Part shown: in pieces, positions 1 to 63,341 of the stretch
Layout: each line of letters starts with the position of its first letter
Numbering within the stretch: the stretch's first letter is position 1
DNA from: a bacterium
GTDB taxonomy: Bacteria; Patescibacteriota; Gracilibacteria; Peribacterales; Peribacteraceae
Assembly (NCBI GenBank): GCA_027592135.1
Contig: JAQCIJ010000003.1
Coordinates: forward strand, 1 to 63,341
Direction of reading: 5' to 3'
Length of the DNA: 63,341 bases
Notes under the pieces: model-generated
The model's database searches: none
Told to the model about the DNA's origin: nothing
What the model saw: only the letters and a program-made list of their open reading frames with translations
Position numbers and translations under genes: made by a program

Positions 1-309
1 CTTGAACCTGCGCTTGAGCAAAATAGAAGGAATGCAATTCTTGGCGAGGTTTTGAAAACCGATCCGACGATTCATAGAATGAATTCCAGCATGTATCATG
101 ATGATGTTTCCACGTGTTCGTATTGGTTTGAAAACTCCGGTGAATTCAAGCGGTCTTGGGGCATTCGCAATGATACATATGTTTCTCCCGCCGTGTTTCG
201 CGATGGCGCATGGGTGGAACTGTCCGATCCTCTGAAAGATTCGCATATTGCGGATATGAATGAGCGGAAGGCAAAGAGGCTGCAACGCGAAAAAGAACGC
301 GGCAGTTGA
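1..309 (+). CDS. C-terminal part of an unknown protein (cut by window edge)
   Basis: The reading frame is open from base 1 to a TGA at 307-309, so the visible 102 residues are the end of a longer protein. A TTG at 52 lies in frame, but the open frame upstream of it makes a start there unlikely. The visible part is rich in Tyr, Trp, Ser and charged residues and ends in a basic, probably helical tail (ERKAKRLQREKERG). I see no signal peptide, membrane segment or known motif and do not recognise the family. It is co-directional with the nuclease gene 56 bp downstream. Confidence 0.6.
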   Translation, partial: LEPALEQNRRNAILGEVLKTDPTIHRMNSSMYHDDVSTCSYWFENSGEFKRSWGIRNDTYVSPAVFRDGAWVELSDPLKDSHIADMNERKAKRLQREKERGS

Positions 310-365
310 TCGCAATGGTTTTACGGAGGATACATCAGCGTACCGTTTGAGGTATTCTCATTTCC

Positions 366-1151
366 ATGCAGCTCTCCTTCTCTCAGCTCAACACCTACCA
401 GACCTGCCCCAAGCAATATGAATTTGCATGTGTAAAGAAAATCCCTCGACAGATTTCTGCTGGAGAGAGTTTTGGGAGCAGTGTGCATAACACCTTAAGT
501 AAGTGGGGAAAGTTAGAAGTGGATAGAGGAAAGAGAAAAGTGAAAAGTAATCAGCTGGCACTGTTTGCAGATGTTTCTGAAGAGACCCCCTTATCCCTTA
601 CTGCTAGCACCTTATCCCTATTATGGCATCAGTCATTCATCGTTCAAGGGTATGACAGTAAAGAAGATGCAGACAGTGCACGGAAAAAAGGAGAGGTACT
701 CATGCAGAAGTTTTTCGATTGGTGGGAGAAAGAGCAGCGAGAAGTACTAGTAATAGAAAAGGGGTTTTCGATAGAGGTAGATATCGATATTGTTAAAGGT
801 CGGTTCGACCGTATCGAACGTACAAATGGAAAACTGATCATTATCGACTATAAAACAGGAGGCATTCGCACACAGGAAGAAGTAGATACAGATCTCCAGC
901 TTTCTATTTATGCACTCGCATGCGAAGAGATACTCGGAGAGAAATGCGATGAGCTTGTGCTGATGTTTTTACAGGCAGATGGCATTACAGAAGTACATAC
1001 ATCACGTACAGAAGCACAGTTGAATACAGCTCGAGAAATTATTGGGTCCATATCAGAACGTATTGATGATGAGAATTTTGAGCCAACACCTTCGGAGTCT
1101 GCATGTAAACGTTGTCCTTACCGTGGTGTTTGTGCAGCTTCAGTTGTATGA
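366..1151 (+). CDS. RecB-like PD-(D/E)XK nuclease with Fe-S-type cysteines
   Basis: A 261-aa protein of the PD-(D/E)XK exonuclease superfamily (the PDDEXK_1, RecB/AddB/Cas4-like group), expected to cut DNA during repair or recombination. Visible motifs in order are Cys14, His41 in SSVHNTL, an Asp in GRFDRIE near residue 145, the IIDYKTG motif near 160 with catalytic Asp and Lys, and a following Q-Y motif in LQLSIYA. The C-terminus has Cys247, Cys250 and Cys256 (CKRCPYRGVC); with Cys14 this gives the four-cysteine layout of the 4Fe-4S cluster in AddB and Cas4. There are no cas genes or repeats nearby, so a Cas4 role is not supported. The stop is followed 3 bp later by the next gene, suggesting one transcript. 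The domain call is firm; the process is inferred. Confidence 0.85.
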   Translation: MQLSFSQLNTYQTCPKQYEFACVKKIPRQISAGESFGSSVHNTLSKWGKLEVDRGKRKVKSNQLALFADVSEETPLSLTASTLSLLWHQSFIVQGYDSKEDADSARKKGEVLMQKFFDWWEKEQREVLVIEKGFSIEVDIDIVKGRFDRIERTNGKLIIIDYKTGGIRTQEEVDTDLQLSIYALACEEILGEKCDELVLMFLQADGITEVHTSRTEAQLNTAREIIGSISERIDDENFEPTPSESACKRCPYRGVCAASVV

Positions 1152-1154
1152 TGC

Positions 1155-1574
1155 GTGCCGATGGATTACCTACAATTCCAACTGGCGACCTATCCGTTTA
1201 TTATTACCGTAACGGTGATGATTGCTGCAGAGATTACAAAGCATCTGTTTGAAGGTCTTACCAAAAATATTTGGTTCCAACATGGAGGAATGCCTAGTAG
1301 CCATAGTGCGTTTGTAACATCACTGATGATGGTGGTGGGTACGTACGACGGTATCGCTTCTACGACATTTGCCATTGCTACCGTGTTTGCCGGTATTGTT
1401 TGGTACGACGCTGCGTTTGTACGAAAGCAGGTAGGTCAGCAGGCAAAGGCTCTTAATATCTTGCAGCAACTCGAAGATTTCTCGGAGCGTGTAGGACATT
1501 CCACCGCAGAAGTGGCTGGAGGGATCCTCTTTGGAGGGTTTCTTACGTACTTCCTACTGACTTGGATCCAATAA
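1155..1574 (+). CDS. Divergent PAP2 family membrane protein (DUF212/YuiD-like)
   Basis: A 139-aa membrane protein of the divergent PAP2 family. The family pattern is clear: GGMPSSHSA near residue 44, YDAAFVRKQVGQQAKALN in the middle, and ERVGHSTAEVAGG near the end, with hydrophobic helices at about 12-30, 57-80 and 120-138. Relatives resemble lipid phosphatases, but their substrate is not established, so a phosphatase role is only a possibility. It starts with GTG at 1155, 3 bp after the nuclease stop; the in-frame ATG at 1161 is an alternative. Close spacing suggests translational coupling with the nuclease gene. Confidence 0.85.
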   Translation: MPMDYLQFQLATYPFIITVTVMIAAEITKHLFEGLTKNIWFQHGGMPSSHSAFVTSLMMVVGTYDGIASTTFAIATVFAGIVWYDAAFVRKQVGQQAKALNILQQLEDFSERVGHSTAEVAGGILFGGFLTYFLLTWIQ

Positions 1575-1593
1575 ATGAAGAAATGAAGCAATT

Positions 1594-1625
1594 TTGAAAT
1601 CCTGAAAATATTTTTAGGATTTCAA
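1594..1625. repeat. Palindromic intergenic element, copy 1
   Basis: A near-perfect hairpin: arms 1594-1608 and 1611-1625 pair over 10 bp, then 4 more after one mismatch, leaving a 2-nt loop. The right side (aggatttcaacatttc, 1616-1631) is identical over 16 bases to a stretch at 34471-34486, which also forms a hairpin. The element sits 20 bp after the PAP2 gene and just ahead of proS. It could act as a weak terminator or RNA stabiliser, but there is no uridine tract. Confidence 0.6.
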
Positions 1626-1662
1626 CATTTCAACATTGAGTAATTTTCAGTACTCTACTGAT

Positions 1663-2916
1663 ATGTATCTCTCTCAACTCTTTACAAAGACTTCCAAAGA
1701 CACGCACGCCGATGCGAGCTCTATTAATGCAGACTTGTTGACTAGAGCTGGTTTTATCCATAAAACAATGGCTGGGGTATATTCCTACCTTCCCCTTGGA
1801 CTTGTTGTCCTTCGCAAGATCGAAAATATTGTTCGTGAAGAGATGAATGCAATTGGTGGACAAGAAATCTTAATGTCTGGTCTTTCGCCAAAAGAAAGTT
1901 GGGTAAAAAGTGGCCGATGGGAAGGATTTGATGCGCTGTTTAAAATGCCAGCTGCAGGAGACACCGAATATGGTCTTAATCCAACACACGAGGAGGTGAT
2001 TACTCCACTCGTAAAAAACTTTGTGCAGTCGTATAAAGATTTGCCATTTGGTGCGTATCAGATCCAAACAAAGTTTCGGAATGAACCTCGTGCGAAGTCT
2101 GGTGTTTTACGTGGTCGTGAGTTTTTGATGAAAGACTTGTATTCGTTTCATGCAGACCAAGAAGATCTGGATGATTACTACGAAGTCGTGCACGGTGCGT
2201 ACGATAAGATCTTTGAGCGGCTTGGACTTTCTGATATTACATATTACACGTATGCATCTGGAGGGTCTTTCTCCAAGTTCTCTCATGAGTTTCAAGTGGC
2301 ACTCAAACAAGGGGAGGATAGTATATTTGTGAGTATAGAAGCTGAGAAGCAGGGAAAGCGTATCGCTATCAATAAAGAAATATATGAAGCAGGGGCAACG
2401 GAGTGCCCAGAAACAGGAGCAAAAGATTTTCGCGAAGAGCGTGCATCCGAAGCGGCGAATATCTTTAAACTTGGGACAAAGTTCTCAGAGCCTTTTGATT
2501 TGCAATACACCGATGCAGAAGGAAAGCAGTACCCAATCCCTATGGGATGTTATGGCATAGGCGTATCACGCCTACTCGGTATTGTGGTAGAGGCACTTGC
2601 TGATGACAATGGAATGCGATGGCCAGAGAATTTAGCTCCAGCTGCAGTACATATTGTGCCAATTGCAAAATCCGAAGACGATGTCGCCTATCAAGAAGCA
2701 GTTGCTCTGTATTCAAAACTGATCAAAGCAGGAACATCTGCCATCATCGATGATCGCTTTGGTGCATCTGTTGGAGCAAAACTTGCGGATGCAGATCTAA
2801 TTGGATGCCCTAAGCGCGTCGTGATTTCGCCAAAAACTCTCGATGCAGAGGGTGCAGAGGTGAAAGATCGTATGACGGGGGAGGTGACGATGCAGGCGAT
2901 AGCATCAATTATCTGA
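1663..2916 (+). CDS. proS: Prolyl-tRNA synthetase, short form without the INS editing domain
   Basis: A class II aminoacyl-tRNA synthetase that charges tRNA-Pro in the cytoplasm. The N-terminus MYLSQLF from ATG 1663 matches the usual ProRS start; the longer frame from TTG 1636 adds nine atypical residues and was not used. Class II motif 2 is seen at FRNEPRAKSGVLRGREF and motif 3 at GCYGIGVSRLLG, followed by an anticodon-binding domain from about residue 325. At 417 aa it is about 150 residues shorter than the usual bacterial enzyme. The missing part lies between motifs 2 and 3, where the INS domain that hydrolyses Ala-tRNA-Pro normally sits, so cis-editing is probably absent. The identification is firm. 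Confidence 0.95.
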   Translation: MYLSQLFTKTSKDTHADASSINADLLTRAGFIHKTMAGVYSYLPLGLVVLRKIENIVREEMNAIGGQEILMSGLSPKESWVKSGRWEGFDALFKMPAAGDTEYGLNPTHEEVITPLVKNFVQSYKDLPFGAYQIQTKFRNEPRAKSGVLRGREFLMKDLYSFHADQEDLDDYYEVVHGAYDKIFERLGLSDITYYTYASGGSFSKFSHEFQVALKQGEDSIFVSIEAEKQGKRIAINKEIYEAGATECPETGAKDFREERASEAANIFKLGTKFSEPFDLQYTDAEGKQYPIPMGCYGIGVSRLLGIVVEALADDNGMRWPENLAPAAVHIVPIAKSEDDVAYQEAVALYSKLIKAGTSAIIDDRFGASVGAKLADADLIGCPKRVVISPKTLDAEGAEVKDRMTGEVTMQAIASII

Positions 2917-3096
2917 TTTCTCTCTCATATTTTTCCTGATATCTGGGGGAGTAAGTACATGAAAGATTCTTGCAAGCCATTTGCGTGGATCTATCGAAAC
3001 TCCGGAGTTGCCTTCTATTTGCTTTGGTAAAAATATTGTTCTTAATGGCGATTCTGCTTTTTCTTCAGATCCCTGTGGCTCTCCATTAGTACTCAT
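2905..3096 (-). CDS. Small hypothetical protein (63 aa)
   Basis: A reverse-strand frame fills most of the 230-bp gap after proS and overlaps its 3' end by 12 bases. The product starts MSTNGEPQGS, is hydrophilic, and ends in a basic stretch (PPDIRKNMREK). A TAGAAT box at 3117-3122 (reverse strand) could serve as a -10, giving a short leader to the ATG at 3096; an earlier in-frame ATG lies at 3114. It has no recognised motif. It could be spurious, but the open frame, promoter-like box and otherwise empty gap favour a gene. Confidence 0.4.
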   Translation of the reverse strand: MSTNGEPQGSEEKAESPLRTIFLPKQIEGNSGVSIDPRKWLARIFHVLTPPDIRKNMREKSDN

Positions 3097-3175
3097 AGTT
3101 ATATAGTTTACCATTCATTCTATTTCAGACGTAACATATCTCGCATTGTATTTCTCTCTGATGTATAATGAGGCC

Positions 3176-3577
3176 ATGAAAAAATTCTCTCTCCTTATCG
3201 GAACGCTCGGTGGCGCTACAGCTGGATACTTATTTAGCAACAAGAAGCTCCGTGATCAGCTTACAAATGCGAAAGATGCAGAAGAAGCTGCTCGTATACT
3301 CGGAAAGCATTTGCAGAAAGATGGAAAGAAGCTAGGAAAGCAGATTCAAGAATTTATTGAGAGTGAAGATGTACAAAAGAACTTTGCCAAAGCAAAGAAA
3401 TACGCAAAAGACACTGTTGATGAGGCACAGGCACAATTAGCAGGAACGGTAACCACAAAAATTACGAAAGCAAAGAAAAAAGCAAAATCTACAGTAAAGA
3501 AAGCTGTAAAGACTACCAAGGCCAAAGCAAAGAAAGCTACGAATAGAATGAAAACAAAAGTACGAAAACTCTCTTAG
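3176..3577 (+). CDS. YtxH-like protein with histone-H1-like lysine/alanine tail
   Basis: A 133-aa protein in two parts. Residues 1-25 form a hydrophobic glycine-containing segment (LIGTLGGATAGYLFS) like the N-terminus of YtxH-type small membrane proteins. Residues 85-133 are almost all Lys, Ala, Thr and Val in the KKA/KAK pattern of histone H1 tails. The middle (residues 30-80) is helical and charged. The start was set at 3176 because TATAAT (3164-3169) ends 6 nt before this ATG, fitting a leaderless transcript; an in-frame ATG at 3146 lies upstream of that box. The tail could bind DNA or anionic polymers, perhaps at the membrane; this is inference. Confidence 0.7.
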   Translation: MKKFSLLIGTLGGATAGYLFSNKKLRDQLTNAKDAEEAARILGKHLQKDGKKLGKQIQEFIESEDVQKNFAKAKKYAKDTVDEAQAQLAGTVTTKITKAKKKAKSTVKKAVKTTKAKAKKATNRMKTKVRKLS

Positions 3578-3602
3578 TGTTTCCCTTGCTTATCTATTAC
3601 TA

Positions 3603-3619
3603 AAGACGTAGATTACGTC
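3603..3619 (+). terminator. Possible weak terminator hairpin after the YtxH-like gene
   Basis: A 7-bp perfect hairpin (AGACGTA, loop GAT, TACGTCT) lies 25 bp after the stop, with a T-rich stretch (atatatttttt) starting about 7 bases later. The gap before the T run makes it weaker than the other terminators in the window. Confidence 0.35.
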
Positions 3620-3648
3620 TCCTATATATTTTTTAACTCGTTAGTAAC

Positions 3649-4167
3649 ATGAAGATCACGCACTCACTCATCTCCGCTACATCAGCACTTGCACTTTTTG
3701 CTGGAAGTGTTTCCCCGGCTCTCGCGTACCGACGCGCAGAACCACCTGTACCTACTACTGTTCTTCGTCAGCGCGAAGAGATACGCAATCTGTATGCAGA
3801 TGCGTACTCGTCTATCCTCGAGCTTTCAAGCTCTTTCCGAGGAGTGGCTGCCAGTGACACTACTGGTCGTTCTATGCTTGCACGTTCTCAAGTTCGTGCT
3901 GCACAGCGCAACTACCGCCGTCACGTTCTTGGTTACCTCCGAGGAGTAGATTACCGTGTCTTAAACGTTGCTGGTGACACTCGTCGCCAAAACGGTGCCG
4001 TTGCTACAAAATCTTCACTTCCATTCAGTCTTATACAGACAGGTGGAAACAGTGATAACAATGGTTCATGGATGTGGGATCGTCCAACACGTCGTGATAT
4101 CCGTTCTAATTCTCACTACGGTTGCATTAACGATCGTGACATCGATATTCTTGGCTCAGGCTGCTAA
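3649..4167 (+). CDS. Secreted hypothetical protein (172 aa)
   Basis: A protein with a clear Sec signal peptide: basic start (MKITHS), hydrophobic core, and a likely cleavage after SPALA near residue 26. The mature part is rich in Arg and Ser, has a helical section with repeated Arg-Tyr pairs in the middle, and ends with two cysteines (SHYGCIND and the terminal GSGC) that could form a disulphide. No family was recognised. A strong terminator follows at 4191-4218, so it is probably a single-gene unit. The small secreted protein at 19761-20225 is similar in size and base character, but I see no alignable motif between them. Confidence 0.7.
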   Translation: MKITHSLISATSALALFAGSVSPALAYRRAEPPVPTTVLRQREEIRNLYADAYSSILELSSSFRGVAASDTTGRSMLARSQVRAAQRNYRRHVLGYLRGVDYRVLNVAGDTRRQNGAVATKSSLPFSLIQTGGNSDNNGSWMWDRPTRRDIRSNSHYGCINDRDIDILGSGC

Positions 4168-4190
4168 GTACTTCATGCTTGTTATTAAAG

Positions 4191-4218
4191 ACCACCCATC
4201 TTCGGAAGGGTGGTTTTT
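4191..4218 (+). terminator. Rho-independent terminator
   Basis: A 7-bp stem (ACCACCC / GGGTGGT) with a loop containing TTCG, followed by six T. It closes the secreted-protein gene ahead of hppA. Confidence 0.9.
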
Positions 4219-4296
4219 TATAGAAAACAGCTTGTTTGACTCTGGCACAGGCTTTCGTAGTGCTATACACTATCCGAGAATTTCCCCAATTGACTT

Positions 4297-6384
4297 ATGT
4301 TTCCCGTATTTGCAGATTCGTTTAGTAATTCTCTCGTAACAATCCTCTCGTCCGGAGTCCTTGCACTACTGACAGCGGCTATATTCCGTATTCTTATTAG
4401 TATGCGCAGTGCAGGAACAGAAAAGATGCAGAAGATTGCGAACCAGGTACGTATTGGTGCTATGGCATTCTTACGCCGTGAGTACCGTGTTATCGGTATC
4501 TTTGTTGTGATCGTCGGCGCACTGTTGTACGCCTTTCTTGATACTGGTATTGAGAATGTTAGATTGCAGAACTGGGGTGCACCGACAACATCTGGTAGTT
4601 TCGTTCTTGGAGCACTTTGTAGTGTTCTTGCTGGATTCATTGGCATGCGCACAGCTACAGCTGCCAACGTTCGTACGACACAAGCTGCTCGTACAAACCT
4701 AGGGTCTGCACTTCGGGTTGCATTCCTTTCTGGTGCTACGATGGGTCTTTCTGTTGTAGGGCTTGGTCTTATTGGTTTTGTTGGAGCGATGCTATATCTC
4801 ATGCAGACTATGGGACTCAGTCTTGGTGACACATTGCAGGCACTTACTGGATTCTCCTTTGGAGCGTCTACCGTTGCGTTGTTTGCTCGTGTTGGAGGAG
4901 GAATCTTTACCAAAGCTGCAGATGTAGGAGGAGACTTAGTAGGAAAAGTAGAACAGGGAATCCCAGAGGATGACCCAAGAAACCCTGCAACTATCGCAGA
5001 TAGCGTTGGAGACAACGTTGGTGATGTTGCTGGAATGGGAGCCGACCTCTTCGAAAGTTATGTTGGTTCTATCCTTGCTGCAATGCTTATTGGAATGACT
5101 GTCGAGTGGGGAAGCACCGAAGTTGCTGTGCTCTTTCCTTTGTATATTTCAGCGCTTGGAGTAGTCGCTTCTATTATTGGTACCTTTGCTGTTCGTACGG
5201 CAAAAGGTAGCTCAAATATTCATGGGGCTCTAAAGAACGGATTATTCCTCGCTTCTGCCATTGTTGTTGCTGGAACATTCTTCTTGGCAAACAACATGCT
5301 TCCAGAAGCAGTGTGGCTTGGTATTTATATTGCAATGATTAGTGGATTGGTTGTTGGATTAGTTATCGGACTTCTTACAGAGTACTACACCTCCGATCAC
5401 TACAAGCCGGTTAAGGAACTTGCTGCATCCAGTAACACCGGTGCTGGAACGATTATTATTGCAGGGCTTGCACTTGGATACAGCTCTACATTCCTCCCAG
5501 TACTCTTTATTACTATTGCTATTGGAGTAGCGTACAGCTTTGCTGGTCTCTACGGTATTGCTATCTCTGCTGTGGGAATGCTTTCGACACTTGGGATCTC
5601 TTTGGCAGTTGATGCATACGGTCCAGTTGCAGATAATGCTGGAGGTCTTGCAGAAATGGCAGGTCTTCCAAAGCAGGTACGTGCTCGAACAGATACATTA
5701 GACTCTGCAGGAAACACTACAGCTGCTATTGGAAAAGGATTCGCTATTGGGTCTGCAGCCCTTACTGCCCTTGCATTGCTTTCTGCTTTTGCAACTTCAG
5801 CAGGTCTTGAATCTATTAATCTTATGAATCCAAACACACTTATTGGTCTCTTACTTGGAGGAACACTTCCATACATTTTCTCTGCAATGACCATGAATGC
5901 CGTTGGACGTGCTGCGTACTCTGTTATCGAAGAGGTGCGCAGACAATTCAAGGAAATCAAGGGACTCATGGAAGGTACTGCAGAACCAGATGCTGCGCGA
6001 TGCGTTGATATTGTGACTGCATCTGCTCTTAAAGAGATGATGGTTCCTGGTGTTATCGCTGTTGTATCTCCTATCGCCATTGGACTTTTGCTTGGTTCAG
6101 AAGCTCTTGGAGGAATGCTGGCTGGAGCACTGGTCTCTGGTGTATTGCTCGCTATCTCTATGGCTAACAGTGGTGGAGCTTGGGACAATGCGAAGAAGTA
6201 CATCGAAGCGGGAAACCTTGGAGGAAAAGGAAGTGATGCTCATAAAGCAGCAGTTGTTGGAGACACCGTAGGAGACCCATTCAAAGATACTTCTGGTCCC
6301 TCTATTAATATCCTCGTAAAGCTGATGACTGTGGTTTCTGTTCTTACCGTTAGCCTCTACTCGGCAACAGGACTAATTGGGTAA
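4297..6384 (+). CDS. hppA: Membrane-bound ion-translocating pyrophosphatase, K+-dependent type
   Basis: A 695-aa integral membrane pyrophosphatase that couples PPi hydrolysis to H+ or Na+ export. About 16 hydrophobic segments are visible. The substrate site is intact: DVGGDLVGKVE from about residue 208, then DNVGDVAGMGADLFESY, and near the C-terminus NSGGAWDNAKKYIE and DTVGDPFKDTSGPS. The subfamily switch at residues 472-477 reads GNTTAA; alanine rather than lysine after GNTT is the mark of K+-dependent enzymes. Whether it pumps Na+, H+ or both cannot be told from what I can see. It would let the cell turn waste PPi from tRNA charging and nucleotide synthesis into an ion gradient. A terminator follows at 6404-6428. 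Confidence 0.95.
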   Translation: MFPVFADSFSNSLVTILSSGVLALLTAAIFRILISMRSAGTEKMQKIANQVRIGAMAFLRREYRVIGIFVVIVGALLYAFLDTGIENVRLQNWGAPTTSGSFVLGALCSVLAGFIGMRTATAANVRTTQAARTNLGSALRVAFLSGATMGLSVVGLGLIGFVGAMLYLMQTMGLSLGDTLQALTGFSFGASTVALFARVGGGIFTKAADVGGDLVGKVEQGIPEDDPRNPATIADSVGDNVGDVAGMGADLFESYVGSILAAMLIGMTVEWGSTEVAVLFPLYISALGVVASIIGTFAVRTAKGSSNIHGALKNGLFLASAIVVAGTFFLANNMLPEAVWLGIYIAMISGLVVGLVIGLLTEYYTSDHYKPVKELAASSNTGAGTIIIAGLALGYSSTFLPVLFITIAIGVAYSFAGLYGIAISAVGMLSTLGISLAVDAYGPVADNAGGLAEMAGLPKQVRARTDTLDSAGNTTAAIGKGFAIGSAALTALALLSAFATSAGLESINLMNPNTLIGLLLGGTLPYIFSAMTMNAVGRAAYSVIEEVRRQFKEIKGLMEGTAEPDAARCVDIVTASALKEMMVPGVIAVVSPIAIGLLLGSEALGGMLAGALVSGVLLAISMANSGGAWDNAKKYIEAGNLGGKGSDAHKAAVVGDTVGDPFKDTSGPSINILVKLMTVVSVLTVSLYSATGLIG

Positions 6385-6403
6385 TATCCATTAATTGATA
6401 TCT

Positions 6404-6428
6404 AAAAGCGCTCGAAAGGGCGCTTTTT
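6404..6428 (+). terminator. Rho-independent terminator after hppA
   Basis: The stem AAGCGC / GCGCTT with a short loop is followed by six T, 20 bp after the hppA stop. Confidence 0.9.
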
Positions 6429-6468
6429 TGATTGCAGAGCCATTTTAAGGGCACTAAGATCATATCTT

Positions 6469-8934
6469 ATGGTAGCAAAACCCCGTACGTATGGCGTAGC
6501 AATTGAGAGTATCGATACTCCTGATGATGGGATTGAATATGATGATTCAAAATATCATGCTCCGTATCTTGATGTATCTTTGCGGACATTGATAGAAGAT
6601 GACGAGGGGCGCGCATTATTTGGTCAGGCTTTTGAAGAGGGTGAAGATGTGCGTATGATTATTAGTTCACGCAGCGGGTGGGCTCGATTTGGTGTTGAGC
6701 TCGATGCTAATTTGATTGATATTGAGGAACTTGATAGTCGTATCATAGAAATACAGGCGCGTATTTATGCTCTTTCTAAAGAGGCAAGAGCATCATTCCT
6801 TTCTGTGCTTGCAGAAGAAGTACACACAGGCCAGCTTGTAAATGCTGGGTCATTAATACTTCTTCCACAAAGTGCGCGAATGACAAAAGAAGAAATAGCG
6901 CAGGCAATAAAGGAGAAGAAAATACTTCTCCCAGATGGAGCTGTTCTTACAGAAGATGGGAGAGTACTTATACCTATAGGTCCAGTGCATTATGAGACAG
7001 ATAGAAATCGTCGTATTTTGCGTGATGAAGTACGTAGAGTACTTGTGGAGGGGAAACATGCTCTTGATGGTATTCAGTCTCCAAAGCCAGGGTATCCAGA
7101 TGGGCAAAAAGATTTTGTTATCGGTGGTATTTCGGTTTCTCTTGGCTCTAAGATGGGTGTCTTATTGCAGGATGTACTGACTTTGAAAGATGATGGAGAA
7201 GAACAACCAACTAATTTTGAGCAGCTTAGTTCAGTACGACTTGATGAGTATCGAACCACAGGTTTTACTGATCTTACAGATTCAGATCCCAATTTCGATT
7301 GCGTTCGTCAGCTGGAATTACGTAAGACACATGGAGAAGATGATGGAGAAAACGACTTAGGTAAGGCGTATGTTCAAATGGAGATGTATCACACGGGCCC
7401 AGAAAGGCTTCCTATCACAGAGCGTGTTAACAGAGAGGGGTTAAGCCTTTTTGATTCTAGCCTCATTCGTGATCCTGAATTACTGGGTTCCGTCATGTCA
7501 CAACTTTCTATAGATAGCGATTTTAAAGATATTGGTATGTTTATCGGTCCAGGACGAGCAGTGTCTGTTCCCTATATAAAAGACAAGCAGCAGCAAGATG
7601 CTGAGATTCGTAATACTGCACTTCCAACGTTTCGAGCAGATAGCGACCCTGATGCGAATATTCTTCTTCGTGGAAATGCACTATCACCTGCAGTTCGCAC
7701 ATTAGCGGAAGAAGTTCTCGTCGATATTGGAGGTAGTCAACGTGCATCAAAAATGTATGCCACTCCCCAATTCCGTCTAGATATGCATGAGATGTATTCC
7801 GATGGTATTGGTATTTTTGTATCAAATGGATTACAGCATAAAAATGGTAGTGGAAAAGACGGAGAGGATTCTCGTCAGTACTTTACAGGCACAGAACATC
7901 ATGAGTTTCGTCAGTTGGCTGATAGAGGAGCACTAATTTGCAAACACACTATGGATCCAGATAAGAACGAGCCACACCTTGAGGTCTTCAAAAATGGTTT
8001 TTGGATAGATCCAGATCTACTAGAACGTTTTCAGAAAATATCAACATACATTGCTATGTATGGAACGCATAAAGATGAATTTATGGGGCCATTACTTGAG
8101 AGAGGGAACTTGCCAAACTTTATGGATCGCATGAACAAGCTATTTGATGGCGAAGGAGGAATAATACACGGAAAGGGGGTTGGATTTATGGGTGCAGTTA
8201 GCGTTGCGGCGAAAGAGAGTGGTATGTGGCAATCTGCTGTTGGAATTAATGCAGGCGCCAAAGGGCAAGGGTCTTCCTATGGTCAGGAGGCTTCCGTAGT
8301 ATTTGCGGCTGAAGATCGTTTGGATAGACAAAAGATGATGGATGACATGGCTACCTTCAAGATATTTGGTATTGGTGGTGGTGGAACATTAGAGGAGGCA
8401 GCGATAACAATTTGCTCTCAAAAACTGTTTAACCAAGTGCCTACCCCATTGATATTTGTAGACTTTATGCAGGAATATCGTGGGGATACAGATCATCTCT
8501 GGGAAGATCTGCGCAAACTTGTTGGCCGTTTCGCTGCAGGACAAACTCTTACATCACCAGATGGAAGTTCTGGAAAATTGCCCGAAGGCCAAGATAGTGG
8601 CAAACTTCTTAGCCTCATTGATGCGTGGGTTCCTCATAACATTAAGCTTGTTGATAGATTTGGTGCTGATGAGCAGAGTATTCGAGAAGAGGATAATTTG
8701 TCAGCTGCGACTATTATTGAGCAGTTCCATGCAAATCCTCAGCATTATTGGAAGCAGATTGGCGTTTTGCCTAGTAATTGGGGGCAGTACGATGAACTAG
8801 ATGACTCTGGTCGCTTACTGATAAATAAGCTTCAAATGTCCTATGATTCAATGCAAGAGACATTCGCAGAACGTGGTATTTCGTTCCCTCAATGGCTTTC
8901 TCAGCATAATCCAGAGGAAGTTCTAGGTGCATAG
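6469..8934 (+). CDS. Large protein with a C-terminal LOG-like (lysine-decarboxylase-like) Rossmann domain
   Basis: An 821-aa acidic, apparently cytoplasmic protein. Residues 1-510 match nothing I recognise. Residues about 520-700 carry the layout of the LOG/TIGR00730 nucleotide phosphoribohydrolase fold: GKGVGFMGAVSVAAKESG near 566, a downstream R-x3-MMDDMATFKIF segment, then GIGGGGTLEEAA near 635 (family consensus PGGxGTxxE), and TPLIFVD. LOG enzymes release a base from nucleoside monophosphates; PpnN is the best-known larger bacterial relative. The proline of PGG is replaced (GIGG), so activity is uncertain. The function of the 500-residue N-terminal part is unknown. It lies alone between hppA and pyrG, both nucleotide-linked, which is suggestive only. 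Confidence 0.6.
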   Translation: MVAKPRTYGVAIESIDTPDDGIEYDDSKYHAPYLDVSLRTLIEDDEGRALFGQAFEEGEDVRMIISSRSGWARFGVELDANLIDIEELDSRIIEIQARIYALSKEARASFLSVLAEEVHTGQLVNAGSLILLPQSARMTKEEIAQAIKEKKILLPDGAVLTEDGRVLIPIGPVHYETDRNRRILRDEVRRVLVEGKHALDGIQSPKPGYPDGQKDFVIGGISVSLGSKMGVLLQDVLTLKDDGEEQPTNFEQLSSVRLDEYRTTGFTDLTDSDPNFDCVRQLELRKTHGEDDGENDLGKAYVQMEMYHTGPERLPITERVNREGLSLFDSSLIRDPELLGSVMSQLSIDSDFKDIGMFIGPGRAVSVPYIKDKQQQDAEIRNTALPTFRADSDPDANILLRGNALSPAVRTLAEEVLVDIGGSQRASKMYATPQFRLDMHEMYSDGIGIFVSNGLQHKNGSGKDGEDSRQYFTGTEHHEFRQLADRGALICKHTMDPDKNEPHLEVFKNGFWIDPDLLERFQKISTYIAMYGTHKDEFMGPLLERGNLPNFMDRMNKLFDGEGGIIHGKGVGFMGAVSVAAKESGMWQSAVGINAGAKGQGSSYGQEASVVFAAEDRLDRQKMMDDMATFKIFGIGGGGTLEEAAITICSQKLFNQVPTPLIFVDFMQEYRGDTDHLWEDLRKLVGRFAAGQTLTSPDGSSGKLPEGQDSGKLLSLIDAWVPHNIKLVDRFGADEQSIREEDNLSAATIIEQFHANPQHYWKQIGVLPSNWGQYDELDDSGRLLINKLQMSYDSMQETFAERGISFPQWLSQHNPEEVLGA

Positions 8935-10704
<1,770 letters not shown>

Positions 10705-10705
10705 G

Positions 10706-11482
10706 TTATCGCGGTAGTCCAAAGAGATATTTACCTTTGTATTTCGCAAGCATTTGGAGCACTTTCAGTCCTCCTGCTTTTAGAATCTGTTTGCCTGTAG
10801 CAATGGATTCCCGAAACCCTGGTCTGCTTACACGCATTCTATGACGTTTACGTTCGAGTCGTAGCTTTGTCAGTATATCTTCTGGGGCAAGATCTTTGTC
10901 GTCTTGTATAGTATTATCAGTTGATGTGTATTGGCCATATTCATTGATATGACTATCTCCTCCAGCAATAAGCTTGAGCCTCATTTTTCTGGCAAATTCT
11001 TTTGCGATGCGGTTGATACGGGATGTCATTCTTCCATTGAGTTCTACAAGAGGGTCATGACGAGCTAATTCGTTTTGGTCGCTTAGAGAAAGCATCGTAA
11101 CACCTTCGAGTGTTCCAGGATGAGGAAGGATCACTTCGTGACCCATTTCTCGTGCCAGTCCGACAAGTTTTACTGCACTGATATTCATCTCTCCAAAGAT
11201 AGGATTATTTGGATCGACTCGATGCTCTAGTTCATAATCAAATAATTCTAGTACGGCTTCTCGTTGACCACAGACTAATATATCTACACCTTCTTGGGTT
11301 TTTACTTCTATGCCCGCACCAATCATTTGTGAAGTAAATTCCCTATGGGCTTCGACAGAATTGTGGTCTGTAACGATTATTTTTGTACGCCTACTTTTGG
11401 CAATCTCTTCAATTTGTTCTATTAAGAGCTCTCCGTCACTAGCAGTGGAATGTGCATGAGGATTAAGTCGCTGTTTTATCAT
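10706..11482 (-). CDS. PHP-domain metal-dependent phosphoesterase
   Basis: A 258-aa protein of the PHP family (relatives include histidinol phosphatase, the DNA polymerase III PHP domain and nucleotide 3',5'-phosphoesterases). Metal-binding motifs are visible: HAHSTASDGE near residue 9, VTDHNS near 38, LPHPG near 120 and AGGDSHINEYG near 180. The substrate cannot be named from motifs. It converges on pyrG with one base between the stops and diverges from the livG-type gene; a TATAGT box ends 8 nt before its ATG. The family call is firm, the role unknown. Confidence 0.8.
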   Translation of the reverse strand: MIKQRLNPHAHSTASDGELLIEQIEEIAKSRRTKIIVTDHNSVEAHREFTSQMIGAGIEVKTQEGVDILVCGQREAVLELFDYELEHRVDPNNPIFGEMNISAVKLVGLAREMGHEVILPHPGTLEGVTMLSLSDQNELARHDPLVELNGRMTSRINRIAKEFARKMRLKLIAGGDSHINEYGQYTSTDNTIQDDKDLAPEDILTKLRLERKRHRMRVSRPGFRESIATGKQILKAGGLKVLQMLAKYKGKYLFGLPR

Positions 11483-11516
11483 ACTTTTTCACTATACTCT
11501 TTGGTATGCTTTTTGC

Positions 11517-12251
11517 ATGCCTCTCCTTTCGCTCAAAGACCTCTCTCTCACGATTGATGAACATCAGATTCTTCAGGGGATCAGCTTTGACGTAGAAGAA
11601 GGGCAAATTATTGGTCTGATTGGTCCAAATGGATCAGGAAAGACGACGCTCTTTAATGTGATCTCCGGATTCCTGAAGTCTTCTGGTGGGTCTATAACTT
11701 TAGGCGGAGAAGAGATTAGTAACTTGAGCCCTTCTCAGAGAGCGAAGAGAGGAATCGGACGTGTGTTTCAAAACTTTGGCATATTTCGCGATATGACACT
11801 CGAAGAAAATATTCTTGTAGCACTCGAGGCTTTACCAAGGCAGCAGCGCAAAGACCTCGGAGACCTTAAAGAGGTCGTAGCAGGAACGCTTGATATGGTG
11901 GGCCTTTCGGATGCTGGTAAAAAGAAAGCAGGATCTCTCTCTGGAGGACAAATGCGCTTACTCGAAATTGCTCGTACGCTAAAAGCGGGTAAAGATTTGT
12001 TTTTACTGGACGAGCCGACAGCAGGTGTAAGCCCGAAGATGACAGGACAAGTCGCAGATATCATTAAAGAACTGAAGTCTAACGGGAAGACGGTTCTTAT
12101 TATCGAACATGATCTTCCGTTTATTGCGTCTATTTGTGATGAGGTTGTGGTGCTGGATGTTGGTAAGGTCGTATTGCAGGGGACTCCTGCAGAGGTTAAA
12201 GAGTCTAAAGAGCTTAAAGAGATTTACTTTGGAGCAGATCCAACTACCTGA
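11517..12251 (+). CDS. livG: ABC transporter ATPase, LivG-like
   Basis: A 244-aa ATP-binding subunit of the branched-chain amino acid (HAAT) ABC family. Walker A GPNGSGKTT at residues 36-44, signature LSGGQMRLLEIAR, Walker B LFLLDEPTAGV and switch histidine IIEHDL are all intact. The LivG-type insertion near YFG at the C-terminus is seen (IYFGADP). TATGCT (11505-11510) ends 6 nt before the ATG, so the mRNA is likely leaderless. The following three genes supply the binding protein and two permeases, but no LivF ATPase is present, so this subunit may work as a homodimer. The symbol marks family, not proven substrate. Confidence 0.85.
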   Translation: MPLLSLKDLSLTIDEHQILQGISFDVEEGQIIGLIGPNGSGKTTLFNVISGFLKSSGGSITLGGEEISNLSPSQRAKRGIGRVFQNFGIFRDMTLEENILVALEALPRQQRKDLGDLKEVVAGTLDMVGLSDAGKKKAGSLSGGQMRLLEIARTLKAGKDLFLLDEPTAGVSPKMTGQVADIIKELKSNGKTVLIIEHDLPFIASICDEVVVLDVGKVVLQGTPAEVKESKELKEIYFGADPTT

Positions 12252-12271
12252 TTTCTTGGTTGATTCTTACG

Positions 12272-12277
12272 TATAAT
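12272..12277 (+). promoter_or_regulatory. TATAAT -10 box upstream of the binding-protein gene
   Basis: A perfect TATAAT lies 35 bp before the livK-type ATG and 21 bp after livG, so the binding protein may be made from its own promoter in addition to read-through from livG. No convincing -35 was picked out. Confidence 0.45.
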
Positions 12278-12311
12278 TGCCGCAGAATGGCTTCCTATTC
12301 CCATTTATTCT

Positions 12312-13445
12312 ATGAAAAGACTCCTCGCACCACTCTTTGCCCTCGGAATCCTTCTGAGCGCTTGTTCTCCTACCGCGGATAACGGTACAGGACCTATTAA
12401 AATTGGATTTATTGGGCCTCTTACGGGTGATGCGAATACATACGGATCTGACACGTATAATGGTGCACAAATGAAGGTGGATGAAATTAATGAGGCAGGA
12501 GGTATTAATGGAAGATTGATTGAGTTCATTGTTGAGGATGCAAGATGCACAGGAACAGATGCTGCATCTGCTGCTCAAAAGTTAATCAATATAGATAAAG
12601 TTGTTGCGATTAATGGTGGCCAATGCAGTGGAGAGACACTTGCAGTTGCTCCAATTGCAGAGTCTGCAAAGGTGCCTATTATTTCTGGAGGATCTACAAG
12701 TCCAGATGTAACAACAGCTGGCGATTTTGTCTTCCGCAACATTCCTAGTGATGCACTTGCCGCAGGTGCAACTGCTTCGTATTTACAGGAGAACGGATTA
12801 ACTGCTATTGCACTCATTACTGAGAACACGGACTTTGCTATTGGATTTCGTAATTCGTTGATAGAGAATATGGGAGAAGATTCTGTAGTTTTTAATGAGT
12901 TAGTTGAACCTGGAACAAAAGACTTTCGAACTTTATTAACTCGACTACAAGACGCAGAATTTGATGCGTTTATTGCCAATGGTCAGTCGGTTGCAGTAGA
13001 AGCAGCTATGGCTATGCAGTTTAGAGAACTTGGACTCGACCACCCTATCTTTAGTAACAATGCAGTTGTATCAGCTTCGCTTTCAGAAATTGCGGGAGAG
13101 GCTGTAGAAGGTTTGAAAGTGGTCATGCCACCAAGTGAAGGTGCTGATGCAAATAAATTCGATACCTTCGCAGCAGAATTTACTGCTCTTCATGGTCCTG
13201 CAGCATCGTCTATGACGTACGCAGCAAACTCATACGATATTATGGGCCTCTTGGCAAAAGCTATCGCCGAAGTTGGAACAGATGGAATTGCAATCAGGGA
13301 CTACTTGTATGGTCTTGATGGTTACGATGGAACAGTCGGACGCTTCAGTTTTGATCAAAATGGAGATGTTGTTGGAATTGCTTTAGAGCTTCAGGAAGTG
13401 CAAGACGGAGTATTCGTAAAAGTAAGCGATATTGCAGTAGAATAG
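12312..13445 (+). CDS. livK: Branched-chain-amino-acid-type periplasmic binding lipoprotein (LivK-like)
   Basis: A 377-aa substrate-binding protein of the Peripla_BP_6 type. The signal peptide ends in a lipobox LLSAC with Cys18, so the protein is expected to be lipid-anchored outside the membrane. The mature start IKIGFIGPLTGDANTYG is typical, as are GGINGRLIEFIVED and the hinge region around residues 110-130. The family binds amino acids, amides, urea and other small solutes, so leucine specificity cannot be assumed. It is followed 4 bp later by the first permease gene. Confidence 0.88.
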   Translation: MKRLLAPLFALGILLSACSPTADNGTGPIKIGFIGPLTGDANTYGSDTYNGAQMKVDEINEAGGINGRLIEFIVEDARCTGTDAASAAQKLINIDKVVAINGGQCSGETLAVAPIAESAKVPIISGGSTSPDVTTAGDFVFRNIPSDALAAGATASYLQENGLTAIALITENTDFAIGFRNSLIENMGEDSVVFNELVEPGTKDFRTLLTRLQDAEFDAFIANGQSVAVEAAMAMQFRELGLDHPIFSNNAVVSASLSEIAGEAVEGLKVVMPPSEGADANKFDTFAAEFTALHGPAASSMTYAANSYDIMGLLAKAIAEVGTDGIAIRDYLYGLDGYDGTVGRFSFDQNGDVVGIALELQEVQDGVFVKVSDIAVE

Positions 13446-13449
13446 TTCT

Positions 13450-14331
13450 ATGATGCAACTCCTCATAAACGGACTTATAGCAGGTTCACTCGCAGCACTA
13501 ATCGCGGGAGGGCTTGCTTTGGTATATGGAGTACTCGGGGTTTTTAATATGGCATTGGGGCAGATGGCACTTATTACAGGGTATTGCACTTGGTGGTTTC
13601 ATCAGGTGCTACATTTACCCCTTGGAATTAGTGTTATTTGTGGGCTTATAGTTGGAGGTCTTGTTTCGTGGTTTGTGTTTGAAATTTTTGTAAATCCTTT
13701 CTATAAAAGGCATCGTTTCCTTCCTCTTGTCACAACGATTGCTCTTAGTATGATTTTAGATGGTCTTATCTTACTGATTTTTGAAGAACAGCCTCATGCC
13801 ATTATTCCTGGCATAAAAGACACGTTTCAAGTTATGGGTGCTTGGGTGTCTTCAATGCAGATTCTATTGGTGTTGCTTACAGTTCTCTTAATGATGATCA
13901 TGGGGTATGTTCTGCATTCAACGTCATTCGGAAGAAAGATACGTGCAGTTGTACAGCACGATCAAGCTGCAATGAGCCTTGGAATAAAAGCTCCGTTGCT
14001 ACATAGGTACATCTTTATTATGAGTGGGGTACTTGCAGGCCTCGGTGGTATTTATTTAGGGATAGATCAAAGCCTGACTCCTGTCTTTGCTTTTCCAATT
14101 ACCATTAAAGCGTATGCAGCAATCATCGCAGGAGGCAAAGGAAATATTTGGGGTGCGATTCTTTGTGCATACCTCATTGCATTCCTAGAGCAGTTTGCTG
14201 TTGGCATACATTGGTTTGGACTTTTTTATATTCCAGCAGGATATCAACAAGCTGTAGCGTTACTTTTCATTATTTTCTTTCTCCTCTTTAGGCCCAATGG
14301 TCTTTTTGCCGGGAGAGCTCGTACTGCTTAA
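13450..14331 (+). CDS. livH: ABC transporter permease, LivH-like
   Basis: A 293-aa inner-membrane permease with about eight hydrophobic helices. The LivH layout is visible: an N-terminal LINGLIAGSLAALIAGGLALVYG-like segment (a 7-residue gap from the usual start), and the EAA-like cytoplasmic loop region FGRKIRAVVQHDQAAMSLGI near residue 158 that contacts the ATPase. It starts 4 bp after livK and ends 3 bp before the next permease, so the three genes are surely co-transcribed. Two adjacent ATG codons (13450, 13453) could be used. Confidence 0.88.
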   Translation: MMQLLINGLIAGSLAALIAGGLALVYGVLGVFNMALGQMALITGYCTWWFHQVLHLPLGISVICGLIVGGLVSWFVFEIFVNPFYKRHRFLPLVTTIALSMILDGLILLIFEEQPHAIIPGIKDTFQVMGAWVSSMQILLVLLTVLLMMIMGYVLHSTSFGRKIRAVVQHDQAAMSLGIKAPLLHRYIFIMSGVLAGLGGIYLGIDQSLTPVFAFPITIKAYAAIIAGGKGNIWGAILCAYLIAFLEQFAVGIHWFGLFYIPAGYQQAVALLFIIFFLLFRPNGLFAGRARTA

Positions 14332-14334
14332 GAT

Positions 14335-15189
14335 ATGGATTTCTTTCTACACATCATCGTGCTCATCGGAACATTTTTGCCTACTATCCTTGGGTACAAC
14401 TTGGTTTTTGGAAAGGGGAAAATACTACACTTTGGCCCTATGGGAGTTTCTGTCATTACCGGTTATTGTTTTATTGTTACTCTAAAATCTACAGGTAGCT
14501 TCTCACTTGCAATCTTATCTGGATTAATAGCTGTAACACTGATATCACTCCTCTTTGCATGGCTTTCTTTGCGACTTAATCAAGATGCCTTTGGCGTAAT
14601 GTCTATTGCAGTCCATCTTTCTGCTCTTGCAGTTGTTCTCAATTGGAATTCCCTTACAAGAGGCGCTCTTGGTATTCCTCAAATTCCTCGCCCAGAATTC
14701 CTTTCTTCAGTAGCTGACTTTGCTATCGCCGCAATTATTCTAAGTATAGTGACAGTATACATTGTTCGAAAGATTGATAAGAGTAGCTTTGGTAGGCAGT
14801 TGCAGGCACTTGCAGAACATGAATGGCATGCAAAATCACTTGGTATAGATCGAAATCGAGTACATGTATTAGCTTTTATTATTTGTGGAATTGGAATTTT
14901 CTTATCAAATCTTATTTACCTTCCATACCTTACTTTGCTTCATCCAAATGATTACCAATTTGCAGGAATGGTATTCTATGTGATGATCGTTGTTGCTGGG
15001 ATGCCAGGCAGTGTATGGGGAGCAACTCTTTCAACGGTTCTTCTCTTGGCGCTTAGAGAAGCTGTACGTTTTGCACCTCTTTCAGCATCTGTTCTTGGAC
15101 CGGTCCGTCTCATGCTCTTCGGCTTCATTCTCTTTGTAGCAGTCTATTACCGCAGAGATACGTTATTCCCTAAGCAGAGGAGTATTTAA
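14335..15189 (+). CDS. livM: ABC transporter permease, LivM-like
   Basis: A 284-aa inner-membrane permease, the partner of the LivH-like protein. It has about eight hydrophobic segments and the ATPase-contact loop SFGRQLQALAEHEWHAKSLGID near residue 150. The last gene of the transporter cluster; the next gene begins 70 bp later behind its own promoter-like sequence. No second ATPase gene follows, unlike the usual livKHMGF order. Confidence 0.88.
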   Translation: MDFFLHIIVLIGTFLPTILGYNLVFGKGKILHFGPMGVSVITGYCFIVTLKSTGSFSLAILSGLIAVTLISLLFAWLSLRLNQDAFGVMSIAVHLSALAVVLNWNSLTRGALGIPQIPRPEFLSSVADFAIAAIILSIVTVYIVRKIDKSSFGRQLQALAEHEWHAKSLGIDRNRVHVLAFIICGIGIFLSNLIYLPYLTLLHPNDYQFAGMVFYVMIVVAGMPGSVWGATLSTVLLLALREAVRFAPLSASVLGPVRLMLFGFILFVAVYYRRDTLFPKQRSI

Positions 15190-15194
15190 AGGTA

Positions 15195-15232
15195 TTGACA
15201 AAAAAGTATTTATAGTTCATATTATTTATAAT
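15195..15232 (+). promoter_or_regulatory. Promoter upstream of the 61-aa gene
   Basis: TTGACA at 15195-15200 with CATATT 17 bp downstream (15218-15223); a perfect TATAAT lies at 15227-15232. One or both could drive the small gene at 15259. Confidence 0.5.
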
Positions 15233-15258
15233 GAGTGTAGACCACCTTCACCCTTCAT

Positions 15259-15444
15259 ATGACATCACCAGAAACATTATCGGAGCTTGCACTGAGAGTG
15301 AGACCTGTTATAGATGCCATGGCAGAGAGAAGTATGCAACATATGGAAGGTATGGATTCTGATGAGCAGCGCATACATATTAGTTATATGATGAATATGA
15401 TTTATCAGACTACTTGGAAACATCTAAACGAGAATCGTATATGA
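15259..15444 (+). CDS. Small hypothetical protein (61 aa)
   Basis: A short, predicted helical protein rich in Met, Glu and Arg (MTSPETLSEL start, several Met-Met pairs), without signal peptide or membrane segment. A promoter-like sequence 27-60 bp upstream and the lack of any overlapping alternative gene support it. The function is not recognised. It sits between the transporter cluster and pyrD, ending 41 bp before pyrD. Confidence 0.5.
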   Translation: MTSPETLSELALRVRPVIDAMAERSMQHMEGMDSDEQRIHISYMMNMIYQTTWKHLNENRI

Positions 15445-15485
15445 TCTATTCGCGAATAGCATGGCTTTACGGTACGATACTACCG

Positions 15486-16430
15486 ATGAACCTCTCCCAA
15501 ACTGTGCTCGGCATCACCTTCGACAACCCGACGGTGTTGGTTTCTGGAATCTTGGGAATCACTTCTTCTACATGGAAAGACGTAGCGAAAAAAGGAGCAG
15601 GAGGAATCACCACAAAATCGCTCTGGGCAAAAGAACACAGAGGACATCCGAATCCGACTATTATCGAAACAGAGTATTGGATGCTGAATGCTGTAGGACT
15701 TCCGGATGCAGGCCCTGAGAAAGCAAAAGAGGAGATAGGAGATTTTATGAAAGATCACCCCGTCCCACTTATCGCAAATATCGTTGCAGGGCAGATCGAA
15801 GAGTTTGCAGAAGCCGCGAAGTATATTGCCCCACTCGGGCCAGATGCCTTTGAAGTAAATATCAGTTGCCCGAATGTCGAAGACGAATTTGGTAAACCCT
15901 TTGCTTGTAGTGCACCCGACGCGGCAAAAGTAACCGCTGCAGTACGTAAGGTGATTGGTGACACACCCATGTTTGTTAAGCTTTCTCCGAATGTCGATAA
16001 TATCGGGGAGATTGCTAAGGCTTGCCAGGCCGAAGGTGCTGATGGATTTACGGTTATCAATACCGTAGGACCTGGAATGGCGATAGACCTGCGTAGTCGC
16101 ATGCCAATTCTTGCCAATAAAGTAGGAGGACTCTCTGGAAGAGCTATCAAGCCTATTGCCGTAAAGTGCATTGCCGATGTCTACGCAGCGACCGATGGAA
16201 AATGTCCGATTATTGGAACAGGAGGTGTGTATACAGGAGAGGATGCCATCGAGATGATGCTCGCAGGTGCTACTTTGATTGGTATTGGGTCTGCAATATC
16301 ACGACACGGTGCGGAAGTCTTTGCGCAGGTGTGTGAAGGCATGCAGTACTGGTGTACAAATGAGGGTATTGATACTATTGCAGACCTCATAGGAGGTATG
16401 CATAAAGAACTCGCAACTCGTAAATCGTAA
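15486..16430 (+). CDS. pyrD: Dihydroorotate dehydrogenase B, catalytic subunit
   Basis: A 314-aa FMN enzyme oxidising dihydroorotate to orotate. The start at 15486 (MNLSQTVLGITFDNP) matches the family; the frame runs open further upstream to 15414 but those residues are not family-like, and a TACGAT -10-like box lies 7 nt before this ATG. Motifs are GGITTKS, the active-site NISCPN with Cys128, VKLSPN, NTVGPGMAIDLRSR and the FMN-phosphate site GTGGVYTGEDA. The class I-B catalytic cysteine and the adjacent pyrK gene, 7 bp downstream, show the NAD-linked heterotetramer type rather than the quinone-linked one. Confidence 0.95.
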   Translation: MNLSQTVLGITFDNPTVLVSGILGITSSTWKDVAKKGAGGITTKSLWAKEHRGHPNPTIIETEYWMLNAVGLPDAGPEKAKEEIGDFMKDHPVPLIANIVAGQIEEFAEAAKYIAPLGPDAFEVNISCPNVEDEFGKPFACSAPDAAKVTAAVRKVIGDTPMFVKLSPNVDNIGEIAKACQAEGADGFTVINTVGPGMAIDLRSRMPILANKVGGLSGRAIKPIAVKCIADVYAATDGKCPIIGTGGVYTGEDAIEMMLAGATLIGIGSAISRHGAEVFAQVCEGMQYWCTNEGIDTIADLIGGMHKELATRKS

Positions 16431-16437
16431 CTCGTTT

Positions 16438-17277
16438 ATGTCTTCTATCTCTCTTCAATCTCGGCTACCTAAGACCTATCGCATCAAAGCGATAACGCAG
16501 GAAACAGAGATGGTCCGGACCTATACGTTTGATGGTTCACTCGGAGCAAAGCCTGGACAGTTTTTGATGCTATGGCTTCCGGGAGTAGATGAAAAACCGT
16601 TCTCGGTTGCGTTTGATGATGGATCAGAAACAAAGATTACCTTCTTTGCCGTAGGACCGATGAGTGAAGCCCTAGCACAGTCGAGGGTAGGGGATTTGGT
16701 AGGGTTGCGTGGACCATTTGGAACGTCGTATGAGTGGGAGGCTGGAGATCATATCGTACTTGTTGCAGGTGGGTATGGAGCTGCACCGATGTACTTTGTA
16801 GCTTCCGAAGCGGTAAAGCATGGTTGTACGCTAGAGGCGATTGTTGGTGCACGGGGAAAAGAGCACTTGCTGTACCTTAAAGAACTTGAATCTCTCAAGC
16901 ATGTGTCATTACATGTTTCTACGGATGATGGATCAGTTGGACACAAAGGGTATAACACCGAAGTGCTTGATCAACTTCTCGAAGCATCTGCAGATCCCGA
17001 TGCTGCGGACCCTCCTATCGATAAAGTGTTTGCTTGTGGACCAGAGATGATGTTGAAATCTGTGCTTACCGTGTCAGAAAAACACAGTGTACCCTGTCAG
17101 CTTTCACTGGAGAGATATATGAAGTGTGGATTCGGTATCTGTGGAAACTGTGTGATGGACCCGACAGGCCAGAGGCTCTGTATTGATGGCCCTGTTGTTC
17201 CTGGGCATATTTGCAAAAAAATTACAGAGTTTGGTAAATATCACCGAGATGATATCGGGAAGAAACATGAGTTCTAA
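16438..17277 (+). CDS. pyrK: Dihydroorotate dehydrogenase B electron-transfer subunit
   Basis: A 279-aa FAD and 2Fe-2S subunit that passes electrons from PyrD to NAD+. It has the ferredoxin-reductase-type FAD segment (KPFSVAF near residue 57), the NAD site GGYGAAPMYF near residue 110, and the C-terminal cysteine cluster CGFGICGNC followed by RLC for the Fe-S centre. It follows pyrD by 7 bp and the pair forms one unit. Its stop codon abuts the stop of the convergent gene with no spacer and no obvious terminator between them. Confidence 0.93.
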   Translation: MSSISLQSRLPKTYRIKAITQETEMVRTYTFDGSLGAKPGQFLMLWLPGVDEKPFSVAFDDGSETKITFFAVGPMSEALAQSRVGDLVGLRGPFGTSYEWEAGDHIVLVAGGYGAAPMYFVASEAVKHGCTLEAIVGARGKEHLLYLKELESLKHVSLHVSTDDGSVGHKGYNTEVLDQLLEASADPDAADPPIDKVFACGPEMMLKSVLTVSEKHSVPCQLSLERYMKCGFGICGNCVMDPTGQRLCIDGPVVPGHICKKITEFGKYHRDDIGKKHEF

Positions 17278-17661
17278 CTAGAGACGAATAGTTCGTTCTA
17301 CCCAAATAACCTCCATTTGTTTACGAGAATTCCTAGCCTCTCCCTTCGGTGTACGTTTTTGCTTTACGGGGATCTCTACTGGAGTTTCTTGTTTTTTACG
17401 AAGAGTCCATAGTGCATGAAGCCCGAATCCGATCAGCATCATCAGCATTCCAAAGGCGAGTACTCCAGCTGGGTTACTGGATTCTATGCTGGCAGCGGGG
17501 AGGATAATTTCTTGGTTGATCCACATAGGCTCACCCGCTTGCTTCGTCCCTAGGTAGGCACCCTGGTTTGTTAGGCTCGCGTTTAAAGACATCTGCGAGC
17601 CAATAGTAACGACTATTGCTCCAAGTGCGATGAATGATGTACTTATTGTTTTGTGTGTCAT
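17278..17661 (-). CDS. Small two-helix membrane protein
   Basis: A 127-aa protein with hydrophobic helices at about residues 9-27 and 64-84, an external-looking loop between them (with TNQGAYLGTKQ), and a basic cytoplasmic tail rich in Lys and Arg. No family was recognised. The ATG is preceded by AAATATGTTATAAT (reverse strand, 17671-17684), a 14-base stretch also found before the small envelope gene at 20225, suggesting similar promoter strength or control. It converges on pyrK with no intergenic space. Confidence 0.65.
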   Translation of the reverse strand: MTHKTISTSFIALGAIVVTIGSQMSLNASLTNQGAYLGTKQAGEPMWINQEIILPAASIESSNPAGVLAFGMLMMLIGFGLHALWTLRKKQETPVEIPVKQKRTPKGEARNSRKQMEVIWVERTIRL

Positions 17662-17702
17662 ATATTATAGTTATTATAACATATTTCCTTATAACATACA
17701 AA

Positions 17703-17777
17703 TGGTAGCCTCAAGGGGAATTGAACCCCTGTTACCAGGATGAAAACCTGGCGTCCTAACCACTAGACGATGAGGCC
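17703..17777 (-). tRNA. tRNA-Glu (anticodon TTC)
   Basis: A complete cloverleaf on the reverse strand: acceptor arm 17771-17777 with 17707-17713, anticodon arm CCAGG / CCTGG around a 7-nt loop with TTC (17742-17744), T-arm AGGGG / CCCCT with loop TTCAATT, and an encoded CCA (17703-17705). The first acceptor pair is G-U. Confidence 0.97.
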
Positions 17778-17852
17778 TACTGGGCAAATTTAACCATAAA
17801 TTTATCTTTGCTGCCATACTGATTACGCTGAAAAATTCTCTATACTACGCTT

Positions 17853-18104
17853 ATGTCCCACTATTTTTACCTAGCTCGCTGTAGTGACAACTCTCTCTAT
17901 TCGGGTTACTGCAAAGATATTAATACAAGAGAGGCTATGCACAATGCAGGTAAGGGGGCTAAATATACCCGTGCACATCTTCCCATCGAGATTATCTACT
18001 TCGAAGAGTTTGAGACTTTGTCAGAGGCTTTACAGCGCGAGGCTGAGGTAAAAAAATTTACGAAGGCAAAGAAAGAAGCATTAGTGAATACAGCACTTTC
18101 TTGA
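17853..18104 (+). CDS. GIY-YIG domain protein (UPF0213/YhbQ-like)
   Basis: An 83-aa single-domain GIY-YIG protein. The family motif appears as YFYLARCSDNSLYSGYCKD at the start (GIY replaced by YFY-L, YIG by YSG), followed by the helical R-E-A-M-H-N-x-G-K-G-A-K-Y-T segment and an E-A-L-Q-R-E helix with the conserved Glu. Family members cut DNA or are of unknown role; the stand-alone bacterial forms are poorly characterised. It precedes the glycosyltransferase gene by 12 bp, probably in one transcript. Confidence 0.85.
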   Translation: MSHYFYLARCSDNSLYSGYCKDINTREAMHNAGKGAKYTRAHLPIEIIYFEEFETLSEALQREAEVKKFTKAKKEALVNTALS

Positions 18105-18116
18105 TATCGTTTTGGT

Positions 18117-19688
18117 ATGAGCCTCTCTCGAATATTGCGCTATAGCTTCTATCTAGTGGTAGCACTTACCCTTTGTAAGGGGTTGTATCATCTTGCGTCT
18201 CAGGCATGGTATTTTTTTGAAGGGGCGTATGCGGGTGACGCAAAGTATTACTGGACTGTTGGTAAGGGAATGCTGAATGGACATGTGTTGTACACCGATA
18301 TTTTTGATACAAAGCCACCCGGGATTTATCTTCTCAGTGCATTGTCTCTGTGGATGTTTGACGATGGGACACTTGGATTTTGGATCAATGCCCTTATGGT
18401 AGTTGCATACCCTGTTCTTTTTGGGTGTGCTGCACACATCATAGTTCGTGATCTTTCTCGTAATAGACGTTTGTATATCATTCTTTCTTCTCTTCTCTTT
18501 GGATCACTTATTTCTTTGTACGCAGGGTTCCAGGGAGAGGCTTGGCAGGTAGAGTGGTATGGTGCCTTCTTTGGTTCACTCTATGCGTTGGCACTTGTGT
18601 GTTTACCGTGGAGGAATAGTCGTAGCGCTCTCGCTATTTTGAGCATATGTATGATTCTTAGTATAGGATTTAAAGAGCCGTTTGCACTCTCACTTATTGG
18701 AGTAGGACTGCTTTTGTTGCCGAAAAAGAAGGACTTGTTATCTGGGCTCGCTGTACCCCTTGGGATTACTACTGCTGTTGGAGTAGTAGGGTTATTACTA
18801 TTTGGCTATGCACACGGATATTTTACGACGTATCTCCCATCGCATTTTGGTCATAATCTTATCCGCTCGACTCCTCTGTGGCAGCGTGGTTTGTATATCG
18901 ATATACTTTTTCGGTTTCTTTGGGAGTTCTCGTACCTCTTTTCTGCACTGATTGCAGCTCTATTGACACATGCACTTCTTCGGAGCCGGCAATACCCTCG
19001 TCCCATAGTACGGGTCCTTCTTGTTCTGTTTGCATTCTATCTTGCTCTTACAGCGGGGAACCTTAGAGGATATCCAGTTTCTAATCACTTTGTTGTTCTT
19101 GTTCCTCTCTATACAGCCCTCTTTTTGCTATTACTGCAGCATGTTATTGCCAATGGTTATCATCGTATTTTTCATACGTGCATGGGGTTAATGATGTTTA
19201 CACTTCTTACTCTTCCTATGAAGGATGGGATACCACACTATTCCGTAGTTCTTTCTGCAAATAAGGAAGGTGTAGTTGAACACAGAGAAACCGCACAGCA
19301 GCTCGATGAAATCTTGGATGCATGTGATGTTGAACGATACTTCTTTGTGGAGGAAAAGCCTTTTATGGAATATATGAATCATAGCCCGTTGAACTTTTTC
19401 GTCTACACAGGGTCAGAGGCTATCGTGTATTACCACCCTGTTCTTATCGAAAAGCAGCTCCAATCATTTTCTAACGCAAAGATTGTTATTGCTCGTGGTG
19501 AATCCTATGAGATATCTCAAGATCCAGCAAAAAAAAATCTTTCCGAAATGACATTCCGGTACCTCGCAAATAACTTTACTATTATTCCTTGGAGTTGCGC
19601 AGAAGGGTTGCCAATTCCTGTGGGATATTCAGTACTGTTTCGTAAAGACCCAGACAATATGAAACCATTTTTATTTAAGATGAAATAA
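18117..19688 (+). CDS. GT-C type membrane glycosyltransferase (PMT/ArnT-like)
   Basis: A 523-aa multi-pass protein with about ten hydrophobic helices. The first external loop has GDAKYYWTVGKGMLNG and FDTKPPGIYLL, the Asp and KPPG pattern of lipid-linked sugar transferases of the GT39/GT83 group (ArnT, PMT). These enzymes move a sugar from a polyprenyl phosphate to an acceptor outside the membrane, so a role in cell-surface glycosylation is likely; donor and acceptor are unknown. The C-terminal 140 residues form a soluble domain. A bidirectional terminator follows at 19686-19731. Confidence 0.75.
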   Translation: MSLSRILRYSFYLVVALTLCKGLYHLASQAWYFFEGAYAGDAKYYWTVGKGMLNGHVLYTDIFDTKPPGIYLLSALSLWMFDDGTLGFWINALMVVAYPVLFGCAAHIIVRDLSRNRRLYIILSSLLFGSLISLYAGFQGEAWQVEWYGAFFGSLYALALVCLPWRNSRSALAILSICMILSIGFKEPFALSLIGVGLLLLPKKKDLLSGLAVPLGITTAVGVVGLLLFGYAHGYFTTYLPSHFGHNLIRSTPLWQRGLYIDILFRFLWEFSYLFSALIAALLTHALLRSRQYPRPIVRVLLVLFAFYLALTAGNLRGYPVSNHFVVLVPLYTALFLLLLQHVIANGYHRIFHTCMGLMMFTLLTLPMKDGIPHYSVVLSANKEGVVEHRETAQQLDEILDACDVERYFFVEEKPFMEYMNHSPLNFFVYTGSEAIVYYHPVLIEKQLQSFSNAKIVIARGESYEISQDPAKKNLSEMTFRYLANNFTIIPWSCAEGLPIPVGYSVLFRKDPDNMKPFLFKMK

Positions 19689-19731
19689 ACAAAAAGGCGA
19701 CGAGATCGTCACCTTATTTGTTTTTGTTTTT
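19686..19731. terminator. Bidirectional terminator
   Basis: A long stem (AAGGcGACG / CGTCaCCTT, extended by A-rich and T-rich arms) lies between the convergent glycosyltransferase gene and the small envelope gene. T tracts flank it on the + strand side and A tracts on the other, so it can end transcription from both directions. Confidence 0.8.
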
Positions 19732-19760
19732 CTGCTCTAAAGGTCGACCCTTAGATTAGT

Positions 19761-20225
19761 TTAATAATCTGTAGGGAAGTAGTTTGCTTCGTAAACTTCA
19801 TTATTGATGTACGCTTCTAGACAGTGTGTGTAACGCTGTCCTGAGTATTGAGAACATCCAGGAATATGTTGACGACGCGCAGCAGGAGCACCACGTACAG
19901 TTCCAGTAGTAGGAGCTGCAAAGTGACGAATATCCTGACTTTCACGAAGTACACGACGACGGTCTACATTGGTATTAATGCTCGATCGACGAGGAGCTGT
20001 GAGCCTAAAGTTGAAACCATTTCTGGCATCAAGGGTAGCTTCTTCGCTACGTGAGCGGAAGATTCCACCTGCGGCTCGTAGGTTATCCATGTTACGGACG
20101 GATTCGGCATTTGGGTTGTGTCCCGAAAACGAGACGAGGTCAGCACGCTGAGCAGATGAAGCGCCTACAACCATTCCAACCAATACACCGAGTGCACCGA
20201 TAACATATGTTTGGCGGTTAGCCAT
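19761..20225 (-). CDS. Small exported or membrane-anchored hypothetical protein
   Basis: A 154-aa protein with an N-terminal hydrophobic segment (YVIGALGVLVGMVVGASS, residues 7-24) that may be a signal peptide or anchor. The rest is polar, rich in Arg, Ser and Asn, and has two cysteines (IPGCSQYSG and YTHCLEA) near the C-terminus that could form a disulphide. No family was recognised. Its upstream region shares AAATATGTTATAAT (20269-20282, reverse strand) with the promoter of the small membrane gene at 17661; the leader is about 40 nt. Confidence 0.65.
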   Translation of the reverse strand: MANRQTYVIGALGVLVGMVVGASSAQRADLVSFSGHNPNAESVRNMDNLRAAGGIFRSRSEEATLDARNGFNFRLTAPRRSSINTNVDRRRVLRESQDIRHFAAPTTGTVRGAPAARRQHIPGCSQYSGQRYTHCLEAYINNEVYEANYFPTDY

Positions 20226-20341
20226 AACGAATGTGGTAAGGAAATAAAATTTGTGTATGTATATATTATAACATATTTACATATATTGTACAATACTCAT
20301 CATTGGCTATATTTAGGCTTATTCTCTAACATATTCTGTAT

Positions 20342-20878
20342 ATGCAGCCTTTAGACGTACTTATCGCATTTCTTGTACTTTGGGTGTTTGCCATGGTTCT
20401 TATGGTGGTGAGTTCCATCTTCTTAAGGGCTCCATATGTTCCTACCCCTATGAAGATCACTAAGAAAATGGTGAAATTTGCCGATTTACAGGGGAAGGAA
20501 GTAGTCTACGATCTTGGCGCTGGAGATGGAAGACTTCTGATTGAAGCAAAGAGATGTCACCCTGGAGTTACGGCCAAAGGATTTGAGCTTTCACCTCCTG
20601 TGTTTTTTTTAGGCCTCTTTTTGATTTGGAAATCGAGCGTAGAAGTGACGCTAAGAATGAAGAATCTGTTCCATCAAGATGTCTCTGATGCGGACTGTAT
20701 TTTCCTTTATCTCATGCCAGGTGCTATGAAGACTTTACAGAAGAAGTTCGAAAAAGAGCTTAAACCTGGAACAAAAATCATCTCTCATGCATTTAAGTTT
20801 CCGGGGAAAGAGCCTGTAAAGAGCATGCCTGTACCCTGGCTGCAAGGGCAGAAGGAGCTGCGGCTCTACATATGGTAA
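20342..20878 (+). CDS. Membrane-anchored SAM-dependent methyltransferase (FAM173-like)
   Basis: A 178-aa protein with one N-terminal membrane helix (residues 4-28) and a class I methyltransferase core. Motif I is VVYDLGAGDGRLLIEA near residue 54, followed by KGFELSP, an aspartate-containing DADCIFLYLMPGAM segment and the ELKPGTKIISHAF strand. This pattern, together with the N-terminal anchor, resembles the FAM173/ATPSCKMT lysine methyltransferases; the bacterial substrate is unknown. It stands alone between divergent and convergent neighbours. Confidence 0.7.
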   Translation: MQPLDVLIAFLVLWVFAMVLMVVSSIFLRAPYVPTPMKITKKMVKFADLQGKEVVYDLGAGDGRLLIEAKRCHPGVTAKGFELSPPVFFLGLFLIWKSSVEVTLRMKNLFHQDVSDADCIFLYLMPGAMKTLQKKFEKELKPGTKIISHAFKFPGKEPVKSMPVPWLQGQKELRLYIW

Positions 20879-20926
20879 AAGAAGTAGATAGAGGATAAAG
20901 ATTGTGAGAAGATCATGTAAAAATAG

Positions 20927-22258
20927 TTAATCATGGGTTTTTCTCTGTAATACATAAATAATGAATCCGTAATAGGGGATAAGCGTCCATGTCGGTATAT
21001 CTATTTGTATAGAAGCAAAAGGAATAGCATTGCAAATATACGCAACGATTATTATCCATTCGAGACAACTCCATCCAAGATAGGAAACAAGTTGCCCTAA
21101 TGGGAATAGTCCAAAGCTCAGTAGGGTTCCGACTGCACCAAAAAGCATAGCGAGGGGAATCGCAGGTGCAATGAGGAGGTTTGCTATTGGTGCTATAAGT
21201 GAAAACCGCTTAAAGAGAATGATTATCAGTGGTACTGCTGCAATCTGTGCTGCCACTGTCATCTGTAATGACTCTCGTATGGCGAGTGTTTTGGGTACGC
21301 GCTGGAATACTTTTTCTAGCAATGTTCCAAGTTCAGTAAGCCCGATAACAGCCAGAAATGACAGTTGAAACCCCGCGTCGTACCACAGAACTTTGGGGTT
21401 CCAAGCGATCATGAAAAACGCTGTCCACAATATCGAAAGCCTTACAGTAGTAGTCCGTCCGTTTTGTAGTGCTAGAAGCCCCAGTATTCCCATGATGGCA
21501 GCACGAACAACCGCTGCACTTGCACCGACAAATATTGTAAAGCAGACAATGGCTATAGTTGCTGGAAAGAATCGTACTTTCAGTGGTAGCCAAAAGAGAA
21601 GACTCGAGATAATCGCTATAACAATAGTAATGTTATATCCAGATATTGCGATAATATGCGTGAGTCCTGTCGCAGCAAACGCTTCGAGGAGATCTTCTGG
21701 TATCCCTCTGCGAGACCCTGTAAGTAAGCCTGCCATAAATGATGCATGTGGCTCTGGATAGAGACGGTTTATTTGGGATTCGAAGGATTTTTTAAGGCTA
21801 TAGAGAGTCCTTCGTAATTCTGTAGAAGTTGTTGGTTGTCGGTTGTTGGTTTTTATTTGGAATGATCCTCGGTACATGACGCTGTAAATATCGTATCTGG
21901 AGAGATAGTGCTCATAGTGAAATTCTTCAATTTGTTCGGGTTTTTCTAGTACGCCAAATACTGCAACGCGATCTCCGAATTGATATTCTGGCCACTGCCT
22001 TCGGTCTGTTGCGAGCACATTCCCTTGTAACCCTTTGATGAGCGTTCCAGATCCATCAATGAATTGATCTACTGCAATCGTGTAGAGCGTCTTCATCGGG
22101 CGCTTGTCCGGCTCTGTAGATACTACTCCTTCCACAGAGACACTCTGTGTTGTTGTATACCAATCAACGGTGTTTGGTGTACGTGTATGTGTTGTACGTA
22201 TGACACACACAAGCGCAGTTAGTACACCCAGAAGCAGTGCTACTAATTTCCCCACCAT
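20927..22258 (-). CDS. comEC: ComEC/Rec2-type DNA uptake channel, without the beta-lactamase domain
   Basis: A 443-aa polytopic protein. The N-terminal 150 residues form the small external domain seen in ComEC (DUF4131-like), and residues 165-430 carry the Competence domain: GLLTGSRRGIPEDLLEAFAATGLTHIIAISGYNI, then about eight helices. ComEC carries single-stranded DNA across the inner membrane during transformation. The C-terminal metallo-beta-lactamase domain of the full-length protein is absent. The frame stays open 21 codons upstream of the chosen ATG, back to ksgA, so a non-ATG start is possible. It follows ksgA closely and probably shares its transcript. Confidence 0.88.
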   Translation of the reverse strand: MVGKLVALLLGVLTALVCVIRTTHTRTPNTVDWYTTTQSVSVEGVVSTEPDKRPMKTLYTIAVDQFIDGSGTLIKGLQGNVLATDRRQWPEYQFGDRVAVFGVLEKPEQIEEFHYEHYLSRYDIYSVMYRGSFQIKTNNRQPTTSTELRRTLYSLKKSFESQINRLYPEPHASFMAGLLTGSRRGIPEDLLEAFAATGLTHIIAISGYNITIVIAIISSLLFWLPLKVRFFPATIAIVCFTIFVGASAAVVRAAIMGILGLLALQNGRTTTVRLSILWTAFFMIAWNPKVLWYDAGFQLSFLAVIGLTELGTLLEKVFQRVPKTLAIRESLQMTVAAQIAAVPLIIILFKRFSLIAPIANLLIAPAIPLAMLFGAVGTLLSFGLFPLGQLVSYLGWSCLEWIIIVAYICNAIPFASIQIDIPTWTLIPYYGFIIYVLQRKTHD

Positions 22259-22322
22259 TGCAGGAGAAATGTTGTTGTCAAAAAAGAGCCTAAGAACCAG
22301 TAGGCGTAGATATGCATAGCGA

Positions 22323-23165
22323 CTAATTCTGCCCTGCCATCTTTGCCACTGCTATCCACTCATCAACAGAAAGTGTTTGTGGGCGGCGTGTTTCGTCTAT
22401 ACCTGCAGCAGAAAGGAGTTCCAAACCCTCGGGGAACGTCCCGAAACTATTGCGCAGCATCTTCCTCTTTTGGGAGAATCCAATCTTCGTCAGCTTAAGC
22501 ACCTTTTCTATGGTTGCTGCATCCGCAAGAGGCGAATCGTAGCAATCTATATGGATAACAGCAGAGTCGACTTTTGGTGGGGGAAGAAAAGCTTTGGGTG
22601 GTACGTTAATCACTTTAGTCGCTTTACCAAAGAGGGCTACAATTACGGTCAGCATGCTGGCATTTTTGGTATCACAGATTCTGTCTGCTACTTCTTTCTG
22701 AATCAGCAGCGTCATCGAAGTCGGGTAGGTTGCAGACTCCAAAAATACATGCTGTAAAAGAGGCGAAGTAATGTGATAGGGGATATTTGCTACGATTTTG
22801 TAGGGAGTTGTTGGCATTGGTGTTTTTAGTGCGTTGTCTTGGATTAACGTTAATTCGTTAACTCGTTGGTTCGTTGGTTCGTTGGTTCGCATGTATTCTC
22901 TTATTAGCGGGATCATACGATCATCGAGCTCTATAGCTGTAACGTGTCCTGCCCTCTTTAGTAGTTCTTTAGTAAGTACGCCGATACCTGGGCCTATTTC
23001 TACAATATGATCTGTCGATTCTATCTTCGCTGCATTGACGATCTCATCGAGAATCGGTTGATCGACCAAGAAATGTTGCCCCAAGTCGGTATTTAGGCGT
23101 AAAAGATAGGTAGAGCAGAACTGCCGAATTTGGGTTTTAAGGTCAGACATATATTTAGTTGACAT
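22323..23165 (-). CDS. ksgA: 16S rRNA (adenine1518/1519-N6)-dimethyltransferase
   Basis: A 280-aa enzyme that dimethylates two adenosines in helix 45 of 16S rRNA. DLGQHFLVDQPIL (usually GQNFL), the SAM motif VEIGPGIGVLTKELL, acidic loop ELD and catalytic NIPYHITSPLL are present. An extended -10 TGCTATACT ends 5 nt before ATG 23165, fitting a leaderless mRNA. An unusual insert near residue 95 is encoded by three 8-bp repeats of GTTGGTTC (forward strand), giving RTNEPTNQRVNE in a surface loop. Confidence 0.95.
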   Translation of the reverse strand: MSTKYMSDLKTQIRQFCSTYLLRLNTDLGQHFLVDQPILDEIVNAAKIESTDHIVEIGPGIGVLTKELLKRAGHVTAIELDDRMIPLIREYMRTNEPTNQRVNELTLIQDNALKTPMPTTPYKIVANIPYHITSPLLQHVFLESATYPTSMTLLIQKEVADRICDTKNASMLTVIVALFGKATKVINVPPKAFLPPPKVDSAVIHIDCYDSPLADAATIEKVLKLTKIGFSQKRKMLRNSFGTFPEGLELLSAAGIDETRRPQTLSVDEWIAVAKMAGQN

Positions 23166-23205
23166 TACACAGTATAGCAGTAGAATCGTGAAGTCTTATG
23201 ACTTC

Positions 23206-23324
23206 TAATATGTTTTTTAACGGCTATTGGAGCTTCGCATTCTGTGCGAGGACTGTGCTGTAAACGTATCTGAAGTTAACCAATCGTTTAAGCTCTCTCC
23301 TCAAGCAGACGGAGAGATTTTTTT
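23206..23324 (+). promoter_or_regulatory. Leader with terminator ahead of DAHP synthase
   Basis: TAATAT at 23206-23211 may be the -10 box. The predicted leader of about 110 nt ends in a rho-independent hairpin (CTCTCC / GGAGAG, 23295-23316, then seven T) just 16 bp before the ATG. GAGCTT at 23230-23235 can pair with AAGCTC at 23290-23295, overlapping the left arm of that hairpin, so two folds compete. This is the layout of an attenuator; no T-box motif and no obvious leader peptide were found. An independent small RNA is the alternative. Confidence 0.45.
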
Positions 23325-23340
23325 CTATTTATTTCTATTT

Positions 23341-24357
23341 ATGATCATGAATGCAGATATTATCGGCTTATTACCTACTCCAGAGGGGTTGCAAGAGCTT
23401 TATCCAGTTACAAAAGAGCATAAGATAGACGAGCATCGTAGAGAAATCGAACGTGTGCTTTCTAGACAAGATTCTAGACGTCTTATTATTGCTGGCCCTT
23501 GCTCAGCGTACCCTTTTTCAACAGTTGATGAATATGCGGATCGCTTCGCTAGGCTGCGTGAAGAACTTTCTGAAAAGCTTCTTCTTGTTCAGCGGGTATA
23601 CATACAGAAGCCTCGTACCATATCAGGATGGACTGGCCCTTCTATATTTCCAGATCCTAAAAAATCTGCTGATATTGCTCAGGGTATTTTTTCTTGCAGA
23701 GAGATGATGTGTAGAGTTGCTCTTAGGAATCCTATTTACGATGAAATGCTTCATATAGAGAATCACGATAGTATCTCTCCTGTTTTAAGTGGTGCCGCAA
23801 TTGGTGCTCGTAGTACAGAGAATGCAGATCATCGTAGCGTAGCCTCTGGTATGGATATGCCCATTGGCATAAAAAATCCTACCAGTGGAGATATAACGAT
23901 TGGAGTCAATGGTGTTCGTGCAGCGCAGATGCCTAGAGACTTTCCGTACAAAGGTAAACATCTTCGCACGCATGGAAATCCGTACGCTCATCTTATTCTA
24001 CGTGGAGGTATAGATGGCCCTAACTACTCACCTTACCATATTGCTCAGGCAGATATGCAGCTAAGAGAACATGTGCAAAATCCTGCTATTATTGTTGATG
24101 CTAGTCATGACAATTCATTGAATGGACATGGAAAGGATCCTACATTGCAAGAGCATGTTCTTTTAGATGTGACAAATGGTATACAGCTTCAAAGAGAGGA
24201 ATATGAATTAGTTGCAGGGTTCATGCTGGAATCTAATATCAAAGGAGGAAAACAGGGTGTGTCTGATAATATGGACCCTCATGTCTCTATAACAGATGCC
24301 TGCTTATCCTTTGAAGATACAGAGCGAGTACTTCGTGAATTAGCTAATAAACTGTAA
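23341..24357 (+). CDS. aroG: 3-deoxy-7-phosphoheptulonate (DAHP) synthase, class I AroG type
   Basis: A 338-aa enzyme condensing phosphoenolpyruvate and erythrose-4-phosphate, the first step of the shikimate route. The start was set at 23341 because the open frame upstream of it runs through a terminator hairpin. AGPCSAY holds the metal-binding Cys; IGARSTEN, GIKNPTSGDI, HLILRGG, DASHDNS and ITDAC correspond to AroG active-site blocks. No other shikimate gene is in the window. Feedback-sensing residues cannot be judged by eye. Confidence 0.93.
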   Translation: MIMNADIIGLLPTPEGLQELYPVTKEHKIDEHRREIERVLSRQDSRRLIIAGPCSAYPFSTVDEYADRFARLREELSEKLLLVQRVYIQKPRTISGWTGPSIFPDPKKSADIAQGIFSCREMMCRVALRNPIYDEMLHIENHDSISPVLSGAAIGARSTENADHRSVASGMDMPIGIKNPTSGDITIGVNGVRAAQMPRDFPYKGKHLRTHGNPYAHLILRGGIDGPNYSPYHIAQADMQLREHVQNPAIIVDASHDNSLNGHGKDPTLQEHVLLDVTNGIQLQREEYELVAGFMLESNIKGGKQGVSDNMDPHVSITDACLSFEDTERVLRELANKL

Positions 24358-24388
24358 GAATTTCGTCGCTCGCGAAAGCGAGCGGCGT

Positions 24389-24416
24389 TTGACATTCCTA
24401 ATTTTTAAAGTATATT
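24389..24416 (+). promoter_or_regulatory. Strong promoter of the structured RNA
   Basis: TTGACA (24389-24394), 16-bp spacer, TATATT (24411-24416): close to the consensus vegetative promoter and among the best in the window. The predicted start is about 24423. A GC-rich hairpin (24369-24385, CGCTCGC / GCGAGCG) after the DAHP synthase stop lies just upstream. Confidence 0.8.
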
Positions 24417-24422
24417 TTGGTT

Positions 24423-24545
24423 AATGTTTACCCAGAACCTCCCACTGGCTCCAAGCCTTAGGCCGCCTATGGTGGGGGAGATTTCTGTGTGATCCTATAA
24501 ATAGATCAACAATTTCCCCCAAGCAAACGTACGGGGGATTTTTTG
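24423..24545 (+). ncRNA. Compact structured RNA with three-way junction and terminator
   Basis: About 120 nt bounded by a promoter and a rho-independent terminator. By eye it folds into a closing stem P1 (24433-24445 with 24472-24487), two small hairpins P2 (GGCT-CCA-AGCC, 24447-24457) and P3 (TAGG-CCG-CCTA, 24459-24469) meeting at a tight junction, a separate hairpin TGATC / GATCA (24490-24508), and the terminator TCCCCC / GGGGGA (24515-24538) with six T. The ATG of a small gene is 21 bp after the T tract, so it may be a riboswitch-like leader or a free small RNA. I could not match it to a known class. Confidence 0.55.
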
Positions 24546-24565
24546 TATCTATTCATTTTTCTATC

Positions 24566-24829
24566 ATGGAACAGACTCAATCAGCATTAAATATCGATCA
24601 GCGTCCTTCAGTAGATCGTAGTGACCTAGAAACGCAAACAATTCTTTTTCGACAGCACGTTGAGGGGTTACTGAAGCAGAATTCAGATCGTCTACGGCAA
24701 ATATGTTCAGACAAAGGAGTCATCGGAGACTCTGCTACAGAACTTGTGGATGGCTTAGTGCAATTATTTGCTAATGAACCACATTATAAGCGTAGAAATA
24801 AGTTAACAAACCTGGTTTCTCAGCGGTAA
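24566..24829 (+). CDS. Small hypothetical protein (87 aa)
   Basis: A hydrophilic, mostly helical protein (MEQTQSALNID start) without signal peptide, membrane segment or recognised motif. It lies directly behind the structured RNA and its terminator, so its expression may depend on read-through. It is followed 24 bp later by a secreted-protein gene. Confidence 0.6.
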   Translation: MEQTQSALNIDQRPSVDRSDLETQTILFRQHVEGLLKQNSDRLRQICSDKGVIGDSATELVDGLVQLFANEPHYKRRNKLTNLVSQR

Positions 24830-24853
24830 CTATGCTTGTAAAATGGCTTCCTT

Positions 24854-25771
24854 ATGCGCATTTTCCTTATCTTCTGCCTTCTCTGGAGTTCTGTGCCTCA
24901 GGCTCAGGCATATCCCGAGTATCCAGCGTTTGAGCAGACTCAGTTTGCAGAGGATTTTGGCATGTTCCGCTGGTGGGAGAGTTGCTGGTGGAGGGTATTT
25001 GATCCATACGTCTATGTCCTCTGTCAGCCCGATGGTGATATTTTGTTAGTCTATCCAGATGGATCGACACTCCCTGCATCGCAGGAGGATCTTGCAAGAC
25101 TGTTCTCTCTTGATGGAAGAAGAGGAGTTGGGGGTATAGGAGGAGTAGGAGTAGGAGCAGGAGGACTACGAGGGAGATCTGGAGCCAATAGACTAGGGCT
25201 TTTCCGCCCACCTACAGGACCACGAACTACCTCTCGTCCAACAGCAAGACGTCTTAGTCCTGCACCTGGTGATGGATTTCGTTTGAGTGATGTGTATGGT
25301 GGGAAGTTTACGCGGTTTGATGGATCTGGTTTTCCAGAGTTTCGTGTACCATCTGGTACTGGAATATTTAGCTTTGATGGATCAGGAAATCCTCTTGATA
25401 TTGATTTTGGTTCTCTGAATCAAGGAAACAGAAATACTGATTCTGGTAATAGAGGAAGTGGAAGTAGTAGCAGTACCGGTAATGGTTCTCGCTTTCGATT
25501 CGGGCAGGGGAGCAGTAGCTCTAGGGGGTTTTCTATAGGTGACCGTGATGCAGAAGGTCGTTCCAATATCGGATTGATAGAGTATTTACGGCAGAACGGT
25601 TCTGGTAATGCATTTGCAGACCCTAATGGCGGAACACGTATGCATGATATTTTCTATAAGCCCATTATAGGTAGATGTAGAAGTATCTACGATTTTATAG
25701 ATGGCGGCATATTTGGGCCCATTCCTTGCACGTCACATCCATGGGGAAATCACCAAAGCTTTGCACAATGA
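24854..25771 (+). CDS. Secreted Gly/Ser/Arg-rich protein
   Basis: A 305-aa protein with a signal peptide (MRIFLIFCLLW, likely cut after AQA near residue 19). An aromatic-rich N-terminal part with two cysteines (ESCWWRVFDPYVYVLCQPDGD) is followed by a low-complexity core of Gly, Ser, Arg and Pro (residues about 85-240), with repeats of the FDGSG type, and a C-terminal part with two more cysteines. It looks like a disordered surface or matrix protein. No family was recognised. Its neighbour downstream is an SLH protein. Confidence 0.7.
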   Translation: MRIFLIFCLLWSSVPQAQAYPEYPAFEQTQFAEDFGMFRWWESCWWRVFDPYVYVLCQPDGDILLVYPDGSTLPASQEDLARLFSLDGRRGVGGIGGVGVGAGGLRGRSGANRLGLFRPPTGPRTTSRPTARRLSPAPGDGFRLSDVYGGKFTRFDGSGFPEFRVPSGTGIFSFDGSGNPLDIDFGSLNQGNRNTDSGNRGSGSSSSTGNGSRFRFGQGSSSSRGFSIGDRDAEGRSNIGLIEYLRQNGSGNAFADPNGGTRMHDIFYKPIIGRCRSIYDFIDGGIFGPIPCTSHPWGNHQSFAQ

Positions 25772-25785
25772 TGTATAATACTGAC

Positions 25786-27438
25786 ATGAAATATTCATGG
25801 ATTCTTACAGGCCTTTTTCTCCCGGTTTCTGTATTTGCTCTCACATTTGAGGCAAACACATTGCCGTACTCCGATTCTCCTTCCGATCTTCCAACACAGA
25901 TTGCCATTAGTACTTTAACAGAACTGGAGATAGTGACAGGAAATCCTGATGGTACATTTAGGCCAGGTGTTTCTATCAATAGAGCAGAGTTTATAAAGAT
26001 TGCGATGGGGTTACTTCCTCCAGAGACTGTGCGAGTGGCTACACGCTGTTTTCCAGATATCGATGAAAACATCTGGTTTGCGGCTCCTGTCTGCCGCGCA
26101 AAAGCATTGGGAATTGTCAGTGGTAATTCTGTAGCGGAAGTACCTGCAGAGCAATGGAAATTTGAACCAACACGATCGGTAAAATACGAAGAAGCTCTTA
26201 AAATTCTCTCACAGATTTATGGAACTCCACTACTGACAGTTAAAGGAGAATGGTACGAAAAGTACGTTCGTAGTGCAGAGAACCTTGGAATAGATCTTAA
26301 AGACTCAGCCCCTGGATCTGGTCTTACACGCGGACAAATGGCACGGCTTGTTGTAGGCTTCTTGGCGTATTCTCAAGGAGAACTTGATGATTTACGTTAT
26401 GCAGAAACACATCCGTTTATTCCTGTTCGCACAGTATTCGAACCAAAATCGTCTTCTTCTATATCCTCTGTATCCTCCATTTCTTCTGAGTCATCTGACA
26501 TATACGATGCATTGATTCATGATACTACAACAGATGATGCTGTCTTAGTTCTTGGAAAGACAACACACATTTTAGGGTCTGCAGAACTATTTGCTGATGC
26601 AGAGCCTATACAGGTGCAGTATTTCCTGATAGATCTCGTTGCTGCAAACAATTCTTTAGATGCCATGAATGTCTATGACGATCGCGGTAAACTTATTGGT
26701 CGTGCCACAGTTGATTCTTCTGTTGTAGGAAAGACTCGCTACAAATTGGGTGTAAAAAATAAGAATATCGTATTACCTCGAAGAGATGAGTACAGTTTTT
26801 ATGTTCGAGGCCTACTGCGTTCACAAGATAGTGGAGGTGTTAGCGGCGGTAGCATTCAGGTTTCGGAAATGGGCATAGACGGTATAGGAGTATGGAGTAA
26901 TAGAAATTACAGCGTAATGACAAGTGGTGAGACATTTGCAAAAACTTCAGTTGCACGCAGTGCTATTACTTCTATTGCCAATGCAGGAGATGACAGGTCT
27001 ATTCTTCTACAGGGGGAAGAGATTGAAATTGGCGCATTTCGGTTCGAAGGTGTTACAGGACACAGTGCAGCACGCTTACAGATTACTGCACTAGATTTTC
27101 AGATAGGTGCGGTGGGAGGTGTCACCATTAGTAATGCACTTATCCGTGTAGATGGAAGTTCTGAGAGGCACAACTGTAGCATTGCTAGTACGACACTGAC
27201 CTGTAGTAGCTTGCCAGATACCTATGGACGCCTTGATGATGGACCTCGCGTCTTAAGAGTGTATGCAGATGTTAGTGTTCCAAGTGAATCAGTGCATGCA
27301 GGTATGCAAATTTCAATAAATGACCCAGGATCTATAGGATCTGCAGGTTCCATAACATGGACAGACGGCGTTACCGTCTTTACATGGGTAGATTCCCTCA
27401 ATACGCCTGTGGCTCGTGGAACATACTATTCCTACTAA
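25786..27438 (+). CDS. S-layer homology (SLH) domain surface protein
   Basis: A 550-aa exported protein. The start at 25786 follows TATAAT (25774-25779) by 6 nt; the frame is open upstream to 25726 but that part overlaps the previous gene. A signal peptide (residues 1-18) precedes three SLH-type repeats: the first with VTGNPDGTFRPGVSINRAEF (about 40-65), the second starting CFPDIDENIWF (about 85-140), the third with WYEKYVRSAENLGI (about 160-200). A serine-rich linker follows (near residue 225) and then a beta-rich region of about 300 residues. SLH repeats anchor proteins to the cell wall or S-layer. The stop overlaps the convergent helicase gene by 4 bases. Confidence 0.88.
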   Translation: MKYSWILTGLFLPVSVFALTFEANTLPYSDSPSDLPTQIAISTLTELEIVTGNPDGTFRPGVSINRAEFIKIAMGLLPPETVRVATRCFPDIDENIWFAAPVCRAKALGIVSGNSVAEVPAEQWKFEPTRSVKYEEALKILSQIYGTPLLTVKGEWYEKYVRSAENLGIDLKDSAPGSGLTRGQMARLVVGFLAYSQGELDDLRYAETHPFIPVRTVFEPKSSSSISSVSSISSESSDIYDALIHDTTTDDAVLVLGKTTHILGSAELFADAEPIQVQYFLIDLVAANNSLDAMNVYDDRGKLIGRATVDSSVVGKTRYKLGVKNKNIVLPRRDEYSFYVRGLLRSQDSGGVSGGSIQVSEMGIDGIGVWSNRNYSVMTSGETFAKTSVARSAITSIANAGDDRSILLQGEEIEIGAFRFEGVTGHSAARLQITALDFQIGAVGGVTISNALIRVDGSSERHNCSIASTTLTCSSLPDTYGRLDDGPRVLRVYADVSVPSESVHAGMQISINDPGSIGSAGSITWTDGVTVFTWVDSLNTPVARGTYYSY

Positions 27439-29705
27439 AGAAGCTTCAAAGGCGCAATACTCATTACCAGAGTCTTCTTCTGCCCAATATCGAAGTTAAT
27501 TTCGACTATGTCTCCACGAAGTGTCATAACCGTTCCTTTTCCAAATGTCGGATGTTCGACCCGGCTTCCTTCTGCGAGTTCATTGTCTTGATTAAAATTA
27601 CCGGAAGAAAAGTCTGTATCTTGATCAAATTCGATCGTGATATCATCACTCTTTTGTTTATATGGCTGCACTCCACTACCAGATCGCTGTTCTCCTTTTT
27701 GGCTTGCCCAAGAGAATGCAGAGAGCAGTTCATCACTCCGTCGTTCGGTTACTGCATCTGGTATGTCATCCAAGAACCTACTAGGAGCATTAGATTGTGT
27801 TTGCCCCCATAACATGCGCGTTCTTGCATATGTCATACGCAGATGTTTTTTTGCTCTTGTCATGCCGACGTACATAATGCGACGCTCCTCTTCGAGTTGG
27901 TCTTTATCAAATAAACTATTGGCGTGTGGAAAAATACCCTCTTCACATCCCGCCATTATCACGTGTTCAAATTCTAATCCTTTACACAGATGCAGGGTCA
28001 TCAATGTCAGTGCATCGGAAGCTTGGTCTTGGAGTTTATCCACCTCAGATACCAATGCTACTTCTTCAAGAAAGCTCATCAAACTAGACTGGGCCTCTAG
28101 TGCATCGTACTTGTGCATAACGCTTAAGAGTTCCTGTACGTTTCCCCAGCGGTTCTCACCTTCTTCGGTGTCGTCTTTTAGCCAGTGCTCGATATCAATA
28201 GCGTGAATCAGATGGCCACTAAGCTCAGCGACTACTTCGGTTTTTGACTTCTCTTGATATTGCAGGATCAACTCTACAAATTTTTGGAGGTGTTCTTTTG
28301 TTGGCTCATTAATCTCCTGTATTTGATGCACAATGTTTAAGGTATCCCACAAAGTCATATCGTTGCTCGAAGCAAAGACCTGTAGTTTTGCAATTGTTGT
28401 TAGTCCGATCTTTCGTGATGGGATATTGATGATCCTCAGAAGGGAAATTGTGTCATAGGGATTTAAAATCACATGGAGATACGACAAAATATCTTTTACT
28501 TCTTTACGAGCGTAGAATTTTACACCGCCAAGAATACGGTAGGGGATGCCGTTTTTAAGACAGGCTTCTTCAAACAGGCGAGACTGTGCGTTTGTCCGAT
28601 ATACAATAACTTGATCACTAAGGTTAATACCTTTTTTACGATGCATTTCATCTGCGGCTTTTACAGCTTCCAGCGCTTCTTTCTTTTCGTCACTCAGTTC
28701 TTGGATTATGACATTCGAACCCTCTGTGTTTTCTGTCCACATTTTCTTTTCTGGCCTGTTTGGGTTCGCATCAATAACTCCGTCGGCAGCATCCAGAATT
28801 GGTTGAGTGGATCTGTAGTTTTGTTCGAGCTTAATACGCTTTGCGTTTGGGTATTCTTTTTCGAACTCCATAATATTGCGAATGTCTGCTCCACGGAATG
28901 CATAAATCGATTGATCTGGGTCTCCAATGACACAAAGGTTTTGGTGCTTCTTTGCAAGCAATGTAATGAGAAGATACTGCACGTGGTTTGTATCTTGATA
29001 CTCATCTACATGGATATACTTCCAAGTATTTTGGTAGCGTTCTAAGACTTCTGGTACTTCGGTAAAGATCCGAACGGTCTCGAGGAGTATATCGTCAAAG
29101 TCGAGTGCATTAGCATCAGAAAGCGCTTTCTGGTACTTCTTGTATGCCGTTACCACATGTTGCATACGCGGAGTTGAGGCTTGCGCTTCTGCTTGCTTTG
29201 GGCTGAGTGCTTCGCTCTTAAATCGGCTGATGTATCCGAGAGCAGCTTTTGGTTTTAGTTCTTGTTCATCGACATTCATTTCTCTAAGCACCTCTTTCAT
29301 CAATCGTTTCTGGTCATCAGTATCGTAAATTACAAATGTTCTATCACGACCAATTTTATCGATATCACGCCGCAATATTCTTGCACACACAGAGTGGAAG
29401 GTTCCCATAACGGGCATTTTTCCTGCGTTCATATGCCACTGAGAAAGCTCTGTGCCTTCTGTAATGTGCAGAAGGTTTTCTATGCGCTCTTTCATTTCGG
29501 TTGCTGCTTTATTCGTAAATGTTACCGCAAGAATCTGCCACGGTGGAACGCCATCATCAATGAGTTTTGCAATACGATGTGTGAGCGCACGGGTTTTTCC
29601 ACTACCAGCTCCCGCTAAAATAAGTACAGGACCCTCTGTTTGCATTACCGCTTGACATTGCGGTTTATTAAGGTTTGCGGTGATGAGTTCTTTTGCAGTT
29701 GGCAC
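27435..29705 (-). CDS. pcrA: UvrD/PcrA-type 3'-5' DNA helicase
   Basis: A 756-aa superfamily 1A helicase for repair and replication restart. Walker A GAGSGKT lies at residues 32-38, motif II VDEYQDTN, motif III GDPDQSIYAFRGAD, motif IV QNYRST, motif V LMTLHLCKGLEF and motif VI YVGMTRAKKHL. The C-terminus (GSRVEHPTFGKGTV) is the small Tudor-like domain of PcrA that touches RNA polymerase. Length and domain order are normal. It is followed by nothing on its strand and preceded by the RmuC-like gene, 17 bp upstream, in the same direction. Confidence 0.95.
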   Translation of the reverse strand: MPTAKELITANLNKPQCQAVMQTEGPVLILAGAGSGKTRALTHRIAKLIDDGVPPWQILAVTFTNKAATEMKERIENLLHITEGTELSQWHMNAGKMPVMGTFHSVCARILRRDIDKIGRDRTFVIYDTDDQKRLMKEVLREMNVDEQELKPKAALGYISRFKSEALSPKQAEAQASTPRMQHVVTAYKKYQKALSDANALDFDDILLETVRIFTEVPEVLERYQNTWKYIHVDEYQDTNHVQYLLITLLAKKHQNLCVIGDPDQSIYAFRGADIRNIMEFEKEYPNAKRIKLEQNYRSTQPILDAADGVIDANPNRPEKKMWTENTEGSNVIIQELSDEKKEALEAVKAADEMHRKKGINLSDQVIVYRTNAQSRLFEEACLKNGIPYRILGGVKFYARKEVKDILSYLHVILNPYDTISLLRIINIPSRKIGLTTIAKLQVFASSNDMTLWDTLNIVHQIQEINEPTKEHLQKFVELILQYQEKSKTEVVAELSGHLIHAIDIEHWLKDDTEEGENRWGNVQELLSVMHKYDALEAQSSLMSFLEEVALVSEVDKLQDQASDALTLMTLHLCKGLEFEHVIMAGCEEGIFPHANSLFDKDQLEEERRIMYVGMTRAKKHLRMTYARTRMLWGQTQSNAPSRFLDDIPDAVTERRSDELLSAFSWASQKGEQRSGSGVQPYKQKSDDITIEFDQDTDFSSGNFNQDNELAEGSRVEHPTFGKGTVMTLRGDIVEINFDIGQKKTLVMSIAPLKLL

Positions 29706-29722
29706 GTAGGAATTGTACCGTG

Positions 29723-30886
29723 TTACGACACATTTCCTAGATCTTCTTTGCTGATTTTTGCTTTTGGCTGCACAAGTTCGAGTAATTGCTGTGCAACGTG
29801 TTTTGGATTCGTCACAAGCTCTTTAATCTCTGCAGTGTTCGTGTTGAGGTTACGCATTTTTGCTTTTTTAACGAGTGCTTCTGCTATAAGTTCTGGATGT
29901 ACTTGCTCTGCCTTGGCTAGGGTTTCTAGTCCGTGCATGAGCATGCCTACTTCGTGTGCGTTTCTTGTGGAGATGTGAAAATGGAACGCAGCAATAAGGT
30001 CTACAATGTTCTCGCGCTCTTGAGGGTCCATTGCTTCGGCAAACTCGTAGTGTTCTATACGTTTAAATCCTGCAAGGATAGGCTCTAGGCTTTCTGGAGA
30101 TACGACGTAGAACGTAAATCCTTCTTCATAGTACGATATTTGCTTAAGAGATTGCACTGCATCTGTCGGAACGACAAGGAACACTGTGGAGTAGATTTTC
30201 TGGTTTCCTTTTATCTTGGTCGCAGTCTTCTTTACCGATTCTTTGATATAGTGTTGCAAATCTTGTGAACGTGATACCTTTGCATCAAAGATAATGTATT
30301 GCTCTAAGAAGCCGATCATAAAATCAGGCTTTAAGCTGCCACTAAATTCCTCTGGCAGATTGGTATTACTATAAGAGGGGAACGCGCAGTGTTCTTTTTT
30401 GGTAAGGCCATCCATTAGAGCAACAACATCTTGCTCGTGGTCGTTCCACATACGGTCGCGTTCTTCCATCAGTTGTTTTTGACGCTCTTCATCTTCTCTG
30501 CGGATACGTATTTTTTCATCTTCGAGTGCAGATTTTGCTTCTTCGAGTTTTGTTGCCATGTCCTCGTGGCGCTTTTGCTTTTGCTCCTGATCTGCTTCGA
30601 ACTTGGTTACACGGGTAGAGAGACCTTCGCGCTCTTTCATGAGCGCTTTATGATCTGATTCCACGTTCTTTAACTGAGCAAACATATTCTTGCCGTTTGT
30701 TGCGAGTTCATTCTTCTCTGTTTTCATTTGCTCTAGTTGGTTCTTTAATTCACCGATCTCCTCAGTACGTCGATTAAGTTCTGCTTTGAGGCGTGGATCA
30801 CCATCAGTTTGAGCTTTTTGTAGCTGAAAGGCGATATAGCCAATTCCAGCGAGTACAATTCCTGTGAGTATGTAGAGGGGAGTCAT
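29723..30886 (-). CDS. RmuC-like protein (anchored coiled coil plus nuclease-like fold)
   Basis: A 387-aa protein with an N-terminal membrane helix (LYILTGIVLAGIGYIAF), a charged coiled coil of about 150 residues and a C-terminal domain with KPDFMIGFLEQYIIFDAKVSRS, the D...DAK pattern of the PD-(D/E)XK-like RmuC domain. RmuC limits DNA inversions in E. coli; its biochemical action is not settled. The start at 30886 follows TACAAT by 8 nt; an upstream in-frame ATG at 30904 is less likely. It is followed by pcrA in the same direction. Confidence 0.8.
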   Translation of the reverse strand: MTPLYILTGIVLAGIGYIAFQLQKAQTDGDPRLKAELNRRTEEIGELKNQLEQMKTEKNELATNGKNMFAQLKNVESDHKALMKEREGLSTRVTKFEADQEQKQKRHEDMATKLEEAKSALEDEKIRIRREDEERQKQLMEERDRMWNDHEQDVVALMDGLTKKEHCAFPSYSNTNLPEEFSGSLKPDFMIGFLEQYIIFDAKVSRSQDLQHYIKESVKKTATKIKGNQKIYSTVFLVVPTDAVQSLKQISYYEEGFTFYVVSPESLEPILAGFKRIEHYEFAEAMDPQERENIVDLIAAFHFHISTRNAHEVGMLMHGLETLAKAEQVHPELIAEALVKKAKMRNLNTNTAEIKELVTNPKHVAQQLLELVQPKAKISKEDLGNVS

Positions 30887-30971
30887 AGGAGCGTATTGTA
30901 TCATATGGTAGACACTCGTCCACCCTATTATAGAGAATAGAGAGTAGATCAGAGAGAAGAAATATGGTGTT

Positions 30972-31003
30972 CTAGTTGCAATACTAGTTTCCTTGACTAT
31001 ACT
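30972..31003 (+). promoter_or_regulatory. rpsO promoter with inverted repeat over the -35
   Basis: TTGCAA (30976-30981), 16-bp spacer, TATACT (30998-31003) predict a start near 31010. The -35 is enclosed by an inverted repeat, CTAGT (30972-30976) and ACTAG (30983-30987), so a protein bound there would block the promoter. The second gene of this transcript encodes a TrpR-like regulator, whose E. coli homologue binds CTAG half-sites, though at a different spacing. Confidence 0.5.
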
Positions 31004-31009
31004 GACGCA

Positions 31010-31084
31010 GTCCTCGCTGATTGGGTGGCTTTGAGACCCCCTTCCTGGCGCGGCGCAACGTTCTATTTGTGTACCCCTCTACCT
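31010..31084 (+). promoter_or_regulatory. 5' leader of rpsO, possible S15 autoregulatory RNA
   Basis: About 75 nt between the predicted start and the rpsO ATG. It can form a hairpin GGGT / ACCC near 31021-31040 and a GC-rich segment (ggcgcggcgc). S15 commonly binds its own leader, so autoregulation is plausible, but I cannot fit a specific known S15 leader class. Confidence 0.3.
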
Positions 31085-31354
31085 ATGTCTATCGCTCATA
31101 AGTCAAAAAAAACCCTCATTACAAAGCATCAAATGCACAAGAAAGATACTGGTTCCCCTCAGGTTCAAGTGGCTATTCTCTCTAAAGAAATTACCTTGCT
31201 TACAAAGCACTTACAAGAGCACAAAGGTGATAATTCAGGACGAAAAGGCCTTCTTGGTAAGGTTGCCCGCCGTCGCACACTCTTAAATTATCTGAAGATG
31301 CACACTCCAGATGAGTATCAAAAGGTATTGGATGCGAACAAGCTGAAGAAATAG
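31085..31354 (+). CDS. rpsO: Small ribosomal subunit protein uS15
   Basis: An 89-aa protein binding the 16S rRNA central domain. The start at 31085 (MSIAHKSKKTLI) is family-like; the frame is open further upstream to 31025 but not conserved. Typical blocks are GSPQVQVAILSKEI, LTKHLQEHKGDNSGRKGLLGKVARRRTLLNYLK. It is followed 14 bp later by a TrpR-like gene, and pnp lies 0.8 kb downstream; in many bacteria rpsO and pnp are adjacent. Confidence 0.97.
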   Translation: MSIAHKSKKTLITKHQMHKKDTGSPQVQVAILSKEITLLTKHLQEHKGDNSGRKGLLGKVARRRTLLNYLKMHTPDEYQKVLDANKLKK

Positions 31355-31368
31355 GGTATACTTTTTGT

Positions 31369-31650
31369 ATGTCTGTACCGCCACAGCATCTTCGGGATCT
31401 GTATGCATTACTTGCTTCTATTAAAGACGAGAAAGAGGCAAAGCTGCTTATCGATGATCTTCTAACCCCTCAAGAAGTCGCCTCTCTTGCCGAGCGGTGG
31501 CAGCTTGTTCGGGAGCTGGATAAAGGCACTCCACAACGCGATATTTCTCAGAAATTGGGTATAAGTATCAGTAAGATAACCAGAGGATCTCGTATGCTGC
31601 AGTTTGGATCTGGGGGATTTGACCATTTCTTAAAGAAGCTGAAAAATTAG
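31369..31650 (+). CDS. TrpR/YerC-like DNA-binding regulator
   Basis: A 93-aa helix-turn-helix protein of the Trp repressor superfamily. The core LLTPQEVASLAERWQLVREL, the recognition helix region GTPQRDISQKLGISISKITRGSRML and a YerC-like end with FGSGGF are present. ITRGS matches TrpR, the glycine-rich end matches YerC/YecD, so it lies between these groups and tryptophan binding is unproven. TATACT (31357-31362) ends 6 nt before its ATG, giving it an additional leaderless promoter besides read-through from rpsO. It may act on the inverted repeat before rpsO. Confidence 0.82.
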   Translation: MSVPPQHLRDLYALLASIKDEKEAKLLIDDLLTPQEVASLAERWQLVRELDKGTPQRDISQKLGISISKITRGSRMLQFGSGGFDHFLKKLKN

Positions 31651-31669
31651 GTTTTTTTGGAAAATGGTG

Positions 31670-31675
31670 TTGACT
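31670..31675 (+). promoter_or_regulatory. Possible -35 box for the 58-aa gene
   Basis: TTGACT at 31670-31675 is followed 16-17 bp later by a poor -10 (TAACGA at 31692-31697), which would give a transcript starting almost at the ATG at 31709. Confidence 0.3.
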
Positions 31676-31708
31676 TTGCATGCGTGGAGTGTAACGATGT
31701 AACGGTAC

Positions 31709-31885
31709 ATGGAATCATTACATCAAGAGTTACCGGCAGAGGATTCATCAGAAGTTCCTGTGGTCCCAGAAACCCCTGCAGTTCAATCGGAAGTCCAAAG
31801 AGTAGCAGCAGCTCTTGAGGATGTTAGGCATATTCAAGACTCATTTCCTAAGACTCCAACATCAACAGCAAGAGGGTGGTCGTGA
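31709..31885 (+). CDS. Very small acidic hypothetical protein (58 aa)
   Basis: An open frame from ATG 31709 to TGA 31883-31885 encodes a protein starting MESLHQELPAED. It is rich in Glu, Pro, Val and Ser, with a helical stretch (VQRVAAALEDVRHIQDSF) in the second half, and is likely disordered at both ends. It lies between the TrpR-like gene and pnp with promoter-like sequence before it and a strong terminator about 100 bp after it. Codon use is like its neighbours. No family was recognised. Confidence 0.45.
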   Translation: MESLHQELPAEDSSEVPVVPETPAVQSEVQRVAAALEDVRHIQDSFPKTPTSTARGWS

Positions 31886-32028
31886 AACGCGCAAGCGTTA
31901 GTGACCTGCTTTCTATCTTTATCGGCTTAAGAATCTGTGGTGGCGTAAAGCCATAGATAGTACGGCGCTCTGACGATGATTGAAAGGCCCCTTCTTATGA
32001 TATTTTTGTAAGAAAGGGGCTTTTTTAA
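31886..32028 (+). ncRNA. Structured 3' region or small RNA with strong terminator
   Basis: After the 58-aa stop come a GNRA hairpin (AACGC-GCAA-GCGTT, from about 31885), a longer helix (CTATCT...GGCTT with AAGCC...AGATAG, about 31911-31960) and a rho-independent terminator (GCCCCTT / AAGGGGC, 31987-32020, then six T). It could be a structured 3' UTR of the small gene or an RNA processed from it. No known RNA family was recognised. Confidence 0.4.
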
Positions 32029-32041
32029 TACCAATTAATGA

Positions 32042-32194
32042 GTATACTACGCGCAGCTCCTTCCTTCTATCGCCGCTTTACTTTGCTGGGTTTACGTAAG
32101 AATTCTCTCTCTATAGAGGCTTGCTATGTGAATCCACATCAGTAACGAAAAGCGTTGGAGGAAAGAGATATTCTATCTTTTTCTCAACTTAAGT
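32042..32194 (+). promoter_or_regulatory. pnp promoter and 140-nt leader
   Basis: TATACT at 32043-32048 is the likely -10, leaving a leader of about 140 nt. It has a purine-rich GGAGGAAAGAG at about 32157-32167, too far (28 nt) from the ATG to act as a normal Shine-Dalgarno sequence, and small hairpins. PNPase often controls its own leader in other bacteria; here that is only a possibility. Confidence 0.4.
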
Positions 32195-34429
32195 ATGTTT
32201 GGTAATAAATCAGGTGGTAGCTCTGCTATCGCTGTAGATAAGGAATACACCGTCGATGTCGGTGATCAGAAATTCGTCTTTAAGACGGGTATGCTTGCCG
32301 CGCAAGCAAACGCAACTGTTGTAGCCCAATCGGGTGACACGGTTTGTATGAGTAACTGTACGACCAGCCGCACTGCTCGTGCTGGAGTTTCATTTTTACC
32401 TCTTCAGGTTGTGTATCAGGAGAAGTTTTATGCAGCTGGTAAGGTAGCAGGTTCTCGCTTCCGTAAGCGTGAAGGACGCCCAGCAGATAGCTTTGTGCTT
32501 ACAGCACGTGTTATCGACCGTGGTCTTCGCCCAATGTTTGCAAAGACTATTCATAATGATATACAGGTATTCTGTACGGTCTTAAGTTACGACTTCATTG
32601 CAGAGCACGATATCGTTTCTGCAAACGCTGCATCGTTGGCCGTCGCACTTTCTGACTGTCCTGCAGATGGACCTGTCGGAACAGTACGTGTAGGGCTGCT
32701 TGATGGAAATCTTGTCCTTAACCCAACACACGAAGATCGAGAAAAATGTGAATTGGATATGATTGTTACGGCAACAGAGGATCGTGTAGTCATGATCGAT
32801 GCAGCTGCAAATCAAGTTCCAGAAGCAAAAATGCTTGAGGCTATTTTATTTGGTCAGGAAGCTGCCCAAAAGATTGCAAAAGCTTTCGCAGATATTCAGA
32901 AAGAAATTGGTTCAGAAAAATGGGAAGCACCTGCTTCATTCGAGCATGCAGAAGGGTTTGAAGTACTAAAGGGTAGTGCACTTGCGCAGATCAACAAAGC
33001 AATCCTTGATCCTATGGATAAGTTGGCCCGCAGAGCGTTCTTTGGTGAACTTGCAGACTCCGCAGCTGCAGTCCTCGAAGAGAAGTATGGATCTGCAGAA
33101 GGAAACGATGCCCTTACAGAGCTGTACGCTAATGCAGGGGATATGATGAACAACGTGATAACTGGAGAGGTACGTCGATTAGTTCTTGAAGAAGGAAAGC
33201 GCATGAGCGGACGTACTCCAGACGAGATCCGACCTGTCGGATGTATCGTTGATATTCTTCCTGCTCGTGTTCACGGATCAGCTCTCTTCCAGAGAGGTGA
33301 AACACAGGGGCTTACTACGTGTACTCTTGGTGCTCCTGGAGACAAGCTTATGACAGAAGGAATGATGGGAGAGAAATTAGATCGTTACTTCCACCACTAC
33401 AACTTCCCACCGTTCTCTGTAGGAGAAACTTCTAACCGTCTCTTTACAGGTAACCGAGAAATTGGACATGGTTACCTTGCTCAGAAAGCTTTGGAGCCTG
33501 TGCTTCCACCTGAGGAAGTATTCCCGTACACCATCCGTACAGTAACAGAGATCCTCGAAAGTAATGGATCCTCTTCTATGGCTGCAACATGTGGTTCTAC
33601 ACTCGCGTTGATGGCTGCAGGTGTCCCTATTTCTGCTCCTGTATCTGGAATTGCTATGGGACTTATGTCTGACCCTTCTGGAAAGTTTGTCGTTCTCTCG
33701 GATCTTCAAGACGAAGAGGACTTCGGAGGAGATATGGACTTTAAGGTAACAGGAACAGCTGCTGGAGTTACTGCTATCCAAATGGATATCAAGGTAAAAG
33801 GACTTCCAGATGGTGTCTTTAAAGAAGCACTAGAAAAAGCAAAAATCGGACGTGCATCTATCCTTAAGGATATGCTCTCAGCTATCCCTGAAGTCCGTAG
33901 TGAGCTTAGCAAGTACGCTCCACGTATCGAGACTATCAATATCGATCCAGATGATATCCGCCTCGTTATTGGTAAAGGTGGAGAAACTATCCAGGGAATT
34001 ACCAAAGAGTTTGGTGTAAATATTGATATCGAAGATAGTGGAATGGTGTTTGTTACAGCACCTGATGGAGAGTCTATGGCAGGAGCATCTGCTCGGATCT
34101 TAAACATCGTTGCGAAGCCTGAAGTCGGTACAACCTACGATTGTAAGATCGTTCGTGTCATCGATGGTATTGGCGCAATTGCAGAGTTCCTTGGTGGTAA
34201 AGACGGTATGATTCACATCTCAGAACTCCAGTGGAGTCGCACAGAGAATGTTGAAGATATCGTCAAAGTAGGAGACGAAGTCAAAGCCCTCTGTGTTGAA
34301 TACAGCAAGATGGATGGTAAGACTCGCCTTTCTATTAAGCAGCTACAAGATAAGCCAGAAGGCTACGTCGAAAGAGCGCCTCGTCCGCCACGTTCAGGTG
34401 GGGATAGAAGAGGGCCACCACGACGATAA
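32195..34429 (+). CDS. pnp: Polyribonucleotide nucleotidyltransferase (PNPase)
   Basis: A 744-aa phosphorolytic 3'-5' exoribonuclease, part of RNA turnover. Two RNase PH domains (about 10-140 and 320-540; KVAGSRFRKREGRPAD and TQGLTTCTLGAPGD are active-site blocks), an alpha-helical linker, a KH domain with IDPDDIRLVIGKGGETIQGI (about 588) and an S1 domain with GMIHISELQWSR (about 670) are all present. The protein ends with an Arg/Gly/Pro-rich tail (RPPRSGGDRRGPPRR), probably RNA-binding. A palindromic element follows the stop at 34444. Confidence 0.97.
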   Translation: MFGNKSGGSSAIAVDKEYTVDVGDQKFVFKTGMLAAQANATVVAQSGDTVCMSNCTTSRTARAGVSFLPLQVVYQEKFYAAGKVAGSRFRKREGRPADSFVLTARVIDRGLRPMFAKTIHNDIQVFCTVLSYDFIAEHDIVSANAASLAVALSDCPADGPVGTVRVGLLDGNLVLNPTHEDREKCELDMIVTATEDRVVMIDAAANQVPEAKMLEAILFGQEAAQKIAKAFADIQKEIGSEKWEAPASFEHAEGFEVLKGSALAQINKAILDPMDKLARRAFFGELADSAAAVLEEKYGSAEGNDALTELYANAGDMMNNVITGEVRRLVLEEGKRMSGRTPDEIRPVGCIVDILPARVHGSALFQRGETQGLTTCTLGAPGDKLMTEGMMGEKLDRYFHHYNFPPFSVGETSNRLFTGNREIGHGYLAQKALEPVLPPEEVFPYTIRTVTEILESNGSSSMAATCGSTLALMAAGVPISAPVSGIAMGLMSDPSGKFVVLSDLQDEEDFGGDMDFKVTGTAAGVTAIQMDIKVKGLPDGVFKEALEKAKIGRASILKDMLSAIPEVRSELSKYAPRIETINIDPDDIRLVIGKGGETIQGITKEFGVNIDIEDSGMVFVTAPDGESMAGASARILNIVAKPEVGTTYDCKIVRVIDGIGAIAEFLGGKDGMIHISELQWSRTENVEDIVKVGDEVKALCVEYSKMDGKTRLSIKQLQDKPEGYVERAPRPPRSGGDRRGPPRR

Positions 34430-34443
34430 TAATACAATTCTAA

Positions 34444-34484
34444 AATGTTGAAATGCTGAAAAATACTTTCAGGATTTCAACATT
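34444..34484. repeat. Palindromic intergenic element, copy 2
   Basis: An 18-bp stem with a single mismatch (34444-34461 with 34467-34484) and a 5-nt loop, 14 bp after pnp. It is closely related to the hairpin at 1594-1625 (16 identical bases in the right arm). With T-rich sequence after it, it could also end pnp transcription. Confidence 0.65.
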
Positions 34485-34504
34485 TCTTTATTTCTTTATT
34501 AAAA

Positions 34505-35377
34505 TTATGAAATTGATTTCATAATTCTAAGGCGCATTCTCTCCTTCATTTGAATGATATCTTCAAATGCTTCGTGTGCTTTATACGGGCTGCGAAATTT
34601 CCAGAGAGGAGTAACATCCGTCACGATGCGAACCATTTCGTTTACCTCCTTCATTACATCTTCTTTTGATGCCCAATCAATATCATGCGCACTGAGCGTA
34701 TCGAACATTTGGTTTACGCGGTGTAATGTACGGTGCACAGCTTCTAGTAAGAGTTGTTCACGTTTTTCATCGAGGTTGTAGTGGTGAATCTCATTTTCGT
34801 AGAAGTCGGGGATCTCTTCGAGGAGAGTCTGTAACTGCCGAAAGGCAATAATCATATTCTCCCAATGTTCAGAATCGATATCTCCATGTTTTTTTACTTC
34901 ACGTATAATATGATCGAAGTCTTTTCGGGCGATGTACATGCCTTCACGGGTGTTGTGGAACACATCCTCAAATGTAAGACGGTGCACTTCTGTTAGCGTC
35001 ATTTCCTGCTGATGCGATACAAGCTTTGTGACAAAGATCGCAAACACGAGCAGTGCTGAGATGCTCTGAATACTTGCAAGTACTTTCGAAAACCCTTCTG
35101 GCGTGATGTCTCCATACCCTGTAGAAGTTGCCGTGATAATGCTGTAGTACAGAGCGTTTGCAAATCGCATTGCAGGGTCTGCAATATTCGCGAGACTTGT
35201 AGGGGCATGCTCTAGTCCTGCTCCCATGTAACTTAAGCCCCAGTAAGCAACAGCAAAAACTATTGCCATCGATGCCCAGATAATAAATAGTGTGGTATAC
35301 GATAGGTTCGTAAGGAGCTCAATGACAATGAATGCCTTAGGGGTCTTTGCGCTTTTTGGAAGTGGTCGAGGGCTCAT
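34505..35377 (-). CDS. Two-helix potassium channel with long helical cytoplasmic domain
   Basis: A 290-aa protein. Residues 27-50 and 100-120 are membrane helices around a pore loop with the selectivity filter TSTGYGD at 84-90. The pore type is that of the Ion_trans_2 family. Instead of a RCK domain, residues 125-290 are a charged helical region (for example HWENMIIAFRQLQTLLEE), whose ligand, if any, is unknown. It would allow K+ flux and so set membrane potential or turgor, and might serve the K+-dependent pyrophosphatase indirectly. The family call is firm. Confidence 0.87.
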   Translation of the reverse strand: MSPRPLPKSAKTPKAFIVIELLTNLSYTTLFIIWASMAIVFAVAYWGLSYMGAGLEHAPTSLANIADPAMRFANALYYSIITATSTGYGDITPEGFSKVLASIQSISALLVFAIFVTKLVSHQQEMTLTEVHRLTFEDVFHNTREGMYIARKDFDHIIREVKKHGDIDSEHWENMIIAFRQLQTLLEEIPDFYENEIHHYNLDEKREQLLLEAVHRTLHRVNQMFDTLSAHDIDWASKEDVMKEVNEMVRIVTDVTPLWKFRSPYKAHEAFEDIIQMKERMRLRIMKSIS

Positions 35378-35399
35378 AGGGGAGAGTATAGCGTACGGC

Positions 35400-35612
35400 T
35401 TATACGGTTTTCTTAAAGGAGTTTTTACCAGTTACTACCATTTGTATTCCTTTATAAGCGAAGAATAGTCCACCAACGAGAAATGCAGTGTTTGCTGCAA
35501 TACTTGCGATGTTAAGTGCACCAGAACCCATAGATTCCCGTAATACATTCAAGCTTCCAGCTGTAGATACGCTTTCAACGCCGCCTGTGCTTAGTGTTTC
35601 TGTTAGTGCCAT
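35400..35612 (-). CDS. Tiny membrane protein (70 aa)
   Basis: The start at 35612 (MALTETLS) follows a TATAAT box (35625-35630, reverse strand) by 12 nt; the frame upstream of it is open but overlaps that box. Residues 38-60 form one hydrophobic helix (IASIAANTAFLVGGLFFAYKGI) followed by a basic tail. No family was recognised. It is the third of three small genes in a row. Confidence 0.55.
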   Translation of the reverse strand: MALTETLSTGGVESVSTAGSLNVLRESMGSGALNIASIAANTAFLVGGLFFAYKGIQMVVTGKNSFKKTV

Positions 35613-35683
35613 ATTTACTCTTATATTATACAATAAATATCAAAATTGAGCAATAATCCAATTCTCTCTTAAATATAGGGTTT

Positions 35684-35809
35684 TTAGTTACTATTTCCGG
35701 TTGCTCTTCTTACAGCCCAGCGTGTAACTCCAATAAACGCTGCTATGCCAATAGCGCCTACAACAAGCTCTGGGCCTGTAAATCCGAAGGCGAGTGCTTC
35801 TCCTTCCAT
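35684..35809 (-). CDS. Tiny membrane protein (41 aa)
   Basis: A frame from ATG 35807-35809 to TAA 35684-35686. Residues 13-29 are hydrophobic (PELVVGAIGIAAFIGV) and the tail is basic (RWAVRRATG). It starts 1 bp after the stop of the 156-aa gene, so the two are probably translationally coupled. Like its 70-aa neighbour it is a single-helix protein with a positive C-terminus. No family was recognised. Confidence 0.5.
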   Translation of the reverse strand: MEGEALAFGFTGPELVVGAIGIAAFIGVTRWAVRRATGNSN

Positions 35810-35810
35810 A

Positions 35811-36281
35811 TTAGTTATTTATAGCGTTACCTATCTGTTCTCTTGTAAATCCTTGTAGATTATTCGGTGTATTTGCATGGTCTCCTGCAGCGATAGTAAG
35901 TGGATCTGTTATTAGGCCGTCATAGGCAACATCAAATAGAGAGGTGACACCATTTGCTAGTGTTCCAATTGGATTTCTTTCTGTAAAGAGCCGTGGAATT
36001 GTAGAAAGTACCTCAACGACATCAGCTCTCGTTTGGCCGAAAATACCTGCATATGCTGCCCGCTTTTCTTTTCCTGTAACAAAGGCAGCAGCGTCATTTC
36101 CGATTTTTCCAACGTGCCTAGCCACTTGAGCTAATGCCCCCATTCCATGATCGTAGATTCCATTATTGTTAACTCTGTGGATAGAGTTATCCGCTATTGT
36201 TTGACCAAAACTACCCTCCCATCGTGTTTTATAGATGAGTCGTTTCTCTCGTGCCGATGGGCGACGGAATGCGATTCTCAT
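35811..36281 (-). CDS. Hypothetical protein (156 aa) heading a small-protein cluster
   Basis: The start at 36281 (MRIAFRRPSAREKR) follows an extended -10, TGTATAAT (36291-36298, reverse strand), by 9 nt; the frame is open to 36341 but those codons overlap the box. The product is basic at the start, polar and rich in Asn, Gly and Ala, with amphipathic helices and no clear membrane segment. No family was recognised. The two tiny membrane proteins downstream suggest a small envelope-associated unit. Confidence 0.55.
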   Translation of the reverse strand: MRIAFRRPSAREKRLIYKTRWEGSFGQTIADNSIHRVNNNGIYDHGMGALAQVARHVGKIGNDAAAFVTGKEKRAAYAGIFGQTRADVVEVLSTIPRLFTERNPIGTLANGVTSLFDVAYDGLITDPLTIAAGDHANTPNNLQGFTREQIGNAINN

Positions 36282-36411
36282 TTCGCCTCTATTATACATA
36301 TTCTGCATAATTTGTCCTCTATTTTTACCATTAACTTGCATTAGATTACGTGGGTGTGTAATCTTCTGCGGCTTTGCCTAATGGCGAAACATTCGTTCTT
36401 TTCATCACTTG

Positions 36412-36437
36412 AAACCGCCTCTACCGGCGGTTTTTTT
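36412..36437 (+). terminator. Terminator between divergent genes
   Basis: The stem AACCGCC / GGCGGTT is followed by seven T on the + strand. The gene to its left points the other way, so this terminator must end a transcript that starts between about 36290 and 36400: either a small RNA or an attenuated valS leader. Confidence 0.8.
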
Positions 36438-36520
36438 AATTTCCACAAGAGCGAGCGAAGCGAGCCGCGGTGGAAATTACCCTAAGCGAGTCCGCCGCAG
36501 CGGGCGAGTCGAATGGGTTC
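36438..36520. repeat. GC-rich inverted and direct repeats before valS
   Basis: A 9-bp perfect inverted repeat (AATTTCCAC at 36438-36446, GTGGAAATT at 36470-36478) encloses GAGCGAGCGAAGCGAGC, and is followed by two copies of GCGAGTC separated by a CCGC/GCGG hairpin. The function is unknown. GCGAGC-type stretches also occur at 24369 and 61520-61600. Confidence 0.5.
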
Positions 36521-36569
36521 TTCCAATAGTTTTTGTGGATCTCAAGCGTTTATCTTGTAGAATCTCTTT

Positions 36570-39251
36570 ATGCTTCCAAAAGCGTACGATCCAGGCTCAA
36601 CAGAAGACCGCATTTACAATATGTGGGAGGAGAGTGGGGCGTTTATTGCGGATAACACTACAGATAAAGAGCCTTTTACCATAAGTATGCCTCCGCCAAA
36701 TGCGACAGGGCAGCTTCATCTAGGACATGCGGTGATGCTTGCTCTTGAAGATATCTTTATTCGGTACGCTCGTATGCAGGGCAAAGAAGCACTTTGGGTA
36801 CCTGGGACAGACCATGCAGCGATTGCCACGGAGAATGTGGTTATTAAGAAGTTAAAAGACGGTGGTATGAAAGATCCACGAGAGGAAATGGGACGCGAGA
36901 AACTTGTCGATGCTATCAAAGAGTTTGTTGGAGAAAGCCAAGATACTATCCGCGGACAGATCAGAAAAATGGGATGTAGTTGCGACTGGTCACGCGAGGC
37001 GTACACGATGGATGAACCGAGGCATCGCATAGTTAAAGAGATCTTTTGTAAGATGTTTGCTGACGATCTTATCTATCGCGGTCACCGCATTGTAAACTGG
37101 GATCCTAAGCTTCAGACGAATGTGTCTGATGATGAACTGGATCACCAAGAACGTACAGATCCATTTTTTACTTTTCAATACGGACCATTCGAGATTGGTA
37201 CCGTGCGCCCAGAGACAAAATTTGGTGATAAGTATGTTGTTATGCACCCAGATGACAAACGCTATGCACAGTACAAGCACGGAGATACCTTCGATTGCGA
37301 ATGGATCAATGGACCGATTTCTGCAACCATCATCAAGGATGAATCCGTAGATCCAGAAATGGGTACAGGAGTAATGACGATAACCCCATGGCACAGTGGT
37401 GTGGATTTTGAGATTGCACAGCGTCATGGACTCGATAAAGAGCAGATCATCGACTTTGCTGGAAAGCTCCTTCCAATAGCAGGGGAGTTTGCCGGCATGA
37501 AGATTGAAGATGCGCGAGCAAAGATTGTTGAGAAGCTTGATAAAAAAGGCTTGCTCGTAAAGACAGATGAGAAGTACGAACACACGGTTGCACTCAATAG
37601 CCGTGGAGGAGGAATGATAGAGCCACAGATTAAATTGCAGTGGTTTATTGATGTAAACCGCGAAGCTGTTGAATGGAAAGGAAAGAAGATGAGTCTAAAG
37701 CAGGTAATGCAGGACACCGTAAAGAGTGGTGATATCAAAATCATTCCAGAACGGTTCGAGAAAACCTACTTCCACTGGATTGATAACCTTCGTGACTGGT
37801 GTATCTCTCGCCAAATCTGGTGGGGACATCAGATCCCTGTGTACTACAAAGGAGCTGAAGAGTTTGCAGGGGTGTTGCCTCCAGAAGGAGACGGTTGGGT
37901 GCAAGACCCAGATACACTCGATACATGGTTTTCTTCTGCTCTGTGGACATGGAGCACGCTCGTAGACCCGAAGCTTACCGAGGACTACTCACTCACGTTG
38001 AAAGAGATGATAGACGGTAGTCCGGACATCCAGAAGTTCCACCCGACACAGGTAATGGAAACAGGGTATGACATTATCTTCTTCTGGGTAGCCCGTATGA
38101 TTTTGATGACGACATACAGTATCGGACAAGTGCCATTTGATACGGTCTACTTGCACGGAATGATCCGCGCACGAGACGGAAAGAAGATGAGTAAATCGAA
38201 TCCAGAGGGGACGATCGATCCACTCGATATTATCGAGAAGTACGGGACAGATGCCTTGCGTATGTCGATGATCGTAGGACAAAGCCCAGGGAACGACCAA
38301 AAGCTCTACGAAGAGAAGATCGCTGGATACAGAAACTTTATTAATAAGCTGTGGAATGCGTCGCGGTTTGTATTGATGCAGTGTGAAGAGGCAGGGGTTG
38401 ATCCGCACGTTGTAGGGGGTAGGGAGTTGGAGTTAGGGAGTAAGGATTTATCTTTAGCAGACAAGGCACTTCTTTCATCACTGCAAGATTTGATAACAGA
38501 TGTGACAGATGGAATGGCGAACTATCGCTTAAGTGAAACAGGAGAGAGGCTGTATAGCTTCACGTGGGATTATTTCTGCGACTGGTACTTAGAACTCTCT
38601 AAAGGTGAAGCAAACCCTACAGTGCTTATTCATACACTCCGCACACTTGTTACACTTCTTCATCCGTACTGTCCGTTTGTGACAGAGGAGTTGTGGGATG
38701 CCATCAAGCATAAAGATGCAGGAATGTTAATAAATGAACAATGGCCAATGACCAATGATCAAATCAGGGATCAGGTTACACAAGATCAACTACAAGTGGT
38801 TATCGATGTTATCTCTGCTATTCGTAGCCTTCGTAGCGGTCAAGGAATAGAGCCAGGAAAGAAAGTGACTGTTACATTACTTACGCGGTCTCAGGGAATG
38901 TTACTTGAAGCACAGAACGAACATATCAAGAGGCTCGCAAAAGTAGAAAGCCTGACAATTGATACAAATCCCGATGCTACTAAGCCTGAAAATGCTGCAA
39001 GTGCAGTACTCAAAGACGTAGAGATATTCCTCTCTCTTGATGGTCTTATTGATAAAGACAAAGAACTTGCGAAGCTTGGAGTTGAGAAACAAAAACTCGA
39101 AGGATTCATTAAAGGTATTACTGCAAAGCTTGATAATAAATCTTTTGTTGAGAATGCAAAAGAAGAGGTAGTTGCACTTGAGCGAGAGAAGCTGGAGAGT
39201 GCAGAGGGGAAGCTTGTTAAGGTGAATGAGAGAATCATAAGTCTCAACTAG
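36570..39251 (+). CDS. valS: Valyl-tRNA synthetase
   Basis: An 893-aa class I synthetase of normal length. HIGH appears as HLGH in PPPNATGQLHLGH (about residue 49), the CP1 editing domain follows, KMSKS is KKMSKSNPEG (about 540), then the anticodon-binding domain and a C-terminal coiled coil with Lys and Glu repeats. TAGAAT (36558-36563) ends 6 nt before the ATG, fitting a leaderless mRNA. Two surface segments are encoded by imperfect tandem repeats: GRELELGS at about 38420-38445 and EQWPMTNDQI at about 38735-38765. Confidence 0.97.
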   Translation: MLPKAYDPGSTEDRIYNMWEESGAFIADNTTDKEPFTISMPPPNATGQLHLGHAVMLALEDIFIRYARMQGKEALWVPGTDHAAIATENVVIKKLKDGGMKDPREEMGREKLVDAIKEFVGESQDTIRGQIRKMGCSCDWSREAYTMDEPRHRIVKEIFCKMFADDLIYRGHRIVNWDPKLQTNVSDDELDHQERTDPFFTFQYGPFEIGTVRPETKFGDKYVVMHPDDKRYAQYKHGDTFDCEWINGPISATIIKDESVDPEMGTGVMTITPWHSGVDFEIAQRHGLDKEQIIDFAGKLLPIAGEFAGMKIEDARAKIVEKLDKKGLLVKTDEKYEHTVALNSRGGGMIEPQIKLQWFIDVNREAVEWKGKKMSLKQVMQDTVKSGDIKIIPERFEKTYFHWIDNLRDWCISRQIWWGHQIPVYYKGAEEFAGVLPPEGDGWVQDPDTLDTWFSSALWTWSTLVDPKLTEDYSLTLKEMIDGSPDIQKFHPTQVMETGYDIIFFWVARMILMTTYSIGQVPFDTVYLHGMIRARDGKKMSKSNPEGTIDPLDIIEKYGTDALRMSMIVGQSPGNDQKLYEEKIAGYRNFINKLWNASRFVLMQCEEAGVDPHVVGGRELELGSKDLSLADKALLSSLQDLITDVTDGMANYRLSETGERLYSFTWDYFCDWYLELSKGEANPTVLIHTLRTLVTLLHPYCPFVTEELWDAIKHKDAGMLINEQWPMTNDQIRDQVTQDQLQVVIDVISAIRSLRSGQGIEPGKKVTVTLLTRSQGMLLEAQNEHIKRLAKVESLTIDTNPDATKPENAASAVLKDVEIFLSLDGLIDKDKELAKLGVEKQKLEGFIKGITAKLDNKSFVENAKEEVVALEREKLESAEGKLVKVNERIISLN

Positions 39252-39277
39252 TTTCCTTTGCCACAGATGTGGCAGAC

Positions 39278-39300
39278 GAGGCAGACTGCCTGATTTTTTT
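39278..39300 (+). terminator. Rho-independent terminator after valS
   Basis: The short stem AGGCA / TGCCT followed by GA and seven T, 27 bp after the valS stop; another hairpin (TGCCACA / TGTGGCA) precedes it. dinB converges from the other side. Confidence 0.75.
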
Positions 39301-39370
39301 GGTTCGTTTTTGCATCAAGGCAAAAATGAAGAAGAAGATAGCGAAGCTTACTTTTGTCATACATGTCTTG

Positions 39371-40561
39371 TTATTCAATAATCTCCAAATGCGGTTTCTT
39401 AGCATTATTTACAGCCATAGCGCTACCGCGCTTTATGCTCTCTCGCCCGTACTTTTTATGGAGGTCATCCATAGCTGCTTGAATATTTTCTACTTCTTGA
39501 GTGTTCTTTGGATTCTCGAATAACGAATACTGCGTGCCACCTTTGGGGTTAAGTCCATAAAGCCCGAGTCCCACTTGTGTGTACCGGCTTCCTTGTTCAT
39601 ACAGTCGATCGAAACACTGGTGCACATACGGCAGCACTTGTTCTTCGGTATCTGCAGCTTGTGGCAGCTTATTTTCTTTTTGGTCGAAGGTGTACGCGTC
39701 ACTGCGCAGCCATACACTTACGACACTTGTTGCCAACCCCAGACGCCTCATTTTTAGCATGGTGTAGGTCAAATGATGCAAGAGATGTGCGTACACCATT
39801 GCGCGATCACGGGTGGGCAGGAAGCTTCTTGTACGTGAAATAGATTTAGGAAGTGGAATTTCAGTTTCTATCTTTTCGACCATTTCTCCAAGAAGTTCTC
39901 GTTGCATGGCAAGCCCCGGGCGACCAAAGAGCTTTTGTACTTTTTCTTTATCGGCGTACGCAATGTCGTAGGCGGTTTTCCATCCTTGCGCTTCTGTGTG
40001 GAGTGCTCTGCGCCTGCCAATACCGGGAATAGCTTCTGCTGATCTGTCGCGTAAAAATGTATCGATAGAACTACGAAAGATGATCGTGACTCCTTCGGGT
40101 TTTACGTACTCACTCGCCATTTTTGCAAGGAGTTTGCTTGGTCCTATTCCTATCGAAACTGTCAGATCGACAGATCGCTTTACTGTCTCTTGGAGTTCGA
40201 GTGCCCAGTGTTTGATGTTATCGGGTAAACCTCCTGTAAGACTCTTAAGATCCAAGAACCATTCATCCACACTGTACCGCTGAATAATCGGGCAACGGTT
40301 TTTGAGGATCTGTTCTATTTGACGAGAGGCGAGCAGTGCTTCGTCGAAGTCCGAAGGAAGTGCGATGGCACCTTTGCAAAGTTTGCGAGCCTCGCTGAGA
40401 CGCATCCCTGTCTTTACTCCGCATGCCTTTGCCTCGTAGCTTGCAGCAATTACACAACCACCTCCCATCCCAAGAGCGAGTAGGGGTTTACCTTTAAGGT
40501 CTGGCCGTTTTCGCTGGAGTGCAGAGGCGAAGAAAGCGTCTGCGTCGATGTGAGCAAGCAT
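39371..40561 (-). CDS. dinB: DNA polymerase IV (Y family)
   Basis: A 396-aa translesion polymerase. The metal-binding residues are in HIDADAFFAS (Asp6) and YSVDEWFLDL (Asp99, Glu100); SYEAKACGVKTGM is the fingers block. A helix-hairpin-helix region (PGIGRRRALHTEA) and little-finger domain follow. Residue 101 is Trp where most relatives have Ala, Val or Cys, close to the active site. It lies downstream of lexA on the same strand, separated by a decayed repeat-rich insert, which fits SOS control. Confidence 0.92.
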   Translation of the reverse strand: MLAHIDADAFFASALQRKRPDLKGKPLLALGMGGGCVIAASYEAKACGVKTGMRLSEARKLCKGAIALPSDFDEALLASRQIEQILKNRCPIIQRYSVDEWFLDLKSLTGGLPDNIKHWALELQETVKRSVDLTVSIGIGPSKLLAKMASEYVKPEGVTIIFRSSIDTFLRDRSAEAIPGIGRRRALHTEAQGWKTAYDIAYADKEKVQKLFGRPGLAMQRELLGEMVEKIETEIPLPKSISRTRSFLPTRDRAMVYAHLLHHLTYTMLKMRRLGLATSVVSVWLRSDAYTFDQKENKLPQAADTEEQVLPYVHQCFDRLYEQGSRYTQVGLGLYGLNPKGGTQYSLFENPKNTQEVENIQAAMDDLHKKYGRESIKRGSAMAVNNAKKPHLEIIE

Positions 40562-40581
40562 GACGAGGGGTAAGGGGTAGT

Positions 40582-40750
40582 AGTTAGTAGCTGGTAGTTC
40601 GGGATTGTATAGACCTTAGTAATCCATTTATCAGTTTTGCAACAGTCACCGTTTGCTCTGCTAGCCCATCGAAATCATCAAAAAAGAAGACGAATAATAA
40701 TGACTCAAATTTTCCCCTAACCCCTAACCCCTAACCCCTAGCTACTAACT
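40582..40750. mobile_element. Possible decayed small insertion with 11-bp inverted ends
   Basis: AGTTAGTAGCT at 40582-40592 reappears inverted at 40740-40750. Next to the right end are four copies of CCCCTAA (40714-40740), and next to the left end are GGGGTA units (40567-40580). The enclosed reverse-strand frame looks like the end of a helical bundle protein. This resembles a small mobile or intervening element, but no transposase and no clear target duplication are visible. Confidence 0.35.
40584..40730 (-). pseudogene. Remnant resembling the end of a four-helix-bundle (S23/IVS-type) protein
   Basis: A frame without a start codon (stop TAG at 40731-40733 upstream, TAA 40584-40586 at the end) encodes DDFDGLAEQTVTVAKLINGL followed by LRSIQS. 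The spacing of hydrophobic residues and the LINGLLRS ending recall the last helix of the 23S-rRNA-intervening-sequence four-helix-bundle proteins. Only about 35 residues are family-like. The match is by eye and could be chance. Confidence 0.3.
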
Positions 40751-40752
40751 CC

Positions 40753-41361
40753 CTAATACTTTCTAATCATTCCTTCCATAACTCCTGCAACTTGCAATTC
40801 TTCTACGGCATACATATCCGGATAGTTGGCATTTTCTGCTTGGAGATAGTATTTACCTTTATCGCGTTTTAGGCGTTTGAGGGTAAATTCTCCATCCAGA
40901 GAGCCAACGACAATATCGTTAAGCTTTGGTGTTTTGTTACGGTTTACGACTATAACATCCTCTTCGAGTATTCCTGCATCTATCATGCTGTCACCTTTTA
41001 CACGCAAAAGGAATGTCGATGCTCTATCACCAATAAGATATGCATCAAGCGAGATCATTTCTTCTGCTTGCTCTTCTACGGGGGCTGCAAACCCTGCGGA
41101 GATTGGACCGAAGAGTGGGAGCATCATTGGTTGTGCGAAGCCGTCGTCTCCATCTCCTACTTCCATAATTTTAATACGTCCCTTCGGATCTTTTTCGAGT
41201 TGCCCTTCGCGCACCAATACATTTACCACTTTTGCGACGGCGTTTTTACTACTGACACCAAAGGCTAACGCAAGGTCTGCCAGAGAAGGGGAGTATCCGC
41301 GTTTGCGTTGGAATTCTCCTATATAATTAAGCACGGTGCGTTGGTGTGGTGTAAGGGTCAT
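40753..41361 (-). CDS. lexA: LexA repressor
   Basis: A 202-aa SOS repressor. An N-terminal winged helix (residues 1-65, with YSPSLADLALAFGVSSKNAV as helix-turn-helix) is followed by the S24 self-cleavage domain: scissile Ala89-Gly90 in PISAGF, nucleophile Ser125 in KGDSM and base Lys162. All are intact, so RecA-stimulated self-cleavage should work. A 22-bp palindrome covers its own -10 box. dinB lies downstream on the same strand. Confidence 0.95.
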   Translation of the reverse strand: MTLTPHQRTVLNYIGEFQRKRGYSPSLADLALAFGVSSKNAVAKVVNVLVREGQLEKDPKGRIKIMEVGDGDDGFAQPMMLPLFGPISAGFAAPVEEQAEEMISLDAYLIGDRASTFLLRVKGDSMIDAGILEEDVIVVNRNKTPKLNDIVVGSLDGEFTLKRLKRDKGKYYLQAENANYPDMYAVEELQVAGVMEGMIRKY

Positions 41362-41385
41362 GAGAAAAAATGGAAAAAGTACATT

Positions 41386-41422
41386 CGTCCACCATAGTAG
41401 GTGTACGAGTGTGCACTGTCAA
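41386..41422 (-). promoter_or_regulatory. lexA promoter with palindromic operator over the -10
   Basis: On the reverse strand TTGACA (41417-41422), a 17-bp spacer and TACTAT (41394-41399) form a near-consensus promoter. The -10 is exactly framed by the half-sites CGTACACC and GGTGGACG (41386-41407), a 22-bp palindrome with one mismatched pair. This is a convincing operator for LexA autorepression, with a sequence unlike the E. coli (CTGT...ACAG) or Bacillus (GAAC...GTTC) SOS boxes. Confidence 0.65.
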
Positions 41423-41427
41423 GAATA

Positions 41428-41455
41428 AGTTATGAGTTATGAGTTATGAGTTATG
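41428..41455. repeat. Four 7-bp tandem repeats (AGTTATG)
   Basis: Four perfect AGTTATG units lie between the lexA promoter and the end of the MFS gene. This is one of several unrelated 7-9 bp tandem arrays in the window. Confidence 0.9.
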
Positions 41456-41490
41456 GATTAGCCAAAATCAGGTATTGCATTTTTTGTTTT

Positions 41491-42684
41491 CTACTGTGGA
41501 ATCTTATTCCACACAAAGCTCATGCTGAAGAATGTAGTCACAAGTAGTACACCACCAATAATACCGGTGATGAGTATGGCTTGATTGATGGTGAGGACAT
41601 CTGCCATGTATCCAAGGAATGGAGAGGCGAGTGTAAACATGCTACGGAATACGAACGAACGTATGGATAGTACGGTTGCTCGAATATCAGAAGTGGTCAT
41701 GCGATTAATAATATTATTAGTGAGTGGCGACAGGATACCCCAGGCGATGCGTGCCAATCCAAAGAAGATCAGTCCCCATAGCGACGATATACTGCCAAGG
41801 GCTATGCAGGAACCAAACACTACGAGTGCAATACCGGTAAGTAGCAAGCGGTCATCAGCAAACCGCTCCATGGTGTAGGTATATTTAGAGGCAACAGCCC
41901 CAACAAGAACGATCACAGAATGCGTAATACCAAAATACATCAGTGGTAACCCGACACTTGTTTGGTAGATTTGCGTATACCAAAAGAGCGACATAGTCAT
42001 CATGGCAATAATGCTGTGAAGAATAATAATACTGCGCAGCGGCACGTTATGGATGATGCTTTGCTTGGTGATACGCCACATGGTCTTAAGATGTCTGCCT
42101 TCTTGCATTTTGTGTCTGCGTGGTTCTGTAAGCAATAGTGTAACAATACAGGCAATTCCATAGGGAATGAGTGTCATCTGTACAGGGAGTCGCAAGCTAT
42201 AGACTACGAGAAACCCTCCCACAATACTCATGAGTGCCTCTGCTCCAAAGTGTGCAAATGCTAAGTTTCCACTGATGCGTTTATAGGAATTCGTATCATC
42301 TAGCTCCAAAAGAGAATCAAATGCGAGTGCCTCTAATGTTCCTGAATAGAAGCTTACTCCTATGCCAAGAAATATTTCTCCTATAAAGAATGTCATAAAA
42401 TTATAGCTTGTTGCATAAAGCAATACGCCAATAAATCCAGCAATTCCGCCAACAATAGCAGTATTTTTTCGACCCCATTTATCTGATGCATAACCGGATG
42501 GTATTTCGAGTAGAACTGCGCTTAATGTGAATACTCCTTGTAAAATAAATATTTGCTGCAGGCTCAATTTAGCACTGAGCATGAAGGGGATAATGATAGG
42601 AATGAACAATATCGATCCATTCAAAAAATGGAGGATATATAACTTCCAAATATTTGCCTGCATCTTTTGTAGGTAGCTCTCCAT
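41491..42684 (-). CDS. Major facilitator superfamily transporter
   Basis: A 397-aa protein with about 12 hydrophobic helices. The MFS loop signature between helices 2 and 3 appears as GYASDKWGRKNTAIVGG. Helices 4-6 and the central cytoplasmic loop (residues 190-215, basic) are typical. The substrate is unknown; efflux or sugar transport are both possible. It is the last of three co-directional genes after LCP and a membrane protein, 22 bp from its upstream neighbour. Confidence 0.82.
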   Translation of the reverse strand: MESYLQKMQANIWKLYILHFLNGSILFIPIIIPFMLSAKLSLQQIFILQGVFTLSAVLLEIPSGYASDKWGRKNTAIVGGIAGFIGVLLYATSYNFMTFFIGEIFLGIGVSFYSGTLEALAFDSLLELDDTNSYKRISGNLAFAHFGAEALMSIVGGFLVVYSLRLPVQMTLIPYGIACIVTLLLTEPRRHKMQEGRHLKTMWRITKQSIIHNVPLRSIIILHSIIAMMTMSLFWYTQIYQTSVGLPLMYFGITHSVIVLVGAVASKYTYTMERFADDRLLLTGIALVVFGSCIALGSISSLWGLIFFGLARIAWGILSPLTNNIINRMTTSDIRATVLSIRSFVFRSMFTLASPFLGYMADVLTINQAILITGIIGGVLLVTTFFSMSFVWNKIPQ

Positions 42685-42706
42685 GCATAGAGTTTACACT
42701 ATCTAT

Positions 42707-43633
42707 TTATAAGTCTTCTGGGCTATCTGTGATGACATCAAGATCTTTAAGTCGGCTGAGTTCTAGATAGGTAATCGTCCAGACAGTCTGCTTAAAGACT
42801 GTGACGTAGGCAAAGAAGTAGCTGGCTGCGACAGTCATAATAAGACCTAAAATACTTCCGATGCTATAACTGACAGCAGGTGATAAGAATTTGGTGAGCA
42901 GAAGACCTGTTCCGATAACGATACCAGGAACAAGTAAGATCATTACAATATTAATAATGATACGTAGGCTGATAACAAAGAGAAGAATCAGTAAGAAGAC
43001 GACGTGTCCGAGGTGGCTAATGATCAGCTTCATACTTTTTCCGATAGCAGCAAATGGCCCAAGCTTGTGAATAACAATGGCCTCTTCGGCAAATGCTGCA
43101 AAAAATTGTAGGATATTACTCAGCACCCAGAAGAGTCCGAGCAGTCCAAGAGGTAGTAGCAGGAAGTCTCCACCTGGACCGTAGCGAATCATGAGTGAAC
43201 CAATAGTAATTACTGTAGAGATACCTCCTAATACAAAGAGTTCGTGCACAATAAAGATTGGTACACAGTTATAGAGTGCCAAGATCAGTCCGCCTTTAAC
43301 TTCTTGTTTGGTGTGAGATTTTGCAGCGAGTCCGATAATTGCACCTTTCGCAAAGTGTGGGAAGACAAGCTCTATAGCTACCATCGAAAATATAATAATA
43401 ATTAATGTCCACGCAGCCGCTTCTGGCATTATTTCTAGCAGAAGCTCTTCCATAGCAAAGAAGCTAATTGTTTCTCCTTTGATTACGTACAAGTAGAAGA
43501 ACCATGACTGATAGACCAAGAGTTTAATGTTGAGTAATGTTTCGAGTAATGCAGAAGAGAATCCCCAGCGGCGAAGCTGCTTTTCTTTCTTGGTCATGGC
43601 CCATGCCTTGGCGATAATTTCGCGGGGGGTCAT
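42707..43633 (-). CDS. Multi-pass membrane protein of unknown function (308 aa)
   Basis: The start at 43633 (MTPREIIAKAWAMTKKEK) gives a sensible cytoplasmic N-terminus; the frame upstream of it runs through a tandem-repeat region and is not likely to be coding. Six to seven hydrophobic helices span residues 30-285, with glycine-rich loops (RYGPGGDFLLLP). It resembles the glycerophosphoryl-diester-phosphodiesterase-type or DUF975-like membrane domains only in general layout. It sits between the LCP and MFS genes. Confidence 0.65.
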   Translation of the reverse strand: MTPREIIAKAWAMTKKEKQLRRWGFSSALLETLLNIKLLVYQSWFFYLYVIKGETISFFAMEELLLEIMPEAAAWTLIIIIFSMVAIELVFPHFAKGAIIGLAAKSHTKQEVKGGLILALYNCVPIFIVHELFVLGGISTVITIGSLMIRYGPGGDFLLLPLGLLGLFWVLSNILQFFAAFAEEAIVIHKLGPFAAIGKSMKLIISHLGHVVFLLILLFVISLRIIINIVMILLVPGIVIGTGLLLTKFLSPAVSYSIGSILGLIMTVAASYFFAYVTVFKQTVWTITYLELSRLKDLDVITDSPEDL

Positions 43634-43640
43634 TATGGAT

Positions 43641-45272
43641 TTAGGAAATAGGGGGAATAAAAGAAATAGGGGCAATAAAGGATCCCATATTTCCCTTATT
43701 AATCTTATTGCCCCTATTTCCATTCCAAGAGGTGGATGTATTTTTCATAAGATTTTTTACAAGATCCTGCAACGGAGTATATCGGTAGTCTTTTCCAAGG
43801 AGTATTGTAGCACGTTCTCGTTGCTGTGTGGGTAAATCTAGAGGAGCAGGATTTGCCTCTATTCCGAGCATAGTGCTAAAAAAATCAACTACAGCATCTG
43901 GCTCTGGCGGGGCAACAATCATTGAAGATTCTCGTTTTTCCGTATCCCCATTTTCCACTGTTACGACGGTAAATCCAAAGCGTATCAGTTCTGTTGCAAG
44001 TTTTCTGGCAGACCCAGGAGCGGCCCCTGCATTGAGAATGGAAACGTTTGGTTTTTCGAGGTAGATAGTACGGTTACGGAAGATAAGTTCTGCAAAAGAT
44101 TTCGGCTGCTTCCAGGTAACAGGGAACTCAGGGATCGAAACAGGAAGCAATACAGATGCTCCCTCGAAGAGGTTGCGTGGAGGTGTGTACATCATGCCGC
44201 CTGGCTCGATAATATAATCGTAGAGTGCATTACGGTCGTTTAATTGCATGCTTATGATATTCCCTTTATTAATTTTTTGACCGAGTTCTGCAGCTCCTAT
44301 GAGTTCGCGAAGTGTCATCGTCGACTCGACGTTTTCACTCATGATTTTCATAAATGATGTAATAGCTGCAGGGTCACTGAGGACACCTTCTTCTTTTGCT
44401 GTATGTGCCATGGCACCGAGAAGCTGTTGTTGACGGGCAGAGCGTCCGAAGTCGCTAGAGGTGTGACGGCTGCGTGCGTACTTCAGCGCAGTGGCGCCAT
44501 CGAGATGTCGCGGACCTGCACGAATAATAAATGGTTCGAATCCGAAGGTCTCATTTGGATATTCGTAATCCTCTATATCGTAAGGTACATCAATATCCAA
44601 ACCTCCCAATACATCAATGGCTCGTGTGAAAGCGATAAAGTCTACTTTGATGGTGTGGTGAATTTCTATTTCTAGCTTGCTGCTGATTTCTTCTGCCAGA
44701 TATTCCAATGCTTCTTTAGAAGCGATTTCTGGTTCGACTCCTTTTTGGAAAATCAGGTAACTGCGGAAGTCGCGGTACATTGTGTTTAACTTTCCTTTGC
44801 CCATTTTTTCTGTATTAAGGAAGTATGTATCGCGGGGGAGTGAAAGTAGAACTACACTTTGTGTACTTGGGTCGATACTCGCAATCATGATGGTATCGGT
44901 GAGGTTTTTTCCATCGTGATCTGCATCACCTTGTCCCATCAGTAGAAAGTTGGTGTGTCCATGTTCATCTTTCGGTAAATTTACTCCAGCAATATTGATA
45001 ATGTTCCGCACTCCAAGGCTGCGCACAGACATCATTGCTTTCCCAATGCCTGCAAGAAGCAGGAGTGCGATAAATACTGCAATTAAAATAGTGAGTGTAC
45101 GTTTGAGGATACCGAGACGGTGCTCTTTTTTCTGTGAACGTGTGTGTAATTTTTTCCATTGATGATACACACCCATTACTGGCTGAGCGACAGTAAGTAG
45201 TACTGCAGCACGACCGGCCCAGAGTTGTTTCTTGCTCGGTTTGTCACGAAGTTTACGGACACTAAAAGACAT
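43641..45272 (-). CDS. LytR-CpsA-Psr (LCP) family protein
   Basis: A 543-aa protein with a basic cytoplasmic N-terminus, one membrane helix (residues 56-80) and an LCP domain: NFLLMGQGDADHDGKNLTDTIMIASID, LLSLPRDTYF, GGLDIDVP, DGATALKYARSRHTSSDFGRSARQQ. A LytR_C-like domain follows (NVSILNAGAAPGSARKLA). LCP enzymes transfer undecaprenyl-linked glycopolymers to peptidoglycan. The last 25 residues (NRGNKINKGNMG and following) are encoded by a tandem/inverted repeat, so the natural C-terminus may have been extended. Confidence 0.9.
   Translation of the reverse strand: MSFSVRKLRDKPSKKQLWAGRAAVLLTVAQPVMGVYHQWKKLHTRSQKKEHRLGILKRTLTILIAVFIALLLLAGIGKAMMSVRSLGVRNIINIAGVNLPKDEHGHTNFLLMGQGDADHDGKNLTDTIMIASIDPSTQSVVLLSLPRDTYFLNTEKMGKGKLNTMYRDFRSYLIFQKGVEPEIASKEALEYLAEEISSKLEIEIHHTIKVDFIAFTRAIDVLGGLDIDVPYDIEDYEYPNETFGFEPFIIRAGPRHLDGATALKYARSRHTSSDFGRSARQQQLLGAMAHTAKEEGVLSDPAAITSFMKIMSENVESTMTLRELIGAAELGQKINKGNIISMQLNDRNALYDYIIEPGGMMYTPPRNLFEGASVLLPVSIPEFPVTWKQPKSFAELIFRNRTIYLEKPNVSILNAGAAPGSARKLATELIRFGFTVVTVENGDTEKRESSMIVAPPEPDAVVDFFSTMLGIEANPAPLDLPTQQRERATILLGKDYRYTPLQDLVKNLMKNTSTSWNGNRGNKINKGNMGSFIAPISFIPPIS
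43652..43721. repeat. Inverted and tandem repeats of the GAAATAGGGG(C/G)AATAA type
   Basis: A 16-bp perfect inverted repeat (43663-43678 with 43705-43720) and a near direct copy of its left arm at 43654-43670. It overlaps the 3' end of the LCP gene. The same GGGAAATAA theme recurs as a tandem array at 49078-49104. Confidence 0.85.
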
Positions 45273-45381
45273 GGACGTAGCTTACCGTACAGCAACTATT
45301 CATCATAGTGTTTTTTCGTACACCTTGTATGGTGTACGGGCGTATCTTTAGAGGATAGTGGATAATGTCATAGTATTGGTA

Positions 45382-45831
45382 ATGGCTTCCATTGTTTTTC
45401 TCCAAGTAGATTCCGAAGATACAGATTGTGTAGCTCAGGAGTTTCCTGAAGCGACGATTAAAGAGACGCACCATATGATAGATGCGGATGCATTTGCCAA
45501 GATGAAAGATGGTGTATGCCTAGTGAATACTGCTCGCGGAGAACTGATTGATTCTGATGCACTGCTCGATGCACTCAATTCTGGCAAAGTGAAGCATGCA
45601 CTATTGGACGTACTGGAACATGAGCACAACTTTGAAGAGAATAAAGCGTTGATTACCCATAAAAGTGTGATCTCTACTCCGCACATCGCATTTTATGCAG
45701 AAGAGAGTATGCGCAATATGTATGAGGATGCATTTGTATCTATTCACGAATATTTGCGTGGTGACAAACCAGAACATACGGTGAAGCCACCAACAGTGAT
45801 TTACGAATTACCAGGCATTAGAAGAGGATAG
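45382..45831 (+). pseudogene. D-2-hydroxyacid (lactate) dehydrogenase with large internal deletion
   Basis: 149 codons from ATG 45382. The first 23 residues look like the N-terminus of D-lactate-dehydrogenase-type enzymes, and from residue 26 the C-terminal third follows directly: ETHHMIDADAFAKMKDG, NTARGELID with the catalytic Arg, and STPHIAFYAEE with the catalytic His. About 180 residues, including the NAD-binding GxGxxG motif, are missing in frame. TAGTAT 5 nt before the ATG suggests the promoter is still present. The enzyme cannot be active as a dehydrogenase. Confidence 0.8.
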
Positions 45832-45880
45832 TAGCTGTGTGACTCTGTTACGCAGACTCCGCCAAACGCGGAGAAAATCA

Positions 45881-46528
45881 TCATAAAACCACATAGAGAA
45901 TCCCGAGTACTATCGGTTGGTGGATCATGTAAATTAGCAGGGCGTGTTTTCCGGGAAACACAGCATACTGCAGCGCGGGCATCCCTGCCCGCATTGTCAT
46001 GTATCGAAGATTATTTCTGATATACAGGTAATGTCCGAGGCCTGCACCAATGAGCATGAGTCCAAACCAGGGGAGGAGAGGGTAGTAGTCGAGAGTAGGG
46101 CGATCGAAAAGTGGATAGTGGATAGTGGATAGTGGATAAAGAATTACCATGAGGCCGAGTATGATATTCCACTCTCTAATTTTCTTGAGCAGAATCAGCA
46201 AAAGCATTCCTACTCCGATGCAATGCAGGATTCCAAAGTAGATAAATGTACTGGAGTCATAGGCGTAGGTAACAACAGAAATCAGAAATGCACATGCAAT
46301 AACTACCAATGCACGTTTCAGTGGTCTACTAGAAAAGTTTGTAGAAACCCCTGCGAGTATCAAAAAGAGCGATGCAGTCAGTATTCGTAATACCTGCCAC
46401 TGCGTCCCCCAGATATCTATCTGCCAATCGTAAAAAGCCCACAAATCAAATGCAGCATGAAAGATAACCATCAAGACAATAGCGAGTGACCGCAGAAGGT
46501 CTATTTCGATGATGCGTTCTTTGGCCAT
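45881..46528 (-). CDS. DUF1624/HGSNAT-like membrane acyltransferase-type protein
   Basis: A 215-aa protein with six to seven helices. The N-terminus RIIEIDLLRSLAIVLMVIFHAAFDL is the hallmark of the DUF1624 (heparan-alpha-glucosaminide N-acetyltransferase catalytic) family, related to acyltransferase 3 proteins, and suggests acetylation of an outer-surface sugar. A loop is encoded by four GTGGATA repeats (46111-46138), giving YPLSTIHYPL. Its start overlaps the preceding gene by 28 bases, so they are co-translated. Confidence 0.75.
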   Translation of the reverse strand: MAKERIIEIDLLRSLAIVLMVIFHAAFDLWAFYDWQIDIWGTQWQVLRILTASLFLILAGVSTNFSSRPLKRALVVIACAFLISVVTYAYDSSTFIYFGILHCIGVGMLLLILLKKIREWNIILGLMVILYPLSTIHYPLFDRPTLDYYPLLPWFGLMLIGAGLGHYLYIRNNLRYMTMRAGMPALQYAVFPGKHALLIYMIHQPIVLGILYVVL

Positions 46529-46938
46529 AGCATGATTGTACTCACAATAAGCAAGAACATCACGATGACCCGTAGAAGAGGCAGGAACGGTGCGAGGAAT
46601 GTCAGGCTAAGACTGATACCAAAGAGAGAGATAGGTATCAGCAGGCAGGCAGGACAGAGCAGTGTGACGATACCCAGACTTCCTGCAATAGTAGATGCAC
46701 GCTTAGCGCCAACAGGACATGTACCTTGTTTTAGACGAAAGAACACGAGGCCTGCATCAAAGGAAAGTAGTGCAACGAGTACGCAAGTGTAGAGTAGTTC
46801 AAATTGTGTCGGGCTAGGCCGAGAGAGACGCGGTAGCATGTCACCAAAGTATCCAAGTTCCCAGGCAAAAAACGCACTAAGAGATAGCGCGCATAGTAGT
46901 AATGGGCTCCAGAAGTGTTTGGAATGTAGAAATGTCAT
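46501..46938 (-). CDS. Four-helix membrane protein with CP-C motifs
   Basis: A 145-aa protein starting at 46938 (MTFLHSKHFWS), 4 bp after the Cys-rich gene. Four hydrophobic helices are visible, with Cys-Pro pairs at GTCPVGAKR and LLCPACLL, the latter inside a helix. Such cysteines suggest metal or thiol chemistry, as in MerT-like transporters, but no family match is certain. It lies in a three-gene unit with the Cys-rich protein and the DUF1624 protein. Confidence 0.6.
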   Translation of the reverse strand: MTFLHSKHFWSPLLLCALSLSAFFAWELGYFGDMLPRLSRPSPTQFELLYTCVLVALLSFDAGLVFFRLKQGTCPVGAKRASTIAGSLGIVTLLCPACLLIPISLFGISLSLTFLAPFLPLLRVIVMFLLIVSTIMLWPKNASSK

Positions 46939-46942
46939 ACAT

Positions 46943-47176
46943 CTATGATGCCTCGTTAAGACAGAATGGACAACCATTGCATTCACTCATGCTGCACGCC
47001 TCAGAATTGGTACATCCAATTTTCGTACATTGATCTTCTACAGGGCAGAAATAGTTATTTATAGAAGCGAGCTCGCCGTTTTTATTCAGGTATACCGTGT
47101 AGCCAATTGTCATGACGGCAATGGCTAAAACAACACTAAACCACGGTGACTGGAGCGCTTTGTTCATCTCTACCAT
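46943..47176 (-). CDS. Small Cys-rich membrane-anchored protein (77 aa)
   Basis: One N-terminal helix (residues 12-28) is followed by an external domain with seven cysteines in 33 residues: FCPVEDQCTKIGCTNSEAC, then SECNGCPFC. This could bind metal ions or an Fe-S cluster. TATTCT (47183-47188, reverse strand) ends 6 nt before the ATG, fitting a leaderless start of the three-gene unit. No family was recognised. Confidence 0.6.
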   Translation of the reverse strand: MVEMNKALQSPWFSVVLAIAVMTIGYTVYLNKNGELASINNYFCPVEDQCTKIGCTNSEACSMSECNGCPFCLNEAS

Positions 47177-47219
47177 TTTAGCAGAATACTCCTCTTCTTA
47201 CAATGAAGCTCAAAAGGAA

Positions 47220-47250
47220 AAGAAGCTAAGGATTTACTCTTTAGCTTCTT
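47220..47250 (-). terminator. Terminator of the rplJ-rplL operon
   Basis: The stem AAGAAGCTAA / TTAGCTTCTT followed on the reverse strand by TTCCTTTT, 27 bp after rplL. Confidence 0.85.
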
Positions 47251-47276
47251 TGTACTCCTTAACTTCTTCATCTTCT

Positions 47277-47687
47277 TTACTTAAGGGTAACGGTTGCACC
47301 GGCAGCCTCAAGGGTTGCTTTCATTGTAGCTGCATCGTCTTTTGGAACACCTTCCTTAATTACTTTCGGTGCACCATCAACTGCTGCTTTTGCTTCTCCA
47401 AGAGGGAGTCCTGTGATCTCACGAACCGCTTTAATAACAGCGATTTTCTGACCACCGGCTTCTGTGAGCTCTACGTCGTAGCTGTTCTTTTCTTCAGCAC
47501 CGCCTGCGTCTCCGCCAGCTGGTGCCCCTGCTGCCACTGCGACTGGTGCAGCTGCAGAAATGCCGTACTCTTCCTCCATGAACTTTACGACGTTGTTTAG
47601 TTGTACAACGTTAAGCTTCTCGACTGCGTCGATAACTGCTTTCTCCTCTTTGGAGAGTTCTCTTGTTGCTGTTGTGTCATCAGCCAT
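47277..47687 (-). CDS. rplL: Large ribosomal subunit protein bL12 (L7/L12)
   Basis: A 136-aa stalk protein recruiting translation factors. It has the N-terminal dimer helix, an Ala/Gly-rich hinge ([20 protein letters not shown]) and the C-terminal domain ([40 protein letters not shown]). Slightly longer than usual at the N-terminus. It follows rplJ by 30 bp. Confidence 0.97.
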
Positions 47688-47717
47688 GATGGATTAGGGG
47701 AAAAAAATAAATCAAAA

Positions 47718-48374
47718 TTAGGATGCTGTATCTTCTGACTCAGCAGGTGCTTCATCAGTTTTTGGTTCTTCAGTTAGTGGGGTCTCTTCTTGAGAGGATT
47801 CAGAAGTCTCTGTTACCTCTGCACTTTCTTTTTTAGCTTCCTCTTTTACAAATCCTCCTTTCTCTGCCATCTGATCTAGTGCACGTGCAAATCCTCCAAG
47901 TGGAGAAGTACAGATGCTTGCGAAGCTGACCAGTGGTGCGTTAAGCAATCCAACAAACATACCAAGAAGTTGTTCGCGTCCTGGCATCTGTGCAAGTTCC
48001 ATAGATTCATCAGCGCTCAGAAGTTTTCCATCGTATACACCTCCTACAAGTTTCACTTTGTTGTTTTGCTTACTAAACTTGAAAGCGGTCTGCGCACCAG
48101 AGAGAGGATCTTCATAACTCATAATACATGCGATAGGACCATCAATATCCTTTGGAGTGATATCTGGCAAACCTGCTTCTTTAAATGCTAGCTTGATGAG
48201 TGTCTTTTTCATTACCTTCATCTCTGATCCATTTTCACGCAGTTGATTACGTAAATCACTAACATCACTAACAGTTAATCCAATGAAGTGGCCAAACATT
48301 ACAGACTTCGTATCTTTGAGTTTTGTCGTAAGCTCTTTAATTTGTGCGGTCTTTTGATCTTTAGTGAGTGCCAT
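47718..48374 (-). CDS. rplJ: Large ribosomal subunit protein uL10 with long acidic tail
   Basis: A 218-aa protein, about 45 residues longer than typical L10. Residues 1-170 are standard (GHFIGLTVSDVSDLRNQLRENG, MKVMKKTLIKLA, GPIACIMSYEDP). The C-terminus is an acidic, Glu/Ser/Thr/Pro-rich tail (TETSESSQEETPLTEEPKTD) beyond the L12-binding helix. It is regulated by the L10 leader and terminator just upstream. Confidence 0.96.
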   Translation of the reverse strand: MALTKDQKTAQIKELTTKLKDTKSVMFGHFIGLTVSDVSDLRNQLRENGSEMKVMKKTLIKLAFKEAGLPDITPKDIDGPIACIMSYEDPLSGAQTAFKFSKQNNKVKLVGGVYDGKLLSADESMELAQMPGREQLLGMFVGLLNAPLVSFASICTSPLGGFARALDQMAEKGGFVKEEAKKESAEVTETSESSQEETPLTEEPKTDEAPAESEDTAS

Positions 48375-48413
48375 AATTAGGGAATAGGGAGTTTGGAGTA
48401 GGGAAGGAGAGTT

Positions 48414-48560
48414 TAAAAAAAGTCTCCTGGGATGACCGGGAGACCAGCGAGGTAGACGACACGACTCAGCAAGCTAAAAGCCGACTGAACGATGCTGTAT
48501 ACCTCGGAGGGTCTAATTTGGGGCCATCAGCCTTGCGCCCTCGGTCTTCGGTCTTTACGG
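48414..48560 (-). promoter_or_regulatory. Ribosomal protein L10 leader with attenuator terminator
   Basis: Between a promoter (TACTAT -10 at 48567-48572, reverse strand) and rplJ lies a leader with the L10-binding landmarks (CCGAAGACCGAGGGCGC, GATGGCC, AATTAGACC, CCGAGGTAT). It ends in a rho-independent hairpin (GTCTCC / GGAGAC, 48422-48444, then seven T), 40 nt before rplJ. L10 or the L10-L12 complex would be expected to bind and favour termination. Confidence 0.8.
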
Positions 48561-48615
48561 GATTTTATAGTATGCTTTTGTTTTAGCAAGTAAATACAGC
48601 TATATTTTATGCACT

Positions 48616-49059
48616 ATGAAAGTTCTTTTACAAAAAGTGACTACAGCATCGGTAACTGTCGATTCTGAACTTGTCGGTCAGATTGGTGTTGGATATCTCC
48701 TCTTTATTGGTATTGTCCGAGGGGATACATCTGCTCAGGCAGAGCTTATTGCAGAGAAGATTGTCAAAATACGCCTATTTGATGGTCCTGATGGAAAGAT
48801 CAACGATACATCTATACTGGATGCTGAAGGATCAATCTTAGTAATTTCACAGTTCACACTGGCTGGGAGGCTCGAAAAGGGGAATAGGCCAGACTATAGC
48901 CAGGCTGCTCTTCCAGAAGATGCAAAAGTACTCTATGAATATTTCATACGAAAATTAGAACAATTAGGTGTCGAGAAGGTGGAAAGTGGGGAATTTGGAG
49001 CATATATGGAGGTTTCGTTAGTAAATGATGGGCCGGTGACATTGATAGTAGAGAAATAG
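48616..49059 (+). CDS. dtd: D-aminoacyl-tRNA deacylase
   Basis: A 147-aa enzyme removing D-amino acids (and glycine from tRNA-Ala) from tRNA. SQFTLAG and NDGPVT, the two active-site motifs, are present, as is the RLF-G-G-KIN-S block. Normal length. TATATT ends about 9 nt before the ATG. It is divergent from the L10 operon. Confidence 0.95.
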   Translation: MKVLLQKVTTASVTVDSELVGQIGVGYLLFIGIVRGDTSAQAELIAEKIVKIRLFDGPDGKINDTSILDAEGSILVISQFTLAGRLEKGNRPDYSQAALPEDAKVLYEYFIRKLEQLGVEKVESGEFGAYMEVSLVNDGPVTLIVEK

Positions 49060-49077
49060 GGGAGATAAGAGGAATAA

Positions 49078-49104
49078 GGGAAATAAGGGAAATAAGGGAA
49101 ATAT
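49078..49104. repeat. Three 9-bp tandem repeats (GGGAAATAA)
   Basis: Three units, the last with one change, lie 19 bp after dtd; the preceding bases (ggggagataagaggaataa) look like decayed units. It is related in theme to 43652-43721. Confidence 0.85.
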
Positions 49105-49161
49105 CTGAAACCTCTGTATTTAATAGTCAGCCTGCATAAATATTGCTAGTATTCAAGTTCA

Positions 49162-51075
49162 ATGGCAAACGTCGTGAGTATTCAGTTGGCCCCAGTTCTC
49201 GATCGACTTGGTGAGTCTGGTGCATCGTATGATATCAAGAGGCTAGAGCTTGCATTTTCTACTGCTCAGTCTGCTTATGGTGATAGTGTTCACTGGACAG
49301 GTAAAACTGTTTTAGATCACACGCTTGGTATCCTTGAGGAAATTTCTCCATTTGAACCCGATGAAGATACGGTGGTGGCATGTTTGCTGCATCACGTTCT
49401 CGAGCAAAAGGCGATGACACTTGTAGAGCTTGAAGAGCAATTTGGTCCAAAGGTCCGATCTCTTGTTTCGGGAATTCATTTACTTTCGCATATCACACTC
49501 GAAGGTCGTCGCAGATCTATAGAAGATCTGCGTATTATGCTCCTTTCTGTTTCGGATGATATTCGTGTACTTCTTGTGATCTTCTGTGATCGTTCGCGCT
49601 GTTTTACATCTATAAAAACAATTGAACCCGCTCGTGCAAAGCGTCTTGCACAAGACGTATTACAACTCTTTGCACCAGTTGCTGCGCGTCTTGGTATTTA
49701 CAGTCTTAAGCACAGTCTTGAGAGTGAGGCTTTTCCGGTGCTCTATACATATGATTACGATCGTATTACCGAGCAACTGGAGCGCGTGTATCGAGAACGG
49801 CCAAATTTTTTACAACAATCACGAGATATATTGAAGAAGTTTCTTGCTGACCAAGGAATAGAAGCTGAAGTGGATTCACGTGAGAAGTATGCGTACAGTA
49901 TTTTTCAGAAGATGCGCCGCAAGTCACTAACAAACATAGAGGATATTTACGATCTCTTTGCCTTGCGTGTCATTGTTAAGAATGAAGAGGATTGTTATCG
50001 CGTCCTTGGTTTATTGCATAGACTTGGGAGGCCTTTGGCGAATAGATTTAAAGATTATATTGCATTCCCAAAGCCAAACGGATATCAGAGTTTACACACT
50101 ACGCTAGCAGGATTTGCAGACCTCCCAGAAAACTGTTATATGGAGGTGCAGATTCGTACTGCCAAAATGCATCGTCAAGCGCTATTTGGTGTGGCTGCTC
50201 ACTGGAGTTATAAAGAAAATGGTGCTACTGCAAGAGCCATAGAAAATGTGCAGCTGCATTCAATGCTTCTCAGCCAAGAGTCTGTTGATGGTGAAGGTGA
50301 AGATAGAGAAACCCAATCATTTGCGGATCATATTTTCGTTCTTACTCCTCGTGGAGATGTAGTAGAGTTGCCCGAAGGGGCTACACCTCTCGACTTTGCA
50401 TTCCAGGTACATACAGATTTGGGTCTTTCGTTTCGTGGTGCCAATGTAAATGGATCTATTGTTTCTATGGATTACCAGTTGGAAAACGGAGACGTAATCG
50501 AGATTCAAAAATACTCTTCTCCGAAACCCTCTACACAATGGATGCAAAATCTTCGTATGGCGAGTAGCCGTAGTAAGCTTCGAAGGTACTTGTATGCACA
50601 AGAGCGTCCACATCTTATATCTGTTGGAAAAGAGTTACTCGCTGCAGAGTTTAAGAAGAGGGGTATATCGCCACTGACCACAGACTTATCTATATTACGA
50701 TTGTGTGATGGTGAGACACTGAGTCTTTCAAAGCGAGAGGATGTACTTATGAAGATCGGCCAAGGATCAGAACGAGCAGCTTCCCTGATTCCACGCCTCG
50801 GACTTCTTACCGAAGAGCAAAGGGCAGTAGATGAAAATGAAAAACAGCCAGAAGAAAAGACAGATCGACTCCAGAGAAATGATTCATTGATCGCTATTGA
50901 AGGAGGATTGTCTATGCCCCTTAGGTATGCTAAATGCTGCTCTCCTCAAGACTGGCCTCATGAGCATATTGCAGGAAACATCAATCGTTTTGGTGAAGTG
51001 ATGGTACACAGGTCTCCTTGTCGTATGTACACAAACACCAATCCTGATAGACGGATTGCAGTTTCTTGGAAATAG
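49162..51075 (+). CDS. rel: RelA/SpoT-type (p)ppGpp synthetase with degenerate hydrolase site
   Basis: A 637-aa protein. The HD hydrolase domain (residues 40-170) is degraded: His53 is kept, but the HD pair reads His77-His78 and the usual DRLHN motif reads CDRSRC. The synthetase domain (220-370) looks intact: SREKYAYSIFQKM, DLFALRVI, RFKDYIAFPKPNGYQSLHTT, MEVQIRT. A TGS domain (390-450) and a C-terminal CC zinc-finger-like motif (KCCSPQDWP...GNI...VHRSPC) follow; the ACT domain is missing. It likely makes but does not degrade (p)ppGpp. TAGTAT lies 9 nt before the ATG. Confidence 0.92.
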   Translation: MANVVSIQLAPVLDRLGESGASYDIKRLELAFSTAQSAYGDSVHWTGKTVLDHTLGILEEISPFEPDEDTVVACLLHHVLEQKAMTLVELEEQFGPKVRSLVSGIHLLSHITLEGRRRSIEDLRIMLLSVSDDIRVLLVIFCDRSRCFTSIKTIEPARAKRLAQDVLQLFAPVAARLGIYSLKHSLESEAFPVLYTYDYDRITEQLERVYRERPNFLQQSRDILKKFLADQGIEAEVDSREKYAYSIFQKMRRKSLTNIEDIYDLFALRVIVKNEEDCYRVLGLLHRLGRPLANRFKDYIAFPKPNGYQSLHTTLAGFADLPENCYMEVQIRTAKMHRQALFGVAAHWSYKENGATARAIENVQLHSMLLSQESVDGEGEDRETQSFADHIFVLTPRGDVVELPEGATPLDFAFQVHTDLGLSFRGANVNGSIVSMDYQLENGDVIEIQKYSSPKPSTQWMQNLRMASSRSKLRRYLYAQERPHLISVGKELLAAEFKKRGISPLTTDLSILRLCDGETLSLSKREDVLMKIGQGSERAASLIPRLGLLTEEQRAVDENEKQPEEKTDRLQRNDSLIAIEGGLSMPLRYAKCCSPQDWPHEHIAGNINRFGEVMVHRSPCRMYTNTNPDRRIAVSWK

Positions 51076-51097
51076 AGACGTGGCCAGTGGCACGTCG

Positions 51098-52375
51098 TTA
51101 CTCCAGCATTCCTGCGAGCGCTTTTTCAACCTTTTTTTGCCACTTAAGCTGCTCGTATGCTTGAGCACCTTTTTGATATGCAGACTCTACTTCTCTGCGT
51201 TGATCAGGAGTTGCTTGCCCTAAGAATCCTTCGACAATTTGATCCATTTCCTCATCAGTAATATCGATATTCTTCTCTTCGACAAGTTGCTGCATCCCAA
51301 GGCGTAGTGTAAGACGTTGACTTGCTTGTTTTTTCATATCAGCGACAACTTCTTCTGGCTTTTTTCCGGAAGCTTGCATCCATTGCTCCATGTTCATTCC
51401 TTGCGTTGATAGCTGTTGCTCGAATTCGCCAACCATTTGTCGTGTCTCTTCATCAATCAATTCTTCTGCAAGATCTACTTTAGTACATTTTGTCAGTTCA
51501 TCCATAAGGACACGTTCGCGACGATTGTTCTCGAAAGACATCTCTTGCTGAACCATAGATTCTCGCATTTGTGTTTTAAAGTGTTCTACAGAGTCTGACT
51601 GTAGTTCTTTTTTTGCAAATTCATCGGTAAGTTCTGGTGTACTGACCTCTTCGATTTTTACGACAGTGACATGGAACGTTACAGGCTTGTTTTGTAACTG
51701 CTCTGCGTGATATTTCTCGGGGAAGGTAAGGGTGAACGCTTTCTCTTCACCTTTCTTTGTTCCTTTTAGGTTATCTTCGAACCCAGGGATCAGTACTTTT
51801 GATCCAATTTCTACCTCGTGTCCTTCTGTACGGATACCGTCGATTTCTTTCTTGTCTTCATCTGTTCCGTAGAAGTTCATGGTAATACGGTCTCCTGCTT
51901 TTGCTTCGCGATCTACTTCTGTCATCACTTTGTGCTTGTCTAACATGAAGTCGATCATCTTTTGAAATTCTTTATCGTCAACTTCTGGCTTTTTCTTTTC
52001 GATCTTGATTTTATCAACACCCTTTAGGGTAATGGTTGGCTTTTCGATGAAGATGATTTTTAGTGTGAGTGGTTCACGGCTAATAGCTTCTATTCTTGGG
52101 TGAATAATAGGTTTGATGTCGTGATCGGTGATCAGCTTTTCAAACGTAGGAGGTAAGATGTGGTGAACAGTTGCCTCAAATAACTTTTGAGGGTCGATCT
52201 TCTTTTTTGCCTGATCCATAGGAACGTTTCCTTTTCGAAACCCTGGTAGCTCTATATCACGACTGAGTTCGTGCAGAGCTTTTTCCTCTGCAGGAGTGAT
52301 TTGCGCTTCGGTGAACGTAACGGTACATTCGATGCGTCCACCTTTCAATTTTTTGATATCAGGAGTGTTAGACAT
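51098..52375 (-). CDS. tig: Trigger factor
   Basis: A 425-aa ribosome-associated chaperone. The ribosome-binding domain has the GFRKG loop at residues 45-49; the FKBP-like domain (about 150-245) has GDRITMNFYG and IPGFEDNLKG; the C-terminal helical arms follow. Normal length. It converges on rel with a short gap and follows secF by 12 bp in the same transcript. Confidence 0.96.
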   Translation of the reverse strand: MSNTPDIKKLKGGRIECTVTFTEAQITPAEEKALHELSRDIELPGFRKGNVPMDQAKKKIDPQKLFEATVHHILPPTFEKLITDHDIKPIIHPRIEAISREPLTLKIIFIEKPTITLKGVDKIKIEKKKPEVDDKEFQKMIDFMLDKHKVMTEVDREAKAGDRITMNFYGTDEDKKEIDGIRTEGHEVEIGSKVLIPGFEDNLKGTKKGEEKAFTLTFPEKYHAEQLQNKPVTFHVTVVKIEEVSTPELTDEFAKKELQSDSVEHFKTQMRESMVQQEMSFENNRRERVLMDELTKCTKVDLAEELIDEETRQMVGEFEQQLSTQGMNMEQWMQASGKKPEEVVADMKKQASQRLTLRLGMQQLVEEKNIDITDEEMDQIVEGFLGQATPDQRREVESAYQKGAQAYEQLKWQKKVEKALAGMLE

Positions 52376-52387
52376 GGTGAAGAGGGG

Positions 52388-53281
52388 TTAATTTTTCTTC
52401 TTCCAGTACACCAAGAGAGGAGTCGCGAGGAAGAGGGAAGAGTAGGTACCAATACTGGCACCAACGATGAGTGTAAGGACGAACCATCGTACACTCTCGG
52501 ATCCAAGAATAAAGAGACACGAAAGCATGATCAGTGTAGACACAGAAGTATTTACTGAACGCATAATACTCTGGCTAAGACTCCTATCTGCTACTGATGA
52601 AAACGCTTCTTTGCGACCCTGTTCTTGGAGATTATCTCGAATACGGTCGAAGATCACGATGGTGTCGTTAACGGAGTACCCAATAATTGTGAGGAGTGCA
52701 GTAATAAAGAGCGTATCAAACTCAAATGAGGTTACCTGGCTGATCAGAATAAAGATTCCTACAGTAATAAGAACGTCATGAATCAGGGTGACAACAGCGA
52801 TAATTCCAAATCTCCACGGAGAAAGCTTTCGAGGAACTTTACGGAAGGCAAAAGCGACGTAGAGAACAATGGCGATAGCAGCGATTCCGAGTGCCCAGAA
52901 TGATCGTTTCTTTAGTGACGCACCCACAGTCGGCCCGATAGTCGTAAATTGGAGCTCTCGGATGTTGCCGAGCTCTTTTCCAAGATGCTGCTGCAATGCA
53001 ATGTGCTCTGGGTTGCTGATATCACGCATACGCATAAGTACAGTACTGTCTTTTGTAAGAGAAAGGGCTACGTTTCCTAGCGGAGTCTCACTTTCAAATG
53101 CTGCTAGAGCGTCTTCTACAGTTATCTTCTCTGTTCCTGCTGGAAGACTAATTTCCATCATTGTTCCTCCAGTGAAATCAATACTCAGTTTTGGTCCTGG
53201 TACAAACAAAACAGCTACGCTTGTAACCATAAGTGCTGTAGACAGTCCTAGGAAGAATTTTGCTGGCTTGAGAAGTGACAT
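52388..53281 (-). CDS. secF: Protein translocase subunit SecF
   Basis: A 297-aa membrane protein with six helices. LSIDFTGGTMMEI (about residue 33) and the helix-4/5 block SVNDTIVIFDRIRDN are diagnostic. It works with SecD to pull exported proteins across the membrane using the ion gradient. secD is not next to it here; the upstream neighbour is a hypothetical exported protein. The three GAGTTAC repeats at 53284-53304 lie directly before its ATG. Confidence 0.95.
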   Translation of the reverse strand: MSLLKPAKFFLGLSTALMVTSVAVLFVPGPKLSIDFTGGTMMEISLPAGTEKITVEDALAAFESETPLGNVALSLTKDSTVLMRMRDISNPEHIALQQHLGKELGNIRELQFTTIGPTVGASLKKRSFWALGIAAIAIVLYVAFAFRKVPRKLSPWRFGIIAVVTLIHDVLITVGIFILISQVTSFEFDTLFITALLTIIGYSVNDTIVIFDRIRDNLQEQGRKEAFSSVADRSLSQSIMRSVNTSVSTLIMLSCLFILGSESVRWFVLTLIVGASIGTYSSLFLATPLLVYWKKKN

Positions 53282-53283
53282 GA

Positions 53284-53304
53284 GAGTTACGAGTTACGAG
53301 TTAC
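53284..53304. repeat. Three 7-bp tandem repeats (GAGTTAC) before secF
   Basis: Three perfect units immediately upstream of the secF start codon, where the ribosome would enter if the mRNA comes from the upstream gene. Confidence 0.9.
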
Positions 53305-53330
53305 GAGAAAAATTCTGATTCAGTATCTAG

Positions 53331-54656
53331 TTATTCTCCAAGGATTTCCAGTAGTTGGAGGGGATTTTTAGAGGTTTTTAGAGAGACCTTTCGTATGGTT
53401 CCTTCGTGCTTTGAGGTGACAGTAAGCGTTCCTGTGCCAAATCTGCTATGAATATCTTTTTGTGTGATCGCGAGATAGGGAAGGATTTCGTCGATCTTTG
53501 AGAGATCTATTACTATTTTTGTAGAGTAGAGCACTTCTTCTATCCTCTGATGAGCAATAGCATGGGTAATTGCTGCCGCAGTAGAGCTCAGAAGATACGC
53601 ACTCCCCCTCGTTGCAGTGACAAGGCCTCTTTTTCTCCCCGAAAGCATGGTACTGCGAATGAGCCAACCATTTGTGGTGTATTGGTTTCGCTCTAGCATA
53701 GTGTCGTCATGTCGAATATCAATAGAGCTAAACCGTTTGTCGAGAATACGTTTTGTAATTGTCGATGAAGGCAGAGAGCTTTCGTACGCTGTATGCACTC
53801 TATCAAGTATGGTTTGTAGTTGGATAGTGTCATCCATCGATCCATCAATTAGGACATTAAGTAGAGATCCTGAACTATCAATTTGGATAGTGGAAGGTTG
53901 CTCCAGTAATGGAAGAAGGTCGTAACGAAAGCTTACGCGCTCTCCAAGTGTGGTGAGTGTTGTAGCCAGCACTCCTTCGAGAATTACTGCATCGTCTTCC
54001 GGTAGATTGTTCATTAGTGTATAAAAAGACCCCGCGAAGTTCCTTCCTGAAGCTCTTAGAAAAGCATCAGGCATGTTTGGAATTCTCATTGGGGTATTGG
54101 CAAACCCCGATCGATCTTGTGTGTGTGCGATATGTATTGCGTCACCATCGTACGTGACTGCAATGGCATTGCTGTCTTCTACAAGTAGCGCTTTACTTAT
54201 GCGAGAAAGTATATTTACACTTTGCCGTAGAGAAGAAGAGGGGAGGTATGTCCATGGTGTACCGTACCCCTGCTCTATCGCAAGCTTTCTAAATGTCGTA
54301 TCAGTGTTCAGGGAGTCTTGTTGATGATGCACTTGTTGCAGCACTTCTGGGCTGCTTGCATTGAGAGCATACGGGCTCGTCGGATCTGCAGAGAATATCA
54401 CAGCATCGAAACTTTCGAAGATCGCTATTGCTTGAGTATCTGTGGGTATCTGCTCTTCGATAAATGGGAATTGCCTGAGGGAATGCTCTGTTGGATGAAA
54501 GATAACCGCATGCACTCCCTCTTTTGGTAGGAAGTCAGCAGGGCCTTTTCCGAGTAAATTTACGTTCCATATAGCGCCAAAAAGACCCGCCACTATGAGG
54601 GCACTTGCAACCATTGCTGCAACAATCAAAATAGCTGTACGAAGCGAATGATTCAT
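53331..54656 (-). CDS. Exported or anchored hypothetical protein (441 aa)
   Basis: An N-terminal membrane helix (TAILIVAAMVASALIVAGLFGAI) is followed by an external region with the motif GPADFLPKEGVHAVIFHP and mixed alpha/beta sequence without cysteines. The general plan resembles DUF3352-like proteins, but I am not sure of this. It precedes secF and tig on the same strand, so it may be an exported-protein quality or envelope factor; that is only a context guess. Confidence 0.6.
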   Translation of the reverse strand: MNHSLRTAILIVAAMVASALIVAGLFGAIWNVNLLGKGPADFLPKEGVHAVIFHPTEHSLRQFPFIEEQIPTDTQAIAIFESFDAVIFSADPTSPYALNASSPEVLQQVHHQQDSLNTDTTFRKLAIEQGYGTPWTYLPSSSLRQSVNILSRISKALLVEDSNAIAVTYDGDAIHIAHTQDRSGFANTPMRIPNMPDAFLRASGRNFAGSFYTLMNNLPEDDAVILEGVLATTLTTLGERVSFRYDLLPLLEQPSTIQIDSSGSLLNVLIDGSMDDTIQLQTILDRVHTAYESSLPSSTITKRILDKRFSSIDIRHDDTMLERNQYTTNGWLIRSTMLSGRKRGLVTATRGSAYLLSSTAAAITHAIAHQRIEEVLYSTKIVIDLSKIDEILPYLAITQKDIHSRFGTGTLTVTSKHEGTIRKVSLKTSKNPLQLLEILGE

Positions 54657-54750
54657 AGAATCAGCATAGCGTATTGCTAGGCCTCTGCTGAGGGGAGTGA
54701 ATAATAAATGTATTCATAACATCATCTTGTCGTACGTCCATTTCAATTGA

Positions 54751-54779
54751 TTGCAGGTTTCGCTTATGCCACGTACAAT
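54751..54779 (+). promoter_or_regulatory. Promoter of the orphan 400-nt transcript
   Basis: TTGCAG (54751-54756), 17-bp spacer, TACAAT (54774-54779); predicted start near 54786. Confidence 0.6.
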
Positions 54780-54785
54780 AATCTG

Positions 54786-55187
54786 ATTTGCTTCAAAAGG
54801 CGAATCAGACACAAAAACAGATCATTTACAACACACCAATACAAACAGAAACAAGGCCCCGGGAGGGCACTGCGCATGGACAACCGTGCTCACTGCCCTC
54901 TCTGCTCTGTGATGTCGTCTTATAGATGAGAGGTTGCTCTATAAGATGCTTCCCCTAATTCTCTATGGTTCCCTTAGCTCACGCTTTGTCTTGGAGTCTG
55001 TTCCGGAGGACTCGTCGGGTAGCGAGTATAAACGAGATACCGTAACAAGGCAGGAGTTCGAGATTACCTCATCTCACTATATCTTTCTTAGGCTCGTGAC
55101 TCCCTTCACTTAGAATAGTTACAGATAGCTACCGAAAGATTCAATGCAAAGAAGGCCAGAGTGTATAAGTTCTGGTCTTTTTTGTTT
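54786..55187 (+). ncRNA. Unidentified structured RNA, about 400 nt
   Basis: A 578-bp stretch without a believable gene holds a promoter, several strong hairpins and a terminator. Helices include ATT-TGC / GCG-AAT at 54786-54805; GAGGGCA / TGCCCTC (54863-54900) enclosing GCATGG-ACAA-CCGTGC; CTTATAGA / TCTATAAG (54919-54945); GAGTC / GACTC (54994 region) and GAGAT / ATCTC near 55070. A CA-rich, unpaired stretch lies at 54808-54856. Size suggests RNase P RNA or tmRNA, but I could not find their conserved cores, so the identity stays open. Confidence 0.5.
55151..55187. terminator. Bidirectional terminator
   Basis: GGCCAGA / TCTGGTC with a 10-nt loop and six T on the + strand; on the reverse strand it is followed by TTCTTTG. 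It would end the orphan RNA and the TPR operon. Confidence 0.85.
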
Positions 55188-55234
55188 TATATACATGCGG
55201 GTGGGAACACCTGCGCTGCGAGAAAAAATATTTT

Positions 55235-56491
55235 TTACAACGCCAACAATTTCTCCTTCACCCCTGGAAGCGAGGGATTCATCTCGAGTGCTTTTTGCCA
55301 TGCTGCTTTTGCTTCGGATGTTTTTTCGAGTTGGGCAGCGATTGTTCCGAGCAGTTCAAAACTGCGTGCGTTGTCTGGCCATTTTTCTGTAGCAAGTTTT
55401 GCTTTAGCGAGGGCTGCTTCTGCTTGTCCAAGTGCAGCTGCTGCGGTCACATACCCCTGGAAGCTTTCGAAGGTCGCATCTGGGTCATTGGTTAATGCAT
55501 CGTATTGATCGAGTGCGAGTCCTGCGTTGCCAATTTCTAATGCATAGCGTGCTATAAGTCTGCGCACTTCACCTTGTGGAGCAAAACCGTTTGTCAGTGC
55601 ATATTCGAAGAATGTAATAGCATTTTGATATTCATGTAGAGCTGCGTACGACCTTGCAAGGAAGTATTGAATCTCTGGCTTTTGTGGATCGAGGGAATAC
55701 GCCTGCTCGAGAGATGCAAGTGCTTGCTCTGGCCTCTCAGATGTAAGTTCGCAGTATCCTTGTACTACCCAGGCGTCACGATAGTCTTCTTTAGAAGATG
55801 TGACCTGAATAAGAAGTGGGAGAGCCAATTCACATTCTTGTACTTGGGCTAATGCACGGGAGAGCAGAGTGATCAGATGAATATCTGTACCACTAGGGAA
55901 CAGGGCAAATTCATCATAGGCTGCCTGGAGTGTTCGGGCATAACTTCGCAGAACTGGATCCCATCCATTAGTGGTAAGAGCGATTTCCTGCATTGCTCGA
56001 TCGTGACTTCCTTGGATAAGAGCGAGCAGCGCAAGCCCGTAGTGTTTTTGTGGAGAATCTTCTGCACTATCTAACACCTTTTTTGCTTCGACTAATTCTC
56101 CAGATCGCAGTTGAATAATCACTTCAATAAGTAGTATATCTTCTGGTCTGGCTCCTGCACTTTTCATCTGTTTTACTGTAGAACGAATTCCTTTGATGTC
56201 TCTCCGTTGCAGTTGTGCCTTCGCAAGTTTACGCAGTGCCACTAAGCCACCTTCACTTTTTACAGCTTTTTGATATTGTTCCTCGGCCTCCGACCATTCT
56301 CCACGCAGAGCAAATATATCTCCTTGTCGTAAGTGCAGTAACGAAGCATCTCCATGATCCATAGGAATAGTATTTATTATAGGGATAGGTGCACCCAGTA
56401 GATCTGTATCCACAAATTGTTGCCCTCCAAGCTGCAGAGTGGACTGTGTTATCTGCCACCAGAGGAATGCTATCAAGAGACCAGCACACAT
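55235..56491 (-). CDS. Membrane-anchored TPR protein
   Basis: A 418-aa protein with an N-terminal helix and about ten tetratricopeptide-like helix pairs (for example RGEWSEAEEQYQKAVKSEGG, PEQALASLEQAYSLDP, KTSEAKAAWQKALEMNPSLPG). TPR arrays bind other proteins, so it is probably an envelope scaffold. From ATG 56491 the helix starts abruptly; in frame upstream are IKIPPR and IIAPILLAA, with an ATA at 56534-56536 and an ATT at 56528-56530, so a rare non-AUG start giving a proper positively charged N-terminus is possible. Confidence 0.75.
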   Translation of the reverse strand: MCAGLLIAFLWWQITQSTLQLGGQQFVDTDLLGAPIPIINTIPMDHGDASLLHLRQGDIFALRGEWSEAEEQYQKAVKSEGGLVALRKLAKAQLQRRDIKGIRSTVKQMKSAGARPEDILLIEVIIQLRSGELVEAKKVLDSAEDSPQKHYGLALLALIQGSHDRAMQEIALTTNGWDPVLRSYARTLQAAYDEFALFPSGTDIHLITLLSRALAQVQECELALPLLIQVTSSKEDYRDAWVVQGYCELTSERPEQALASLEQAYSLDPQKPEIQYFLARSYAALHEYQNAITFFEYALTNGFAPQGEVRRLIARYALEIGNAGLALDQYDALTNDPDATFESFQGYVTAAAALGQAEAALAKAKLATEKWPDNARSFELLGTIAAQLEKTSEAKAAWQKALEMNPSLPGVKEKLLAL

Positions 56492-56548
56492 TGCTGCTAG
56501 TAGTATTGGTGCGATGATTCGGGGAGGAATTTTTATGGCAGTTAGGGG

Positions 56549-57175
56549 TTAGTCATTTGGGTCAACTGCTGGACTCAACTCTCCATCTTCACTTGATGCA
56601 GCTCCTACAGTTGCCATAGCTGCTGCATCTGCAACATGTTTGGGGATCACTGCTTCTATAGCTGCCCACGTTGCTTCTATGTTTTCTGGTAAAAGCATAG
56701 TGATTTGGTCACCAACTTCTGCACGGTAGAATGTTACGGATGCAAGAAGAACTCGGTAGACTTTTCCTCCTGCAAGGATTTTGTACTGTCCATCTTCTTG
56801 GATAAGTACACCTAGTGCAGTTTTTCTATTAATTGGTGAAATTTGCTTGTAGACGAACTTTCCTTCATCGGTAATGGTAAGTTTCATTCCATCTCCTTCT
56901 ACCAGCTTACTTTTCGAAGCGTAGTTGGCAGGGATAGGATATCCTTGCCCTTCGCCATCAATCATATTTTGCCCATCAAAGATTCCTTCAACGACTTTAC
57001 CCTCTGTACTTATTGATGGAGACCTAGATTCTGCACTTGCACGAACTGTAAAACGCTCTTTGTCAGTGTCAATAATGCCAGTCAAATCTCGCATCAACGC
57101 ATTTGCTGTCTTAAGAGAGGAGGAAGCGCTATTTATGAGATCTTGTATTTGGAGGAGTTTATCATCTGACATCAT
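56549..57175 (-). CDS. Conserved hypothetical protein of Patescibacteria type
   Basis: A protein of about 208 aa starting at 57175 or 57172 (MSDDKLLQIQDLI). An N-terminal helix is followed by a conserved-looking beta domain with GKVVEGIFDGQNMI, GYPIPANYASKSKLVEGDGMKLTI and FVYKQISPINRKT, a pattern I associate with an uncharacterised protein common in CPR genomes. The C-terminus is acidic and Ala-rich. The start overlaps the end of the PfkB gene; TATAAT immediately precedes it. The function is unknown. Confidence 0.65.
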   Translation of the reverse strand: MMSDDKLLQIQDLINSASSSLKTANALMRDLTGIIDTDKERFTVRASAESRSPSISTEGKVVEGIFDGQNMIDGEGQGYPIPANYASKSKLVEGDGMKLTITDEGKFVYKQISPINRKTALGVLIQEDGQYKILAGGKVYRVLLASVTFYRAEVGDQITMLLPENIEATWAAIEAVIPKHVADAAAMATVGAASSEDGELSPAVDPND

Positions 57176-57176
57176 A

Positions 57177-58172
57177 TTATAGGGGAACAGAAGTGACATG
57201 GAGATCTGTTGTTTCTAGCCGTGATCTGATCTCGATGTCTGTTAGCAGTGCAGATTGTGCCCCGATGGCTCCCACTACACTTGCGGCATTTATACTACCT
57301 GTTTTTAGGGCATCTTGCAATGAAAGACCCTCTAGCAGCCCCCATGTCATACCTGTTCCAAATGCATCTCCTGCCCCTGTGGTATCTACAATCTCAATTC
57401 CAGAAACCACTGGACATCTGTAGATTGTATTGCCATCACTGGCAGCTACCCCTCTTCTTCCATTAGTAATAGCGACATTTGCTACTCCTGCAGCCAATAA
57501 CTTCTTGATCGCAGATTCGATATCGGTGGTTTTGGTAAATGTTAAAGCCTCTTCTTTGTTGAGAAGAAGTAGATCGGTATGCGCTAGAAGTTCACTGTTA
57601 TTCTTTGGCTCTAGGCCAGCATCTATTTGGCATCCCCCTGGATTCCAGGTGAGCTTTGGGCCTCCGTTTACGGCCAGCATTTCTACGATATCATCTTGGA
57701 TCTCGCAGCTGTCTTCTTGGATGTGATTTAAATAGACCCAGTCGACATCGGAGAGCTTTTTTTTATCAAACGTACTATCTTGTAAATGAGAGTTTGTACC
57801 GGCTTCATACAAAATTACACGCTCTCCACTAGAGCCTGAGAGAATAATAGAGAAGCTACTCACTTCATCTTCGACAACCGTAACGCAGCTGGTATCCACT
57901 CCTTCTGCTTGTAGTGTCTGCATCAGTTTCTCTCCCCACTGATCTGAACTGACAATACCTTCGAAGCATGCAGTACATCCAAGTCTAGAGAAGCCTACTG
58001 AGGTATTACTTGCTCCGCCTCCACAGGTTTCTATGAGCTGGTCTACACGAATCTTTGCCCCTAGTGGAAGTGCAAACGATGCAGTCTCTTTGCATTCATG
58101 GACGGTGTCCTTTGGCAATCGAACAAAAAGATCGTAGGTTGCCCCACCGATGGATAACGTTTTCTTTCCCAT
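57177..58172 (-). CDS. PfkB-family carbohydrate or nucleoside kinase
   Basis: A 331-aa sugar or nucleoside kinase. The N-terminal GG motif GGGASNTSVGFSRLG (about residue 50) and the ATP/anion-hole motif DTTGAGDAFGTGM (about 265) are intact. Relatives include ribokinase, fructokinase and adenosine kinase; the substrate cannot be fixed by eye. It lies 4 bp after the FN3 surface-protein gene and overlaps the next start, so the four genes form an operon. Confidence 0.9.
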   Translation of the reverse strand: MGKKTLSIGGATYDLFVRLPKDTVHECKETASFALPLGAKIRVDQLIETCGGGASNTSVGFSRLGCTACFEGIVSSDQWGEKLMQTLQAEGVDTSCVTVVEDEVSSFSIILSGSSGERVILYEAGTNSHLQDSTFDKKKLSDVDWVYLNHIQEDSCEIQDDIVEMLAVNGGPKLTWNPGGCQIDAGLEPKNNSELLAHTDLLLLNKEEALTFTKTTDIESAIKKLLAAGVANVAITNGRRGVAASDGNTIYRCPVVSGIEIVDTTGAGDAFGTGMTWGLLEGLSLQDALKTGSINAASVVGAIGAQSALLTDIEIRSRLETTDLHVTSVPL

Positions 58173-58176
58173 AACA

Positions 58177-60654
58177 TTATTGATGATACCGTGATTCCAT
58201 TGCCTGAAGAAAGGCTACGGTCATTTGGTTGTCTTTACGACGACGAAGGTATAGGTGATAGAGAGCTCCGCTCACTCCCAGAATGCTCCAAAGCATCCAC
58301 ATGGGAATTCCTTCATCAGAGAGAGGCATTTCTTTTATAGGCCTAGGTGTAGGCGGCGCGCTTCCCCGAAGGTCAAACGGTACAGGGTCGGATGTACCTG
58401 CCGTAAATCCTGCTCCAATTGGTGTGCCTTGTCCCAAAGCCGCAAGGTCTTCTAGTGCCTCACCGGTAGTCGTAATAGGGGTAAGCTTGAGGTAGTACGT
58501 AATACCATTCATAAGATCACGAAGGGTAAAAGCTCGTAGTTCTCCATTAAGTGTTTTCTTCTCTACCATGTCTTCTTTACTTGGATCACCAAGTGCTTCG
58601 ATTTCTGTACTATATTCTAGGATGAAGTTCGCAAGAGGGATTTCTTGCTGCAAAGAAGTCCACTCAACAAAGAGGGAACCGTCACCTGGGGTAACTTCGA
58701 GTTGTACACCGAGCACTGTTGCATCAGCAATATCACTCTTCTCATCACTTTCTCGTGGGCCTTCTAATGCAGTGACTCCAAAGTAGTATGTTGTTCCAGG
58801 GCGCAATCCTGCAACGGTAGCTGCTGCTGTAGGTCTATCAGTATCGAGAGTGTAGATAAACTCGTCAGGCGCTGTCCCTACATAGATACGGTATGCATCA
58901 ATCGTATCATCAGTGATGGGATCCCAGCTGAGAGCAATTGCATTGATTTGTCCTTCCGCTACTACACTTTGGACTTGTGGAAGTCCTCGTAACTCTACCG
59001 GTAATGACTTCTTCTGTTCTGATGCATTTCCCTGGGCATCTGCAGCGTTTACGATAGCATCGTACGACCCTGCTTCTGGAGTAAAGAGCAGTACTTGATA
59101 CTTACCAGAGGTTTTGTCCGAGCTTGTCATTGTAAAAGTCTCTCCGTTAAATGTCATAGTGATATCTTCAAGACCTGGCTCGGATTGAACAATCGCAAGA
59201 ACATCAGTTTCTTCTAATGGGTTTTCTGGAGTAAAGGTGATGCTGATAATTTCTGGTGGGGTGATATCAATAGAGAAGGCAACTTCATCAATATTTGTAT
59301 TGGCGTCTTTGTCCTCTACAGAGATGACGTGATCGACTTTTGTAGGATCGAGTGTAATAGGAATCGAGAAGTTTCCTTCGCGGTCGGTCTCTCCTTCGAA
59401 ATCTTTTTTACCACCGCGAATGATAATGTTAACAAATGATGGACCCCTTCCTTCTATGAGTACTTCGGTTTCTGCAAAGAGATCATTTTCTCTCGGAGCA
59501 TCAATCGTAATTTTTTGGGCTGCTTGCTGCACAACTTCTTTTTGTATTACATCTACAGTAAGGCTTCCTAGTGCAAGAGAAAGGTCTGCAGGGATTTCAT
59601 CTGGACTGTCTGTAAGCACCATCTGTTGTCGACCTTTTTCCGCAAACTTCAGTCCAAGAGTAAACATTTTACTTCCCTCGTCTTCGAATATAAATTCGTA
59701 TACACCAAAAGCGGGGAGTGTTGCGTTTGAATCTGTTGTTGCAAGATACACGTAGCCAGAAAAATCGAGATACCGGTTTCCGTATTGATCGTATGCAGTA
59801 AGCATCATACTTTCTGCTTTCTGTTGTTCCATATCAATAACCGTAATCAGTCTTCCATCTGGACCTATTTCTTCACGTGGAGTTTTTCCAACTACTTCAA
59901 TTTCTATGTGGTCGAATCGTGGTGGGTCTCCTGCAGCTTGTGCACGGTATTGTGATCCATTATTTAGTATGCTTGCAGCGTAGGGGTTTCCTCGATAGAA
60001 CTGCTGCTGAGCGATTGGTCCGCCAACTCCTCCACGAAGATCTCCTGCAGCAATCTCTGTTGCGCTGCGTAGGGCCTGTCCGGAGATGAGATCAATTGCT
60101 CGTAGAGAAAGTGGACCAGGGGCAGTAGCACGTACAAGGAACTGCTGTTCTCCATAGTCATCTGTTTCTCGAGTAAGTGCTTGAACAAGATCATCTGCTC
60201 TACTCGAAACAAGTTCTGCACTGCGACCGGAGAGGGCATTGCCGAATCGATCTGTGAGTACCACTGTTACGGTTATTTCTTCCCCAACGGCTACTGCTGT
60301 TTTAGGAGCGTCTACAAAACTTGCGACAAGGTCTACAGTATCTGGATGAACAGTAAGTGTGTCTGTTAATGCTCCGTCTATGATCAGTGTATATTCTCCT
60401 GCTACTTGTAGATCATTTCCCGCTACCCATGTGTGAGCAATTCCTTGATCACCTACATTGAGTGTATGTGAGAAGCTTTCTCCGATAGGAGAATGGATTG
60501 TCAATTGTGTTTGCGTGTCCGGAGTAAGCTCTTCGATAACAATTTCTGTCGCAATACCTGCAATCGTATCAAGTGCATCAACTGTCGCTGCCTGTACGCC
60601 CGTAGGAAGTAGTAGCAAGAGACTCCAAAGAAGTGTGTGTATGTGTTTTTGCAT
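58177..60654 (-). CDS. Large surface protein with Ig-like and FN3 domains, C-terminal anchor
   Basis: An 825-aa exported protein. A signal peptide (residues 1-22) leads into several beta-sandwich regions: a domain with VTVVLTDRFGNALSGRSAEL (about 130, invasin/Big-1-like), a DAPRENDLFAETEVLIEG Ig-like segment (about 395), and two fibronectin type III domains (about 560-650 and 655-750, with LRPGTTYYFGVTAL and LMNGITYYLKLTPI). A Pro-rich stretch and a membrane helix (MWMLWSILGVSGALYHLYL) followed by RRRK end the protein. It is probably an adhesin or surface stalk. TAGAAT lies 10 nt before its ATG. Confidence 0.8.
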   Translation of the reverse strand: MQKHIHTLLWSLLLLLPTGVQAATVDALDTIAGIATEIVIEELTPDTQTQLTIHSPIGESFSHTLNVGDQGIAHTWVAGNDLQVAGEYTLIIDGALTDTLTVHPDTVDLVASFVDAPKTAVAVGEEITVTVVLTDRFGNALSGRSAELVSSRADDLVQALTRETDDYGEQQFLVRATAPGPLSLRAIDLISGQALRSATEIAAGDLRGGVGGPIAQQQFYRGNPYAASILNNGSQYRAQAAGDPPRFDHIEIEVVGKTPREEIGPDGRLITVIDMEQQKAESMMLTAYDQYGNRYLDFSGYVYLATTDSNATLPAFGVYEFIFEDEGSKMFTLGLKFAEKGRQQMVLTDSPDEIPADLSLALGSLTVDVIQKEVVQQAAQKITIDAPRENDLFAETEVLIEGRGPSFVNIIIRGGKKDFEGETDREGNFSIPITLDPTKVDHVISVEDKDANTNIDEVAFSIDITPPEIISITFTPENPLEETDVLAIVQSEPGLEDITMTFNGETFTMTSSDKTSGKYQVLLFTPEAGSYDAIVNAADAQGNASEQKKSLPVELRGLPQVQSVVAEGQINAIALSWDPITDDTIDAYRIYVGTAPDEFIYTLDTDRPTAAATVAGLRPGTTYYFGVTALEGPRESDEKSDIADATVLGVQLEVTPGDGSLFVEWTSLQQEIPLANFILEYSTEIEALGDPSKEDMVEKKTLNGELRAFTLRDLMNGITYYLKLTPITTTGEALEDLAALGQGTPIGAGFTAGTSDPVPFDLRGSAPPTPRPIKEMPLSDEGIPMWMLWSILGVSGALYHLYLRRRKDNQMTVAFLQAMESRYHQ

Positions 60655-60789
60655 AAATCATAGTATTCTACCATTATTTTTTGTTTTGCTCAATTCTGGA
60701 GGTGCTTCTATAAACAATAATCATACTTTTGTCTACTTAGATATTTCCCAGAGCTCATGGCGCGCTTGGTACCTTCGTCACCTTTGTCT

Positions 60790-61362
60790 ATGCTAGAGGC
60801 AGTGCAAAAGCGAATGCTCCTCTTAACGGCTAGTATCTTTCTTGTCTCTTGTGGAGGTTCGGGTGACGGAGTTGTTTGTGATCAAAAGTACTGGGATGGC
60901 ACTGTGGGTACTTGTCTCCCTGATAATTGGGAAATTTTGAACGATGAGACTCTTCGGCAGCGCGGTATCCCAGAGGAGACCATTGCTGCTTTCCAGTCTT
61001 CAGAATCCTTTTCTGGACAGTTTCCTACTGTTGCAGTGACGAGAGAGCGACTTGCAAATGTAGTGGAACCCATTCAATACAGTAATGCCAATATGCGATC
61101 TGTAGAAGTTTTAGATGGATATGAGCATATTGATACACGAGAAGCATCTATAGATGGGGCAAAGATCAATATGCATGTCTTTACTGGGCAACCTATAGAA
61201 GGGGAGCCACGGAGAAGGTTTTACCAGATAAGTACCACTGTAGGAGACATAGGGTACACGGTGACTGCAGTCTCTCCTGTTTCTATCGATAAAGAACTTG
61301 AGGAGAGTTTGTTATTGATACTCGAACAGGTCACATTTACAGAGCCTGTAGTAGAAGAGTAA
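60790..61362 (+). CDS. Lipoprotein of unknown function (190 aa)
   Basis: The start at 60790 gives the N-terminus MLEAVQKRMLLL with basic residues, then a hydrophobic core and the lipobox LVSC near residue 21. The mature part begins GGSGDG and contains two cysteines (VVCDQKYWDG, GTCLPDNW) close together. A beta-rich domain follows, with SPVSIDKELEESLLLILEQV at the end, of the kind seen in small DUF-type lipoproteins. An ATG at 60814 would give a very short signal peptide without positive charges. No family was recognised. Confidence 0.65.
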   Translation: MLEAVQKRMLLLTASIFLVSCGGSGDGVVCDQKYWDGTVGTCLPDNWEILNDETLRQRGIPEETIAAFQSSESFSGQFPTVAVTRERLANVVEPIQYSNANMRSVEVLDGYEHIDTREASIDGAKINMHVFTGQPIEGEPRRRFYQISTTVGDIGYTVTAVSPVSIDKELEESLLLILEQVTFTEPVVEE

Positions 61363-61418
61363 AAATCATAGAGGATAGTGGATAGTGGTACATCAATCTG
61401 TTACCATTTCGACCTCAA

Positions 61419-61493
<75 letters not shown>

Positions 61494-61798
61494 AAGTTGA
61501 ATTCGAGCTGAATGCAAGCTCGAAGAGCGAAGCATGAAGCCGAAGATACTTTGCCCCTCGAAGCTCTGAGGAACGCAGTGACGAAGAGCGAAGTGGGGCA
61601 GACGCAGCGAAGGTTGGCAAGCCAAGTAAAAGCGAAGGTAAGTCCAAAATCATTCGAGAATTCGGCTTTTAGTATATTTTTTGTTTGCAAATAGCATTCA
61701 ATAGATACAGTAGAGCGCACAAAAGGGCTACAAAAGATGAGAAATGAACAAGTATCAATTCTTGCTTAAGTGAATGGTGATTATGCTAAAGTACTTAT
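61494..61798. other. Gene-free, highly structured region after tRNA-Cys
   Basis: No convincing gene in 305 bp. It holds an 8-bp hairpin (TTCGAGCT / AGCTCGAA, 61502-61525), a 12-bp direct repeat CGAAGAGCGAAG (61521-61532, 61582-61593), a larger nested hairpin closed by TGCCCC / GGGGCA (61552-61600), and a T-rich stretch near 61676. Short frames on both strands (about 60-100 codons) run through the repeats and look like shadows. TATGCT and TAAAGT boxes at 61782-61792 probably serve the next gene. Confidence 0.5.
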
Positions 61799-62521
61799 AT
61801 GAGAAAAGTAGTTCCTTGGTTAATTCCTTGGCTAGTATTTATTGCCACTATTGGAGCGTTCATAGTATTTTTAACAACTCACTTTGCTGAGTCGTGGAAG
61901 CCTTTACGTGTCTTTGAATTTTTATTTCTCATTCTTGGACCGATTTTTATTGGTTTTGGATTACATCGTTCGTGGAAATTCTCGAGTAGAATGGCATTGT
62001 CTTTTGGTATTATCTACTGCCTGATTGGCACTGCTATAACGGTACTGTATTGGTCAATTTCTCGTCATTGGCCAGCATTTTCTTCGGTGCAAGTTACTGT
62101 ACAAACAGAAGATGGCGTCCCCATACCAGATAGTACCGTTAAAGTGTTTTATGCGTGTGAAATGATGGGAATGGAAAACAACATGTCCTTGTATACTATT
62201 GCATCAAAGAAACAGCAAACCGATACACTCGGTATTGCTTCTTTTTCTCCTTATCAAGCACTCCTTCCGATTAGTGGCGCGTATTATTTTCGTACTTCCC
62301 GTCCCTGCGGTAAATACATCTTTGTTGGAAAGAATGGATATTGTGCGTATGGATCATGCGCTAAGAAAAATGCAGGATTTGCGTTAATTAATAAGAGTAT
62401 CGTTCTCAAGGGTGGCGGGTATAACTCATTTTCAGCTGTAAGAGATTACCAAGGGGTTTTTTATTTTGCTCGTATTGATGCAGATTCTCTTCAAATAGAT
62501 GTAAAATTACATCGAGAATAA
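61799..62521 (+). CDS. Membrane protein with external beta-sandwich domain (240 aa)
   Basis: Three hydrophobic helices (about residues 8-28, 38-55, 65-88) are followed by an external domain beginning VQVTVQTEDGVPIPDSTVKVFYAC, which resembles carboxypeptidase-regulatory-like or transthyretin-like beta sandwiches, with TDTLGIASFSP as the typical end of the motif. Four to five cysteines (YACEMM, RPCGKY, GYCAYGSC) suggest disulphides. No exact family. TAAAGT ends 6 nt before the ATG. The IS element is inserted right after its stop. Confidence 0.6.
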   Translation: MRKVVPWLIPWLVFIATIGAFIVFLTTHFAESWKPLRVFEFLFLILGPIFIGFGLHRSWKFSSRMALSFGIIYCLIGTAITVLYWSISRHWPAFSSVQVTVQTEDGVPIPDSTVKVFYACEMMGMENNMSLYTIASKKQQTDTLGIASFSPYQALLPISGAYYFRTSRPCGKYIFVGKNGYCAYGSCAKKNAGFALINKSIVLKGGGYNSFSAVRDYQGVFYFARIDADSLQIDVKLHRE

Positions 62522-62525
62522 TTAC

Positions 62526-63168
62526 CCCCAGTAAACCACCGGCTCTGCCGGTGAGACTCCACGGTGTTCTACAATTCCCGCGTTTGCTACTCTTGTAACG
62601 GGGAAAGCCCTCTATCGAAGGGGTATTTCTTTACCTCTTTTTTTCTATGTCTAGCACGACTACCTCTCAATCTCACGTGAAGTGGGATTGTATCTATCAC
62701 ATTGTGATCGTACCCAAATACAGAAAGAAACACTTGTATGGCCAAGTACGACAACGCCTCAGAGAAATCATCCGTGAGCTTCTACGACAGAAGAGCATTG
62801 AGATGATAGAAGGTGCTGTCAAACCCGACCATGTGCATATGGTACTCCGTATCCCACCACGATTCAGCGTGTCTACAATCGTAGGTTTTCTCAAGGGCAA
62901 GAGTGCCATTCGTCTACACAACGAGTTCTCCAAAAAGAAATCTGTGACACAAAAATCCTTCTGGGCTCGTGGTTACTTTGTCCGAACCATAGGAATCGAT
63001 CAACAAATGGTTGAAGAATATGTTCGAAAGCAAACAGAAGAAGACAAACGTCAGGACAACAACCCTCAGATGGAGTTCAAATGGAATTAACCTCTGAGTC
63101 TCTTTAGCAACCCCCTTCTAGGGGGTTTCCCCAAATTACCTGCTCTGCAGGTAGTTATTGATTTTCAA
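62526..63168 (+). mobile_element. IS200/IS605-family insertion sequence
   Basis: A transposase gene flanked by subterminal hairpins of the same design: left CACCGGC-TCT-GCCGGTG (62537-62553) and right TACCTGC-TCT-GCAGGTA (63137-63153). TTAC at 62522-62525 fits a left target tetranucleotide as in IS608, and TCAA at 63165-63168 fits a right end. There are no terminal inverted repeats and no target duplication, as expected for this single-strand mechanism. The ends are inferred by analogy. No tnpB or guide RNA is seen. Confidence 0.75.
62647..63090 (+). CDS. tnpA: IS200-type transposase TnpA (HUH Y1)
   Basis: A 147-aa Y1 transposase. The HUH motif is His62-Val-His64 in KPDHVHMVL and the catalytic tyrosine is Tyr125 in VEEYVRKQ. 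The block SVSTIVGFLKGKSAIRLHNEF and FWARGYFVRTIG are typical. The frame is full length and undamaged, so the element may be active. A hairpin (AACCCCC / GGGGGTT, 63109-63127) follows. Confidence 0.95.
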   Translation: MSSTTTSQSHVKWDCIYHIVIVPKYRKKHLYGQVRQRLREIIRELLRQKSIEMIEGAVKPDHVHMVLRIPPRFSVSTIVGFLKGKSAIRLHNEFSKKKSVTQKSFWARGYFVRTIGIDQQMVEEYVRKQTEEDKRQDNNPQMEFKWN

Positions 63169-63244
63169 AGAGACGGTTCTTACTAGTTCGATAGACAAGA
63201 AGTACCTGCGCTATGGGTCTAAATCTTAGGCTTTAGTCTTTGTA

Positions 63245-63341
63245 CTACCCAAACGTCAAAAGATGCGGAGCGAAGATGAGAAGAAGTCCCAATGCGTACA
63301 TCAGTATTCCTCCGAAGATCAGCGTGAAGCGTCGGTATTTG
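63245..63341 (-). CDS. C-terminal end of a membrane protein (cut by window edge)
   Basis: A reverse-strand frame is open from the window edge to TAG at 63245-63247. The 31 visible residues start KYRRFTLIFGG and contain one hydrophobic helix with a basic residue pair before it, typical of a last membrane segment. The rest lies beyond the window. Confidence 0.55.
   Translation of the reverse strand, partial: KYRRFTLIFGGILMYALGLLLIFAPHLLTFG

Follow-up and report, generated by a model that had tools for sequence, protein, structure and literature searches.

A putative structured RNA of about 400 nucleotides in the Peribacteraceae and in further families of the Gracilibacteria

The locus and its transcription signals

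The window, that is, the stretch of 63,341 nucleotides of contig JAQCIJ010000003.1 (assembly GCA_027592135.1, family Peribacteraceae) analyzed here, contains two minus-strand genes, one for a 441-aa protein (53331–54656) and one for a TPR protein (55235–56491), which flank a region (54751–55187) displaying the features collected in Table 1. The 441-aa protein has no Pfam match; a similar-sized gene occupies the equivalent place in the complete genome G031. The claim that this region is gene-free agrees with what we found, in that no ORF of more than 60 aa lies entirely within it and its two ORFs of about 60 aa have no Pfam match. Neither a conserved reading frame nor a domain that would identify a protein-coding gene was found, no formal score of ORF conservation having been computed; the covarying paired bases and the indels seen across relatives were also counted against such a gene.

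The promoter of the original prediction (TTGCAG, 17 nt, TACAAT) is present and is kept in the alignment of close relatives, where the −10 element reads TACAAT, TAAAAT or TATAAT with TTGC(AG/TA) located 17 nt 5' of it. A generic promoter scan overlooks this pair because TTGCAG is a poor fit to TTGACA. A scan also recovered the predicted terminator (55146–55185, 17 pairs and a T-run). In the absence of expression data the start of the transcript, at about 54782–54786, is inferred.

Table 1. Predicted features of the RNA region, with positions in the window
Feature	Position	Strand	Basis
Promoter: −35 TTGCAG (54751–54756), 17 nt, −10 TACAAT (54774–54779)	54751..54779	+	Sequence reading; −10 and TTGC at equal spacing in three congeneric genomes
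5' hairpin TCTGATTTGCTT..AAAGGCGAATCAGA, at the inferred 5' end	54782..54809	+	Fold; paired bases co-change in relatives
CA-rich unpaired spacer	54810..54855	+	Fold; A/C-rich linkers also in copies of other families
P0 hairpin GGGAGGGC..GCCCTCTC (nested GAGGGCA stem)	54861..54902	+	Fold; alignment
P1 5' strand CTCTGCTCTGT, closing the core	54900..54910	+	Double changes relative to the paralogue CTGCTAAGC/GCTTGGCAG
P2 hairpin, loop GAGGT (54930–54934)	54916..54948	+	Both-side changes in 9 of 11 pairs; kissing pairs covary
P3/P4/P5 arm: P3 (54960–54964 with 55005–55009), P4 (54967–54972 with 54993–54998), P5 (54976–54978 with 54983–54985)	54960..55009	+	Compensatory changes in all three helices
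H-type pseudoknot: S1 (55011–55015 with 55022–55026), S2 (55018–55021 with 55038–55041), A-rich crossing strand between	55011..55041	+	Alignment A5; family set; class-wide permutation
P1 3' strand ACAAGGCAGGA (class consensus AAGCANGGCAG)	55045..55055	+	Pair counts in alignment
P6 hairpin GAGAT..ATCTC, loop ACCTC (55066–55070)	55060..55075	+	100% of cells paired; double changes in 4 of 5 pairs
P7 hairpin GGCTCG..CAGATAGCT	55091..55131	+	Motif in copies of other families, outside the search models
Intrinsic terminator	55146..55187	+	Scan; T-run downstream in 110 of 116 copies (17 in shuffled sequence)

Predicted structure

The RNA strand of the region has a folding energy of −129 kcal/mol (z = −4.55); none of 100 dinucleotide shuffles was as stable, which bears out the hairpins proposed earlier; among these the nested GAGGGC...GCATGG...GCCCTC stem corresponds to P0, and the proposed CA-rich unpaired segment could be placed between it and the 5' hairpin. 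A compensatory change in the 5' hairpin is exemplified by genome G014 (GATTTATCC/GGATAAATC). The 3' side of P0 overlaps the P1 strand, by only 3 nt in the copy of the window. Within the core the loop of P2 is the kissing partner of the P6 loop, and strongly conserved single-stranded stretches include AAACAAG and CGATG. The family form of P7 is GGCTCAG..CTGATAGCC with an AT bulge, which is conserved.

This fold was read by eye from an alignment of 20 copies (A5) and then counted. Its 55 pairs are formed in 91.2% of cells, as compared with 44–50% in controls in which the partner strand was slid. Part of this excess is expected, the alignment used for counting being also the one that supplied the fold; the covariation is not so explained. 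Covariation had been named at the outset as a check on the structure, and changes on both sides occur in 31 of the 55 pairs. In all, 134 cells are changed in this way, compared with 42.6 in shuffles; the pseudoknot and the kissing loop covary as well. The pseudoknot is paired in 99–100% of the cells of A5, with double changes. RNAalifold, run on the whole alignment, recovered the fold only partially.

R1, the covariance model that was built from A5, contains neither S2 nor the kissing pairs. Even so, these are formed in nearly all of 96 family copies, with the exception of the outermost kissing pair (62/90). In other families the kissing pairs are TGACC/GGTCA, GACTA/TAGTC and CGACGAT/ATCGTCG, among others, and those of the pseudoknot TTGGC/GCCAA, TGGTG/CACCA and TTGGA/TCCAA. 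In class-wide permutation tests the summed fit of the RNAs' own partners exceeded that of all 50,000 permuted pairings for the kissing loop and of all 20,000 permutations for the pseudoknot; the segments were hand-picked, and one family entry, mistyped in the run that gave the pseudoknot result, is left out of the kissing test. A likeness of the Peribacteraceae kissing loops to a Shine-Dalgarno/anti-Shine-Dalgarno pair was dropped because the kissing sequences of other families are unrelated.

Two competing folds are suggested by the many copies in which a 5' arm could also pair with the core-closing strand. Within the 170 nt upstream, 61% of 105 loci have a strong complement to the 5' strand of P1, as against 8% of shuffles, and several copies carry in the 5' arm a near-exact repeat of the 3' P1 strand (for example GCAAGGCAGG in L127). 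In a third of the copies, among them that of the window, this complement is weak or lacking; the window shows the alternative pairing only weakly. That the RNA may exist in two folds, with the P1 strand paired either 5' or 3', is inferred and is less sure than its action in trans, inferred below.

Leader sequences such as TTGTTCTTTGAAAACTGC, upstream of the RNA in L127, L128 and L199, resemble the boxA antitermination signals of rRNA operons. The string is clear in these three loci, all of other families, but we make no claim for it because so loose a pattern is likely to occur by chance.

Distribution

By DNA search the RNA was found in 16 of 58 genomes, its own included; congeneric genomes also carry a second, diverged copy. 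R1 places it in 71 of 74 family genomes, which represent 39 of 40 genera and frequently have two copies, and in 56 of the 57 family genomes of good quality; G030, a family genome rated as 100% complete, gives no R1 match. Absence from relatives would have argued against a functional RNA, and the conservation of the core across the family removes this objection. Most of the named records that contain the core sequence are Candidatus Peribacteria or Peregrinibacteria, a few being labelled "bacterium" or Patescibacteria and one Uhrbacteria, and the host is a relative of Candidatus Peribacter, which has the NCBI lineage Peregrinibacteriota.

Weak R1 matches in other families of the class share the core together with a 3' hairpin (CTCAG..CTGATAG) that is absent from the model. 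The models were extended stepwise, R2 following R1 and R3 being built from 15 copies of other families. R3 matches 98 of 353 class genomes and R2 90, with about 149 combined, as counted from two lists; some three to four chance matches are expected per search at the threshold used. About 14 further families of the class share the architecture, usually with one or two copies per genome and several with two, and P7 and the terminator, which lie outside the models, recur in their copies. Absences in the class-wide search are weak evidence because only seven to nine candidates per genome were scored. Outside the class nothing convincing was found in 380 genomes of the phylum (two matches, E 0.003–0.004), and none was found in viral contigs and plasmids. 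In a tree the copies fall partly into two lineages and partly group by genome, a pattern such as repeated duplication or conversion would give.

Gene neighborhood

In 81 of 113 loci, the window included, the gene downstream is encoded on the other strand, and for the upstream gene this holds in 77 of 112. The neighbors differ between families: several have a gene for an MscS-type channel, one has murI and another ssb; in family f20 murI closely follows the RNA in the same orientation. Since the neighbors differ and the adjoining genes are mostly on the opposite strand no single gene is served, nor is there the constant same-strand downstream gene that would mark a cis-regulatory leader. To judge from this arrangement the RNA is a stand-alone gene.

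Synteny with relatives, another check proposed at the outset, was met with in the complete genome G031, where two copies (L119/L120, G031:C1:749000-786000) face each other 28 kb apart. One of them has the gene neighborhood of the window, namely trigger factor, secF, a gene in place of that for the 441-aa protein, and the TPR gene. Facing copies some 26–33 kb apart occur at similar spacing in several other genomes, and the block between the copies of G031 includes gyrA, ruvA and pgi, as named from reading the translations. A gene for an MscS-type mechanosensitive channel adjoins the RNA in several families (L186, L188, L190–L192, L198) and is also near the second Peribacteraceae copy (L119); it may mark the ancestral position of the RNA.

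Comparison with known RNA families

Against Rfam 15 the window yields two tRNAs only. At E values up to 10 the core region gave nothing but chance-level matches, such as ar35 (16.7 bits against a threshold of 45), and 14 related loci searched at E up to 1 gave no match at the RNA, so that the relaxed-threshold comparison originally suggested brings in no known family. Like RNase P RNA (RF00010) the present RNA is about 400 nt long with several helices and long-range pairing; the region nevertheless has no match to RNase P RNA models at E ≤ 10, and the genome has its own rnpB elsewhere (G000:C8:1326-1722, 131 bits). Size and the pseudoknot recall tmRNA (RF00023), but the tRNA-like domain and tag frame of a tmRNA are lacking, ARAGORN finding only the two tRNAs in the window and none at the RNA, and ssrA is likewise elsewhere (G000:C38, 75 bits). 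Whether both genes exist elsewhere was a further check named with the original prediction. With OLE, raiA, GOLLD and ROOL the RNA shares large size, conservation, a transcription unit of its own, an elaborate fold and a function that is hard to guess, but it matches none of their Rfam models and occurs in other lineages; this comparison was by model score only.

Two possibilities had been raised, a divergent essential RNA or a new large RNA. The latter is supported by the lack of an Rfam match, the occurrence in 71 of 74 genomes and the covariation; the former does not hold in the form of RNase P RNA or tmRNA. No published description of such an RNA was found in the literature searched, which excluded the main 2017 survey of large RNAs, and to judge from the models it matches no known family and appears to be undescribed.

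Possible function

Since the RNA stands alone, with the downstream gene most often on the opposite strand, we read it as acting in trans, most likely as a ribonucleoprotein or regulatory RNA whose function and partner remain to be shown. It would be the RNA part of a ribonucleoprotein, or a regulator docking on a protein or cellular machine, in a role comparable to those of 6S, Ms1 and other housekeeping RNAs, without control of a neighboring gene. Less surely, the P1 strand would provide a co-transcriptional folding step or a switch, its partner being either the 5' arm, P0, or the 3' strand of P1. We consider it rather probable that the locus is an independently transcribed gene of this kind, specifying a structured noncoding RNA of about 400 nt, of an undescribed family, trans-acting and with a P1 strand that pairs in two ways; the promoter, the terminator and the folded core are established by comparing sequences, and trans action, partner and function are inferred, without support from expression data. 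Only tentatively would we go further and propose a core RNA machine of the whole class, with the spread of a housekeeping RNA, whose central strand toggles the RNA or its ribonucleoprotein between two states in ultra-reduced bacteria with neither an SRP pathway nor a detectable 6S RNA.

One might have expected a 6S-like RNA, for the Rfam model (RF00013) detects no 6S RNA anywhere in the genome, the window included, and the present RNA resembles 6S RNA and Ms1 in standing alone, in being near-universal in its lineage, in occurring as two copies in many genomes and in serving no gene. 6S RNA itself is known in two copies, 6S-1 and 6S-2. The Ms1 RNA, of about 300 nt, illustrates that a longer RNA can replace 6S (PMC9130861). 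Binding to RNA polymerase and a tuning of global transcription are nevertheless inferred, and unlikely, as the long hairpin with a central bubble resembling an open promoter is not seen, the core instead uniting a closed multi-helix junction, a pseudoknot and a kissing loop, and the 6S model does not match. The compact tertiary core, with its kissing loop, its pseudoknot and the conserved single strands AAACAAG and CGATG, would also suit a ribozyme or other catalytic RNA; catalysis is inferred and we think it more doubtful still, given that the RNA resembles no catalytic Rfam family, that no conserved cleavage-type motif was recognized, that the transcript ends at a terminator of its own and that no substrate is apparent. 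As a riboswitch or attenuator in the leader of the next gene it could draw on the riboswitch-like combination of alternative P1 pairing and a terminator, and on murI in family f20, but this is improbable, being contradicted by the orientation of the downstream gene in most loci, the window included, and by neighbors that differ between families. While there are no transcript data to exclude a conserved noncoding DNA feature or a chance structure without an RNA product, the promoter, the strand-specific T-run terminator (110 of 116 copies) and the covariation all fit an RNA, and little credence can be given to this explanation.

A divergent SRP RNA of the lineage was considered because the Rfam models (RF00169/RF01854) detect no SRP RNA in the window's genome; matches to an SRP RNA motif pattern were not SRP-like and looked coding or due to chance. 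We regard it as largely refuted, and the least credible explanation of all, since SRP proteins were not found in this nearly complete genome: the best E value with E. coli Ffh was 0.13, as compared with 5e-97 for the GyrA control, and SRP GTPase motifs were absent. Moreover the near-invariant Ffh-binding motif is missing from the RNA. As an observation in its own right, neither an SRP54-type GTPase (Ffh/FtsY) nor an SRP RNA was detected in the genome (G000, 98% complete; loci L222–L301, the window, L123 and L124), although trigger factor and SecF are present; on these searches the lineage may be without an SRP pathway.

Significance

Large structured RNAs that occur throughout a class are rare, and several of the known ones have proved to do something basic. 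That 71 of 74 reduced genomes retain this putative RNA speaks for its importance, essentiality not having been shown. These genomes, about 1 Mb in size, have lost many pathways and still keep it, so that it probably serves the cells in a way that is not easily dispensed with. For a branch of the bacteria whose RNAs have hardly been studied it offers a defined candidate, together with its proposed fold and a model for further searches.
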